Positions 1 through 48,720 of a stretch of 48,720 nucleotides of DNA are shown here, one piece after another. Within the stretch, counting starts at the first letter, position 1; each line of letters begins with the position of its first letter. The position numbers were made by a program, and so were the translations under genes. Source of the DNA: a virus; IMG/VR virus record IMGVR_UViG_3300044491_002661, positions 1 through 48,720 of that record; one strand, 5' to 3'. The notes under the pieces were generated by a model. It searched no databases. It saw only the letters and a program-made list of their open reading frames with translations, and was not told the origin of the DNA.

Positions 1-1633
1 CACTAGTGGTACAGTTAACCTTTATCAAAATCCAGAAAATATCCAAGACGAAGTAAACAACTTGTTGGTAGCTGGCGCAGGCATTACACTCACATACAAT
101 GATACAGCAAATACTCTTACCATTGATAACAGCGAAGCCGCACCATCCTTTACTGGATTAACCGACACGCCTTCTAGCTATACAAGTTTTGCTGGAAATT
201 TTGTAAAAGTCAACAGTGGAGCAACTGGCTTAGGATTTGCTACAGCTGACACAGATGACATCAGTGAAGGTACAAACAAATACTATACAGATGCTAGAGT
301 AGATACACATTTAAATCAAAGTACTGCTAGTGCAAGCGAATACCTAAAATGGAACGGCAGTGACTATGAATGGGCAACAGTGCCGCCCGGATACACAGAC
401 AGTGATGTAAATACATTCTTAGCTGGCGGTACAGCAGGTAATATTGTTACAACAGGTTACATTGCAGGACCCGCTACACTTACAATTGATCCGGCTGGTA
501 TTGGAGATAATACAGGCACAGTTGTGATTGCGGGTAACTTACAAGTGGACGGCACACAGACCACTATAAATAGTACCGAACTAGCTGTAGATGACCTTAA
601 TATTACTATAGCTAGTGGTGCAGTCAATGCAGCCGCGGCTAACAGCGCAGGCATCACAGTTGATGGCGCAAGTGCCACACTCACATATACCAATGCAGAT
701 GATCGATGGAACCTTAATAAAGATCTAAACGTTTCTACAGTACACGGAAACTTAACAGGTGATGTAACTGGCAATGTAACTGGTGATGTAACTGGTGATG
801 TAACAGGTGATGTAACAGGTGATGTAACTGGTGATGTAACAGGTACAGTGAGTGATATTAGCAATCACAATACTGATTCACTAAGTGAAGGTACAACAAA
901 TCTTTATTACACAGACGGCAGAGCTGATGCACGTATAGGATTAGCATCAATCAACAATTTGTCAGATGTTAGTACAACAGGAGTAAATTCTGGAGAAGTT
1001 TTGAAATGGAATGGTTCGTCCTGGGCACCAGCTGTAGACAGTACAGTAGCAACCCTTGGTGGTATTGGAAATGTTAATACCACAAGTGTTGCAAACAACG
1101 ATATACTCTATTACAATAACAGTGCCAATGAATGGCAAGTTGAAAGTTTATCTGTCCTATCTATAAACAATACATTCGCAGATATATTCACAGCTAGTGG
1201 CAGTACAGACGTTTTCACATTAAGCCAAGATCCCGGAAGTCGCAATGCAATACAAGTATTTGTAGACGGTGTACCCCAGTTGACCAACAACTACACAACA
1301 TCAGGTACAACACTTACATTAGGCGGCACGCCTACAGCAGGACAAATTGTTGAAGTTAAAGGATATGGAGTTGCAGCAGGTATTGGCACACCCAGTGATG
1401 GTACAGTAACAAATGCCAAACTAAATCTAGCATACACTAGTGATCAATATGTGGGTGATAATACAACTGTTGATTTTACTATTCCGTTAGGGCATAATGT
1501 AAACAGTGTACTAGTAATACTAGATGGTTTAATATTACCACCTGTCGATTACAGTATTAGTGGAACAACACTAACTTTTACTAGTGCACCACTAACAAGT
1601 CAAAGTATAGATATAAGGTACATGCCAGTATGA
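1..1633 (+). CDS. Tail-fibre-like structural protein (5' end outside the window)
   Basis: The frame is already open at base 2 and reads through to TGA at 1631-1633, so the true start lies upstream; the TTG at 62 is only an internal codon. The product is a Gly/Thr/Asn/Ser-rich fibrous protein with motifs common in marine T4-like phage fibres: 'YYTDARVD' units, a 'GDNTGTVVIAGNLQVDG' block, and a run of seven Gly-Asp/Asn-Val-Thr tetrapeptides. It ends in a compact beta-rich domain finishing RYMPV. It shares a stretch with the protein at 10240 (bases about 393-560 against 10480-10647). By family it should be part of the distal tail-fibre or baseplate adhesion apparatus. Which fibre it is cannot be told. 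The stop overlaps the next start (ATGA). Confidence 0.75.
   Translation, partial: TSGTVNLYQNPENIQDEVNNLLVAGAGITLTYNDTANTLTIDNSEAAPSFTGLTDTPSSYTSFAGNFVKVNSGATGLGFATADTDDISEGTNKYYTDARVDTHLNQSTASASEYLKWNGSDYEWATVPPGYTDSDVNTFLAGGTAGNIVTTGYIAGPATLTIDPAGIGDNTGTVVIAGNLQVDGTQTTINSTELAVDDLNITIASGAVNAAAANSAGITVDGASATLTYTNADDRWNLNKDLNVSTVHGNLTGDVTGNVTGDVTGDVTGDVTGDVTGDVTGTVSDISNHNTDSLSEGTTNLYYTDGRADARIGLASINNLSDVSTTGVNSGEVLKWNGSSWAPAVDSTVATLGGIGNVNTTSVANNDILYYNNSANEWQVESLSVLSINNTFADIFTASGSTDVFTLSQDPGSRNAIQVFVDGVPQLTNNYTTSGTTLTLGGTPTAGQIVEVKGYGVAAGIGTPSDGTVTNAKLNLAYTSDQYVGDNTTVDFTIPLGHNVNSVLVILDGLILPPVDYSISGTTLTFTSAPLTSQSIDIRYMPV
758..841 (+). repeat. 12-bp tandem repeat, seven units, coding GDVT/GNVT
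   Basis: Seven consecutive 12-base units of the form ggtgatgtaac(t/a), the second reading ggcaatgtaact, encode a Gly-Asp-Val-Thr array inside the first fibre gene. The unit is a multiple of three, so copy changes would alter fibre length without a frameshift. Confidence 0.9.
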
Positions 1634-1640
1634 GTAGAGT
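1615..1640 (+). repeat. Direct repeat, copy 1 (gene junction)
   Basis: Twenty-six bases spanning the end of the first fibre gene (RYMPV stop) and the overlapping start (MSRV) of the next gene. They recur at 6265-6290 with one mismatch. See the findings for the cassette-insertion interpretation. Confidence 0.85.
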
Positions 1641-2508
1641 AAGAAATTTAATAGATTTTAATCATCGTGTAATGGACATGGACGGCGATGCAACTGATAA
1701 TATTACCATTGATAGTATCGATGTTGATACTATTACAGCAGATACTGTTGCATTATCTAGTGCTGGCACGCCAACTCTCGCAAGTGACTCTGATATTAAG
1801 TTAACTGCATCTACAGGCGTAAATAATAGAGTTGAAATTACACAAAGTAGTTTGAAACTGGCTAGTTTTACAACTGCACAAATTGCACTTAAAACAGGCG
1901 CAGATGGTGATTTAGTTTACGATAGAGATTTACATAAAATACAAGCATATGCTAATAGTGCTTGGACTGATTTAAATTCAGATCCTGGTCTTACTGGTAT
2001 TACTGACAATGCTACAGGATCTGTGCTTACACTCGGTGATTCCTTAATTTCTTCAGTAGTTCCTGTACAACTAGGAAATTTAACAATTACAGGTGAGGTT
2101 TCGATATTAAACACAATGAATATTGTAGAAACTATTGAACAGGTAGATATAGATACCAGTACTAGTGCTACAATTAATTTCGATTTCAAGACCAGCGCAG
2201 TGAAATTATTAAGCATTGATCAAACAGCCAACAGAACAATTAATTTTAGAGCCAGCAGTAGTGCTAGTTTAGATAGTATCATGAGCGTTGGAGAAAGCAT
2301 GACATGCGCAATATTAGCAACACAAGGTGCTACTCCTTATTATCTAAACTCTTATCAAATTGATAGCAGTGGAATTACTGTAAAATGGAGTGGAGGAGAG
2401 GCTCCGACAGCAGGTAATGCTAGTAGCACAGATCTATATAGCTTTACAGTTATTAAAACAGCTTCAGCAACATTTACAGTGTTAGGTAGCTTGACACAGT
2501 ATACATGA
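1630..2508 (+). CDS. Tail-fibre-like structural protein, 292 aa
   Basis: The ATG overlaps the upstream stop (ATGA), indicating translational coupling. The N-terminal part is a low-complexity beta-rich segment. The C-terminal ~80 residues carry a domain of the kind often found at the ends of marine phage fibre proteins ('MTCAILATQGATPYY', 'VKWSGGEAP', ending in an ITKxAxxTFTVLGS-type strand). No catalytic motif is seen. The role is inferred as a fibre or baseplate accessory protein from composition and neighbourhood only. The next gene starts 10 bases downstream with a gagg Shine-Dalgarno. Confidence 0.65.
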   Translation: MSRVRNLIDFNHRVMDMDGDATDNITIDSIDVDTITADTVALSSAGTPTLASDSDIKLTASTGVNNRVEITQSSLKLASFTTAQIALKTGADGDLVYDRDLHKIQAYANSAWTDLNSDPGLTGITDNATGSVLTLGDSLISSVVPVQLGNLTITGEVSILNTMNIVETIEQVDIDTSTSATINFDFKTSAVKLLSIDQTANRTINFRASSSASLDSIMSVGESMTCAILATQGATPYYLNSYQIDSSGITVKWSGGEAPTAGNASSTDLYSFTVIKTASATFTVLGSLTQYT

Positions 2509-2518
2509 GGAATAGAAT

Positions 2519-5500
2519 ATGCCATTATTAAGTACCTTAGGCGCAGGTAGTGCAAGAGGGTTCGGAGGAATTATCGCGGCAGGCGGAACTCCTTGGACGT
2601 TTAATCAAGCAAAATTTGTCCCCGGAACAGGCACAAACGGACAGTACAACCACTCTGATCCTCAACATTCTACAAGAGGTGTTGTATTTAATGAGGATGG
2701 CACCGAAATGGTTGTTCTTACAACCAAACCCAACGGATTTAATTATAATATATACCTCGAATCTTATGCGTTAGGAACTCCGTATGTAGTAACCTCTGCC
2801 ACACGGACATATCAACTAACAGTTGCAACGAACACAGGCTTCAAGTTTGGGCCTCTTCGTGTAAATAACGATGGAACACGGTTTTATTACGGTCAAACTT
2901 CAGGGGCCACGCTTCCGCTTCAGGTGGAGTTATCAACTAGTTGGGATCTAAGCAGTTTCGTTTCGGAAACTAACGGTGATAGTCAGCTTCAGAATATCTC
3001 TTCATATTTCTTGTTCAACGGAGCGGGCACTATTCTATATATGTTCGAGAGTACTGGCACCAATATCAAAGTATTTAATCTAAGTACGGCGTGGGATATC
3101 GCCGCCGTGACGCCCGGCACGGACATCACAAGTATTTCTGGGCAGGGTTTTGGCGGTGTTACCGAAACGGGGTTTAGCCACGATGGTAGTGTTTTATATA
3201 TCAAAGACAGTTCTCTTGTTTTCACTGCCGTAGATGTAACAACTCCATTTGACTTAACAACAATAAACTGGAGCTCTAAAACATCTAACGCAAATTACGG
3301 AACAAACATTAATACTTACTCTTCCAGAAATTCGAAACTGCCCAGCAGTTATTTCTGTGTGGCTTCAACTGCGACCACTACACGAATAATTGGCTCTAGC
3401 GTGGGTCTTACCTCCGCTATATCTAATTCTGGGCCAAGTGCAGCGGACGTTGTTAATTTCGATATTGAAGTACCGTCAAATGTGTATAATCCCCCTACGT
3501 CACTAACAGGCAACCAAACCGGAAATCCTTGGTACAGCAATCTATGGACTAATTTTAGTGTTCAATTCAATTCTGATGGAAGTAACTTGGTGATCGGGCG
3601 TCATTATAACGCCGGCAGTGAGTATTTTCAATTTTATGACGAGTCTTTAAGCACAAACTATGATATTAGCTCTAGCGGCTACACTACCAGTTACAGTTCC
3701 ATGTCAGGAGGAGCACTCACGAATAATATTCGTGCTCTCTCTTTTCGTTTTACGGAAGACGGGACTAAATCTATATTCATGGGGGGGCCTACAACTAACT
3801 ATGTGTTTTCGTATTCTACGCCATTCGACCCCTCGACCCGTACTGCAAGCACTTTTTTTGAACTTAATGGGGGGAGTACCTCCGATGAGTTAAGATTTTC
3901 TCCTTTTTACTATGCTACAGGTGCGATGTTTAATGACACACAGGATGAACTAACCTTTGCTGTGTCAAATCCGGGTATGCGATCAAACTTATCCGACTTT
4001 TCCCATAGTCTGAGTCCAGGCCTTTACACTGTTCCATTAGGAACACCTGGGGATATTACCACGGCAGATACTTCTGGCATAGGAGTGCTTGGGACCAGTG
4101 TCAGTGGTAATCAAATTAATCCATTTGATAACCACAGCTTAGAGTTCAACAGTACAGGCAGCAACTTCACTACCTTCACCGATAACTATGGATATACTTT
4201 TGATGTAGGACTTAACTACGGCGTAGGATCTGTTAGCAAATCTTTCGCTTTGCCATATTTACCTAGCTATGGAAGTCAAACTCAGTTACTTACGGATAAA
4301 GTAAGAAGCTCTTCCTTTAACGATGACGGAACCGTAGCGTACTTTTTGGATATAGATAAGAAATGCATCCAATTTTTTGATTTAACTACACCTTATGATA
4401 TTACTGACGTAGGTAATAATCTCCCGCAGAGCGGACTGCCTGATAATATGTGGTGGCGCAATGATGGTGGAAACAGTGATATTGATTCTTTCACAATGAA
4501 CCCTTCGGGAACCAAGATATACCGATTGAGATTTAACTTCGTAGAGGAATACCCCCTATCGACTGCATGGGATTTAAGCACAAGCTCCGCCACAAAGTCG
4601 GCTACACTGACCGTCGCTTCCCAAACTTTCGCAAACCCGGGTGGTGACATTGCTTGGGGCGATAGTGGTAATTATTTTTATAGAATAATTCGCTCCACTA
4701 CCGCAGGTATTTTCGAACGGTACGCGGCTTCAACTCCGTATGATCTAGGGTCGTGTGGATCGACTCCTGATAAATCTTTCACTTTTGGGTCATTGAGTGT
4801 CGGTTATATTACTTCTCAGAATAGGATGTTCTTTAAGCCGGATGGAACGTCTGTTTTCATGTATGCGGTAAGTTTCAACACCAACGAGGAGTTTATTCTT
4901 CAATGGGATATGAGTACTGCTTGGGATCCAACCACAATTGCAAGTACAACAACGCCTGACGCCTCAGTGACCTTGAGTTTGGTCAACGATGATTACGCCG
5001 CAGGAATCCATTTTAAATCAGATGGGTCAGAACTCTTTGTCGCGCAGCAATTGAGATGGTATAAGTTTAATCTAGGCACGAACTGGGATCTTAGCACGGT
5101 TGATCAAAATAGTGCTAATGTAGAAACTTACTCAACATATGCGTTACCTATAAATAGCAGTAACGGGATTAATGGTCTGTACGTTAGCCCAGATGAGACC
5201 AAGTTGTTTATTGGTACAACACAAGACTTACTTATAAAAACAGATTTTGGTTCCGCTCTAGACTTCAAAACTCTCTCGCATGATGGCGGTCCATATTGTT
5301 GGTACTTCTCCGACCCACAAAATGTGGGAGGAGTTGCTAAATGGATTGGAAGTACCAACAACGAGTTTAGATGGAAACCCGATGGCACATCCATATACAT
5401 TTATTCTATCTCCACATCAGCGACGACAGTTCCAGTTAGTTACATACAAGATGGTACGGGTAGTGATCCGGTTATAAGCCAGTTTAATCTTTCCACAGCG

Positions 5501-6256
5501 TGGGATCTTACCACTGCGACTTATGCGGGGGGTGCCCCGCTAAATAATAGTCTTTCTGGCTTTAACGTGTATTCGTTCGATATAAGTTCAAACGGAGAAT
5601 ATGTTATTTTATGTAATGAAGGTCTTTACATGGGAACTATGAGTACACCGTGGGACATTACAACATTGAGTACTGTAACAGAGCAACTCGTGGGCGGTTT
5701 GGGATGGGATGATAGAAGATTTGGAGCTGACGAGCCTGCCGCGGTGCGTTGGCACCCGAATGACGGCTCTGCGATATACACCAAACAAAAGGGTTTGAGT
5801 AACCGAATGGTTATACAGAAAATGACGCTCACCACCCCTTATGATCCAACAACGGCTGTTGCTGCTGTCGAAGGGACAGCGAAGTTTCAAGAGATATTGC
5901 CGACTAACTCTATCTGGGGAAACTGGCCCGGGACCAATACATACCCTTATTACTCGTGTTTTCAGTTTCAAGACAGCGGAAACTATATGTATTTCCTAGA
6001 GACACCTGTAGATGATACAGGTGAAGACACAGACTACGATATAAACATACGTGCGTTTAGTTTGTCTACGCCTTACGATGTTACGACAGCCACAGAAATG
6101 CCTAACTTTCAAATTTCGTTTAACGACTCTCCTCCTGGGTCAAACAATTTTACTAACTCTCAAGCCGCAGGAAGCGTTGGTTACTTCGACTGGCATCCAG
6201 ACGGGAAGAAATTTATTGTTACTAGTGGCTTCCTTATTGGGGAGTATAAAGTCTAA
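2519..6256 (+). CDS. Large beta-propeller-like tail/adhesin protein, 1245 aa
   Basis: The N-terminus (MPLLSTLGAGSARGFG) is a leader I recognise from fibre-associated proteins of marine phages. The rest is a long series of imperfect repeats. Each has an 'F.xDGT' strand ('FNEDGTEM', 'FSHDGSVLY', 'FKPDGTSVF', 'WKPDGTSIY', 'WHPDGKKF') and a 'LSTAWDL(T/S)' or 'TPYDxTT' strand, the pattern of WD40/NHL-like beta-propeller blades. About 18 or more such units fill the protein, enough for more than one propeller. A receptor-binding role is an inference from position. Codon use differs from the neighbours: many tcc, tcg, gcc and cgg codons, against the agt/aca bias of the flanking fibre genes. This suggests separate acquisition. 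The block containing it is flanked by the 1615/6265 direct repeat. Confidence 0.65.
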   Translation: MPLLSTLGAGSARGFGGIIAAGGTPWTFNQAKFVPGTGTNGQYNHSDPQHSTRGVVFNEDGTEMVVLTTKPNGFNYNIYLESYALGTPYVVTSATRTYQLTVATNTGFKFGPLRVNNDGTRFYYGQTSGATLPLQVELSTSWDLSSFVSETNGDSQLQNISSYFLFNGAGTILYMFESTGTNIKVFNLSTAWDIAAVTPGTDITSISGQGFGGVTETGFSHDGSVLYIKDSSLVFTAVDVTTPFDLTTINWSSKTSNANYGTNINTYSSRNSKLPSSYFCVASTATTTRIIGSSVGLTSAISNSGPSAADVVNFDIEVPSNVYNPPTSLTGNQTGNPWYSNLWTNFSVQFNSDGSNLVIGRHYNAGSEYFQFYDESLSTNYDISSSGYTTSYSSMSGGALTNNIRALSFRFTEDGTKSIFMGGPTTNYVFSYSTPFDPSTRTASTFFELNGGSTSDELRFSPFYYATGAMFNDTQDELTFAVSNPGMRSNLSDFSHSLSPGLYTVPLGTPGDITTADTSGIGVLGTSVSGNQINPFDNHSLEFNSTGSNFTTFTDNYGYTFDVGLNYGVGSVSKSFALPYLPSYGSQTQLLTDKVRSSSFNDDGTVAYFLDIDKKCIQFFDLTTPYDITDVGNNLPQSGLPDNMWWRNDGGNSDIDSFTMNPSGTKIYRLRFNFVEEYPLSTAWDLSTSSATKSATLTVASQTFANPGGDIAWGDSGNYFYRIIRSTTAGIFERYAASTPYDLGSCGSTPDKSFTFGSLSVGYITSQNRMFFKPDGTSVFMYAVSFNTNEEFILQWDMSTAWDPTTIASTTTPDASVTLSLVNDDYAAGIHFKSDGSELFVAQQLRWYKFNLGTNWDLSTVDQNSANVETYSTYALPINSSNGINGLYVSPDETKLFIGTTQDLLIKTDFGSALDFKTLSHDGGPYCWYFSDPQNVGGVAKWIGSTNNEFRWKPDGTSIYIYSISTSATTVPVSYIQDGTGSDPVISQFNLSTAWDLTTATYAGGAPLNNSLSGFNVYSFDISSNGEYVILCNEGLYMGTMSTPWDITTLSTVTEQLVGGLGWDDRRFGADEPAAVRWHPNDGSAIYTKQKGLSNRMVIQKMTLTTPYDPTTAVAAVEGTAKFQEILPTNSIWGNWPGTNTYPYYSCFQFQDSGNYMYFLETPVDDTGEDTDYDINIRAFSLSTPYDVTTATEMPNFQISFNDSPPGSNNFTNSQAAGSVGYFDWHPDGKKFIVTSGFLIGEYKV

Positions 6257-6264
6257 TGTACGTT

Positions 6265-6290
6265 AAGGTACATGCCAATATGAGTAGAGT
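6265..6290 (+). repeat. Direct repeat, copy 2 (remnant gene junction)
   Basis: Twenty-five of 26 bases match 1615-1640. In frame it reads as the last residues of a fibre gene (RYMPI stop) overlapped by MSRV and then an immediate TAA stop. It is therefore a dead remnant of a gene junction lying after the stop of the 1245-residue protein. Confidence 0.85.
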
Positions 6291-6315
6291 TTAAATTAAT
6301 TGAAATATCTTAGAT

Positions 6316-6323
6316 AATAAATA
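6316..6323 (+). promoter_or_regulatory. T4-late-like promoter box (AATAAATA)
   Basis: AATAAATAC lies 26 bases before the ATG at 6350. It matches the T4 late consensus TATAAATA and leaves room for a leader containing an 'aagg' ribosome site. Confidence 0.55.
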
Positions 6324-6349
6324 CATACAACTAACACAAGGTTATATGT

Positions 6350-9300
6350 ATGGCAATTAATAAAATACCAGGCGAAGCAATTGAAGACAATGCAATTACA
6401 AGTGACAGTATTGCCGCCAACAGCATACCTATTGAAAATCTCAGTAATGTAAATCTTAGTATTGCTCCGGAAACTTTAACAATCGATGTTGCTGCACCAG
6501 CAGCTGGACAAGACACACAGTGGCTTTGGAACTGGCTTACGAGCAGTTTGCCTTACGCAAGACGTGCAATTACTAATAGTAATGAATTAAATGTACCATT
6601 ATACAAACAAGGCACTTACACAGTAAATAACTTTGCCAAAACTCAATATGGCAGTATGACCCAAGCACACACAATACATTTAAAATGGATAGACGGAGCC
6701 GGCACACAAAATAATATCAGTTGGGTAACAGATCAAGGTACGTTCACTGACAGTCATCCAGATATAAATGGCGGAGCAGATACTACAGTACAGCGGTTAA
6801 GTATCAGTGTACCCAGTACAATTACACCTCCGACACTAACTGCACCTTCAGTAACGTATAATGTTTCAAACGACGCTGCAGGTGCATATGCATTCAGTGG
6901 ACCTAGAGCTGGAAATAATCCCAATATAGGACCTTTACGCAGAGGCGGTACATATACATTTGATATTACAGCAACAGGACATCCATTTTATTTTACAACA
7001 GATAACGGTACTAATTTTAGTACAGGAACATACTTTGGAGAATATACAAACGGCGTAACAGGTAGCCGTACTGATAATGGTACTGTAACATTTACTGTTC
7101 CTAATAACGCACCAGATACGCTGTATTATCAATGTGGTATTCACAGTGCTATGCGTGGTGCAGTTACTATTAAAGACTTAGCAGTTGAAACCAACATCAA
7201 TGGTAACTATGTGGTATATGCACAGCATACACAAGAAGGGCACAAGACTCCTGTTGAGTTACGTCCTATCCCTAGTCTTGTTAACCAGATGTGTCTAGTA
7301 TATGATGCAAGTACCAATACATTTGTCCCCCAAGATTTGTCTACATATGTAGAAAATACGCCTAGCTTTGAAAATAAAATACGTGAAGTTGCAGGTACAG
7401 CACAATTAGTTGTCGAAGATGGAACTACAGTTATTACTAGTGTTAATGTGTATGATGATAGTACATACTTGCCTCTCACAGACAACAACGCAGGTGATCA
7501 GGCGTTTGCCACAGATACCAACATACTTTATATCTGGGATGGCAGTGCATGGCAACAAGCAGGTACAACAAATACAGACGATCTAACTGAAGGCAGTACC
7601 AATGTATTTTATACAGATGCTAGAGTAGATGCAAGAATATCTAATAATTTTGTATTGCCAACAGGAACTACTGCACAGCGACCAAGCACACCAACTGTTG
7701 GCATGTTGAGATACAATACAGATACTGCAACTGTCGAAAAATATACCAGTACAAGTTGGTACAGTCTCAACACATTCCCTACAATAACCGATATAAGCTA
7801 TGCAAGCGGAGCAGATGCTACAGAACCGTTGGGTGGAGAGCTTGTCACTGTTACTGGTACTAATTTTGTAATTGGTAGTACACTGTTGTTGGACAATGTG
7901 TCTATTTCTTATAGTGTTGTAAGTGACACACAAATTACATTTACTGCTCCCGCAAAAACCGCAGGTGATTATGACTTAGTTTTAGTTAGTCCACAAGGCG
8001 CCCAAGCAACAAGTCTAAATGCAATTAGTTATAACGGTGTACCAAATTGGACAACCACTGCGGGTAGCTTGGGGTCGTTCAACGAAGGTGACAGTGTAAG
8101 TATCTCTCTAGTAGCAAGTGAGCCTGACGCAGGCACAATTACATATACTATAGTGAGTGGTAGTTTACCAAGCGGTCTTAGTTTAAGTGGCAATATTATT
8201 TCAGGCACAGCACCCGCTGAATTATCTGACACAAGTTATCCTTTTACAATTAGAGCTACAGATAATGAAAATCAGTTCACTGATAGAAGTTTTTCCATTA
8301 CTACAATAGCGTCAGCAACTTATGCAGTAGCACCAAGTGGGGCCACAGCGTACACAGCAGATGTAACCGCTAGTGGTTCTAGTGCATATACATTCAGTAA
8401 TGCTACAGACAGAGATGGCGCTGTTTCAGGAGATAATGACAGTATTAATATTCTTGCAGGCGATACAATTACAATTACAAACAATGCAGGAAGCTCACAT
8501 CCTATATATTTCAAAACAGTTCAAGGAACAGGAACAGGAAACTTAGTAACAGGCGCTACAGGGCAAGGCGCTAGTGGCGGCTCGGATATTAGTTGGACAC
8601 CTACTGTACCCGGAACATACTATTATCAGTGTAGTAATCACAGTTCAATGAATGGAACAATTATTGTTGCGGCAGTTGAAGCCGCTGAAGGTAGTGCATT
8701 TACCTTTAATCTAACAACAACTAATGTTCCTGACAGTACCACACTTTATTGGACTATTGAAAATGTTACAACAGCAGATGTAGATTTTTCTTCTACTAGC
8801 GGTAGCTTTACAGTTACCAGTAACTCAGCTTCATTCACAGTTACTCCTATAGATGAAAGTAACGCAGAAGGAGGAGAACTGTTTTACGTTCGTGTGCGTA
8901 CTGTGAGTACCAGTGGATCAGTAGTAGCAGAGTCAGCACAAGTACAAGCAATTGAAGGTGGTATTAGTTCACTGACATACCTTGCTAGAACTGATAGCGG
9001 AGATAATTCAACTGCTACACTATCCCTTCCGAGCAATATTCAATCAGGCGATTTGTTAATCATTACTGAATATGGTCCAGATGTTACTACAGACATCAGT
9101 TGGGGCGGAAACTATGGAAGTCAAGGATTTACTAAACTTGCAGATGCAGAACACGCAGCCGTGGATCAGAGAATTTGGTATAAAATTGCTAGCGGAACTG
9201 AAAGCGGAGCAACCTGGTCTGGCCAAACAGGAAGCAACGAAATTGCTGCCTGTTGGCACTATAGAGCTAACGCACCAATTGTGAGTATCAGTGCCAAACA

Positions 9301-10201
9301 TTTCAGAGGCATAAATGATATAGACAGTCCAAGCACCGCAGTGAGTGTTGCAGATGGTGCTTGTTTGCTGTTCTCTAGTGGCGGTACAAGAACAACAAAC
9401 GCTTGTACAGTTACCAATAATACTACTGGAATGACTACCCAAAACAGTCTCAACAGTGGTGGCGCCGGCGAAGCGATGGCAGCTTGTTGGAAATTTTATG
9501 CAGATGGAGACACTAGACCTTCCAGTGTGCAATTTAATTACTCCAACGGCAGCGGCTCTAATAGAGAAACAGCTATTGCAGGATGTATAGTACTACACAC
9601 TGATAACTCAGGAACTGGTGAATGGGATTATGTAAACACTAACGAATATACATTTAACGGATTACAAACCACAAATACACTAGTATCTCCTGCATTAATG
9701 CCACATGCTAGTAATGTAGTAACTGGGTTTGATTTGGAATTTGAAGCAGAAATTGATCCGAATCACAGTTCCAACCAATGGGTGATTTGTACGTACAACC
9801 AAGGCGGCGGTTATAATTCTGCCGAAGGATATCTTGTTGGGTACTACGACTGGAGCAATGGAAGCTACAGTGGACCACAGTTGAGTATTGCAGGCCAGTC
9901 ACTAGGCGGCTATGGTTATGCAGCTGGACAACAATGGTCAAGTAGTTATACTAAATTCTTTGTAAGTTTTAGAATTTATAATACTATTGAATCAAGAAAC
10001 TGGTTCTATCAAGCAAGTGCTGGGTCTAACTTAGCAGGAAATAGTAAAACAGCGAATGGTATTGTACTAGATGGCGACGGCGGTAGCGCTGGCGGTATTG
10101 ATTGGAATCAATTGATGATTGGTGCAGGAACTAGCGGCGGCGGCACTACTCAGAACCCATTCAAAGGCAAAATAAAAAATATAAAAATAAGAAGTGCATG
10201 A
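6350..10201 (+). CDS. Multidomain tail fibre with two cupredoxin-like domains, 1283 aa
   Basis: Begins MAINKIPGEAIEDNAI, a typical fibre start. Domains visible in order: a cupredoxin-like domain (about 190-275) with His in GHPFYF and the type-1 copper motif C-x2-H-x2-M in YYQCGIHSAM; YTDARVD fibre units (about 410-430); an IPT/TIG-like domain (about 475-565); an Ig-like putative domain (about 575-650; 'YTIVSGSLPSGLSLSG'); a second cupredoxin-like domain (about 670-775; HPIYF and YYQCSNHSSM); and a C-terminal LamG/concanavalin-like domain (about 1120-1283). C-x2-H-x2-M is the ligand spacing of amicyanin. The fold and function are inferred from family patterns: an adhesion fibre whose beta-sandwich domains may bind copper or be structural only. 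Confidence 0.7.
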   Translation: MAINKIPGEAIEDNAITSDSIAANSIPIENLSNVNLSIAPETLTIDVAAPAAGQDTQWLWNWLTSSLPYARRAITNSNELNVPLYKQGTYTVNNFAKTQYGSMTQAHTIHLKWIDGAGTQNNISWVTDQGTFTDSHPDINGGADTTVQRLSISVPSTITPPTLTAPSVTYNVSNDAAGAYAFSGPRAGNNPNIGPLRRGGTYTFDITATGHPFYFTTDNGTNFSTGTYFGEYTNGVTGSRTDNGTVTFTVPNNAPDTLYYQCGIHSAMRGAVTIKDLAVETNINGNYVVYAQHTQEGHKTPVELRPIPSLVNQMCLVYDASTNTFVPQDLSTYVENTPSFENKIREVAGTAQLVVEDGTTVITSVNVYDDSTYLPLTDNNAGDQAFATDTNILYIWDGSAWQQAGTTNTDDLTEGSTNVFYTDARVDARISNNFVLPTGTTAQRPSTPTVGMLRYNTDTATVEKYTSTSWYSLNTFPTITDISYASGADATEPLGGELVTVTGTNFVIGSTLLLDNVSISYSVVSDTQITFTAPAKTAGDYDLVLVSPQGAQATSLNAISYNGVPNWTTTAGSLGSFNEGDSVSISLVASEPDAGTITYTIVSGSLPSGLSLSGNIISGTAPAELSDTSYPFTIRATDNENQFTDRSFSITTIASATYAVAPSGATAYTADVTASGSSAYTFSNATDRDGAVSGDNDSINILAGDTITITNNAGSSHPIYFKTVQGTGTGNLVTGATGQGASGGSDISWTPTVPGTYYYQCSNHSSMNGTIIVAAVEAAEGSAFTFNLTTTNVPDSTTLYWTIENVTTADVDFSSTSGSFTVTSNSASFTVTPIDESNAEGGELFYVRVRTVSTSGSVVAESAQVQAIEGGISSLTYLARTDSGDNSTATLSLPSNIQSGDLLIITEYGPDVTTDISWGGNYGSQGFTKLADAEHAAVDQRIWYKIASGTESGATWSGQTGSNEIAACWHYRANAPIVSISAKHFRGINDIDSPSTAVSVADGACLLFSSGGTRTTNACTVTNNTTGMTTQNSLNSGGAGEAMAACWKFYADGDTRPSSVQFNYSNGSGSNRETAIAGCIVLHTDNSGTGEWDYVNTNEYTFNGLQTTNTLVSPALMPHASNVVTGFDLEFEAEIDPNHSSNQWVICTYNQGGGYNSAEGYLVGYYDWSNGSYSGPQLSIAGQSLGGYGYAAGQQWSSSYTKFFVSFRIYNTIESRNWFYQASAGSNLAGNSKTANGIVLDGDGGSAGGIDWNQLMIGAGTSGGGTTQNPFKGKIKNIKIRSA

Positions 10202-10210
10202 TAACAGCTA

Positions 10211-10239
10211 AATATGTGTAGCAGACTAGGACACATATT
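10211..10239 (+). repeat. Perfect 9-bp inverted repeat abutting a start codon
   Basis: aatatgtgt (10211-10219) pairs with acacatatt (10231-10239) across an 11-base loop. The right arm ends at the base before the ATG at 10240, and the loop contains 'agg', the only Shine-Dalgarno-like bases. No U-run follows, so it is not a standard terminator. A translation-control hairpin is possible. Confidence 0.5.
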
Positions 10240-12081
10240 ATGGTGAGTAAAAATTTCGAATTAGGTAGTTTAGCCAATCAACTAAACGTAGATCAAAGTA
10301 CAGGTGAAGTCACAGCCATTAACATGGACAGTGATGTCATCACTGAAGGCACTAGTAATTTATACTTTACTGATACTCGTGTAGACACAAGAGTAAGCAA
10401 CTTAGTAGTTGGTGGCTCAAACATTACAACAACATATGATGCTGTTAACGGAACTTTGACCATAGATGGTCAGAGCGGCTACAGCGATAGTGATGTAAAC
10501 ACATTCTTAGCAGGTGGCACAGCAGGTAACATTGTTACAACTGGATACTTAGCTGGTCCTGCTAACTTTGTCATTGACCCAGCAGGCATAGGAGACAACA
10601 CAGGCACAGTAGTTATTGCTGGTAATCTACAAGTTGATGGTACAACAACCACAGTTAACAGTACTACATTAGCAATCAGTGATAAAGAAATTGTAGTTGC
10701 CAAAGATGCGGTTAGTGCAGCAGGTGCCAATGGCGCTGGTATTAAAGTAGAATTTGTAAATGCAACTATGCTTTACAATGCAATTAGTGATCGTTGGGTA
10801 TTCAACAAAACCATAGAAGCTGATGTATTCAGCATTGCAAATCACAATTTAGACAGTCTAGGTGATGTGAATCTATCAGTTGCTCCTGTAGATGGACAAG
10901 CACTAATATGGGATAATGCTAACAGTGAATGGATAGCAGGAGATAGTTTTAGTCAAAGTGACTTTGATGCAGCTATTGCTCTTACAAGTGTAGGAGATCT
11001 TCAAGACGTTGATATTACTACTGTAGTACCTGGTAGCGGAGAAGCATTGGTTTGGAACGGTTCTAAGTTTGCTCCAGGAACAACATTCAGTCAAAACGAT
11101 TTTAACACTGCGTTTGCAGCTAAGACCACAACAGACTTAACAGAAGGTACAAACTTATATTATACAAATGCTAGAGTAGATCAACACTTAGCAAGCGGTC
11201 TAGTAGGAAACATAGTAGTTGGAGATATTAGCGCACAAGATGTTAACGTTGCAGGAGACTTAAACGTTGCAGGTACAACCACAACAGTTAATCAAACAAC
11301 ACTTACAGTTTCAGATAGTAAAATATTTTTAGCAGATGGCAACATTGCAGACTTTATTGATATCGGAACAATATACAATTACAATGATGGTTCTAATAGA
11401 ACAGCAGGTATATTCAGAGACGCTAGTGATGGCAAGTTTAATTTTTATACAAATTACTTACCAGCAGTAGGAACGACACTAGACAAAACACATCCGAGCT
11501 ATACTGGCGGAACAATTGTAGCCTACGAATTTGAAGGTCGAGTTGACTGGGATAATATTTACAACAAAGATGATGTTATTTTCAATAGTATTGAAGTTGG
11601 CGATATTACGGTTACTGGTACACAGACTATTAACAACGTTACAACAATTAGTAGCGCAAATCCTCTTATACTATTAAATGATACACCTAGTGCAAATATT
11701 GACACAGGTTTTGTAGGTTTGTATGAACAAAGCGGTGTTGATAGAGCAAGTGGTGTTTTTAGAGATGCAACTGATGGTAAGTTTAAATTTTTTACAAACA
11801 GTACACAAAACTTTAGTTCTAGTAGTACAGTTGATCCTAGTGCAACTGGATATACACTAGCACAAGTTGAAGCAGATGAGTTTCTAGGTGATATTCAGTG
11901 GAGTTATGTCAAAAATGCTCCTGCATTTGCAACTACACTTGGAGATTTAAGTGATGTAGATATCAATACTAATCCACCTAGTAACGGACAAGCACTAGTG
12001 TATAATGCAACTAACGCAGAATGGGTTCCTGGAGCCGGCGGCGGCGGCGGCAATGCATTATTTGGATATCTGAACTTATGA
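10240..12081 (+). CDS. Tail-fibre-like structural protein, 613 aa
   Basis: A paralogue of the first fibre gene. It carries the same 'DSDVNTFLAGGTAGN', 'GDNTGTVVIAGNLQVDG' and 'YYTNARVD' blocks, and two internal copies of a unit beginning near 'TTTVNQTTLTVSDSKIFL' and 'TQTINNVTTISSANPLIL' followed by 'GVFRDATDGKF' (the first copy reads GIFRDASDGKF). The C-terminus ends in a Gly-rich linker (GAGGGGG) and a short FGYLNL tail. No enzymatic motif. It probably forms a trimeric fibre or spike segment; this assignment rests on composition and on neighbours. Confidence 0.65.
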   Translation: MVSKNFELGSLANQLNVDQSTGEVTAINMDSDVITEGTSNLYFTDTRVDTRVSNLVVGGSNITTTYDAVNGTLTIDGQSGYSDSDVNTFLAGGTAGNIVTTGYLAGPANFVIDPAGIGDNTGTVVIAGNLQVDGTTTTVNSTTLAISDKEIVVAKDAVSAAGANGAGIKVEFVNATMLYNAISDRWVFNKTIEADVFSIANHNLDSLGDVNLSVAPVDGQALIWDNANSEWIAGDSFSQSDFDAAIALTSVGDLQDVDITTVVPGSGEALVWNGSKFAPGTTFSQNDFNTAFAAKTTTDLTEGTNLYYTNARVDQHLASGLVGNIVVGDISAQDVNVAGDLNVAGTTTTVNQTTLTVSDSKIFLADGNIADFIDIGTIYNYNDGSNRTAGIFRDASDGKFNFYTNYLPAVGTTLDKTHPSYTGGTIVAYEFEGRVDWDNIYNKDDVIFNSIEVGDITVTGTQTINNVTTISSANPLILLNDTPSANIDTGFVGLYEQSGVDRASGVFRDATDGKFKFFTNSTQNFSSSSTVDPSATGYTLAQVEADEFLGDIQWSYVKNAPAFATTLGDLSDVDINTNPPSNGQALVYNATNAEWVPGAGGGGGNALFGYLNL

Positions 12082-12087
12082 TAAATA
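12080..12087 (+). promoter_or_regulatory. T4-late-like promoter box (GATAAATA)
   Basis: GATAAATA overlaps the stop region of the 613-aa fibre gene, 20 bases before the ATG at 12108. 'aggaaag' provides a ribosome site between box and start. Confidence 0.5.
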
Positions 12088-12107
12088 TATAAAATAGGAA
12101 AGACTAA

Positions 12108-12437
12108 ATGCCAACGTTTCAAACATACAAAGCAGCAACACTAGACACAGCAACAGGAACAACTCTTGTTACATGTGGCACAGGACAACATTTTTTGCAT
12201 AGTGCATATGTTGCAAATGTGTATGGTAGTGCAATGGGTATAACACTTAAAGTACAACATGCTGACACGACAGTCACTTATGTAGCATACAAATACAAAG
12301 TTTTTCCAAATGAAACAGTTGATCTTGTCAAGGATAATAAGATTTATCTATTGACAGGTGATAAACTTATAGCACAAGCAGACAAAGCAGATGCATTTAC
12401 TATAAATGTAAGTCTGTTAGATGAGGCGAATCAATGA
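12108..12437 (+). CDS. Small virion-type protein, 109 aa
   Basis: A beta-rich protein with one fold-sized domain ('FQTYKAATLDTATGTTLVTCGTGQHFLHSAYVANVYG'). It resembles small structural proteins found in fibre clusters of marine T4-like phages; I know no named function. A good 'aggaaag' Shine-Dalgarno lies 9 bases upstream. Its stop overlaps the next start (ATGA), so it is coupled to the 90-residue protein that follows. Its place among fibre genes suggests a fibre-attachment or baseplate accessory role. Confidence 0.6.
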   Translation: MPTFQTYKAATLDTATGTTLVTCGTGQHFLHSAYVANVYGSAMGITLKVQHADTTVTYVAYKYKVFPNETVDLVKDNKIYLLTGDKLIAQADKADAFTINVSLLDEANQ

Positions 12438-12706
12438 CAACTAATGTAAATCGAACAGACAGTACAGGCGGTATTTACGAAGGTACACAGTATGGTGATA
12501 AAACTTTCTACGGATTTAAATTAGATCCGTTAACTGGCGATTGTACAGTGGAAATTATTAGAGCCGACGACGAAGACCCTATTATGTTACCGCAAGAAGA
12601 TAACATTGGAGGTGATGATTATAAACAACATTTTTGGAGTATCGATGCTATTGAGTTTGAATTCAACCATTCGACGGGTCATTTACAGATGAAGTTTTTG
12701 ACATAA
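12434..12706 (+). CDS. Unknown small protein in fibre cluster, 90 aa
   Basis: Starts at the ATG overlapping the upstream stop (ATGA). The product is acidic and mostly beta by appearance ('YGDKTFYGFKLDPLTGDCTVEII', 'DAIEFEFNHSTGHLQMKFL'). I do not recognise a family. Coupling to the 109-aa virion-type protein and position between two large fibres suggest a virion or assembly function. Confidence 0.55.
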   Translation: MTTNVNRTDSTGGIYEGTQYGDKTFYGFKLDPLTGDCTVEIIRADDEDPIMLPQEDNIGGDDYKQHFWSIDAIEFEFNHSTGHLQMKFLT

Positions 12707-12709
12707 ATA
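12702..12709 (+). promoter_or_regulatory. T4-late-like promoter box (CATAAATA)
   Basis: CATAAATA overlaps the stop codon of the 90-aa gene, 26 bases upstream of the 12736 ATG; 'agga' lies in between. Confidence 0.5.
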
Positions 12710-12735
12710 AGTGTATAAAGTAATAGGATCGACAG

Positions 12736-15700
12736 ATGGCAACAATATTAGACCTTGGTAAACTAAGATTTCACTTTGCAGGAGATTGGAGTGTTTCCAC
12801 TACTTACGAAGTTAACGACATCGTAAAATATGGTGGTAACGTTTATGTTTACAGCAACGTAGCAAGAACAGCAAGTAACCTCCCAACTGACCCGGCATAT
12901 TGGGCGTTAATGGTAGAAGGTTTTAAATTTAGACAAATATATGATGGAGCAACACAATATCGTGTTGGTGACGGGGTTGCACATGGTGGTGCAGTATATA
13001 TTGCTATAGCTGACAGCCAAGGTCAAACACCTCCAAATGGAGCCTATTGGAGCCAATTTGCAGATGGTATCCAATGGGAAGGTGCGTTTGATCCGACAGC
13101 CGCATATCAAGCAAATGATATTGTAAAATATGGTGCGCAGGCTTATATTGCTAAACAAGATACAACAGGTAATCTGCCCACACAAGCAACATATTGGGAT
13201 CAATTTGTAAGTGGTATCAGTGCAGAAGGCGTGTATAATGCAGTGCAAGCATATTTACCTGGAGACTTAGTAGCCTACGGTGCTAACATCTATCGTTGTA
13301 CAGCAGAATCAACAGGTAACCTTCCAACTGATCCTTCGAAATTTGAATTATACAATGTAGGTATCGACTATCAAGGTGAATGGCTAAATGTAAACACTTA
13401 TAAAATTGGGCAAACTGTGCGCTATGGCGGTAATACATATCGTGCTCGGTCAGACAACGCAGCATTAGCTCCTGATTTAAATCCAGGAACTTGGGAATTA
13501 ATACAAACAGGTGTTAATTTACGAGGTACATGGGTAACAGCTACATACTATGCTATTAACGACTTAGTAAATCATGGCGGTAATACATACCAATGTTTGA
13601 TCAGTCACACCGGTGGTTCATTTAACTCAGATTTAGCAGGCCCACCGCCAAAATGGCAAAAGTTTAACAGCGGTGTTCGCTACATGGGCGCATGGAGTGC
13701 AGGTACAACATATCTTAAAGATGATATTGTTAGTGAAAGTGTTAGTACATATATTGCTACACAAGACCATGTTGCTGGAAGTGACTTCTTTATAGACAAC
13801 GGTAATGGTTTATGGACTAGTTTTGTTGTTGGTGCGAGTTATGTTCTTCCATCTACTGTAGGACAAGCTGGTAAGTATCTACAAACACCGGATGGTGTGA
13901 ACTATAGCTGGCAGTTTAGTGGCGCTAATGATAAGATTTTTTATGTGTCGGAAGACAGCACTAGTAGTGCAGATGATGCAGATCACGGGGTTGCAATTGA
14001 CTATGCGTTTTCGAGTCTAAGATATGCATGTGATTATATCAATGCAGATTTAGCAAATAGATCCCCTGCTACAATTTTTATTAAAGATGGTACATATAAC
14101 GAACAACTTCCGATTCATATTCCTCCCAATGTAACAATTGTCGGTGACGGACAACGTAACTGTATCATTCAACCAGATACAGTCAATGATAATGGATTCG
14201 GTGTAGGTATTAGTGATGATGGTGTAACACCAAATGCTGAAACTACAATGTTCTTTGTGAATACAGGTACAATGATCGAAGGTGTGCTCCTTAAAGGATT
14301 AACAGGCTTCCAATTGGGAACCACAACACCCACAGATCCAGAAGATGCAACTGTTAAAGGTGTGTATTTTAGACTAGAACCAAATGCACCTATACTTAAA
14401 TCACCATATATCAAAGAATCTAGTGCATTTAGTACAGGCGGCGTAGGCGCAATTGTTGATGGTAGTATAACAGGAGCAGCAAGTAATCCAGGATCAATGG
14501 TGTTTCACACATTTACTCAAGTACACGACGGCGGCATTGGTTTTTGGATTAAAAATAACGGCCTCAGTGAGATTGTGTCTTGCTTTACTTATTATAACGA
14601 TATGGGCTACGTTGCAAGCGGCGGCGGCAAGATTCGTTCACTTAACGGAAACAATAGTTATGGTACATATGGGGCAATTAGTACAGGATTTGACACCACA
14701 GAAGATCCTGTAAGTGGTTATATGTACGGCGATTCAATCACATATGATCCAGCTACACTAAACAGTAGTGATGGATTTACTGTAGGAGATACACTTACAG
14801 GTATAACCAAAACTGGTAACAGAGTAGCGAGTAGTATTAGTATTGCAGAACAATCAGCTATTACAACAGGCGCGGCTCATAATTTATCCGACGGCGACCA
14901 AGTCAGTTTCGGTTCAGTTAATGAACCTGCGTGGTCTGCACTACTAGGTGATAATGCAGCTAACGATAGACGTACATGGTATGCAGATGTAATTGATGCA
15001 ACTAGTTTCAAACTATGTACTAACTATGACTTAACTAATTATTTTGATACTAGAGCTGAAGCTGGTTGGGGATTTGTAACAGAAACTATCAGTGATGCTA
15101 CACGTAGTAATCCTGTAATTTTAACAATAACAGGACATGGATATTCTAACGGTCAACTTATTCAAGCAGTAACAGGCGTAGTTGGCATGACAGAACTAAA
15201 TGGTAATGATTACTATGCAGGCAATGTAACAGCAAACACAGTTGAGATATTCACTGATGCTGGGCTTACAACTAGCGTGGATGGTACTGGATTTACTGCT
15301 TATGCCAATGGCGGTAGTGCTACTAGGATTCTAAATGGTACTACACTAACAGCATGTGATTTTGTAGTAGCTGATGTACCAGAAGCGGACATTGCAAACA
15401 TTCAAACTAACTTGGTAGTAAATCACAGACTTGTTATCACAAATCAAAGAATGGGTGTTAACGGTCAAACACTTAAAGTAAACGTTGGTCCCCCAGACTT
15501 TGGCGGATCCGGAAACAGATACTACTTTAACAACTGGATTGATCTTGCATTCAATGTGTACGATGAAAGACAATATATCTTTGAACAAAACGATACGAGT
15601 AATGTTGGACATCCGTTGTATATATCAACTGTTGCTAACGATTCCAGTGGGTCGAATGCAGTTTCAACAGGTGTAAGTTATTATTTGGACGGTGTAGCAC

Positions 15701-17145
15701 AGGCAGATTTAGCAACATATGTTGCTGGGTTTGACGCTGCTACATCTAGAGAAGTGAGATTTAAAATACCAGCTGGACAATCCGGTACTAATACAAGATT
15801 GTATATGTGTTGTTATGTTCACCCAGCAATGGGCAACGGTAGTATATATTTAAATGCGGCCAGCGCAGCAACAAAAGAAAGATTTATCGGAGGCCACCCA
15901 ATATTCTATCCTTGGCCAACGATATCTACTATCACAGCACAGGATGGACAATCAGCTGATGTTGCCGGAAATAATAATACAGGACAGTTTGGGTTCTCAC
16001 TAGTGTTAGGTGGATTAGATGAAGAACCAAGAGCAGGTAGTAGTATACAGTTTACATCCGGCCCAACATATAATCCAGCTGACAATTCAGATTATGCAGA
16101 CGATATTAACTACGGTGTCGACACAAATAGTTTTATTGTTACTAGTGTTAGTGGATATTCTGCAAATACTGATCCTCGAGTAGGCGGTGTAGCTACAATT
16201 ACATTAGCAAATGAAAAACAAAATACAGCTCCGAGCTATTATGGACAGCATTTTAATTTAAGATATAATTATAGCCAGGTGAGATTGACAGGTCATGACT
16301 TCTTGAGTATTGGTACAGGTGGTAGAACAACTACTAACTATCCCGGAGAACCTACACAACCAGCGGCTCAAGGTAATGAAGTAACAGAGACATATCCAGG
16401 TCGTGTTTACTTTGCAAGTACTGACCAAGATGGTAACTTTAGAGTTGGTAACTATTTTAGAATTGACCAAGCAACTGGTCGTGCAACATTGGATGCTAGT
16501 GCGTTTGATCTAAGCGGTCTTACAAGTTTGAGACTAGGTAGTATTGGTGCGCAACTAGGCGAAAGTATTAACGAATTTAGTGCAGATGGCTTATTGAGCG
16601 GTAACAGTAACACTGCTGTTCCAACAGAACAAGCTGTTAAAACTTATGTTGATACTGCTGTCACAGGTCTTGCTTCAGAAACATACGTTAATACACAAAT
16701 TGATAGTGGAGTTCCATTGACGACTAGAGGTGACGTATTAACTGTTGATGCATCTAATAACAACAAGAGATTGCCGATTGGCACCGAAGGTCAAACACTA
16801 TTGGCAAATGCTAGTGGAGATGTTTATTGGGGAGCAGTAAGCGGATACTATAGTTGGCAAATTGTAAGTACAGATGTTAACCCAGCTGTAAAACTAACAG
16901 GTTATTTGGTAGATACTACCACAACAGCAATTAACATTACGCTACCTGCTAGCCCAACTGTTGGAGACAGTGTATTCATACACGACTTTACAGGCAATGC
17001 TGATGTATATAATATCACAGTACTGCGTAATACTAACAAGATAATGGGTGTAGAAGACGATATGTTGATCGACTACCGTGATACTGCACTAGAATTAGTG
17101 TACACAAATGCTAACAGAGGATGGCAAGTTGTCAACTTGATCTAA
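12736..17145 (+). CDS. Giant tail fibre with seven carbohydrate-binding-type repeats, beta-helix and cupredoxin-like domain, 1469 aa
   Basis: Residues about 10-365 hold seven ~50-residue repeats of the form W/Y-x-x-x-x-x-Y-x-x-(G/N)D-x-V-x-Y/H-G-(G/A)-x-x-Y, each ending GNLPTDPxYW or similar. This is the layout of CBM5/12 (chitin-binding-type) modules. At about 410-480 ('STSSADDADHGVAIDYAF', 'IFIKDGTYNE', 'VTIVGDGQRN') begins a pectate-lyase-like right-handed beta-helix. Around 945-1040 is a cupredoxin-like domain with VGHPLYI and CYVHPAM, i.e. complete H / C-x2-H-x2-M ligands. The C-terminus carries 'LTTRGDVLTVD' and a short terminal domain. It is probably a polysaccharide-binding fibre. No catalytic depolymerase residues can be assigned by eye. 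Confidence 0.75.
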   Translation: MATILDLGKLRFHFAGDWSVSTTYEVNDIVKYGGNVYVYSNVARTASNLPTDPAYWALMVEGFKFRQIYDGATQYRVGDGVAHGGAVYIAIADSQGQTPPNGAYWSQFADGIQWEGAFDPTAAYQANDIVKYGAQAYIAKQDTTGNLPTQATYWDQFVSGISAEGVYNAVQAYLPGDLVAYGANIYRCTAESTGNLPTDPSKFELYNVGIDYQGEWLNVNTYKIGQTVRYGGNTYRARSDNAALAPDLNPGTWELIQTGVNLRGTWVTATYYAINDLVNHGGNTYQCLISHTGGSFNSDLAGPPPKWQKFNSGVRYMGAWSAGTTYLKDDIVSESVSTYIATQDHVAGSDFFIDNGNGLWTSFVVGASYVLPSTVGQAGKYLQTPDGVNYSWQFSGANDKIFYVSEDSTSSADDADHGVAIDYAFSSLRYACDYINADLANRSPATIFIKDGTYNEQLPIHIPPNVTIVGDGQRNCIIQPDTVNDNGFGVGISDDGVTPNAETTMFFVNTGTMIEGVLLKGLTGFQLGTTTPTDPEDATVKGVYFRLEPNAPILKSPYIKESSAFSTGGVGAIVDGSITGAASNPGSMVFHTFTQVHDGGIGFWIKNNGLSEIVSCFTYYNDMGYVASGGGKIRSLNGNNSYGTYGAISTGFDTTEDPVSGYMYGDSITYDPATLNSSDGFTVGDTLTGITKTGNRVASSISIAEQSAITTGAAHNLSDGDQVSFGSVNEPAWSALLGDNAANDRRTWYADVIDATSFKLCTNYDLTNYFDTRAEAGWGFVTETISDATRSNPVILTITGHGYSNGQLIQAVTGVVGMTELNGNDYYAGNVTANTVEIFTDAGLTTSVDGTGFTAYANGGSATRILNGTTLTACDFVVADVPEADIANIQTNLVVNHRLVITNQRMGVNGQTLKVNVGPPDFGGSGNRYYFNNWIDLAFNVYDERQYIFEQNDTSNVGHPLYISTVANDSSGSNAVSTGVSYYLDGVAQADLATYVAGFDAATSREVRFKIPAGQSGTNTRLYMCCYVHPAMGNGSIYLNAASAATKERFIGGHPIFYPWPTISTITAQDGQSADVAGNNNTGQFGFSLVLGGLDEEPRAGSSIQFTSGPTYNPADNSDYADDINYGVDTNSFIVTSVSGYSANTDPRVGGVATITLANEKQNTAPSYYGQHFNLRYNYSQVRLTGHDFLSIGTGGRTTTNYPGEPTQPAAQGNEVTETYPGRVYFASTDQDGNFRVGNYFRIDQATGRATLDASAFDLSGLTSLRLGSIGAQLGESINEFSADGLLSGNSNTAVPTEQAVKTYVDTAVTGLASETYVNTQIDSGVPLTTRGDVLTVDASNNNKRLPIGTEGQTLLANASGDVYWGAVSGYYSWQIVSTDVNPAVKLTGYLVDTTTTAINITLPASPTVGDSVFIHDFTGNADVYNITVLRNTNKIMGVEDDMLIDYRDTALELVYTNANRGWQVVNLI

Positions 17146-17164
17146 TTGGTCAACTTGATCTAAT
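17129..17164 (+). repeat. 18-bp tandem duplication of a gene end
   Basis: The last codons and stop of the giant fibre gene (VNLI stop) are repeated immediately after the stop: 17129-17146 and 17147-17164 match at 17 of 18 bases. The second copy is non-coding. Confidence 0.85.
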
Positions 17165-17166
17165 AG

Positions 17167-17174
17167 GATAAATA
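17167..17174 (+). promoter_or_regulatory. T4-late-like promoter box (GATAAATA)
   Basis: GATAAATA 28 bases upstream of the ATG at 17203, with a 'tgagga' Shine-Dalgarno close to the start. Confidence 0.55.
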
Positions 17175-17202
17175 AAAGTAATAAACATTTTGAGGAAATA
17201 AA

Positions 17203-18165
17203 ATGGCAAGTATTAAAGATTTTTTCAGCAGCGGCACATCATTAGAAATGGTACGTCCTACACATGGTACAAGTGGTCAATGCTGTAACTGGAACTGCAA
17301 CACTATTTGTTGTTTCTGCTTACCAACCACTGCTACTAGTTGGACTATGGAGATGTGGGGACAAGGCGGCGGTGGTGCCGGCAGTTGTTGTTGCATGTGG
17401 GGCTGCATCGGCGGCGGAGGCGCCGACTACGGATATCACAGGCATGATACAGGAACATGGAGTTGCGGCACCGCGCAACCGATGTGTAACTGTGTGTGTA
17501 TGTGTAACTGTTGTACACCAAGCGCTTCAGGCCATCCAGGACAATTTAGTAGAGTCACTAATTGTCAAGACGGTGCTTGTATGTGTGTTGGCGGTGGACA
17601 CGAAGGTATCAACTGCTGTCAATATGGCGGCTCGCCCACTTACTTAACTGATAAATGTCCTGAATTTGATTTTTGTGCAGGTGGCGGCAGCGCCCAAACA
17701 AGCGGCGGTTCAGTACAGGTAAGCGGTTGGGCTAATTTAAGCACACAGTGTTGGAACCCTTGTCAACAAGGTGATCCATTTAGCGCATGGGGCGGCGGCA
17801 GCTCTGGCAGCGCCTCGACCTCGACTATTGATACATTTTTCCCGCCAACTTCTGGATGTAGCACAGGCTGGCATAAATGCTCAAGTTACTTAACTAGTAG
17901 CTTACACACTAATCATTGCGGATCAGGTGGTTTTAGTAGATTAAACGGACAATGCAATGTTGCTTGTATCAGAGGCGGCGGAGGCGCATCTTATGCAGGT
18001 GGATTTATCAATGAATGTTGCGGCAGCGTCGGAAACTGGGCATACACAGGCTGGACAGGTGATTCACCTGGAGGCGGCGGCACCGGCGCTGGATCTTGTG
18101 GCGGCGGCTGCTGTTGTGGCAGCTGGGGCGGTATGGGCGCAATTTTAATGAGTTGGGATACATAA
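17203..18165 (+). CDS. Cysteine- and glycine-rich adhesin-like protein, 320 aa
   Basis: By my count about 37 of 320 residues are cysteine, with clusters such as CCNWNC, CCFC, CNCVCMCNCC and GCCC, interleaved with Gly runs (GGGGAG, IGGGGAD, RGGGGAS, SPGGGGTG) and many Trp. Gly-rich loops of this kind form the receptor-binding tip of T-even gp38-type adhesins, which also sit downstream of the long fibre gene. The cysteine load is not typical of that family. No signal peptide is seen; it is preceded by a late box and 'tgagga'. Candidate roles are a disulphide-knotted adhesin tip or a metal-binding virion protein; neither is established. GC content is locally raised by Gly codons. Confidence 0.6.
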   Translation: MASIKDFFSSGTSLEMVRPTHGTSGQCCNWNCNTICCFCLPTTATSWTMEMWGQGGGGAGSCCCMWGCIGGGGADYGYHRHDTGTWSCGTAQPMCNCVCMCNCCTPSASGHPGQFSRVTNCQDGACMCVGGGHEGINCCQYGGSPTYLTDKCPEFDFCAGGGSAQTSGGSVQVSGWANLSTQCWNPCQQGDPFSAWGGGSSGSASTSTIDTFFPPTSGCSTGWHKCSSYLTSSLHTNHCGSGGFSRLNGQCNVACIRGGGGASYAGGFINECCGSVGNWAYTGWTGDSPGGGGTGAGSCGGGCCCGSWGGMGAILMSWDT

Positions 18166-18176
18166 GGGGATAAAGA

Positions 18177-18872
18177 ATGGCAACTGAATTTACATACGAA
18201 AGTAGAGTAACGTACTTAGATCCTGACAGTGATCTTAAAACAGTTACGGGTAGCTACATAGGACCAAATGAAATATTAATATGTGTACAAGACGAAAGTC
18301 GTGCTAATGACGATAGTAACACACCAAATTTTGATATATCGGAGATTCCGGATACTGATGCAGACTTGAGTCACTCTGACTTAGCAGACTTTGGTGAGGC
18401 TCCTCTAGGAACATGGGTTAAATTAGAAAAAACTAATGCACAGCATATTATTTTAATGGATATGATAATGAACTGTGCAGGTCATGTAGATGAATGGCAA
18501 ACAGAAGATATTCATACATATACTTTCGATGATGACACAACATTTGTAATGCAGTATAGAAATCCTGTAAATGATAACACATTACATACATTTGATATCA
18601 AAAATGTTGTTGTAGATCCTAGTGATGGCACGATTACTTTTCCACGTTTCGAAGCCTGGGCTACAACAGATCAACAAGTAGAAGCGGCGGGCGCCCTAAG
18701 AGACCAGTGGGCGAAAAGATATCATGAATCTATTAGCACAGATGCTAAAGCAGCAACTAAAAAACTCTTAACAGTGTACGAACATATTGAAAATACATTA
18801 GGACTTACTGTACCTCCTCACAAAGTAGATTTTCCTACTCCTTCAGATATCCTCAGAGGAAGTACATATTAA
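18177..18872 (+). CDS. Unknown protein downstream of Cys-rich adhesin, 231 aa
   Basis: An acidic protein with an 'aaggggataaag' ribosome site just before the ATG, 11 bases after the Cys-rich gene. The N-terminal half looks beta-rich ('FTYESRVTYLDPDSDLKTVTGSYIG', 'HTYTFDDDTTFVMQYRNP'). The C-terminal ~70 residues look helical ('EAAGALRDQWAKRYHESISTD'). No family is recognised. Position after a putative adhesin would suit a fibre-assembly chaperone or a terminal virion protein. The stop is followed at once by the sigma70-type promoter of the glycan operon, so the structural block ends here. Confidence 0.55.
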   Translation: MATEFTYESRVTYLDPDSDLKTVTGSYIGPNEILICVQDESRANDDSNTPNFDISEIPDTDADLSHSDLADFGEAPLGTWVKLEKTNAQHIILMDMIMNCAGHVDEWQTEDIHTYTFDDDTTFVMQYRNPVNDNTLHTFDIKNVVVDPSDGTITFPRFEAWATTDQQVEAAGALRDQWAKRYHESISTDAKAATKKLLTVYEHIENTLGLTVPPHKVDFPTPSDILRGSTY

Positions 18873-18874
18873 GG

Positions 18875-18903
18875 TTGACATCTAGTCAAAACCATATTAT
18901 ATT
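18875..18903 (+). promoter_or_regulatory. Sigma70-type promoter of the glycan operon
   Basis: TTGACA (18875-18880), 17-base spacer, TATATT (18898-18903). It starts two bases after the upstream stop and is 45 bases before the 18948 ATG. The same GGTTGACA context occurs at 33391 and 44502. Confidence 0.75.
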
Positions 18904-18947
18904 ATATTATAGTAAATCATTAGACTGAAAAACTATTATAGGTAATC

Positions 18948-19883
18948 ATGAAAAAAAATACAGCATTCTTCGTTAATGGTGGTGCAGGTAGGATGTTATC
19001 TTCTATACCTGCACTAGAATTATACCAAAAAGAAAATCCCAAAGACGACTTCATAATTGTATGTGAAGGCGGTTGGAACATGTTCAAAGGTCACCCTACC
19101 CTGGCCCGCCTCTGTGTCACAACCGACACACCGAATGTATTCATTGAAAAAATTAAAGATAAACAGTGTGTATCACTTGAACCATATCGAGTATGGGAAT
19201 ACTACAACCAAAAGTGTAGTATAGCTCAGGCATTTGATATTGAAATCAATAAACAAGGGATTAGAGATTTGTCTGTTCCTAGTTTTCATTTGAGTACAGA
19301 AGAAGAAGTATTCGGATATCACTTAGTTGAAGAAGGAAAAAAAGAAACTAAAAAAGACAAACTAGTGGTTTTACAGCCTTTTGGAAGATCCAGTATCAAT
19401 CAAAAAGGCTATGTATACGACAATGGCGGACGTAGTTTCGATATTATGGACACAATTGCATTGGTAAAAAAACTTAAAACACATTTTGCTGTTGTATTGA
19501 TGAGTGAACATAAATTAAGCGGAGAGGATTGGAAAGGGGTAGGACAGCCTGATAATATTACTCTAAGACAATGGGCAGGCGTCATTAAAAATGCAGATCA
19601 TTTTATAGGAATGGATAGTGTAGGACAACATCTGGCAACTGCTTTAGACGTTACAAGTACAGTTGTATTTGGTAGTACTTTCCCTATTAATACAAGTTAT
19701 CCGAATCATCCAAAAGTAGATATTATTGATTTTGATGCAGAGCAAAGAGAATATAGTCCTATACGTATTGCTATGGACGATGTCACTGAAAGAAACAATG
19801 ATAGATGTTTAAAATTTAAAGACAAATACAAATGTATAGATGCAATAGTAAAATCAGCTAAAAAAGCTACAGGGGTTAAGTAA
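18948..19883 (+). CDS. GT9-family (heptosyltransferase-like) glycosyltransferase, 311 aa
   Basis: The N-terminus has a Gly-rich loop (NGGAGRML, 10-17) as in GT-B glycosyltransferases of family 9. 'VVLQPFGRSS' (about 140-149) fits the start of the C-terminal domain. 'FIGMDSVGQHLATALDVTSTVVFGST' at about 219-244 is the hallmark GT9 motif (D-S/T-G-x-x-HLAxAL..FGxT). GT9 enzymes transfer ADP-activated heptose to LPS core. Because hldE and hldD lie in the adjacent convergent operon, ADP-L-glycero-D-manno-heptose is the natural donor candidate. The acceptor (LPS, virion protein or another glycan) is unknown. First gene of a tightly packed operon; the stop and next start form TAATG. Confidence 0.75.
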   Translation: MKKNTAFFVNGGAGRMLSSIPALELYQKENPKDDFIIVCEGGWNMFKGHPTLARLCVTTDTPNVFIEKIKDKQCVSLEPYRVWEYYNQKCSIAQAFDIEINKQGIRDLSVPSFHLSTEEEVFGYHLVEEGKKETKKDKLVVLQPFGRSSINQKGYVYDNGGRSFDIMDTIALVKKLKTHFAVVLMSEHKLSGEDWKGVGQPDNITLRQWAGVIKNADHFIGMDSVGQHLATALDVTSTVVFGSTFPINTSYPNHPKVDIIDFDAEQREYSPIRIAMDDVTERNNDRCLKFKDKYKCIDAIVKSAKKATGVK

Positions 19884-21820
19884 TGAAGAAAGATGTATGG
19901 ATTGCCGGTATAACTAGAGGACATAATTCTGGTGTATGTCTTTTAAAAAACGGAGAGGTTGTTTTCAATCAAGAAGAGGAACGCTATACTAGACAAAAGT
20001 ACGACGGATCTCCTCTAGCAATGATGATTAGAATCAAAGAATATACAGATAAACTAGATTACTTAATTTTAGGAGGCACTCAGCCTGCAATCCAACAACA
20101 CGGAAGTCCTTTTTTAGAATACAGTGCTGATAATTTGTATGTAGCTTTGGCACGAAAATTGCTTTTGATTAAGCCTGCAAATCATCCAGATTGCAAAGAC
20201 TATAAAAAAGAAGATCCAGATACACATCCTCAAGTATTCGATATAGGATTAGAGCATCACAAAACACATGCGTTTACAGCATTTTTAAAAAGTGGATTCG
20301 AAAAAGCCGCAACACTGGTCATTGATGGCGCTGGTAGTTTTTTAACTGTTGGAACTGGAATCGTTTGGGATAACGATAGAACTGTTACTGGATGGGAAGT
20401 AGAAAGTATATTTGACTGTGATAGAACAAATATTAAGTATCCAATCAACACAGTTTTTAAGTCCATTGGTTGTAGAGAAAATGTTATCGGAGGAATGTTT
20501 CCTAGTCCAAATGCAGGTGATGGCTCAGCATCTTGGATGAAAAACGAAGACCATAATAGAAGTCATGTTGCACTTGTTCATGATCGCGGCGGGATTGTTA
20601 AAGCATATGAAGCAGTAACAGTTCTGGCTGGATGGAGCAGTATCGAAGCAGGTAAAACAATGGGTCTTGCTCCGTACGGAAAAGACAATCCAAAGATATC
20701 AAACTTTCAACAAACAGACTACAAAGAATGGCCGTTAATGGACAGAAATAAAGTTCTTCCAACATATCCGAACGGAGGCGAAATAGCACTACTAGGAAAT
20801 GATACTGCATTTGATGATCTTTTAGAAATACGAAAAGCTCCTTGGGGAAATAAAGCCAACGAACGAACAGGTTATAGATATGATAGAAAATTTTGTCATG
20901 ACATGGCTTGGCAAATTCAAAACGATACTCAGCGTATGGTATTAGAATGTATTTTAAAAACCAAAGAAATTACAGGTCAGAAAAATATTGTTCTCACTGG
21001 CGGCTATGCTCTAAATTGTGTTGCTAATTATTGGTTCTTAGATAAAATTAAAGAAGAAGGTATCAATTTATATGTTGAACCTGTTAGCAGTGACGCAGGC
21101 ATTGCAATGGGCGCTGCTGCTTATGGACATCATATAACACAAGGTGAGTTAGCCAACCTTACTAAGGAGATCTATACAGGAGAAGATTACAACTATACTG
21201 TAAAAGATTTAGAAGAAACTGTAAATGCTTATGCAGGCGTTGGCGGCTTACTTGTAGATGCCACAGACGAAGATGTTGTAAATTTGATTTGCGACAAGAA
21301 TATTGTGTCTGTATTCCAAGGTCGTAGTGAAAGTGGTCCACGTGCTTTGGGAAATAGAAGTATACTTTACGATCCTAGAGACCCTAATGGCAAAGATCAT
21401 GTTAACACAATTAAAAGTCGAGAATACTTTAGACCGTTTGCTGGAAGTATATTAAAAGAACATGTTCATGAATGGTTTGACCTTAAAGGAATGGAAGAAA
21501 CTCCTCATATGATGTATGCGGTAGATTGTCAGCCAGGTATTGAAGAAAAGATTCCTGCTATTATTCATGTAGATGGTACGTGCAGAATTCAAACAGTAAC
21601 ACAACAAGATAATCCTTTGTATAGAAGATTTATCGAAGCATGGTATGAAAAAACAGGATGTCCTATCATTTTTAATACCAGCTTTAATCTCGGCGGTGAT
21701 CCTCTAGTAGAGAATTTAGCAGATGCAGTAATAACATTACTGAGAAGTAAAATAGAATATTGCTATTTTCCTGAATTTGGTAAATTATTGGAGATTAAAA
21801 ATGAATCAGAAGAAACTTAA
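19883..21820 (+). CDS. Carbamoyltransferase (NodU/CmcH/TobZ family), 645 aa
   Basis: Full-length member of the O-carbamoyltransferase family. The N-terminal Kae1/YrdC-like part has 'GITRGHNSGVCLLKNGEVV', 'NQEEERYTRQKYDG', the metal-binding LEHHKTHAF (His125, 126, 129) and 'LVIDGAGSF'; further on come 'AGKTMGLAPYG' and 'LTGGYALNCVANYW'. The C-terminal domain has 'FQGRSESGPRALGNRS', 'KSREYFRPFAGS' and 'NTSFNLGGDPLVENLADA'. The enzyme makes a carbamoyl-adenylate from carbamoyl phosphate and ATP and passes it to a hydroxyl, usually on a sugar. Linkage with a GT9 enzyme and heptose genes suggests carbamoylation of a phage-directed glycan. Nucleoside modification is an alternative. Starts at TAATG. 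Confidence 0.9.
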   Translation: MKKDVWIAGITRGHNSGVCLLKNGEVVFNQEEERYTRQKYDGSPLAMMIRIKEYTDKLDYLILGGTQPAIQQHGSPFLEYSADNLYVALARKLLLIKPANHPDCKDYKKEDPDTHPQVFDIGLEHHKTHAFTAFLKSGFEKAATLVIDGAGSFLTVGTGIVWDNDRTVTGWEVESIFDCDRTNIKYPINTVFKSIGCRENVIGGMFPSPNAGDGSASWMKNEDHNRSHVALVHDRGGIVKAYEAVTVLAGWSSIEAGKTMGLAPYGKDNPKISNFQQTDYKEWPLMDRNKVLPTYPNGGEIALLGNDTAFDDLLEIRKAPWGNKANERTGYRYDRKFCHDMAWQIQNDTQRMVLECILKTKEITGQKNIVLTGGYALNCVANYWFLDKIKEEGINLYVEPVSSDAGIAMGAAAYGHHITQGELANLTKEIYTGEDYNYTVKDLEETVNAYAGVGGLLVDATDEDVVNLICDKNIVSVFQGRSESGPRALGNRSILYDPRDPNGKDHVNTIKSREYFRPFAGSILKEHVHEWFDLKGMEETPHMMYAVDCQPGIEEKIPAIIHVDGTCRIQTVTQQDNPLYRRFIEAWYEKTGCPIIFNTSFNLGGDPLVENLADAVITLLRSKIEYCYFPEFGKLLEIKNESEET

Positions 21821-22832
21821 AAAAATCAATGGACCTATTTTTGATGAATACTGGGGGATGTCTTTTGATCCAGACATAGACCCTAGGTCTAGTCATCCTG
21901 ATAATCCAAATGATAATTATCGTGTACGTAGGTGGGACGAGTTTATCGACGGGATGGATCCTGACGAACCCGGACCCCCTTGGGATCCTAACTATATTCC
22001 AAACTATGCTTTCGATCTCAAAGACGGAAAATACAATAATTATTGGCGACAATTTGAAATAGATAGAAACACGCTAACAGATGCACAGGTTGCAGAAAAA
22101 TATCCTAATCTGACAACAGAATATATCACAGACGATGATATAGTAGAATACAAAGAAAAGATGGTATATGCACTAGAACAAGGTTGTATATATTTTCAAG
22201 TAGGCGGATATCATCCGACAGGTGATATCATTGATGGAACTCCGATTACCGAATTGCCCGGCAGTGATCTTTTAGTTAATCATCCCTTGCACACTATAAA
22301 AAAATATTGGGTTACACTCAGAAGTGATCAGGCTCCTCAAGGAAAAAATGCACCTGACCAAGATTTTACCACCACAGATCCTCATGTTTGGGCTTGGTGC
22401 GGGGATACAAACGACTGGTTAAGTATAAACATTAGAAGGATACAACACATGTGGGACACACATTTTTATAAATGGAACGCAGAACAACATTGGTTAATAG
22501 GCAAATTATCCAAATATCAAGCAAAACTCACATATAAGAAAGATCCAACTTTACCTAGTCGTCCTGCAACGTTAAGTGTAAATGATCCAAACTTGGTGAC
22601 AGTTAATGTTACTATTCCAGAAGATCTAGAACAAAACAAAGTCCCTTTTGAAAATCGTTGGGATCTAGATGTAGAAGTAGCATTTTTAGATATTGATAAC
22701 AACTGTAAATTGGTATTACCTCTTGCTGCATTGTATAATTTGGATATAGAAGATAGCCATATGAAGTTACCTGATCCAAGAGAAGATGATCAACATCCTG
22801 AACACGAACAATGGAAACTAGAACAACAATGA
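21801..22832 (+). CDS. Unknown protein in glycan operon, 343 aa
   Basis: I choose the ATG at 21801 (MNQKKLKK) rather than an upstream in-frame codon, because 'ggag' lies at the right distance; the gene overlaps the carbamoyltransferase end by 20 bases. The N-terminal third is rich in Pro/Asp/Trp/Tyr ('DEYWGMSFDPDIDP', 'DPDEPGPPWDPNYIP'). The middle has several Trp and His ('HPLHTIKKYWVTLRSDQAP', 'HVWAWCGDTNDW', 'HMWDTHFYKWNAEQHW'). No catalytic signature is recognised and there are no membrane segments. Operon context alone connects it to glycan work; a structural role is equally possible. Confidence 0.6.
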   Translation: MNQKKLKKINGPIFDEYWGMSFDPDIDPRSSHPDNPNDNYRVRRWDEFIDGMDPDEPGPPWDPNYIPNYAFDLKDGKYNNYWRQFEIDRNTLTDAQVAEKYPNLTTEYITDDDIVEYKEKMVYALEQGCIYFQVGGYHPTGDIIDGTPITELPGSDLLVNHPLHTIKKYWVTLRSDQAPQGKNAPDQDFTTTDPHVWAWCGDTNDWLSINIRRIQHMWDTHFYKWNAEQHWLIGKLSKYQAKLTYKKDPTLPSRPATLSVNDPNLVTVNVTIPEDLEQNKVPFENRWDLDVEVAFLDIDNNCKLVLPLAALYNLDIEDSHMKLPDPREDDQHPEHEQWKLEQQ

Positions 22833-23194
22833 CACAACTTAATGGCGTTCAAGAAAAAGGCTGGGGCCGAGAATTAATTTGGGCCACTAATGAAAAGTAT
22901 TGCGGTAAAATTATGTTCTTTGATAAAAAAGGGGCTAAGTTTAGTATGCACTTTCACAAAGATAAAGATGAAAGTTGGTATGTTTTGAATGGTAGTTTTA
23001 CACTACACACAATGGATACTAACACAGCAGAGTTACACACACAAGTATTAACCAAAGGTGAAACTTGGCGCAATGAACCAATGTTACCTCACCAGCTGTT
23101 GGCCATGGAAGATAATAGTATTATTATTGAAGTTAGTACACCCGACAGTGTAGAAGACAATTACAGAATTGGAAAAGGAGATAGTCAACAATGA
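22829..23194 (+). CDS. Single-domain cupin (sugar isomerase/epimerase-like), 121 aa
   Basis: The ATG at 22829 overlaps the upstream stop (ATGA); an in-frame ATG six codons earlier is less likely. Cupin motif 1 is perfect: G35-x5-H41-x-H43-x4-E48-x6-G55. Motif 2 is GETWRNEPMLPHQ with His88. These His/His/Glu/His residues would bind one divalent metal. The opening 'GWGRELIWATNEKYCGKIM' is like the C-terminal cupin of type II mannose-6-phosphate isomerases. In this operon a sugar-phosphate isomerase or nucleotide-sugar step is plausible, but single cupins are functionally diverse and the substrate cannot be read. Confidence 0.75.
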   Translation: MTQLNGVQEKGWGRELIWATNEKYCGKIMFFDKKGAKFSMHFHKDKDESWYVLNGSFTLHTMDTNTAELHTQVLTKGETWRNEPMLPHQLLAMEDNSIIIEVSTPDSVEDNYRIGKGDSQQ

Positions 23195-24015
23195 GTAAGT
23201 TATGGGTGTTCGGAGATAGTTTTGTTATAGAAAAAAACAAACATTACGATTTTACTAACTCTGTAGATTGGGCTTGGCATAAACAAATTGCTAAAAAATT
23301 AAAATGTGAAGAAATAAGAGTTGTCGGAGAGTTTGGTATTAGCAATGAATTCCTGATGAATTTGATTATGAAAAACAAACATCTTATTAGTAAAGATGAT
23401 TATGTAATTATTATTACAACACAAATAGGAAGACAATGGCTTTTAGAAAAATTCCCAGAGTACGCAAATATTTCAGGATTATTTCATAGTGATCGTATTC
23501 AAAAGCAAGGCCTACCTAAAATTAGTAAAAAACAGAATAATGCATTGGTGAATTATTTGAACGAAATATTTCCTGATAATAGTATCACCTTAGGTCATTT
23601 GTTCTTAGAATCATTTTTGTGTTGGATCGGTTGTCAAGCAGAAATATTCAACTGGGGTCAGACTTTTGTAATGAGTGGATTTGAAAGCCAACAACTACAT
23701 CATACTCAAGTTAGCTTATATGATTTAGAAATGACAGAATTTACAGACCACAGTATCAAACAGTATTTTCTTGATCAAGGCCAAGGCGTAGATAGAAGAA
23801 TTATGCATTTAAGCAAGCCAAGTCATGACTGGTTAGCTGACAAAATAGTAGAATGGTATGAAACCAAATGGAAGCCAGATGTCGATTGGACTTTACCTGA
23901 TGTTGAACTTCTGTTTCCTGACAAACAAAGTGTATTGGACTGGTCAGGTATTGGTGAATACAACACTATAGAAAACGAAGGACCGAATATGTATTCACGA
24001 ATTCCACTTGTTTAA
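23191..24015 (+). CDS. SGNH/GDSL-hydrolase-like protein, 274 aa
   Basis: Begins MSKLWVFGDSF: the GDS block I serine (Ser10) is at the expected place. A matching C-terminal block with Asp/His lies near 198-213 ('DRRIMHLSKPSHDWLADKI'), as in SGNH hydrolases, where the last His activates the serine. 'GISNEFLM' near 50 could supply the Gly/Asn block. Such proteins remove or add acyl groups on sugars. In this operon it may acylate or deacylate the same glycan that GT9 and the carbamoyltransferase act on. Starts by ATGA overlap with the cupin. Its 3' end overlaps the convergent hldE 3' end by 21 bases. Confidence 0.6.
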   Translation: MSKLWVFGDSFVIEKNKHYDFTNSVDWAWHKQIAKKLKCEEIRVVGEFGISNEFLMNLIMKNKHLISKDDYVIIITTQIGRQWLLEKFPEYANISGLFHSDRIQKQGLPKISKKQNNALVNYLNEIFPDNSITLGHLFLESFLCWIGCQAEIFNWGQTFVMSGFESQQLHHTQVSLYDLEMTEFTDHSIKQYFLDQGQGVDRRIMHLSKPSHDWLADKIVEWYETKWKPDVDWTLPDVELLFPDKQSVLDWSGIGEYNTIENEGPNMYSRIPLV

Positions 24016-25137
24016 TATTTTGGTAGTACTATAACCTTGTACTGTGGGCACAATATGCACAGGTGCAAGGTCATGTCCTACAATTTCTTCTACAGTATAA
24101 TCTCCGCCTTTAACAATCATGTCAGGCTTTAGTTGTTTAATTAATTTGTACGGAGTGTCTTGGTCAAACACAATCACTTGGTCTACATAAGGTATAAGGC
24201 CAAGTTGCTCTAGTCTTGTTTGTTGATCGTTAATAGGACGATTGTTTCCTTTGAGACGCTTAACACTTGCATCACTGTTTAGACCTACAATCAATTTATC
24301 TCCTAAACTACGAGCTTCTTTGAGTAATGTTAAATGTCCTTTGTGTAATACATCAAAACAACCATTGGTGAATATTACACGTTTTTGTAAATCTTTTTCT
24401 GTTAATATATATGTACCAACGTGTTTTACACTTTCTGTTGAACCTTTAACAGCTAGCTCGACAGCCTTTTTGTGATCATAGCCGTTGGTAAGTGCATACA
24501 CAAATGCAGCTAAAAAACAATCACCGGCTCCAGTAACATCTGAGACTTCTACTGGTTCTACAGGAATTGTATATTTGATATTATCTATTGTAGCACTCAC
24601 ACTGTGACCTGCATCTGTGGTGATAATATTACCCTGCCATTCGTCAAATTCAAACTTAGTGTATTCGTTATGGTTAGGTTTTACTAACCAAGCGCCTTGG
24701 TATTCATGTGCATATCGCTTTGGGTCTACAATTACTTTAGGCCCTTGACTGTTAATATGTGCGATAATTTGTTTTGCATTATCTAGCACACCTTTGTCAT
24801 AATCGCTTAGTATAACATAGTCGTATTCTGAAAAATCACTACATAATACTTTGTCTAATATCACACCAGATTTTGCATCTTTATCGTCATCTATTCGTGT
24901 AATGTAATGTCCGTCACATATAATGCGTGTTTTTATACTGTGTGGCTGATTTGTTTCAAATAATGTAACATTTACACCTAGACTTTTAAGATTTTCGTAA
25001 ACAAGACCTGCACCTCCGAGTGTTTCGACTTCGTGTAGATACTTAACTACAGGTACAGGCGCCTCGGGACTTATACGTTCTGAAGTGCCATATATATATT
25101 TGTCGACGATTACATCGCCAAGAACTAATACTTTCAT
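23995..25137 (-). CDS. hldE: Bifunctional D-glycero-beta-D-manno-heptose-7-phosphate kinase / 1-phosphate adenylyltransferase
   Basis: N-terminal PfkB-type kinase (1-250): 'GDVIVDKYIYGTSERISPEAPVPV', 'TLGGAGLV', 'VILSDYDKGVL', and DVTGAGD (200-206) with Asp206 as the expected catalytic base. C-terminal nucleotidyltransferase (252-380): 'VIFTNGCFDVLHKGH' with the HxGH motif at 265-268, then 'RLKGNNRPI' and 'KGGDYT'. The enzyme phosphorylates heptose-7-P at O1 and, after a GmhB-type phosphatase, adds AMP to give ADP-heptose. It has 380 residues against about 475 in E. coli. The shortening is mainly in the kinase domain, after 'NVTLF', with core motifs intact. No gmhA or gmhB is in the window, so the host must supply those steps or they lie elsewhere. 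Coupled to hldD (ATGA). Confidence 0.92.
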   Translation of the reverse strand: MKVLVLGDVIVDKYIYGTSERISPEAPVPVVKYLHEVETLGGAGLVYENLKSLGVNVTLFETNQPHSIKTRIICDGHYITRIDDDKDAKSGVILDKVLCSDFSEYDYVILSDYDKGVLDNAKQIIAHINSQGPKVIVDPKRYAHEYQGAWLVKPNHNEYTKFEFDEWQGNIITTDAGHSVSATIDNIKYTIPVEPVEVSDVTGAGDCFLAAFVYALTNGYDHKKAVELAVKGSTESVKHVGTYILTEKDLQKRVIFTNGCFDVLHKGHLTLLKEARSLGDKLIVGLNSDASVKRLKGNNRPINDQQTRLEQLGLIPYVDQVIVFDQDTPYKLIKQLKPDMIVKGGDYTVEEIVGHDLAPVHIVPTVQGYSTTKILNKWNS

Positions 25138-26018
25138 AGATTATCCTCTACAAATTCTTCGGGTGTAATAAACTTATAATTCTCTAAATTAGACATCAGA
25201 TAGTTGTTGTCACTGCATGTATATTTTTGATAGATTTTTTGTAATTCCTCTGGTACTGGTATGTATTCTATTTCGGCATTATAGTGTTTAGCAATAAGAT
25301 CTCCCCATTGCTGAAAACTGTATGTACTGCCTGTTCCCAAATTACTTATGAAACTTTTATGCTTGTTCATATAGATACTGTACATAATCTCAACAACATC
25401 GTCAACACAAATAAAGTCTCTGAGTACTTCGTGGCTGTTGTCAAACAGTTTGATTACACCTGTTGTTTTTGCCTGATGTATAAAATTACTGTATGGGCTT
25501 GCCATACCAGCATGTACTTTGTGATGTTCTCTGTTTCCATACACATTAAAGAAACGCCAACTTTGGATCTTAGATATGTGTTTATTATTCAAAAAACTGT
25601 TATCACACATCATTTTAGTAGCTGCATACATATTCTTAGGTGCTAAATTACTGCTAACTTCTTGTGTATCGATGTTGTCACCATACACACTTGCACTACT
25701 AGCAAATACAATATTTTTAAACTTATTAGATAATTTTCTTGTGTAAACTACATTGTTGTGATAGATGCTATCCCAATCGTCGCTGCTAGTTTTACTATTA
25801 GCGCCTAAGTGCCACAATGTACAAGCTGTTACATCTCCAAAATCTTTCAACAACAATTCATCTGGACTTATAAAGTCTACAAATTCAAACCCTGCAAGGT
25901 TTGCCACTTTGTGTTGGTCGAGTGTATCTACACAAACAATATCTGTGTGCCCGTGTTCGTTTAAGTGTTTTACCATGTTACTGCCGATAAACCCAGCAGC
26001 ACCTGTTACAATATGCAT
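25134..26018 (-). CDS. hldD: ADP-L-glycero-D-manno-heptose 6-epimerase
   Basis: Extended short-chain dehydrogenase/reductase. NADP-binding GAAGFIG is at 6-12, 'ASSASVYG' near 106-113, and the catalytic YAATK is at 131-135. The family-specific segment 'RFFNVYGNREHHK' follows, then 'FNLGTG'-like SNLGTGSTYSFQ. The match to E. coli HldD runs end to end, including 'HAGMASPYSNF' and 'RDFICVDDV'. It is 294 residues against 310 in E. coli. It interconverts the D,D and L,D forms of ADP-heptose, completing the donor for heptosyltransferases. First gene of the minus-strand operon, under a strong sigma70-like promoter at 26040-26068. Confidence 0.93.
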   Translation of the reverse strand: MHIVTGAAGFIGSNMVKHLNEHGHTDIVCVDTLDQHKVANLAGFEFVDFISPDELLLKDFGDVTACTLWHLGANSKTSSDDWDSIYHNNVVYTRKLSNKFKNIVFASSASVYGDNIDTQEVSSNLAPKNMYAATKMMCDNSFLNNKHISKIQSWRFFNVYGNREHHKVHAGMASPYSNFIHQAKTTGVIKLFDNSHEVLRDFICVDDVVEIMYSIYMNKHKSFISNLGTGSTYSFQQWGDLIAKHYNAEIEYIPVPEELQKIYQKYTCSDNNYLMSNLENYKFITPEEFVEDNL

Positions 26019-26028
26019 TCATATCTCC

Positions 26029-26063
26029 GATTATATACGATTATAGCTGATTATATACGATTA
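26029..26063 (-). repeat. 20-bp-period direct repeat carrying two TATAAT boxes
   Basis: The 15-base sequence gattatatacgatta occurs at 26029-26043 and again at 26049-26063. On the minus strand each copy contains TATAAT, placing two -10-like boxes 20 bp apart upstream of hldD. Confidence 0.8.
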
Positions 26064-26068
26064 GTCAA
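26040..26068 (-). promoter_or_regulatory. Sigma70-type promoter of hldD-hldE
   Basis: On the minus strand: TTGACT (26068-26063), exactly 17 bases, TATAAT (26045-26040). Transcription would start near 26033, about 15 bases before the hldD ATG. Confidence 0.75.
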
Positions 26069-26071
26069 GTT

Positions 26072-26079
26072 GATAAATA
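26072..26079 (+). promoter_or_regulatory. Late-like box (GATAAATA) before the tetrapyrrole operon
   Basis: GATAAATA 33 bases before the 26113 ATG. The same stretch also offers a weaker sigma70 reading, TTGATA (26070-26075), 16 bases, TATTTA (26092-26097), so timing is ambiguous. 'ggaaagaag' is the ribosome site. Confidence 0.45.
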
Positions 26080-26112
26080 ATATTAACATAGTATTTAACG
26101 GAAAGAAGATTT

Positions 26113-26529
26113 ATGAATATTAAAAAAGCGTTTTGGTTCACGTTGGGTTGTTTACTAGTAGGCGTTGCTTTTATTGGTGTATACTTACCCGGACTTCCAT
26201 GGAGTACACCTGCTGTTGGCGCTGCTTATTGTTTTGCAAAAAGCAGTGACCGTATGCATAACTGGATTATGAACCATAAACTGTTTGGCCCATTTTTACG
26301 AGGCTGGAGTGAAAAGAGAATATTTCCCACAAGGTTTAAGTACTTTATGATTGCTACTATGAGTACAAGTATAGCGTTTGTATGGTTCAGTACAGGAAAT
26401 ATTAAAGCTGTATTATGGAGTGGTGGATTTATGGCACTGGTTGCAATATGGGCATGGAGATATCCAGGAAGCGAACAAGAGCACCAAAGACGCAAAGATC
26501 TTGGACTTAGAACAGCTTGGCTTAAATGA
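26113..26529 (+). CDS. DUF454 (YbaN-like) inner-membrane protein, 138 aa
   Basis: N-terminal hydrophobic segment (about 8-30) leading into '[44 protein letters not shown]', the characteristic DUF454 signature (IGxxLPxLPTTPF..FAxSS.R.....L.H..FGP). Two further membrane segments lie at about 76-95 and 98-116. Members are small inner-membrane proteins whose function I do not know to be established. The stop overlaps the ALAS start by ATGA, so the protein is co-translated with tetrapyrrole enzymes. This makes a membrane role linked to heme or bilin metabolism a testable idea, not a conclusion. Confidence 0.8.
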
Positions 26530-27710
26530 TAGATAAAGACAAATTTCAAAGTGTCATTGACACCTTGAAGTTACAAGGAAACTATAGAGTATTCAACGAT
26601 ATTTTGCGGGAACGTGGGTTATATCCACAAGCAATACATTATGGCCCGTATAATATTAAAAATATTGTAAACTGGTGTAGCAATGATTATTTAGGTATGG
26701 GGCAACATAAAATTGTACTAGATGCGATGCATACTGCACTAGATCAGACGGGCGCAGGTAGCGGCGGCACTAGAAATATAAGTGGAACTAGTCATTATCA
26801 TGTTGCACTAGAATACGAACTAGCGCAATTGCACAACAAACCGTCGTCTTTGTTATACTCTAGTGCATATGTTGCTAATGAATGGAGTTTGATAGCATTA
26901 AGCAAAATAGTAAACGACATTGAATTCATCAGCGATAGTAAGAATCACGCTAGCCTTATACAAGGAATACGACACAGTGCAGCACCTAAACATATATTTG
27001 AACACAACAATATGCAAGAGTTGGAAGATATTCTTAAAACAGTATCTGGCACACCGTGTATTGTATTTGAAAGTGTATACAGCATGGACGGCTGTGTGAG
27101 TAATATCCAAGAGATAGTAGATCTTGCAGACAAATATAATGCAATAACATATATTGACGAAGTGCATGCAGTTGGGTTATACGGAGAACAGGGCGCAGGA
27201 TATCTAGAAAAACTAGGACTACAAGATAGGATCGATTTTGTCAATGGAACGTTAGGAAAAGCATTTGGTTGTCAAGGCGGTTATATTGCAGGAGACAGTG
27301 TTGCTATAGATGCTATACGTAGTGTAGCAAGTGGATTTATTTTCACCACTAGTTTAAGTCCTGTAATGTGTGCTGGTGCATTAGCTGCTATAAAATACTT
27401 GCGTAGCGAAAATGGTGTAGCACTTAGACAGCAACATCAAAGTAGAGCAAATGTACTCAAAAGCCTATTAGCAATAAACAACATCGATGTTATTGACAAC
27501 GAAACGCACATTGTTCCTGTACTAGTAGGAGATGCTGTAAAATGTAAACGTATAAGTGATGAACTCATCACCGACCATAACATATATGTACAGTCTATAA
27601 ATTATCCTACAGTAGAAGTAGGAACTGAAAGATTACGGTTTGCGCCAACACCTCTGCATACAGATGCAATGATAAACGACCTAGTAGACAAATTGAAAGC
27701 AGTATTATGA
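26526..27710 (+). CDS. hemA: 5-aminolevulinate synthase (Shemin pathway), viral ALAS
   Basis: A fold-type I PLP enzyme condensing glycine with succinyl-CoA to 5-aminolevulinate, the first committed step of tetrapyrrole synthesis. It has the ALAS-specific glycine-rich block [13 protein letters not shown] (76-88), with Thr82 at the position that sets succinyl-CoA preference; '[16 protein letters not shown]' (His141); '[10 protein letters not shown]' (Asp211, His214); the PLP lysine in TLGKAFG (Lys245); and '[23 protein letters not shown]'. These features separate it from BioF, KBL and serine palmitoyltransferase. It has 394 residues, close to bacterial ALAS, and looks complete and functional. 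It starts at ATGA overlapping DUF454 and ends at ATGA overlapping the bilin reductase. The C4 route is typical of Alphaproteobacteria, hence the host inference. ALAS genes in aquatic phages have been reported before. Confidence 0.95.
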
Positions 27711-28375
27711 GTGAAATATGGGATAAAATGATTGAGTGTGAAAGTGCTATTATAGAAAAATGTTCAGCACTAGGAGAAGAAACTTTCGATGATCCCGAGT
27801 TTGGGTGGCTTAATCGAGTGTTTCGTGGAGAACATTTTAGACGAGCACACATAGACAGTGTTGATGCTAGAGATTCAAAAGGTCTGTATATGACTCACAT
27901 CTGTGTGTTTCCTAACTATAACAATGATGCTCCTATATACGGTTTTGATATTATATGTGGTAAGAACAAAGTTACAGGTGCATTTCATGATTATAGTCCA
28001 ACGGCTGATTGGAATCACCCAATGGTAAACTTGTTTGGAGAGTTTGTACAAGATTTAGAATGGAAGAAAGAACGACAATTGCCAGACTGGGCGCAAGCTA
28101 TATTCAGCAAACACATGGTAGCCGCAAGCAATGTTAGAATAGAAGAAATGCAACAGGTTGTAACTATGGCATTAGACAATTTGGATACATACTTAGCTGA
28201 ACTTCCAACGTATACTACATCTAGTGTCGACTCTGCGTTAATACGTGAAAAACAAAATAGATATTGTGCTTATCAAAAGCAGAATCCACATACACCTAAA
28301 GTCATGGAAAGTTTAGGACTAGATCCAGAAGACGTTAGAACGTTTATTGACGAATGTTTGTTTCCGGAAGACTAA
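27707..28375 (+). CDS. pcyX: Ferredoxin-dependent bilin reductase, PcyA/PcyX-type
   Basis: Aligns by eye with PcyA along most of its length: 'HFRRAHIDS' (FRKMHLEL in Synechocystis PcyA), '[20 protein letters not shown]' with His64 and Asp81 (His88 and Asp105 of PcyA), 'AFHDYSPT', '[10 protein letters not shown]', '[22 protein letters not shown]'. PcyA Glu76 corresponds here to Asp50. The family reduces biliverdin with electrons from ferredoxin to phycobilins. Phage members are known: PebS in cyanophage and PcyX in marine phage, both making phycoerythrobilin. I favour PcyX by closeness to PcyA and by the ALAS neighbour, but the subfamily and product cannot be fixed by eye. It is 222 residues, usual for phage members. 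No heme oxygenase is in the window to supply biliverdin. Confidence 0.88.
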
Positions 28376-28830
28376 AAACTATCTAACCAGTTTGGCAAGT
28401 CTAGTTTGTCCTTTTGACGTTCGTATATAGTAGTAATCTTCTCTACCATTTCTGTGTTGTTTAAAATTAAGTAAGCGCCTCGGTGTAATGGCTTAGGCCA
28501 ACAGTCTATGCTAACCCAAGCATAGCCTGCACTTTCATGATTGCAACGAGGAATAAACTCTTCAAATACTGTAACACAAAACGTGTTGTAGGTAAACTTT
28601 TTATCTTCACTTAAAAATGTATGTAGTGGATAAACCTTTTCAATATCAGGCAATGGCCCTAATTCTTCTTTGCATTCACGTAATAGTGTTTCGACAGGAC
28701 GTTCTTTGCGTTCAGCTTTGCCTCCCCAAAAGCTCCACTTGAGTGGATGACTTGAATTTTTACTTCTTTGCTGTAACATTATTCTGCCTGTGTCGAGGGA
28801 AAGAAAACAGCATCCGCTTGCTTGTATCAT
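28372..28830 (-). CDS. NUDIX hydrolase, 152 aa
   Basis: NUDIX box GKAERKERPVETLLRECKEELG matches G-x5-E-x7-R-E-x2-E-E-x-G, preceded by 'LKWSFWGG'. The family hydrolyses nucleoside diphosphates linked to another moiety, using Mg. The substrate (8-oxo-dGTP, a nucleotide sugar, NAD-type compounds) cannot be told. I take the ATG at 28830 (MIQASGCC), which forms TAATG with the gp15 stop; an in-frame ATG six codons earlier is possible. Its 3' end overlaps the end of the convergent bilin-reductase gene by 4 bases. Being last in a gp14-gp15 transcript, it is probably expressed with virion genes. Confidence 0.85.
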   Translation of the reverse strand: MIQASGCCFLSLDTGRIMLQQRSKNSSHPLKWSFWGGKAERKERPVETLLRECKEELGPLPDIEKVYPLHTFLSEDKKFTYNTFCVTVFEEFIPRCNHESAGYAWVSIDCWPKPLHRGAYLILNNTEMVEKITTIYERQKDKLDLPNWLDSF

Positions 28831-30227
28831 TATAGGTATAGTCGCCAAAATCCTGGATTATATGTACCCTCAAATGAATTGATCCATTCTGTACCTGTCC
28901 ATTTTAGACTGTCTAAAGTTGTTAGATTTGTAGTGTATTGTATAGTGTCTGTTGTACTAGCGTCAAATACAATATTCCAATTGCTGCCGTCGTATTCGAT
29001 AATATCGTGTTTTTTAGCATTAGCAGCCCATACGCCGTTTGATCCGGGAGTGTCTTGGGTCAGTAAATATCTATCTCCAGTTGCACTTGCTGTTAATGTG
29101 CCATCTCCGGGAAAGTTAATTTGTGGATTAATAACAGCAGAAATAGGTGATAGTGTATTGCTTGGAATTGTATTAGAATCTAATGTGATATCTAATAGAT
29201 TTACGTTGCTAGTATTTAATTTTATATTTCCTACAATATCGTTTGCTGTAACGCTTGGATCATTGGATAATACAAGTCTTATCTGACTAACACTGTCTCT
29301 AAATTCACCGAAGCTTTTAAATACATTCTTCCAGTCTAGCAAATTCCCGTTATTGTCTAAACTACTGCCATTTAAATTTAATAGCTGTGCATTAGCATTA
29401 CCTGCATTATCAATTGTAAATTTCATCTTGTATTGATCCATTGTAACAACTTGATAGCTGGTAAAGATAGGAGTATAGCTACCACCTGCTCGTAATAAAT
29501 CCAATCCGGAATCATCTACTTCATCGATGTTGTCAATAATAGTGTGAATCACAGTGTTGCGTAATACTTTAGCAGGAGGGTTAATTAGTATAGGTAGTTG
29601 GAACGTAAGTGTACTGATATCAATAATATCATCTACGCCACTGGGTATTGCTCGCATACTCCATGTAGTACTAATAAGTTCTACATAGCTGAGTGTACTC
29701 CAGTCTAATGGATTATCGTTGGTGTGTATGTTTAGTGTTGGATTAAACAGTACAAGTATTTGCTCTAGTAATTGTAATTTTTGTTCTGTGTTTGATGTCC
29801 ACAAATCAACTTGCATTGTTAATGTGTAAGGTACAGGTTGATGACGCTTAATACTGTATACGTTGCCTACTTCGTTTTCATAACTACCAGTTTCTTCGTT
29901 GTATTTCTTTTCGTAGACAGGCATTGTTTCTTCGTATTGTGCATATGTTCTGCTCTGTGGAGCAGTTTCTAATCCAGTAACATGACAACTAATAAACGGT
30001 GTTGTTTGTAGCATATTCTCAGAATTTTCTCTGACAATGTGTGCAGCCATACGACTAACATCACCGTAGCGTACAGGCACAGTTTGATAAACTACATTAC
30101 CTTCTTTATTGGTATGCATTGCAACTTGAAATCCAGCGAAGATACGAATAAATTGCTGAATGTATTTGCGCATTTGCTTATCGTAGAAGTAAGGAACCGC
30201 TGTGATTTTGCTATTTTGGTATGCCAT
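28830..30227 (-). CDS. Tail completion / sheath terminator protein gp15-like, 465 aa
   Basis: The N-terminal ~230 residues have the T4 gp15 character: 'YFYDKQMRKYIQQFIRIFAGFQV', 'VPVRYGDVSRMAAHIVRENSEN', 'MPFISC'-like TTPFISCHVTGLE, 'PYTLTMQVDLWTSNTEQKLQLLEQILVLFNP', 'LTFQLPILINPPAKV'. gp15 caps the tail tube and sheath and joins the tail to the neck. T4 gp15 is 272 residues; the extra C-terminal ~200 residues here carry 'GDRYLLTQDTPGSNG' and 'DIIEYDGSNWNIVFD', a domain seen in marine T4-like neck proteins. Coupled to gp14 by TAATG. In T4 genes 13-14-15 are collinear with the tail genes; here 14-15 are on the opposite strand. Confidence 0.8.
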   Translation of the reverse strand: MAYQNSKITAVPYFYDKQMRKYIQQFIRIFAGFQVAMHTNKEGNVVYQTVPVRYGDVSRMAAHIVRENSENMLQTTPFISCHVTGLETAPQSRTYAQYEETMPVYEKKYNEETGSYENEVGNVYSIKRHQPVPYTLTMQVDLWTSNTEQKLQLLEQILVLFNPTLNIHTNDNPLDWSTLSYVELISTTWSMRAIPSGVDDIIDISTLTFQLPILINPPAKVLRNTVIHTIIDNIDEVDDSGLDLLRAGGSYTPIFTSYQVVTMDQYKMKFTIDNAGNANAQLLNLNGSSLDNNGNLLDWKNVFKSFGEFRDSVSQIRLVLSNDPSVTANDIVGNIKLNTSNVNLLDITLDSNTIPSNTLSPISAVINPQINFPGDGTLTASATGDRYLLTQDTPGSNGVWAANAKKHDIIEYDGSNWNIVFDASTTDTIQYTTNLTTLDSLKWTGTEWINSFEGTYNPGFWRLYL

Positions 30228-31318
30228 TATGTGTTATCCGCTTTTGTTTTAATTACTTGGCTCATTGGCTGTAGTGATTCGAATTCTCTATCTTCAACTA
30301 TGCTAGTGCCATTTTCAAAAATGTAATCACTGGCATTGTAAGTTTTGTCTGTCCACGTCTGATCGGTGATATTATCGTATAGTCTATGCCACTTGTTTCC
30401 TCGACGAACAAACATTCTATTGGGAGCGAAGTCATTTCTAATAAAGTAATCGCCTTCGCTAGGATCGCTTGGGAATTGATCACCTGTTGCGATTGCCTCA
30501 CCGTGATTATATGTGTTATCTTTGTTAACAATGCCGCCACTGGTTGCATGATCATACCCAAACAAATGATCCCGCATACTTGTTCCGTTCGGATCTTCGG
30601 CATCTGCAGCGGCTACAATAGCATCACTGATGTTAAATTCCGCTTTGTATGTACTAACGTCATTTTTGAGACTATTAGCGTCACTACTATCGCCAAGTAT
30701 ATCGTAGTATTCTTGACTGTCTGTTAGTGGGCTTAGTTTGACTCTCCAAATATGTGGATACCAAGTTTGACTGAATCCTTCTGCACCTCTATTGGCGTCA
30801 TTGACAACATAGTATTTGTTTACTGCGGCTTTGTCACTGCTCAACAGTAATGCATCTCTGAGGTGCGGCAGTTCTAGTACATCTCCGGGCATAAGTTTTC
30901 TGCCCATTATCTCTACCATTTCATTCATGTGAAATGTCATATACAACATATCATTACTGAGAAACAATCCAAACTGTGTTAGATCAAAGTCTGTGTCTTG
31001 TACATTGTATACTCCACGCATTTCATATACATCTGGATCATATTTACGATCTCTGTTTTCTAAAAACAATAAATCTTGTATTTTTGTTTCGTTAATAATA
31101 CCGTCAACATTAATAAATTCTCCACTTAGTGGATCTATTTCTCTGCCATCGATGTAGTTAGGCTGACTAGGGTCATTTTGATCTCCTATGTTAGCAGGTC
31201 CTACATACTTGTGTACATGGACGCCAGTTCCGCCTATGCTAAACTGTTCACGGATACTTCTATCCATAAAGTGATAATCATTAGTTTTCGTCGGTTTATA
31301 TAGTGTTAAGCGTGGCAT
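30227..31318 (-). CDS. Neck protein gp14-like, 363 aa
   Basis: I choose the ATG at 31318 (MPRLTLYKPTKTNDYHFMDRS), the conserved gp14 N-terminus; an upstream in-frame codon would add 11 unlikely residues and cross the promoter. 'IREQFSIGGTGVHVHKY', 'IDGREIDPLSGEFI', 'IQDLLFLENRDRKYD' and 'NEMVEIMGRKLMPGDVLELPHLRDA' support the assignment. gp14 is part of the neck that closes filled heads and receives tails. The C-terminal extension relative to T4 (256 residues) has 'PSEGDYFIRNDFAPNRMFVRRGNKW'. No Shine-Dalgarno is seen; a late box ends five bases before the start codon. Confidence 0.85.
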   Translation of the reverse strand: MPRLTLYKPTKTNDYHFMDRSIREQFSIGGTGVHVHKYVGPANIGDQNDPSQPNYIDGREIDPLSGEFINVDGIINETKIQDLLFLENRDRKYDPDVYEMRGVYNVQDTDFDLTQFGLFLSNDMLYMTFHMNEMVEIMGRKLMPGDVLELPHLRDALLLSSDKAAVNKYYVVNDANRGAEGFSQTWYPHIWRVKLSPLTDSQEYYDILGDSSDANSLKNDVSTYKAEFNISDAIVAAADAEDPNGTSMRDHLFGYDHATSGGIVNKDNTYNHGEAIATGDQFPSDPSEGDYFIRNDFAPNRMFVRRGNKWHRLYDNITDQTWTDKTYNASDYIFENGTSIVEDREFESLQPMSQVIKTKADNT

Positions 31319-31323
31319 ACGTA

Positions 31324-31331
31324 TATTTATG
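31324..31331 (-). promoter_or_regulatory. Late promoter box of gp14-gp15 (CATAAATA)
   Basis: On the minus strand CATAAATA is followed by five bases and then the gp14 ATG. With T4 late geometry (box at -13 to -6) the predicted +1 is the A of the ATG. Confidence 0.65.
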
Positions 31332-31344
31332 ACTATCATAGCTC

Positions 31345-31372
31345 TTGACAAATTAAAAAAAGATGCTAAATT
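31345..31372 (+). promoter_or_regulatory. Sigma70-type promoter for the 31400 gene
   Basis: TTGACA (31345-31350), 16-base spacer, TAAATT (31367-31372). The leader contains 'caggag', the ribosome site for the ATG at 31400. It diverges from the gp14 late promoter only about 15 bases away. Confidence 0.65.
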
Positions 31373-31399
31373 AGTATTATAACAATCAGGAGAACTCCT

Positions 31400-32650
31400 A
31401 TGGCGAGTGTTCGTAGTCTTACTAAAAAACCTAAAAAGAAAACAGTATCCAAAGGCCCACGTCGTGGCCTTAAAGGTCTACTAGCGCCTAGCTTTGATAA
31501 TTGGGAAAAGTTGGACGGTGCTAATTTTCACAGACTTAAAATTAATGTAAGTGATTTTTGGTATCAGAACTTCAAACACAATGACACAATCGAGTGGGCA
31601 TTTGAGTGGATGAAAGATAATGGTTATAGTAAAACTGATATTAACAGTGTAAAGAAAGCAGCCAAGCATGAGCAAGTGCTAGGAATTCGTTGTAAAATGT
31701 TGTTAGACGGTTGTCCTGATTATAATGAAAAAGAGCAGGATTATTGGCAAGCGTGTCCTGGAACCTCAGGTGATATTCGTCCTATGAAAGAATATATTGC
31801 TACTAAGATTGAGAAGTATATTGAAATTGGCAAAGATATTCTAGAAGAGAAAAAAGTTGAGGATAGCAAAAAGAAAAAAGTACATGTTCCAACTATTCAA
31901 GAACGTCTTCAAGAAGCTACCATCGATAAATTAGAAGATATGGATGGGTGGTTAGACGATTGGATGCGCAACAGCAAAAAGAATCCTTTGCTCAAGCAGA
32001 ATCCTCTACAGTATTTTAAAAAGCACGAAATGAATCTAGGACATCTACGTTTTGTTAGTGAATTTTTTAAAGGTGCATATGAGGAAATGCAAGAACTAAA
32101 TGAGTTACCTGCTCCTAAGAAACGTGACGATATGCAAGAACAACTTGCAGAAGGATATAGTTCGTACAGTAAAAAAGAAATCAAAGAACTAACAGATTTT
32201 TATAAACGACTGTTTGATGCAATTGAAATTGTAAAAGCTGAAAAGAAGCAAACAAGAGCAATTCGCAAGCCCAAAGTTAAAAGTGCCCAAGAGCTGGTTA
32301 AGAAACTCAAGTTCAAATCAAGTGACGGAGACTTTGGTATTGCTAGTATCAATCCAAGCGATATCATTGATGCAACTGCACTAGTTGTGTTTAACACAAA
32401 AAATCGTAAACTAGGCATATACTATGCAGAAGACCACACAACGTTTAAAGTCAAAGGAACTACATTACAATTCTTTGACGAAACAAAAAGTGTACAAAAG
32501 ACTGTACGAAAGCCAGAAGAAATTTTACCACAGTGGAAAAAGGTTACCAAGCATAAGCTAAAGACACAGTTTGGATATCTTAAAACTACTGAAACTAAAA
32601 TGAATGGTAGGTTCAACGCAGATACTATCATCTTAAAAGCCTTTAAGTAA
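31400..32650 (+). CDS. Conserved-type unknown basic protein, 416 aa
   Basis: The N-terminus is strongly basic (KKPKKKTVSKGPRRGLKG). The middle is charged and helical with Lys/Glu-rich segments ('IEKYIEIGKDILEEKKVEDSKKKK', 'LTDFYKRLFDAIEIVKAEKKQTR'). The C-terminal ~130 residues look beta-rich ('ALVVFNTKNRKLGIYYAEDHTTFKVKGTTLQFFDETKSV') and end 'MNGRFNADTIILKAFK'. I have seen similar proteins in marine T4-like phages without a known function. It stands between neck genes but has a sigma70-type promoter, so it may be made earlier than the virion proteins. Nucleic-acid binding is conceivable from the charge only. Confidence 0.6.
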   Translation: MASVRSLTKKPKKKTVSKGPRRGLKGLLAPSFDNWEKLDGANFHRLKINVSDFWYQNFKHNDTIEWAFEWMKDNGYSKTDINSVKKAAKHEQVLGIRCKMLLDGCPDYNEKEQDYWQACPGTSGDIRPMKEYIATKIEKYIEIGKDILEEKKVEDSKKKKVHVPTIQERLQEATIDKLEDMDGWLDDWMRNSKKNPLLKQNPLQYFKKHEMNLGHLRFVSEFFKGAYEEMQELNELPAPKKRDDMQEQLAEGYSSYSKKEIKELTDFYKRLFDAIEIVKAEKKQTRAIRKPKVKSAQELVKKLKFKSSDGDFGIASINPSDIIDATALVVFNTKNRKLGIYYAEDHTTFKVKGTTLQFFDETKSVQKTVRKPEEILPQWKKVTKHKLKTQFGYLKTTETKMNGRFNADTIILKAFK

Positions 32651-32656
32651 TAAATA
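32649..32656 (+). promoter_or_regulatory. Late promoter box of gp13 (AATAAATA)
   Basis: AATAAATA overlaps the upstream stop and ends five bases before the gp13 ATG at 32662. Predicted +1 equals the A of the ATG, and no Shine-Dalgarno is present. Confidence 0.65.
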
Positions 32657-32661
32657 CTTGT

Positions 32662-33396
32662 ATGGCATTGATAGATAATTTAATTAAAGAAATAGAATTA
32701 AGACTAGGTGGTCAGATGGTGGATGTTGAACTCGACCCTGAACACTATGACTTGGCTATTAATAAAAGTTTCGAGAAGTATAGACAGCGTAGTGAAAACA
32801 GTGTGGAAGAAAGTTTTATTCCATTAGAAGTTAAAGATGGAATCAGTGAGTACACACTTGCTAATGAGGTCATTGATGTTATGGACATATACAGACGCAG
32901 TAGTGGAACACTAAGTGGCGGCAGCGATATAGAACCTTTCGAAACTGCATACCTTAACAACTACTTGATAAACAGTGGTAGAGCAGGAGGCATGGCAACG
33001 TTTGATGCACTATCCCAACATCGCGAAACACTAGGACGTATGTTTGGTGAGAACATTACTTTTACCTGGAATACATCAACTAAAAGACTATTACTGCATA
33101 GAAAAATTAAAGCAGATGACACTGTATACTTGCACACTTATAAGTCTCGAAGTAACGAAGAGCTATTACAAGATCCGTACAGCGGCCCGTGGTTGAAAGA
33201 GTTTGCACTTGCTCACGCAAAATTAATGCTAGCAGAAGCACGTGGTAAGTTTAATACTATCGCTGGTCCACAAGGTGGTACTAGTTTAAATGCAGATGCA
33301 CTACGTAGTGATGCACAAATGAGCATAGACAAACTAGAAGATGATCTAAAATACTATGCAGAAGGCCAAGCTGGACTTGGCGTTATTATAGGTTGA
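32662..33396 (+). CDS. Neck protein gp13-like, 244 aa
   Basis: 'LIKEIELRLGGQMVDVELDPEHYDLAINKSFEKYRQRSENSVEESFI' at the N-terminus, 'FTWNTSTKRLLLHRKI', and 'DPYSGPWLKEFALAHAKLMLAEARGKF' with 'GPQGGTSLNADALRSDAQ' are the hallmarks of the T4 gp13 neck family. gp13 acts with gp14 at the portal vertex after packaging. It is shorter than T4 gp13 (309). Here gp13 is separated from gp14-gp15, which run the other way. The TGA stop is embedded in the -35 box of the next promoter. Confidence 0.8.
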   Translation: MALIDNLIKEIELRLGGQMVDVELDPEHYDLAINKSFEKYRQRSENSVEESFIPLEVKDGISEYTLANEVIDVMDIYRRSSGTLSGGSDIEPFETAYLNNYLINSGRAGGMATFDALSQHRETLGRMFGENITFTWNTSTKRLLLHRKIKADDTVYLHTYKSRSNEELLQDPYSGPWLKEFALAHAKLMLAEARGKFNTIAGPQGGTSLNADALRSDAQMSIDKLEDDLKYYAEGQAGLGVIIG

Positions 33397-33421
33397 CATC
33401 TTTTAAAATTTACGCTAAACT
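33393..33421 (+). promoter_or_regulatory. Sigma70-type promoter of dNMP kinase
   Basis: TTGACA (33393-33398), 17-base spacer, TAAACT (33416-33421). The -35 box contains the gp13 stop codon. The 33451 ATG is 30 bases downstream with 'ggag' in between. Confidence 0.75.
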
Positions 33422-33450
33422 GTAAAAAATACGAATTTACGGAGTAGCGT

Positions 33451-34047
33451 ATGATTATCGGTATATGTGGACTTATAGGAAGTGGCAAAGGAACTGTTGC
33501 CGATATCCTAGTTGAAAATCATAACTTTCAAAAAATTAGTTTTGCTGACAAGCTCAAAGACGGCGTTGCTAGTGTATACGGCTGGGATAGAGATATGCTA
33601 GAAGGCGACACTGATCGAAGCCGTATATGGCGTGAAAAAGAAGACGAGTATTGGACAAAAGAAACAGGTAGAACGATTACACCTAGACTAGTACTACAAG
33701 AATTTGGCACAGATTGTATGCGTAATGGTTTCTATGATGGCATATGGGTTAGTCTTGTTAAGCAACAAATACTAAACAATCCAGATATAAATTGGGTAAT
33801 ACCCGATGTAAGATTTCCTAATGAAATGCGTATGATTAATAGTGTACAAGGCCAAGTGTGGCAAGTACGCAGAGGAGATATGCCAAAGTGGTTCTACGAC
33901 AGAAGAGACAGGGGCACTGAGCCTGTAGACATACACCCCAGTGAATGGCATTGGATTGATAGCGACAGTGCATTTGATGAAATAGTTAGCAATGATACAA
34001 CATTGAATCAATTACAATCTAAAATAAAAGATATAATTAACTACTAG
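33451..34047 (+). CDS. Deoxynucleoside monophosphate kinase (T4 gene 1-like), 198 aa
   Basis: P-loop at the N-terminus, IIGICGLIGSGKGTVADIL (about 2-20, lysine 13). Then 'FADKLKDGVASVYGWDRDMLEG', 'WREKEDEYWTKETGRTITPRLVLQEFGTDCMRNGF', 'DINWVIPDVRFPNEMRMI' and 'VWQVRR', all as in T4 gene 1 dNMP kinase. It phosphorylates dNMPs to dNDPs for phage DNA synthesis. 198 residues against 241 in T4. It has its own sigma70-type promoter, consistent with early expression, although it sits among late genes. Confidence 0.85.
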   Translation: MIIGICGLIGSGKGTVADILVENHNFQKISFADKLKDGVASVYGWDRDMLEGDTDRSRIWREKEDEYWTKETGRTITPRLVLQEFGTDCMRNGFYDGIWVSLVKQQILNNPDINWVIPDVRFPNEMRMINSVQGQVWQVRRGDMPKWFYDRRDRGTEPVDIHPSEWHWIDSDSAFDEIVSNDTTLNQLQSKIKDIINY

Positions 34048-34084
34048 GTTAACCTTCATATCCCCCCTGATATATAGTGGTCCT

Positions 34085-34092
34085 GGTAAATA
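34085..34092 (+). promoter_or_regulatory. Late promoter box of gp18 (GGTAAATACTACTA)
   Basis: GGTAAATA, 35 bases before the sheath ATG. The following CTACTA extends the match with the gp4 and gp17 boxes. The leader has 'agaggag'. Confidence 0.55.
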
Positions 34093-34127
34093 CTACTAGC
34101 AATTACTTTTATCAGAGGAGCAATAAT

Positions 34128-36596
34128 ATGGCATTAGTATCACCAGGTGTAGAGGTTCAAGTAGTAGATGAAAGTGCATATGGCGCCCCGGGCGCAGGCA
34201 CAGTACCACTATTACTTGTAGCAACACGTTCAGACAAAACAGATCCAACTGGTAGTGAAGTAGACGGAAAAGCGAAATATACAAAAACAGCAAATGCAGG
34301 CGAAGTAGTAAAAGTTACTAGTCAGCGTGAACTAACTCAATATTTTGGTAATCCATTATTCACTACAACAGGAACAGCAATATCACAAGGCAGCGAAACC
34401 AGCGAATATGGATTAATGGCTGCATACAGTTATCTAGGTCAAGGTAGTCAAGCATACATTGTTAGAGCAGACATTGATCTTGCACAATTAGAAAATAGTG
34501 CAACTGCACCAACGGCGGTGTATAGTACGGCTAATACACTGTGGTTAGATACAGATGCAAGTAAATTTGGAATTCATCAGTGGAACAACACAACTAGCAA
34601 GTGGGAAAATAAGATTCCAGCAGTTGAAATTAACGCAGACGATGGTACAGACGTTGTAGGTGATGTACATACTCCAACCACAGCCGCAAGCGGTGCAACA
34701 GACGGAACATTCCTAGTTGTAGTACATGTTGACAATGAAACATCAGTAAGTCCAACTAGACAAATGAGTATTGAATACTTTTATGGCGTAGGCGGTGCAT
34801 GGGAAGTAATGGACAGTGATTCTGACATGACTGGCGCAATTGGCGTAACTTATGATGCGCACTATAATGCACCAGCAAGTCCGACAGCAAATGATGTTTG
34901 GATTAAAACAACACGTCCGGGTAACGGTTTGGTACTAGCACTAAGCACACACAATGGTACAGCATTTACATCTGCTACAGTACAAGGTATTAGTACTACA
35001 CAAGCTGACGGCCAAGGATCCATTGGCGATTTTGTAGCACAAGACGGTTCAAGCACAGCTTCATTAACCGTAAGCACATCTACAGTAGGTGCTTATTTGT
35101 TAGACCAACAAGCAAATACTAAAGCTACTATTGTTATTAGAGAAGTAGTAACAGGCGGTGTCGTAGGCGATTTAACAGCAACTACAGTATTAGCACAATC
35201 TGCAACACCGACTGGAACACTAGCTACAGGTACATATTGGTTTGATAATGAAATCGACAAATTGGACCTATACAAAGTAAACAGTGGTTCTTACGCAACA
35301 ACTAGTGCAACATACAGTACAGCCGCGCCAACAGGACCAGCCAGTGGTGATGTTTGGGTTGATACAACACTATCAGCTGAAGGTCAAACTAACGAACGTG
35401 CTTATCCAAATATTAAAGTTTACAACGGAAGCGCATGGATACAGCATGATAATACTGATCAAACAACTACAACAGGTGTATTATTTGCAGATATTTACGA
35501 AGGTGGAGGATCACCAATCCCAGGCGCACCAGACGCAGTTGTTTATCCAGATGGAATGTTAGTAGTTAACATGGCACAGAGTAAAAACACAGTGCGTAAA
35601 TGGAACGGTACTGCTTGGAGAAACGGTACAAGTAATCATGCAGATGGTAGCGGACGTTTTGGCAGACATGCGCAACGTGGTGTTATCACAACTGCGATGC
35701 AGGCAGTAGCGACAGGTACAGATCTCAGAGATCCAAGCAACAGATTTAGCTTGATTGCTGCACCGAACTATCCTGAACTAGTAGACGAAATGGTTACATT
35801 AAACAGTGATCGTGGAGAAACAGCATTTATCATTGTTGATTCGCCAATGCGTAAAAATCCAACTGATGTTGTTAACTGGACTAAAAACAGCGGAAATGCA
35901 ACAGAAAATGGAGAAGATGGATTAGTAACAAACAACACATATAGTGCAGTTTATTATCCTTCAGGTCAAACAACAGAGCCAGTTGCTGGAAATACTGTTG
36001 TAGTACCAGCAAGTCATATGGCGCTGTACACATATGCATACAACGATAATATTAGTTTCCAGTGGTTTGCCCCAGCAGGTACAACACGTGGTGTAGTACA
36101 AAACGCAACCGCAGTTGGATACATTACAACAGAGAATGAATTCAAAGCTGTTGCACTAAGTCAAGGACAGCGTGATGCAATGTATACTGACAAACTAAAT
36201 CCAATTACAACATTCCCAGGACAAGGAACAATTGTATTTGGACAAAAAACATTACACACAACAGCGAGTTCGTTGGACCGTGTTAATGTTGCACGTCTGG
36301 TAGCATATCTCAGAGATAGATTCGATGAACTAGCTCGTCCGTTCTTGTTTGAAGTTAATGATGTGCAAACAAGAGCAAGAGCTAAAGTTGCATTCGAACG
36401 ATTCCTTGCAGATATTTTGAGTCGTCGAGGACTTAATGACTTTGCAGTAGTATGCGACGAATCTAATAATACACCAGCAAGAATTGATCGTAATGAATTT
36501 TATGTTGATGTTGCAATTGAACCTTCAAAAGCAGCAGAATTCATCTATATTCCGATTAGATTAACAAATACTGGTGCATTATCAGCAACAAACTAA
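34128..36596 (+). CDS. Tail sheath protein gp18, 822 aa
   Basis: The start is the ATG at 34128 (MALVSPGVEVQVVDESAYG), preceded by 'agaggag' at the right spacing; the frame extends upstream but without support. N-terminal MxLLSPGxE-type sheath start, and C-terminal sheath domain 'VNVARLVAYLRDRFDELARPFLFEVNDVQTRARAKVAFERFLADILSRRGLNDFAVVCDESNN', the most conserved part of T4-like sheaths. This forms the contractile sheath around gp19. It has 822 residues against 659 in T4; the excess lies in the central surface domain (about 130-480), rich in repeats like 'TGTLATGTYWFDNE' and 'ASPTANDVWIKT'. Terminated by a strong hairpin at 36616. Confidence 0.95.
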   Translation: MALVSPGVEVQVVDESAYGAPGAGTVPLLLVATRSDKTDPTGSEVDGKAKYTKTANAGEVVKVTSQRELTQYFGNPLFTTTGTAISQGSETSEYGLMAAYSYLGQGSQAYIVRADIDLAQLENSATAPTAVYSTANTLWLDTDASKFGIHQWNNTTSKWENKIPAVEINADDGTDVVGDVHTPTTAASGATDGTFLVVVHVDNETSVSPTRQMSIEYFYGVGGAWEVMDSDSDMTGAIGVTYDAHYNAPASPTANDVWIKTTRPGNGLVLALSTHNGTAFTSATVQGISTTQADGQGSIGDFVAQDGSSTASLTVSTSTVGAYLLDQQANTKATIVIREVVTGGVVGDLTATTVLAQSATPTGTLATGTYWFDNEIDKLDLYKVNSGSYATTSATYSTAAPTGPASGDVWVDTTLSAEGQTNERAYPNIKVYNGSAWIQHDNTDQTTTTGVLFADIYEGGGSPIPGAPDAVVYPDGMLVVNMAQSKNTVRKWNGTAWRNGTSNHADGSGRFGRHAQRGVITTAMQAVATGTDLRDPSNRFSLIAAPNYPELVDEMVTLNSDRGETAFIIVDSPMRKNPTDVVNWTKNSGNATENGEDGLVTNNTYSAVYYPSGQTTEPVAGNTVVVPASHMALYTYAYNDNISFQWFAPAGTTRGVVQNATAVGYITTENEFKAVALSQGQRDAMYTDKLNPITTFPGQGTIVFGQKTLHTTASSLDRVNVARLVAYLRDRFDELARPFLFEVNDVQTRARAKVAFERFLADILSRRGLNDFAVVCDESNNTPARIDRNEFYVDVAIEPSKAAEFIYIPIRLTNTGALSATN

Positions 36597-36615
36597 AAAA
36601 ATTAACATAATACTT

Positions 36616-36645
36616 AATTAGACGTCTTCGGGCGTCTAATTTTTT
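36616..36645 (+). terminator. Intrinsic terminator after gp18
   Basis: Ten-base stem attagacgtc / ggcgtctaat (one G-U) closed by a cUUCGg tetraloop, followed by five T. A textbook rho-independent terminator; an A-T pair can extend the stem. Confidence 0.9.
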
Positions 36646-36655
36646 GACTAGAAAT

Positions 36656-36663
36656 CATAAATA
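36656..36663 (+). promoter_or_regulatory. Late promoter box of gp19 (CATAAATA)
   Basis: CATAAATAC directly after the gp18 terminator, 29 bases before the gp19 ATG, with 'aaggag' in the leader. Confidence 0.65.
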
Positions 36664-36692
36664 CTGTTAGCCGGAGTTATAAGGAGACAGAG

Positions 36693-37292
36693 ATGGCAGT
36701 TATTACAACACTAGGTGTTCCAGACAATCAAGGTAACACAACAACAATTATGCCTAAACTTGCTTATCGTTTTAGAGTAAACTTTATTGGTGAATCATTT
36801 AGTGGTGTTCCCACTAGAAGTGTAATCAGTACAACACGACCAAGTTTAACTCACGATGAAGTAACAATAGAAGCATACAATTCACGAATTTATCTAGCAG
36901 GTAAGCACGCATGGGATCCAATCTCAATTGTACTTAGAGATGACGTAGATAGTGCAGTACTAAGAGAACTAAACAATCAACTTAATAGACAAGTTGATCA
37001 TGCTAATCAAGCTAGCAGTCGAGCAGGCAGTGGTTATAAGTTCCAAATGACTGTAGAAAGTTTAGACGGTGGCAATCCAACACCGGGTGTACTAGACAAA
37101 TTTGAACTTGCTGGATGCTACATTGCAAATATTCAGTACGGTGACATGGCTTATTCAAATAGTGATCAAGTACAAGTCACAGTTAGTATACGTTACGACA
37201 ATGCGGAAATTTATGATGCAGCAGGTAATGCTACACTAACAGGAGCAACACCTGATCAAACAGTTAGTAACGCAACTGGCGGCGGCAATTAA
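36693..37292 (+). CDS. Tail tube protein gp19, 199 aa
   Basis: 'KLAYRFRVNFIGESF', 'VISTTRPSLTHDEVTIEAYNSRIYLAGKHAWDPISIVLRDDVDSAVLRELNNQLNRQ' and 'FELAGCYIANIQYGDMAYSNSDQVQVTVSIRYDNAEIYD' are diagnostic for T4-like tail tube proteins. It polymerises into the inner tube below the sheath; T4 gp19 is 163 residues. It is isolated from gp18 by a terminator and has its own late box, allowing higher output than the sheath. Confidence 0.93.
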   Translation: MAVITTLGVPDNQGNTTTIMPKLAYRFRVNFIGESFSGVPTRSVISTTRPSLTHDEVTIEAYNSRIYLAGKHAWDPISIVLRDDVDSAVLRELNNQLNRQVDHANQASSRAGSGYKFQMTVESLDGGNPTPGVLDKFELAGCYIANIQYGDMAYSNSDQVQVTVSIRYDNAEIYDAAGNATLTGATPDQTVSNATGGGN

Positions 37293-37310
37293 AGTATTAT
37301 AGGATAATCG

Positions 37311-38159
37311 ATGGGACTGATAAGTAACACCGGCCCGTATAACGCCGCCGCTGATAAATTTGGAGTACAACACGGAAGTAATGTTCTTACTGGTATTCCA
37401 CGTTCTAAATTTCAGTTTAGCGTTAATTTTATACTCAACCCTTCGATTAGCCTGGAAGATGAAAGTTTTGGAAGAGCCTTTACATTTGACAGAGTTTCAA
37501 GTGCAGGCCTTCCAGATTACGATTACAATGTAGTGCGACTAAATCAATACAATCGAATGAGATATATTCCAACTCGAATGGATATTCAGCCTATTAGTAT
37601 AATTTTTTACGACACTAAAGATAGTCAATTTGATTATCTGATGCGATCATATGCAAAACATTATTTTCACGGTCATAATTTAGATAGTAATAATGCTAAT
37701 GCATATGATGTGATTAACGGTAATTTTGCCACTGGTGGCGCTAGAGATTTTGGCGCAAAAACTATACCAAGTAATCAAAGATTTTTCTTTGAGCAGATTA
37801 TAATTAATCAACAAGATACTGCACAAGGCGGAAGACGTACAAGTTTACATAATGTTATGATGACTAACGTTAATCATGACAGATTAGATTACAGTGACAG
37901 CAATCCTGTTCAATATACAGTACAGTTTCAACCAGAACATGTCAACATAACATCAAGCGGTCCTAGTAGCGCTCAGGCCGCAGATGAACAAGCTGTGCAG
38001 GGCGGCAGAGAAGCCGCAGTAGTTAGCAACAGAAGCATAGTGAGCTCAACAACACCTGCAGAAACACAGTTTAGGGTTTATAAAGGTGTATATGACCCCA
38101 GTAAAGAAAGTTTAGAAAACATAAACGGTACTACTTTTATTGTTCCTAACGCTAACTAA
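37311..38159 (+). CDS. Second tail-tube-fold protein (gp19/gp54-like), 282 aa
   Basis: The N-terminal two-thirds follow the tube fold pattern: 'IPRSKFQFSVNFIL', 'AFTFDRVSSAGLPDYDYNVVRLNQYNRMRYIPTRMDIQPISIIFYDTKDSQFDYLMRSYAKHYF', 'HNVMMTNVNHDRLDYSDSNPVQYTVQFQPEHVNI'. In T4 the tube homologues gp48 and gp54 seed the tube on the baseplate, so a tube-initiator or terminator role is the likeliest. Which T4 gene it replaces is uncertain. 'tagga' lies upstream. Its stop codon is part of the next late box. Confidence 0.65.
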   Translation: MGLISNTGPYNAAADKFGVQHGSNVLTGIPRSKFQFSVNFILNPSISLEDESFGRAFTFDRVSSAGLPDYDYNVVRLNQYNRMRYIPTRMDIQPISIIFYDTKDSQFDYLMRSYAKHYFHGHNLDSNNANAYDVINGNFATGGARDFGAKTIPSNQRFFFEQIIINQQDTAQGGRRTSLHNVMMTNVNHDRLDYSDSNPVQYTVQFQPEHVNITSSGPSSAQAADEQAVQGGREAAVVSNRSIVSSTTPAETQFRVYKGVYDPSKESLENINGTTFIVPNAN

Positions 38160-38165
38160 TAAATA
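38158..38165 (+). promoter_or_regulatory. Late promoter box of gp4 (AATAAATACTACTA)
   Basis: AATAAATA, then CTACTAGA, then ATG at 38174. Predicted +1 falls three bases before the start codon, and no Shine-Dalgarno is present. Confidence 0.65.
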
Positions 38166-38173
38166 CTACTAGA

Positions 38174-38617
38174 ATGGCAAATAAATTTCATCAAGGCATA
38201 TACGAGGTTAAAAACCCTCGAAAATATGTAGGCAAACATCGTCCTAGGTATCGTAGTGGATGGGAATTAAAGTTTATGCGTATACTGGACACACATCCAA
38301 ACATACTAGCATGGGCAAGTGAAGCACACAGAATACCTTATAGAAATCCAGCTACCGGTAAGAACACACACTATGTACCGGACTTTTTTATAGTGTACGA
38401 AGACAAAAATAAACAACGAAAAGCAGAGATGATTGAGATTAAGCCTGCAGGACAAACGCTAGCTCATGCCAAAAGCAACACACAAAAGGCAGCGGCGATT
38501 GTAAACGAAGCAAAATGGCAAGCGGCAAAAGTATTTTGTGATAGACAAGGTGTTGGATTTCGTGTACTAACAGAACATGAGCTGTTTAACCAGCCCAAGA
38601 AAAGGAAGAAACGATGA
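38174..38617 (+). CDS. Head completion protein gp4 (gp50/gp4), 147 aa
   Basis: 'FHQGIYEVKNPRKYVGKHRPRYRSGWELKFMRILDTHPNILAWASE' and 'IPYRNPATGKNTHYVPDFFIVYED', followed by 'MIEIKPAGQ', match T4 gp4. The pattern E...PDF...EIKP is a TnsA/PD-(D/E)xK-type nuclease core, as proposed for this family. gp4 acts late in head completion, before neck joining. The size is equal to T4 gp4 (about 150). The gene overlaps gp16 by ATGA. Confidence 0.92.
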   Translation: MANKFHQGIYEVKNPRKYVGKHRPRYRSGWELKFMRILDTHPNILAWASEAHRIPYRNPATGKNTHYVPDFFIVYEDKNKQRKAEMIEIKPAGQTLAHAKSNTQKAAAIVNEAKWQAAKVFCDRQGVGFRVLTEHELFNQPKKRKKR

Positions 38618-39111
38618 GTAGTAAAATTGAAGATGTATTTGATTTACCTCCAATGAATGAAGAAGTGAATGAACCTGTCCAACAAGAAGAAACCGGATTG
38701 GATCTCAATCAACTACAGCAACAGCTAGACACAGCAGACAAGATCGATGCTGCATTACCAATGGTAAGAGACATGGAGACACTAGACGCCGACATGGACA
38801 ACTATGCCAACAAAGCAATACATGCTTTTCAGGACCTAATGGACCTTGGACAAAACGTAGAAGATAGACATGCCGCAAACGTGTTTGCTGTAGCAAGTAC
38901 AATGATGTCTAATGCTATTACTGCTAAAACAGCAAAGATGGATAAAAAATTAAAAATGGTTCAACTACAGCTACAAAAAGCTAAGTTCGATGCCGCAGAA
39001 AATAAAACAAATGGCAACGATACAGTCATTCAAGGAGAAGCAGAAGAGTTTGAAGATCGAAACGCACTGATTAATGCTGTTATTAATAAAATGAATAACT
39101 CTGATAAATAA
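38614..39111 (+). CDS. Terminase small subunit gp16-like, 165 aa
   Basis: An acidic, largely helical protein with an N-terminal leader ('DVFDLPPMNEEVNEP'), a central 'LDADMDNYANKAIHAFQDLMDLGQNVEDRHAANVFAVASTMMSNAITAKTAKMDKKLKMVQLQLQKAKFD' coiled-coil segment, and a conserved 'DRNALINAVINKMN' tail. This matches marine T4-like gp16 and T4 gp16's helical core ('VRRNMHFQQQMLMDAA', 'HMEVFATLMGQM'). gp16 forms rings that bind DNA and stimulate gp17. Size equals T4 gp16 (164). Between it and gp17 stand three unrelated genes, unlike T4. Confidence 0.8.
   Translation: MSSKIEDVFDLPPMNEEVNEPVQQEETGLDLNQLQQQLDTADKIDAALPMVRDMETLDADMDNYANKAIHAFQDLMDLGQNVEDRHAANVFAVASTMMSNAITAKTAKMDKKLKMVQLQLQKAKFDAAENKTNGNDTVIQGEAEEFEDRNALINAVINKMNNSDK
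39103..39110 (+). promoter_or_regulatory. Late promoter box (GATAAATA)
   Basis: GATAAATA overlaps the gp16 stop, 21 bases before the 39132 ATG, with 'aaggaaa' in the leader. Confidence 0.6.
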
Positions 39112-39131
39112 CTACAGTTAAGGAAATCGCG

Positions 39132-39626
39132 ATGAAAAGTTTGAAACAATACCTAGTAGAATCTGAGAAAACTTACTCGTTCAGACTTCGTAGTCTAAAT
39201 GAGATTTCAGATGAACATATGGACCGCATTGAAGCGCATATGGCAAAATACAACATGGAAAGCATGGGGTCACCCAAAAAAACTATTATGCACAAGCCAC
39301 GTGGCTTTGTTGATGTAGGCGCACAGGAAGTTTATATGTATGATTTTACAACAAAACTACCGGCAACTCCTAATAGTTTACACGAAGAGATTGCAGGCAT
39401 TTGTGGCTGTAGTTTAGGTTCAATGTTTGTAAACAATATGAACGAAGCAGAAGAATTATGGGAAGTCGCTGAAGACAGTGACGAAGAAGCAACTAGTGTA
39501 CTAGCAGATGCAGGTTATAGCGAAGCTGAAAAGATCAATCCCGAGGATCATTTTGGTGATAAGTTTAATGAAAAGTTAGTTAACGACAGCAAAGGCACAG
39601 TGCTTTACAAAGAATATAAGGTGTAA
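39132..39626 (+). CDS. Putative internal head protein with capsid-targeting sequence, 164 aa
   Basis: The first ten residues, MKSLKQYLVE, align position by position with the capsid-targeting peptide of T4 internal proteins (MKTYQEFIAE) and end in the L/I-x-E consensus cut by the prohead protease gp21. The remaining 154 residues contain a region with 'YMYDFTTKLPATPNSLHEEIAGICGCSLGSMFVNN' and an acidic C-terminal half. No enzyme family is recognised. If the targeting reading is right, the protein is packed in the prohead, trimmed, and delivered with the DNA. It has its own late box, lying between terminase subunits. The alternative is a cytoplasmic protein with a chance match. Confidence 0.55.
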   Translation: MKSLKQYLVESEKTYSFRLRSLNEISDEHMDRIEAHMAKYNMESMGSPKKTIMHKPRGFVDVGAQEVYMYDFTTKLPATPNSLHEEIAGICGCSLGSMFVNNMNEAEELWEVAEDSDEEATSVLADAGYSEAEKINPEDHFGDKFNEKLVNDSKGTVLYKEYKV

Positions 39627-39629
39627 CCA

Positions 39630-40994
39630 ATGGACTTAAATGACTTATACAAATTGGCAGGAATTTCCAGAGATGATACCCCTGCAATAGAACCACAGCC
39701 AGTAGAGCACGTAGCTGAACAACCAACTGACGGCAGAGCAGATATGAGAGCAATGATTGCTTTGATCACTCCCGAACAGTTGAATCAATTAGTCGGCGAA
39801 GCTCCAGTTGAGGAAGGCGACGAGTATGCTGCTTCAACAACTCCTAATCCACAGGAATACAAAGGCACACTTGGTAGTCCAAGTGATAACAGTTTGCGTA
39901 GATATTTAGGTGCAGCCGGTGACCATGTAACTGTAGACGAAACAAACGTATACGATGATCTCACAGTAGAAAATGTAAGTGAAGCATATAAGTCTTTTAA
40001 AGCAAAACATAAAACTGAAGCATATTCGTCGGGTGATGAAAACGAAGAAAGTATTCAGGAAAGCAGTGCAGATGAGTTTTTAAAATCTTTAAACCAAGAC
40101 CCTTTATACTTTCCAGGCGCACAGATTACGAAAAACGATGATGGTAGTATAACCCTAGTAGCAAGCAATGGCGAAGAGGTAGGAGACATTGATGTTAAGA
40201 CAGGCGATATTGTACTAGTAAATGGCGATGATTACAACATTGCCGACGACGAAGATGCAGAGCAAAATCTTCAAACAATGTATGCAGAAATCAATGGCGA
40301 TAACGGCGACATGGACATGGATGAAGCAGCAACATCTACTACTAATGAAGGTCGTATGAAAGATATGTATACTGAATTAGAAGATCTAGAACCAAAAATT
40401 ATGCGTTTAAAAAACAAATATATGGATCAAGGCATGGAGCCAGAAGAAGCACAAGATATGGCATGCGAAAAACTAGGCTGTGATCCTGAAATGTTTGACG
40501 AATATTTAACTATGAAGTTCGATGAAAGTACTATCGACGAAGCAGAAATTGAACTAGCGCCAGGTTATAAAATTAAAACAGATAAACCAGGAATTTACAA
40601 AGGCACAAAAACAACTAGTGGTTTTGTAGGCGGCAAAAGTGGCGAGGCGATGTATATGGCTAACCGTGTGCTAGATGCTATTGAATACCAAGATCCTGCC
40701 AGTAGAGAAGAAGTAGAAGCACTTGCTAGAAAATTTTGCAAAGAAATGGGTTGCACCGATGAGGCAAAGAAGCGAGTTTACAAGGAATTGATAAAAATGG
40801 GTTGGTTCGACGAATCACTAGATGAAGCAGACATTGATGAAAATGCATTCAACCAAGCGGCTGCGGCAGCGGCTCGTGCAGGTAAAGACAGTTTTGAGTT
40901 TGGTGGTAAGACACATAAAACTACAATGAAAAAAGATACAGCACACAAACTAGATGACGACATCGATTCACTAAAAAAACTAGCAGGACTATAA
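39630..40994 (+). CDS. Unknown acidic protein with terminal LAG motifs, 454 aa
   Basis: Starts MDLNDLYKLAGI and ends DDDIDSLKKLAGL, so both ends carry a D-x-(I/L)-x-x-L-A-G motif that also marks both ends of the next protein. It is very acidic with alternating helical and disordered-looking segments. A folded region is suggested at about 310-400 ('ELAPGYKIKTDKPGIYKGTKTTSGFVGGKSGEAMYMANRVLDAIEYQDP', 'FCKEMGCTDEAKKRVYKELIKMGW'). I do not recognise a family. It may be a virion, scaffold-associated or packaging accessory protein, judging from its place between gp16 and gp17. The preceding stop is three bases upstream; no strong Shine-Dalgarno. Confidence 0.6.
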   Translation: MDLNDLYKLAGISRDDTPAIEPQPVEHVAEQPTDGRADMRAMIALITPEQLNQLVGEAPVEEGDEYAASTTPNPQEYKGTLGSPSDNSLRRYLGAAGDHVTVDETNVYDDLTVENVSEAYKSFKAKHKTEAYSSGDENEESIQESSADEFLKSLNQDPLYFPGAQITKNDDGSITLVASNGEEVGDIDVKTGDIVLVNGDDYNIADDEDAEQNLQTMYAEINGDNGDMDMDEAATSTTNEGRMKDMYTELEDLEPKIMRLKNKYMDQGMEPEEAQDMACEKLGCDPEMFDEYLTMKFDESTIDEAEIELAPGYKIKTDKPGIYKGTKTTSGFVGGKSGEAMYMANRVLDAIEYQDPASREEVEALARKFCKEMGCTDEAKKRVYKELIKMGWFDESLDEADIDENAFNQAAAAAARAGKDSFEFGGKTHKTTMKKDTAHKLDDDIDSLKKLAGL

Positions 40995-40996
40995 CA

Positions 40997-41527
40997 ATGG
41001 ATATTAGTAGACTTATACAATTATCAGGTGGCAAAGAGGTTGAAGAATCAATCGACGAAGGTAAAATGAGCGATATGTTAATTCATGATTCAGAAACACT
41101 TTCGAAAGAAGAATTTTCAAAGAAACATGGCAAAGATGTTGCAGACGAATACTATGAAGCAGCCATTGGCGCACCAGACTACAATCCAGCAAAAGCAAGT
41201 GCTGGAGGTCCTGGATATGCTAGTATGCCACAGCAAGTTAAACTTGCTGGTGACAGCATTTGGGATAAAGAAAAAAGTAATCCAGAAATGGTAACAATAA
41301 CTGACTACGAAATGGTCGAAGAAGAAGGCTATGTCAGTGTTACAGTTGAACACGATGGTCCTTGGACAATTTATACAGATAGCGGATTTGAAGAAGCTAT
41401 CAGTGACATGATTGGCATGGAAGTAGTCTTTAGCGAACAGGGCATGCAAGAAGATGGTAGAGCCCATTTAGAAGGTAACGACGAAGACGTTACTTTAGAA
41501 CGAATTAAAAAATTATCAGGCATTTAA
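40997..41527 (+). CDS. Unknown acidic protein with terminal L-S-G motifs, 176 aa
   Basis: Starts MDISRLIQLSGG and ends LERIKKLSGI, repeating the terminal motif of the 454-residue neighbour. The interior includes 'GKMSDMLIHDSETLSKEEFSKKHGKDVADEYYEAA' and a compact region 'MVEEEGYVSVTVEHDGPWTIYTDSGFEEAISDMIGMEV'. No family is recognised. Three bases separate it from the previous stop, so it is co-transcribed. A strong terminator follows at once, ending the gp4-gp16 unit before gp17. Confidence 0.6.
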   Translation: MDISRLIQLSGGKEVEESIDEGKMSDMLIHDSETLSKEEFSKKHGKDVADEYYEAAIGAPDYNPAKASAGGPGYASMPQQVKLAGDSIWDKEKSNPEMVTITDYEMVEEEGYVSVTVEHDGPWTIYTDSGFEEAISDMIGMEVVFSEQGMQEDGRAHLEGNDEDVTLERIKKLSGI

Positions 41528-41532
41528 CTTTG

Positions 41533-41561
41533 AGAGCTAGTGTAAAAACTAGCTCTTTTTT
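41533..41561 (+). terminator. Intrinsic terminator upstream of gp17
   Basis: Perfect 8-base stem agagctag / ctagctct with an 8-base loop (tgtaaaaa), followed by six T. It separates the gp16-side genes from gp17. Confidence 0.92.
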
Positions 41562-41565
41562 CTGA

Positions 41566-41573
41566 CATAAGTA
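41566..41573 (+). promoter_or_regulatory. Late-like promoter box of gp17 (CATAAGTACTACTA)
   Basis: CATAAGTA, one change from ATAAATA, then CTACTATA and ATG at 41582. The arrangement is identical to that at gp4; predicted +1 is three bases before ATG. It lies right after the terminator, so gp17 needs it. Confidence 0.6.
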
Positions 41574-41581
41574 CTACTATA

Positions 41582-43132
41582 ATGAGCGTAGATACAAATT
41601 TAATCAAAAGCCCGTACAAGAAAGAGAAGTTCAATCAACAACAGATTGAAGACCTTGTAAGATGTACACAAGATCCACAATATTTTATTGAAAACTTTGT
41701 TTGGATTCAGCACCCGGTCAAGGGCAGAATGAAGTTCAACTTGTTCGATTTTCAACGTGGACTATTAGATGCTTACCATAATCACAGATACAGTATAGCA
41801 CTTATCAGTAGACAAATGGGTAAGTCAACTGCGGCCGCTGCATATTTGCTATGGTATGCTATGTATGTGCCTGATCAGACAATCCTTATTGCAGCGCACA
41901 AGTACAGTGGTGCTCAAGAGATTATGCAACGTATAAGGTTTGCTTATGAACTATTGCCGGATCATGTACGTGCAGGTGTCACAGCATACAACAAAGGTAG
42001 TTTAGAGTTTGACAATGGTAGTCGTATTATCGCACAAGCTACAACAGAAAATACTGGTCGTGGTTTAAGTATTTCGCTAGCATACTTAGACGAGTTTGCA
42101 TTTGTGCGTCCTACTATTGCTCGTGAGTTTTGGACATCACTAAGTCCTACACTTAGTACAGGTGGTAAATGTATTATTACAAGTACACCAAACCAAGACG
42201 ATGATCAATTTGCACAGATTTGGCGAGGCGCTTGTAATACACTAGATGAATTTGGCAACGAAAAAGTTGTTGGTAAAAACGGATTTAAAAGCTACAATGC
42301 TGATTGGAAAGCACATCCTGACAGGGATCAAAAATGGGCAGATGAAGAAGAAGGTAAAATAGGCGAAGAACGTTTTCGCAGAGAACACCTCAATGAATTT
42401 ATTGCGTACGACGAAACACTCATTAGTAGTTTAAAACTTGCTATGATGGAAAGCAAAGATGTATACAAACGTACAGGGCAAGTGCGATGGTATAAAAACA
42501 TTACCAAAGGTGCTACTTATATTGCGGGCCTAGATCCAAGTTTGGGAACAGGTGGGGACAATGCTGCTATACAGATATACGAACTTCCGGGCATGCGCCA
42601 AGTAGCAGAATGGATGCATAATAAAACTAGCATCACAGAACAAATACGTATTATGCGAAGTATGCTAATGGAAGTGCAAGACGCCGCACCAGAAAGTGAA
42701 ATATACTGGAGTGTAGAAAACAATACACTAGGAGAAGCAGCACTTGTGGTTATATCTGAAATGGGAGAAGAAAATATACCAGGTCAGTTTATAAGTCAGC
42801 CTCGCAGTGCTAACAGAGGATTTAGAAAAGGGTTTACAACTACAAACAAAAGTAAACTCGCGGCATGTAGTAAACTTAAAACTTGGGTCGAAACAGACAA
42901 GATGGAAATTGCCAGTAGTGCATTGTTGAGAGAGATTAAAACATTCATTGCTAGAGGCAGCAGTTTTAGTGCTAAAGACGGTGAAACAGATGATTTGGTA
43001 ATGGCATGTGTGCTAGTTGTGCGTATTGCTCAACAAGTAGCTCAATACGATGAAGCTACATTTGATGAGCTCAAAGATAGTTTCTCTGATGAAGAGTCAG
43101 TTGAGCCTATGCCTTTTGTGTTTCTAACATAA
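41582..43132 (+). CDS. Terminase large subunit gp17 (packaging ATPase/nuclease), 516 aa
   Basis: ATPase domain: Walker A SRQMGKST (76-83), Walker B LAYLDE (Asp170, Glu171), and the coupling motif ITSTPN (199-204). Nuclease domain: 'YIAGLDPSLGTGGDNAAI' with Asp318, 'VENNTLGEAAL' and 'DDLVMACVL' provide the RNase H-like acidic residues. It packages DNA into the prohead and cuts the concatemer. 516 residues against 610 in T4; like other marine T4-like terminases it lacks much of the T4 N-terminal extension. No Shine-Dalgarno sequence is present and the leader would be about three bases. Confidence 0.97.
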   Translation: MSVDTNLIKSPYKKEKFNQQQIEDLVRCTQDPQYFIENFVWIQHPVKGRMKFNLFDFQRGLLDAYHNHRYSIALISRQMGKSTAAAAYLLWYAMYVPDQTILIAAHKYSGAQEIMQRIRFAYELLPDHVRAGVTAYNKGSLEFDNGSRIIAQATTENTGRGLSISLAYLDEFAFVRPTIAREFWTSLSPTLSTGGKCIITSTPNQDDDQFAQIWRGACNTLDEFGNEKVVGKNGFKSYNADWKAHPDRDQKWADEEEGKIGEERFRREHLNEFIAYDETLISSLKLAMMESKDVYKRTGQVRWYKNITKGATYIAGLDPSLGTGGDNAAIQIYELPGMRQVAEWMHNKTSITEQIRIMRSMLMEVQDAAPESEIYWSVENNTLGEAALVVISEMGEENIPGQFISQPRSANRGFRKGFTTTNKSKLAACSKLKTWVETDKMEIASSALLREIKTFIARGSSFSAKDGETDDLVMACVLVVRIAQQVAQYDEATFDELKDSFSDEESVEPMPFVFLT

Positions 43133-43135
43133 ATA
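43128..43135 (+). promoter_or_regulatory. Late promoter box (CATAAATA)
   Basis: CATAAATA overlaps the gp17 stop, 16 bases before the 43152 ATG, with 'aaagga' in the leader. Confidence 0.55.
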
Positions 43136-43151
43136 TAATAAAGGAACTAGC

Positions 43152-44507
43152 ATGATTAGTAGTGAAAAAATTGCAAATGGCATATTTAAGATTCTAAAAG
43201 GCAGCGGTGTCTCAATACAGTTGTATACCGACGAAGGTGAAAGCACAGTTGATCCTGATAATGCTAGAAGGTTCTATATTAAAGATTTGGGCAGTATGAT
43301 TAACTTAGATGAAACAGATAGTAACAGAGAAATACGTGTAAGTGTAAATCGTAATACAGACTTAGACGAGTTTAAAGATACGCTGTTTCAGATCAAAAAT
43401 CTAGCTAATCGCAGTATTATTGAATACACACTAAAAAGTTTTACTAAAAAGATAGAACCAAAAGACCAAGATTACCAAGCGCAAAAGGTGAGAGACATGA
43501 AAATTGAAGAAGGTATTAGCCCAGCATACGGTACTAGCAAAAGCAGTTATCAAAAGCTAGAAAGTGCTAAACTTATTATTAAACACACAAAAGCAGTGAA
43601 CGAAGAATCACGTGGCAGCAGAAGTAGAAACATCAATGCAATTTACATTGAAAATGCAGACGGTGAACGTTTCAAAATGCCTACCAATAATTTAGCAGGC
43701 GGCAGAGCTATGCTACGTCATGTTAAAGAAGGCGGCGAATTTGCTGATGCCTTTGGTAAGCATATTCAAGAACAAACAGTCGAACTTAAAAGATTAAAAG
43801 AGTTTGCCAATTACAGTAAGCGCAACAATTTGGTAAATGAAGATACAGCAGAAATAGTGGAAGCAGTCTCTCAGCGTATTTCTACTATTAGAGAATCAAT
43901 TAACAAACTTAAAGGTTGTAAATGTTACAACGAAACAAAAGAGAAGTTTGAAGCAAAAGAAGTTAAGATCAATGAAACAGATCGTACAAAACTTCGTAAT
44001 CAGTTTACAGTACGTACATTTGACGAAAGTCTAGATGAAGCGTTACCGTATGTAAATGCATTAGTCAAAGAGATGAAAAGTCTTAAAGAGCGTGATGCAT
44101 TTGCGGCAGAGACACTGGATAGTCTAGTCAATACTATTATAGGTATGGACAAAGTAAGACTACGCAAAGGTGTTGATGTCAGAAGCGATCCTGAAAATCC
44201 AATGGCTAATTCAAATATGAAAGATAAGTCACTTAACGTGCAGTTGGGTGCGGCAGCTAGTTATCTAGCAGGCGTAATCGACGGCGGCAAAGATCAGGAT
44301 CAGCTCGCAGTATTGTTGTCAAGATTTGATGATGAGGTTGACAATATCAAAGATGGTGCTATGTTAAAGAAAGCAGTTCTTGCTATCAAAACATTAGTGT
44401 CTAAGACAAAGCAACCAGCGAGCGAAACCCGTGTACCCAGTGAACCAATTGAAAATACATTTGAACACGCATTTGAAAAATACGATTTCAATAAAATATT
44501 CGGTTGA
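43152..44507 (+). CDS. Unknown protein downstream of gp17, 451 aa
   Basis: A basic/acidic mixed, mostly helical protein: 'IANGIFKILKGSGVSIQLYTDEGE' at the start, 'AIYIENADGERFKMPTNNLAGGRAMLRHVKEGGEFADAFGKHI' in the middle, 'KLKGCKCYNETKEKFEAK' with a Cys pair, and an end 'FEHAFEKYDFNKIFG'. I recall similar proteins near the packaging genes of marine T4-like phages but no function. It has a late box, so a virion or assembly role is plausible. Its TGA stop lies within the -35 box of the gp32 promoter. Confidence 0.6.
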   Translation: MISSEKIANGIFKILKGSGVSIQLYTDEGESTVDPDNARRFYIKDLGSMINLDETDSNREIRVSVNRNTDLDEFKDTLFQIKNLANRSIIEYTLKSFTKKIEPKDQDYQAQKVRDMKIEEGISPAYGTSKSSYQKLESAKLIIKHTKAVNEESRGSRSRNINAIYIENADGERFKMPTNNLAGGRAMLRHVKEGGEFADAFGKHIQEQTVELKRLKEFANYSKRNNLVNEDTAEIVEAVSQRISTIRESINKLKGCKCYNETKEKFEAKEVKINETDRTKLRNQFTVRTFDESLDEALPYVNALVKEMKSLKERDAFAAETLDSLVNTIIGMDKVRLRKGVDVRSDPENPMANSNMKDKSLNVQLGAAASYLAGVIDGGKDQDQLAVLLSRFDDEVDNIKDGAMLKKAVLAIKTLVSKTKQPASETRVPSEPIENTFEHAFEKYDFNKIFG

Positions 44508-44532
44508 CAGGCACACAAAAAACACATATACT
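44504..44532 (+). promoter_or_regulatory. Sigma70-type promoter of gp32
   Basis: TTGACA (44504-44509), 17-base spacer, TATACT (44527-44532). It shares GGTTGACA with the promoters at 18875 and 33393. The leader to the 44604 ATG is about 65 bases. Confidence 0.8.
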
Positions 44533-44533
44533 A

Positions 44534-44555
44534 GTGACTATATGTTAGTAGTCAC
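44534..44555 (+). promoter_or_regulatory. Leader hairpin of gp32 mRNA
   Basis: Perfect 7-base inverted repeat gtgacta / tagtcac with an 8-base loop, at about the transcription start. A-rich, poorly paired sequence follows up to the 'aggag' ribosome site. T4 gp32 represses its own translation by binding such a leader. Confidence 0.45.
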
Positions 44556-44603
44556 AAAGGCATACTTAGGCATAAAACATAGGCAAATTATAGGAGAATA
44601 ACT

Positions 44604-45650
44604 ATGGCAACATTGGCAGAAATTCGAGCAAAACTACAAGCATCAGAGGGCGGCAATCGTAGCAGCTCAGGCGGAGGAGGCGATAACGCTATCTTCCCAT
44701 TTTGGAATATCCCAGAAAATTCAACAAGTGTATTACGCTTCTTACCAGATGGTGACGCAAGCAACACATACTTTTGGCGTGAGCGTCAAATGATTCGTTT
44801 GGAATTTGCTGGAGTGAAAGGCGACCCTAACAGTCGTCGAGTCACAGTAAACGTTCCATGTAATGAAATGTGGGGACCGGTGGGCAGTTGCCCAGTACTA
44901 TCGGAAGTACGTAACTGGTTTAAAGATCCTGCACTAGAAGACATGGGTCGTAAGTATTGGAAAAAGCGTAGTTACGTATTCCAAGGCTTTGTGGCTGAAA
45001 ACAGTCTACAAGAAGATACTACTCCCGACAATCCAATTCGTAGGTTTATCATCAATCCAAGCATCTTTAATATTATCAAAGGCGCACTAATGGACAGTGA
45101 TTTTACAGAACTTCCTACAGATATTGAACAAGGTACTGATTTCCGTCTTACTAAGACAACAAAAGGTCAGTATGCAGATTATTCAACATCTAGCTGGAGT
45201 CGTAGGGAGCGTAGCTTAGACAGTAACGAACGTGCAGCAATTGACACACATGGGTTGTTTAATCTAAATGATTTCCTTCCCAAGCAACCAACGGAAGCTG
45301 AATTGACTGCAATTGGTCAAATGTTTGAAGCAAGTGTTGATGGTCAAATGTATGATCCAGAATTGTATGGTAATTTTTATCGTCCAGCTGGTGTACAAAT
45401 TGATACATCAAACAGTGCGCCAAATAATTCAGCGGCCAAGCCTGCGGCACAGAGTGTTCCGCAACCAACACCAGCGCCTGCAACAACAGCGGCTCCGGTA
45501 GTAGAGGCAGCACCAACTCCTGTCACACCGCCTGCACAACAAGAAGCAGTAGCGGCGGCAGTAGCGGCTACAGCACCAGCAGGTGATGATAGCGGTGAAA
45601 AGCCAAGTGCGCAAGATATCTTAGCAGCAATTCGCAATCGCGGAGCATAA
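44604..45650 (+). CDS. Single-stranded DNA-binding protein gp32, 348 aa
   Basis: 'LAEIRAKLQASEGG' N-terminus, then the OB-fold core with 'SVLRFLPDGD', 'YFWRERQMIRLEFAG', 'CNEMWGPVGSCPV' and 'YWKKRSYVFQGFV', then 'IRRFIINPSIFNIIKG' and 'QYADYSTSSWSRRERSL', in the order of T4 gp32. It coats ssDNA in replication, recombination and repair and works with UvsX/UvsY encoded next. The T4 zinc ligands are only half kept: Cys86 and Cys96 match T4 Cys77 and Cys87 with the same spacing, but the third Cys is Leu99. A long Pro/Ala linker (about 275-330) leads to the C-terminal tail. Good 'aggag' site. Confidence 0.9.
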   Translation: MATLAEIRAKLQASEGGNRSSSGGGGDNAIFPFWNIPENSTSVLRFLPDGDASNTYFWRERQMIRLEFAGVKGDPNSRRVTVNVPCNEMWGPVGSCPVLSEVRNWFKDPALEDMGRKYWKKRSYVFQGFVAENSLQEDTTPDNPIRRFIINPSIFNIIKGALMDSDFTELPTDIEQGTDFRLTKTTKGQYADYSTSSWSRRERSLDSNERAAIDTHGLFNLNDFLPKQPTEAELTAIGQMFEASVDGQMYDPELYGNFYRPAGVQIDTSNSAPNNSAAKPAAQSVPQPTPAPATTAAPVVEAAPTPVTPPAQQEAVAAAVAATAPAGDDSGEKPSAQDILAAIRNRGA

Positions 45651-45667
45651 TCAAAACATCTAACACA

Positions 45668-45689
45668 GTAGGCGGCAATAGTCGCCTAC
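45668..45689 (+). promoter_or_regulatory. Hairpin between gp32 and uvsX
   Basis: Perfect 7-base stem gtaggcg / cgcctac with an 8-base loop. It is followed by ttatattctt, a poor U-run, so it is at most a weak or attenuating terminator or an RNA-processing/stability element 21 bases before the uvsX ATG. Confidence 0.5.
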
Positions 45690-45710
45690 ATTATATTCTT
45701 GGAGAAATTA

Positions 45711-46826
45711 ATGGCAAAGCCTTTTGACGTAAGTAAATTCCGCAAAAGTATTACTAAAGCGGTGCCCGGACTAAGTGTTGGGTTTAATGATCCGGACACA
45801 TGGATCAGTACAGGTAATTACACACTAAACAAACTAATCAGTGGAGAATTTGAAAAAGGTATTCCACTGGGTAAAGTAACAGTACTCGCAGGAGAATCGG
45901 GTGCAGGCAAAAGTTATATTGCAGCAGGTAATGTAATCAAGTCAGCACAAGAGCAAGGTATCTTCGTAGTACTAATCGACAGTGAAAACGCACTGGATGA
46001 AAAGTGGCTACATGCACTAGAAGTAGACACAGCAGAAGATAAACTACTCAAACTTAATATGAGTATGATCGACGATGTTGCTAGAACTATCAGTGACTTT
46101 ATGAAAGACTACAAAGCAGAATACACAGACAAGGAACACAGTGAGCGTCCTAAAGTATTATTTGTAGTTGACTCGTTGGGTATGCTACTAACACCTACTG
46201 ATGTTGATCAGTTTCAAAAAGGTGATATGAAAGGTGACATGGGTCGTAAACCTAAAGCACTAACATCGCTTGTTAGAAACACTGTTAACATGTTTGGTGA
46301 ATTTAATGTAGGACTACTAGCAACTAACCATACATATGCAAGTCAAGATATGTTTGATCCAGATGACAAGATCTCAGGTGGACAAGGCTTTATCTATGCA
46401 TCAAGTATTGTTATCGCTATGCGTAAACTAAAACTTAAAGTAGATGCCGATGGTAACAAAACATCTCAAGTACATGGTATTAGAGCAGCGTGTAAAGTAA
46501 TGAAAACACGTTATGCTAAACCTTTTGAAAGTGTACAGGTGGAGATCCCATACGAAACTGGCATGAGTCCTTATAGTGGACTTGTTGAATTCTTCGAAGC
46601 AAAAGAGATTCTAAAGAAGAGTGGTAACAGTTTAGAATACACTAGCCCTAAAACAGGCGAAGTAATCAAAATGTTCCGTAAGCCTTGGAATGCTAACAAG
46701 GACGGGGCGTTGGATCTTATTATGAGAGAATGGGACGACGAAGTCGTAGACGCTGTAGAAGAACTTCTGGAGGTAAATATCGAGGATACATTACCAGAGG
46801 AAGATACAATAAATGAAAATGAGTGA
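45711..46826 (+). CDS. uvsX: RecA-like recombinase UvsX, 371 aa
   Basis: I take the ATG at 45711 (MAKPFDVSKFRK), with 'ggag' six bases upstream; an in-frame TTG four codons earlier has no support. Walker A is GESGAGKS (61-68), the Walker B region 'VLFVVDSLGML', then 'LLATNHTYASQDMFDPDDKISGGQG' for the L2-like DNA-binding region. It catalyses homologous pairing and strand exchange in recombination-dependent replication. 371 residues against 391 in T4, with an acidic C-terminal tail. Linked to gp32 and uvsY as expected for one functional complex. Confidence 0.95.
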   Translation: MAKPFDVSKFRKSITKAVPGLSVGFNDPDTWISTGNYTLNKLISGEFEKGIPLGKVTVLAGESGAGKSYIAAGNVIKSAQEQGIFVVLIDSENALDEKWLHALEVDTAEDKLLKLNMSMIDDVARTISDFMKDYKAEYTDKEHSERPKVLFVVDSLGMLLTPTDVDQFQKGDMKGDMGRKPKALTSLVRNTVNMFGEFNVGLLATNHTYASQDMFDPDDKISGGQGFIYASSIVIAMRKLKLKVDADGNKTSQVHGIRAACKVMKTRYAKPFESVQVEIPYETGMSPYSGLVEFFEAKEILKKSGNSLEYTSPKTGEVIKMFRKPWNANKDGALDLIMREWDDEVVDAVEELLEVNIEDTLPEEDTINENE

Positions 46827-47073
46827 CAGTGAAATAACCACATATGTAGATATGTGGCTTAGTATTAAACCATACATTACTGCAAAAGATCGTGAAGTAG
46901 CATGTGAAAAGTTTCTTAGTGTAATTAACGAAAACATTGCAGATCTAAGTGAAGTCGGTGATGAATGGTTTGGTTATGACTCAACACTAGACAGAGTAAT
47001 TAGAGATGCTTATTATGAGGATGCTTATGATGACATCGATCAGGACTCGGATGAATATGATGATTGGCAATGA
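46813..47073 (+). CDS. Small acidic protein between uvsX and uvsY, 86 aa
   Basis: Overlaps the uvsX 3' end; the start is ATG 46813, or 46819 two codons later (MSDSEITTYVDMW). 'YVDMWLSIKPYITAKDREVACEKFLSVINEN' is helical, 'DEWFGYDSTLDRVIRDAY' follows, and the last 15 residues are nearly all acidic. Proteins of this kind occur beside recombination genes in marine T4-like phages. I know no function. Tight overlap with both neighbours points to co-regulation with UvsX and UvsY. Confidence 0.65.
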   Translation: MKMSDSEITTYVDMWLSIKPYITAKDREVACEKFLSVINENIADLSEVGDEWFGYDSTLDRVIRDAYYEDAYDDIDQDSDEYDDWQ

Positions 47074-47525
47074 GCTGGTATAGTAAAGTAAAGCAGAATA
47101 TAGCTAATATTGTTCCTGCAATTGATTATTTCGAAACACAACTAGATGAAGCAAGATTAGATTGTGGACTCAAAGGTAATGTGGAAAAACATTCACGTGA
47201 CATGCCTGGTATAGTTGAGTATCGATTTAATCAGTTACAGGAACTAGAAGCTATACTTGAACATCTTAATATTGAGATGCGCAGGATTCGCAACAAACAT
47301 TATCGCAAATATCTAGAAGGATATAACAAAGCACTTTCGAGTAGAGATGCTGAAAAGTATGCTGACAGCGAAAGTGAAGTAATTGACCAGCAACATATCA
47401 TCAACGAAGTAGCACTAATCCGTAATAAGTTTATGGGATTAATCAAAGCTATTGACGCCAAGCAGTTTCAAATTAATAATATTGTGAAACTACGTGCAGC
47501 AGGTTTGGAAGATGTTAGCCTGTGA
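47070..47525 (+). CDS. uvsY: Recombination mediator UvsY-like, 151 aa
   Basis: The ATG at 47070 overlaps the upstream stop (ATGA) and is preferred over an in-frame TTG two codons before it. The C-terminal half matches T4 UvsY in pattern: 'IEMRRIRNKHYRKYLEGYNKAL', 'KYADSESEVIDQQHIINEVALIRNKFMGLIKAIDAKQFQINNIVKLRAAG', against T4 'EMLRIEAQKKVALKARLDYYSG' and 'GALDAIKSRGFAIKHIQDMRAFEAG'. UvsY loads UvsX onto gp32-coated ssDNA. Size is near T4 UvsY (137). Position after uvsX supports the call; the identity is by eye only. Confidence 0.75.
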   Translation: MSWYSKVKQNIANIVPAIDYFETQLDEARLDCGLKGNVEKHSRDMPGIVEYRFNQLQELEAILEHLNIEMRRIRNKHYRKYLEGYNKALSSRDAEKYADSESEVIDQQHIINEVALIRNKFMGLIKAIDAKQFQINNIVKLRAAGLEDVSL

Positions 47526-47776
47526 ACTGGATGGAAATTGATAAGTTACTGTACAGTATGATTCCTTTGTATGAGGATAGAGAACTACTGTACAGTGATA
47601 TCAAAAAGAAATTCAATTGGAATGATAGCCAAGTTAAAGCGGCAGTAGATCCTATACTCAACCGTAAATTAGTAGAGCTAAAACAAACAAAAGACAAACC
47701 GAAAGCCAAGGCCAAAGACAAGGCCAAAGCAGCTAAACCTAAAAAGGCTAAAGCAGCTAAAAAATCTAATTTATAA
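47522..47776 (+). CDS. Small protein with histone-H1-like Lys/Ala tail, 84 aa
   Basis: The start is probably GTG at 47522, overlapping the uvsY stop (GTGA); an ATG at 47531 is possible. The N-terminal ~50 residues resemble a winged-helix-type domain ('LLYSDIKKKFNWNDSQVKAAVDPILNRKLVELKQT'). From about residue 57 the chain is Lys/Ala/Pro (KPKAKAKDKAKAAKPKKAKAAKK), like bacterial H1/HU tails. This suggests a nucleic-acid-binding protein expressed with the recombination genes. No named family is recognised. Confidence 0.6.
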   Translation: MNWMEIDKLLYSMIPLYEDRELLYSDIKKKFNWNDSQVKAAVDPILNRKLVELKQTKDKPKAKAKDKAKAAKPKKAKAAKKSNL

Positions 47777-47779
47777 ATA
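47772..47779 (+). promoter_or_regulatory. Consensus late promoter box (TATAAATA)
   Basis: Exact T4 late consensus TATAAATA, then five bases, then ATG at 47785. Predicted +1 is the A of ATG; no Shine-Dalgarno. Confidence 0.7.
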
Positions 47780-47784
47780 GTTTT

Positions 47785-48198
47785 ATGAAAAGCATCGCTT
47801 ATACTTGGAATCAATTTGACGAATCTGTAAATTTCAATGGCGAAATAGTAATGTCTGCATTAGATGATTTTTATGGAGTATTACGTAATGCCGGAATACA
47901 CAAGCAAATTTTAGAACTAGAACGCAAATGTGAATTTGATGTTGTGTATTATACAAATCGATTTGATAATTTAGCAACCCTTGAGAAGTCAGCTCGTCAA
48001 ACAGATATACAAACCAATACTGTGTACAATTTAGATCATGAAGCTGTTTGTTTCTATTGTCGCAGCATCACATTTTCAACTATGAGCATGTTACATAGAT
48101 ACAAAGACATTGTGATGAAAAATCCAGATTACAACAATGATATGGTATTCAATAGTTATCTAATTAATTCAGGTATACACAAGGCGGTAATCCAATGA
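47785..48198 (+). CDS. Unknown protein related to part of its downstream neighbour, 137 aa
   Basis: Contains 'LELERKCEFDVVYYTNRFD' (about 42-60), which parallels 'YELEHNITFDVVVKCRFD' in the next gene, and an opening 'IAYTWNQFDESVN' parallel to 'FAHTWNSNSYKVS' there. The C-terminal part 'FYCRSITFSTMSMLHRYKDIV...NDMVFNSYLINSGI' may correspond to the portion of the neighbour that lies beyond the window. It therefore looks like a short divergent paralogue. Function unknown. Late box with no leader space. Confidence 0.55.
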   Translation: MKSIAYTWNQFDESVNFNGEIVMSALDDFYGVLRNAGIHKQILELERKCEFDVVYYTNRFDNLATLEKSARQTDIQTNTVYNLDHEAVCFYCRSITFSTMSMLHRYKDIVMKNPDYNNDMVFNSYLINSGIHKAVIQ

Positions 48199-48720
48199 GT
48201 AGTCTGGAATATAAGATAGAGGCTGATTTATCAAATTTAAAAAACATTGCGGTTTGTATTAGTGGAGAACCCAGAACATATAATATGTGCGCAGAAAGTA
48301 TAAAGCGACATTTTGATTTCCCTACTGACGTAAACGTAAAGTTCTTTGCACACACTTGGAATAGTAATAGCTATAAAGTTAGTAATTGGTCAGCCGACAA
48401 CGATACAAAAATAGAATATGAAGAATATAATATCGAGTTTATAAACCGTGATCTGAGAAATTTTTTTGATTTTGAAAAATTAGAAGTTGAACAAAAGTTT
48501 GATGAAACAACAGTGTTTGATAATTTGTTTTACAGTGAAGCTAAGGCTAACCTTTTTAAAAGACAATATGAACTTGAACATAATATAACGTTTGATGTTG
48601 TTGTCAAATGTCGATTTGATATTGCGTTTGATCCTGCCTTGCCATTATGGAAAAAATTATGGCAGTCTAATAGACTACATGAAAAAACAGTGTATACTAA
48701 TAGTTTTATAATGGTGCATG
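48195..48720 (+). CDS. Unknown protein, 3' end outside the window (ISGxxRTY/HTWN family)
   Basis: Starts at the ATG overlapping the previous stop (ATGA); 175 codons remain open to the window edge. 'IAVCISGEPRTYNMCAESIKRHFDF' followed by 'VKFFAHTWN' and later 'FDVVVKCRFDIAFD' is a pattern I associate with glycosyltransferase-like proteins of phages and polysaccharide loci (ISGQxR...C..S......HTW). That association is tentative. It could belong with the glycan module functionally, though it is 22 kb away. Confidence 0.5.
   Translation, partial: MSSLEYKIEADLSNLKNIAVCISGEPRTYNMCAESIKRHFDFPTDVNVKFFAHTWNSNSYKVSNWSADNDTKIEYEEYNIEFINRDLRNFFDFEKLEVEQKFDETTVFDNLFYSEAKANLFKRQYELEHNITFDVVVKCRFDIAFDPALPLWKKLWQSNRLHEKTVYTNSFIMVH

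Follow-up and report, generated by a model that had tools for sequence, protein, structure and literature searches.

The ALAS (5-aminolevulinate synthase), PcyX, and heme oxygenase of phages are of a known kind and have already been published by Wegner et al. 2024 (PMC11480375). In that work, viral HemO and the viral ferredoxin-dependent bilin reductase (FDBR) were shown to be active, PcyX produced phycoerythrobilin, the antenna pigment of cyanobacteria, in vitro, and a related viral AlaS (the CB_2 phage homologue) complemented an ALA auxotroph. Meanwhile, viral AlaS in E. coli caused porphyrin build-up and light sensitivity, which co-expression of phage HemO and FDBR did not reduce (PMC11480375).

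Here, we analyzed a virus record of 48,720 bases from a large uncultivated phage (the whole stretch is called the window below), the features of which are listed in Table 1. Like the published hemO-pcyA/X-valaS cassette (PMC11480375), the locus combines a viral ALAS with a PcyX-class reductase of aquatic myophages; complete or broken cassettes occur in both cases, and relatives of the window phage, like the published phages, encode heme oxygenase in the same genomes. Unlike the cassette, the locus has overlapping ALAS and pcyX genes and a leading DUF454 gene, while heme oxygenase is absent from the window and lies about 20–39 kb away in relatives. DUF454 is unmentioned in the main text of Wegner et al. 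(PMC11480375). In the Pelagibacter phage Mosig, the PcyX, which is the nearest among isolates, is 45% identical to that of the window and has the same catalytic Asp/His/Asp set, but hemO stands directly before pcyX, a layout shared by two more distant contigs (L030 and L041). The neighbours of hemO-pcyX in Mosig include a gene annotated as a putative ferrochelatase, along with several 2OG-Fe(II) oxygenases (L304:4354-5124). In certain bacterial gene pairs, too, a heme enzyme has a DUF454-family gene next to it on the same strand, but the partner is heme oxygenase rather than ALAS, and the DUF454 is of a different branch.

Table 1. Positions of the operon and its neighbours in the window.
Feature	Position	Strand	Length	Remark
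Tail-fibre region gene	62-1633			At the left edge of the window
HldE/HldD heptose-sugar pair	23995-26018	-		Divergent from the operon; flanks the DUF454 side
DUF454 (YbaN-type) inner-membrane protein	26113-26529	+	138 aa	PF04304, 96 bits
ALAS/DUF454 junction	26526-26529	+		ATGA start/stop overlap, read from the sequence
5-aminolevulinate synthase (viral AlaS)	26526-27710	+	394 aa	TIGR01821, 550 bits
ALAS/PcyX junction	27707-27710	+		ATGA start/stop overlap, read from the sequence
PcyX-type ferredoxin-dependent bilin reductase	27707-28375	+	222 aa	PF05996, 78 bits; match to 5owg
Nudix gene	28372-28848	-		Flanks the pcyX side of the operon

Gene Content and Layout of the Locus

A preliminary description of this DNA had reported three genes joined by ATGA overlaps, and all three were found where it had placed them, with ATGA at both junctions. 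The layout DUF454-ALAS-pcyX was common to contigs such as L002–L009, with ALAS and PcyX 82–100% identical there, and the operon is therefore not a product of chance. Judging by the gene identities, the catalytic residues, and the layout as read from the sequence, the region 26113-28375 is a phage tetrapyrrole operon.

The surface-sugar block adjoining the operon (18948-26018) contains a GT9 heptosyltransferase-like gene, a NodU-type carbamoyltransferase, a cupin, HldE, and HldD. It is retained in relatives with a shuffled gene order and probably serves LPS modification.

The ALAS and the Bilin Reductase

The identification of the second gene as ALAS was borne out by the profile search, in which the protein far exceeded the equivalog cut-off of TIGR01821 (338.6 bits), while the next scores, those of the KBL/BioF/SPT relatives, were 307 and 301 bits and fell under their own cut-offs. 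The best PDB match was the ALAS 7x98 (426 bits), and the best solved relatives were true ALAS enzymes. The hallmark [13 protein letters not shown] was present in the test of the Thr82 region. The PLP lysine K245 was retained on realignment, as both K245 and T82 were kept in 41/41 phage and 21/21 bacterial sequences. A tree of these 62 sequences (41 phage, 21 alphaproteobacterial) separated the phage proteins from the bacterial ones with an SH-aLRT of 100, in agreement with Wegner et al. (PMC11480375). The protein is predicted to have ALA synthase activity. Viral ALAS genes are frequent in aquatic phages, and a single IMG/VR scan returned 526 relatives.

Lys339 of the window ALAS occupies the position of the heme-inhibition residue His342 of R. 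capsulatus. As this position also varies in bacteria, with His in only 3 of the 21 alphaproteobacterial enzymes compared, Lys339 tells little about a loss of heme feedback and was dropped as a sign of it.

The 222-residue protein belongs to the FDBR family, as had been claimed, since its PF05996 score was well above the cut-off of 31 bits. Its His64/Asp81 pair aligned with His88/Asp105 of PcyA and was kept in 25/25 reductases compared. The preliminary description had left the class at PcyA/PcyX; the closest solved protein was PcyX (5owg, 210 bits), with PcyA at 56 bits, and the predicted class is now narrowed to PcyX. Asp50 was found in the window protein and in all 22 non-cyanophage rows, and Glu in three cyanophage PcyA; equating D50 with the published Asp55 of PcyX (the Glu76 position of PcyA) assumes an 8-residue tag in the 5owg chain numbering. 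Given the PcyX class, phycoerythrobilin would be the expected product.

The Heme Oxygenase Step

Searches of the window for heme oxygenase by tblastn and with a profile built from eight phage proteins gave no significant hit (best E 0.16), so nothing in the window as it stands makes biliverdin. The earlier reading of the pathway was right about the enzymes but had overlooked this missing step, which longer relatives encode. In four ALAS-pcyX relatives (G017, G018, G036, and G038), heme oxygenase and pcyX are encoded on the same strand, 20–39 kb apart, and the heme oxygenase gene is located beyond the tail-fibre genes. Since the window starts inside the tail-fibre region, where contigs G011 and G032 also end, we consider it quite likely that the phage encodes heme oxygenase just off the left end of the window. 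The relative contig G036 is 198 kb long, so the window probably covers about a quarter of the genome.

DUF454 as a Partner of Phage ALAS

The DUF454 protein passed the gathering cut-off of PF04304 (35 bits) and thus shares its Pfam family with E. coli YbaN, but its 57.6 bits against the YbaN equivalog NF007818 lie far under the cut-off of 163. It is 79–84% identical to the DUF454 proteins beside ALAS in distant phages. Its AlphaFold2 model (pLDDT 81) was all-helical, with long helices at residues 3–24, 73–94, and 97–115 and shorter ones at 31–44, 46–53, and 59–68; by the positive-inside rule, the conserved segment 45–72 would be cytoplasmic, on the same side as the soluble enzymes. A structure search of the model against the PDB gave no match (best E 2.4), and the fold thus offers no clue to a mechanism. 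The invariant His55 was dropped as a candidate heme ligand, as it is missing from some bacterial heme-oxygenase-linked DUF454 proteins read by eye.

In a first ALAS-anchored scan of viral contigs, DUF454 was adjacent on the same strand in 49/80 loci. A second, independent scan, which used a distant query, found it downstream of ALAS on the same strand in 70 of the 80 loci (within 1 kb in 61, within about 3 kb in nine more); in the remaining 10, no more than 1.4 kb separates ALAS from the contig end. When the scan was anchored on DUF454 instead, 65 of 80 phage genes had ALAS within 2 kb (56 in the order ALAS-DUF454 and nine in the order DUF454-ALAS), and 15 stood without adjacent ALAS. The contigs come from related phages and are not independent, so the true sample is smaller than the counts suggest; the value of 35/41 ALAS clusters with DUF454 is unusable as a rate, as part of that set was drawn from the DUF454 scan. 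The independent signal for the link is the two gene orders together with the layout of L010–L014, where DUF454 directly precedes pcyX without ALAS. DUF454 is not indispensable, given the 15 of 80 DUF454 genes that lack an ALAS neighbour and the 19 relatives in which no DUF454 adjoins ALAS-PcyX. We conclude that it is a near-constant, formerly overlooked partner of phage ALAS, and this is the new part of the finding. The preliminary description had rightly called it a small inner-membrane protein, but had treated it as incidental, although it carries most of the new information here.

Among near relatives, ALAS comes and goes as a discrete unit: it is inserted cleanly between DUF454 and pcyX in L006–L009 and is missing from that place in L010–L014. 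In L179 (2399-4414), one ALAS is flanked by two different DUF454 copies.

Among 50,697 isolated-phage records, no true DUF454 relatives were found; the matches to DUF454 and ALAS were below 40% identity, resembled host sequence or BioF/KBL, and were rejected. PHROGs held no family matching the phage DUF454. A literature search for DUF454, judged by titles, returned no phage paper, and none was found on DUF454 together with heme oxygenase. We found no known function for this widespread family, which is here assigned a likely pathway, and a near-constant ALAS partner offers a concrete, testable handle on the purpose of viral ALAS.

Proposed Pathway and Bacterial Relatives of DUF454

The explanation that we favour, and consider probable, is a tetrapyrrole operon that joins ALA supply, heme, heme oxygenase, and PcyX with DUF454 as a membrane partner. 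The window ALAS would supply ALA, from which the host would make heme. A heme oxygenase of the phage, whose gene probably lies just beyond the fragment, would open heme to biliverdin, iron, and CO, and PcyX would reduce biliverdin to phycoerythrobilin with four electrons from ferredoxin. DUF454 would be a dedicated inner-membrane partner for the heme end, most likely handling heme, porphyrin, or bilin. The enzyme activities, the raised flux proposed in the preliminary description and its purpose, the heme oxygenase as a phage gene, and the role of DUF454 are predictions. A porphyrin- or heme-handling membrane partner could fit the gap left by the co-expression of HemO and FDBR in E. coli. In a stronger form, which we put forward tentatively and hold to be rather less likely than not to be correct, the phage DUF454 is a near-obligate fourth tetrapyrrole component that handles heme, porphyrin, or bilin, by export, sequestration, or delivery, so that ALAS runs without light-activated porphyrin poisoning. 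If true, no DUF454 protein would have been given a function before this one, and the uncured porphyrin build-up in E. coli would be explained.

DUF454 is also found beside heme oxygenase in some bacteria. In a set of 106 genomes from the order to which a Marinomonas genome belongs, five of the six top-scoring heme oxygenases (22 matches in all) had a same-strand DUF454 gene no more than 2.5 kb away, and for four of the five the distance was at most 150 bases; by our own calculation, chance would give about 0.01 such pairs across the 22 matches. A further DUF454 gene was located elsewhere in all five paired genomes, and most of the bacterial DUF454 genes read did not lie near heme genes. Among 133 Alphaproteobacteria genomes, none of the nine with heme oxygenase had DUF454 beside it, and no ALAS-DUF454 pair was seen. 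Haem oxygenase (137/1,111) and DUF454 (118/1,111) are listed in a published survey among the commonest neighbours of T11SS loci linked to iron/heme uptake (PMC12282271), and DUF454 is induced in Avibacterium when iron is restricted (PMC7970244). We infer that DUF454 is a membrane protein serving heme/tetrapyrrole metabolism, and the bacterial link to heme oxygenase makes the idea testable outside phages.

The bacterial pairs could also be read in terms of iron. The module would then free iron from the heme of the host, while PcyX removes the biliverdin and DUF454 acts with heme oxygenase. As judged by eye, genes for a TonB-dependent receptor or for TonB/ExbD are close to the pairs in L287 and L288, and the induction of DUF454 in iron-restricted Avibacterium (PMC7970244) would fit as well. 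However, heme synthesis by way of ALAS consumes the very iron that is to be released, so that ALAS contributes nothing to the net gain of iron, and we regard iron release as unlikely, although it is the strongest of the alternatives.

The Module in Other Phage Contigs

In another reading, ALAS is the main point: the phage would sustain respiration by supplying heme, and PcyX and DUF454 would be passengers kept by linkage. Heme supply is the purpose favoured by Wegner et al. (PMC11480375). ALAS with DUF454 is indeed far commoner than ALAS with adjacent PcyX, and in many phages with ALAS no PcyX adjoins it. Against this, many of these genomes encode a PcyX-type reductase and heme oxygenase at other places. 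ALAS, DUF454, heme oxygenase, and FDBR were found together in 13 long phage contigs (G048, G049, G054, G067, G068, G070, G071, G072, G079, G082, G086, G089, and G094). ALAS was missing from G057 and G059 and FDBR from G058, and the long contigs G055, G045, and G088 had DUF454 alone or with ALAS only; all of these contigs are fragments, so the absences are not firm. The catalytic residues are kept, and DUF454 was drawn from more than one stock, whereas a mere passenger would have no need of repeated recruitment. Heme supply as the main point seems to us improbable, slightly more so than iron release.

Origins of the DUF454 Gene

The evidence for more than one stock came from the DUF454 tree, in which the window protein fell among the DUF454 proteins of distant ALAS-DUF454 phages and the proteins at the same site in L006–L014 formed another clade. 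Holding the two groups together was rejected (log-likelihood 135 lower, p-AU 4e-72), with the groups for this test having been picked after the first tree was seen. As the ALAS of L006 is close kin of the window ALAS (85% identity), separate DUF454 clades stand beside closely related ALAS, and the DUF454 slot was thus filled or refilled from two different stocks. The phage DUF454 proteins formed one clade that was not nested in the bacterial heme-oxygenase-linked group.

One ancient joint capture of ALAS and DUF454 followed by inheritance, without functional coupling, could also lie behind their adjacency, and it would suit the observation that the phage proteins make up a single group in the case of ALAS and in that of DUF454. 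Such a history does not readily account for both gene orders, the double DUF454 of L179, DUF454 beside pcyX alone, or the different nearest kin of the window DUF454 and ALAS, and no such operon was present among the 133 Alphaproteobacteria; we give it a small chance.

Host and Phage Affinity

Among isolates, the terminase (TerL) and the sheath were nearest to the PA5oct-like jumbo phages of Pseudomonas (56% and 47% identity, respectively), and the nearest isolates of the tail sheath and terminase (34077-36596 and 41582-43132) were not pelagiphages. The LPS heptose genes suggest a Gram-negative host. The non-cyanobacterial host proposed earlier is plausible in view of the Pelagibacter isolate with PcyX and the PA5oct-like structural genes. 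The use of the bilin in a light-harvesting or photoreceptor protein of the host would suit the antenna pigment made by PcyX in vitro, but this is very improbable, as had been judged before, since no bilin-binding protein was found among the window proteins scanned against Pfam (part of the ORFs), the one isolate whose PcyX is close is a Pelagibacter phage, and the structural genes are not closest to those of cyanophages.

Phage-type ALAS-DUF454 pairs were also seen in the MAG contigs L229 and L230, labelled Flavobacteriales and Neomarinimicrobiota, which are likely misbinned phage contigs or else clues to hosts.
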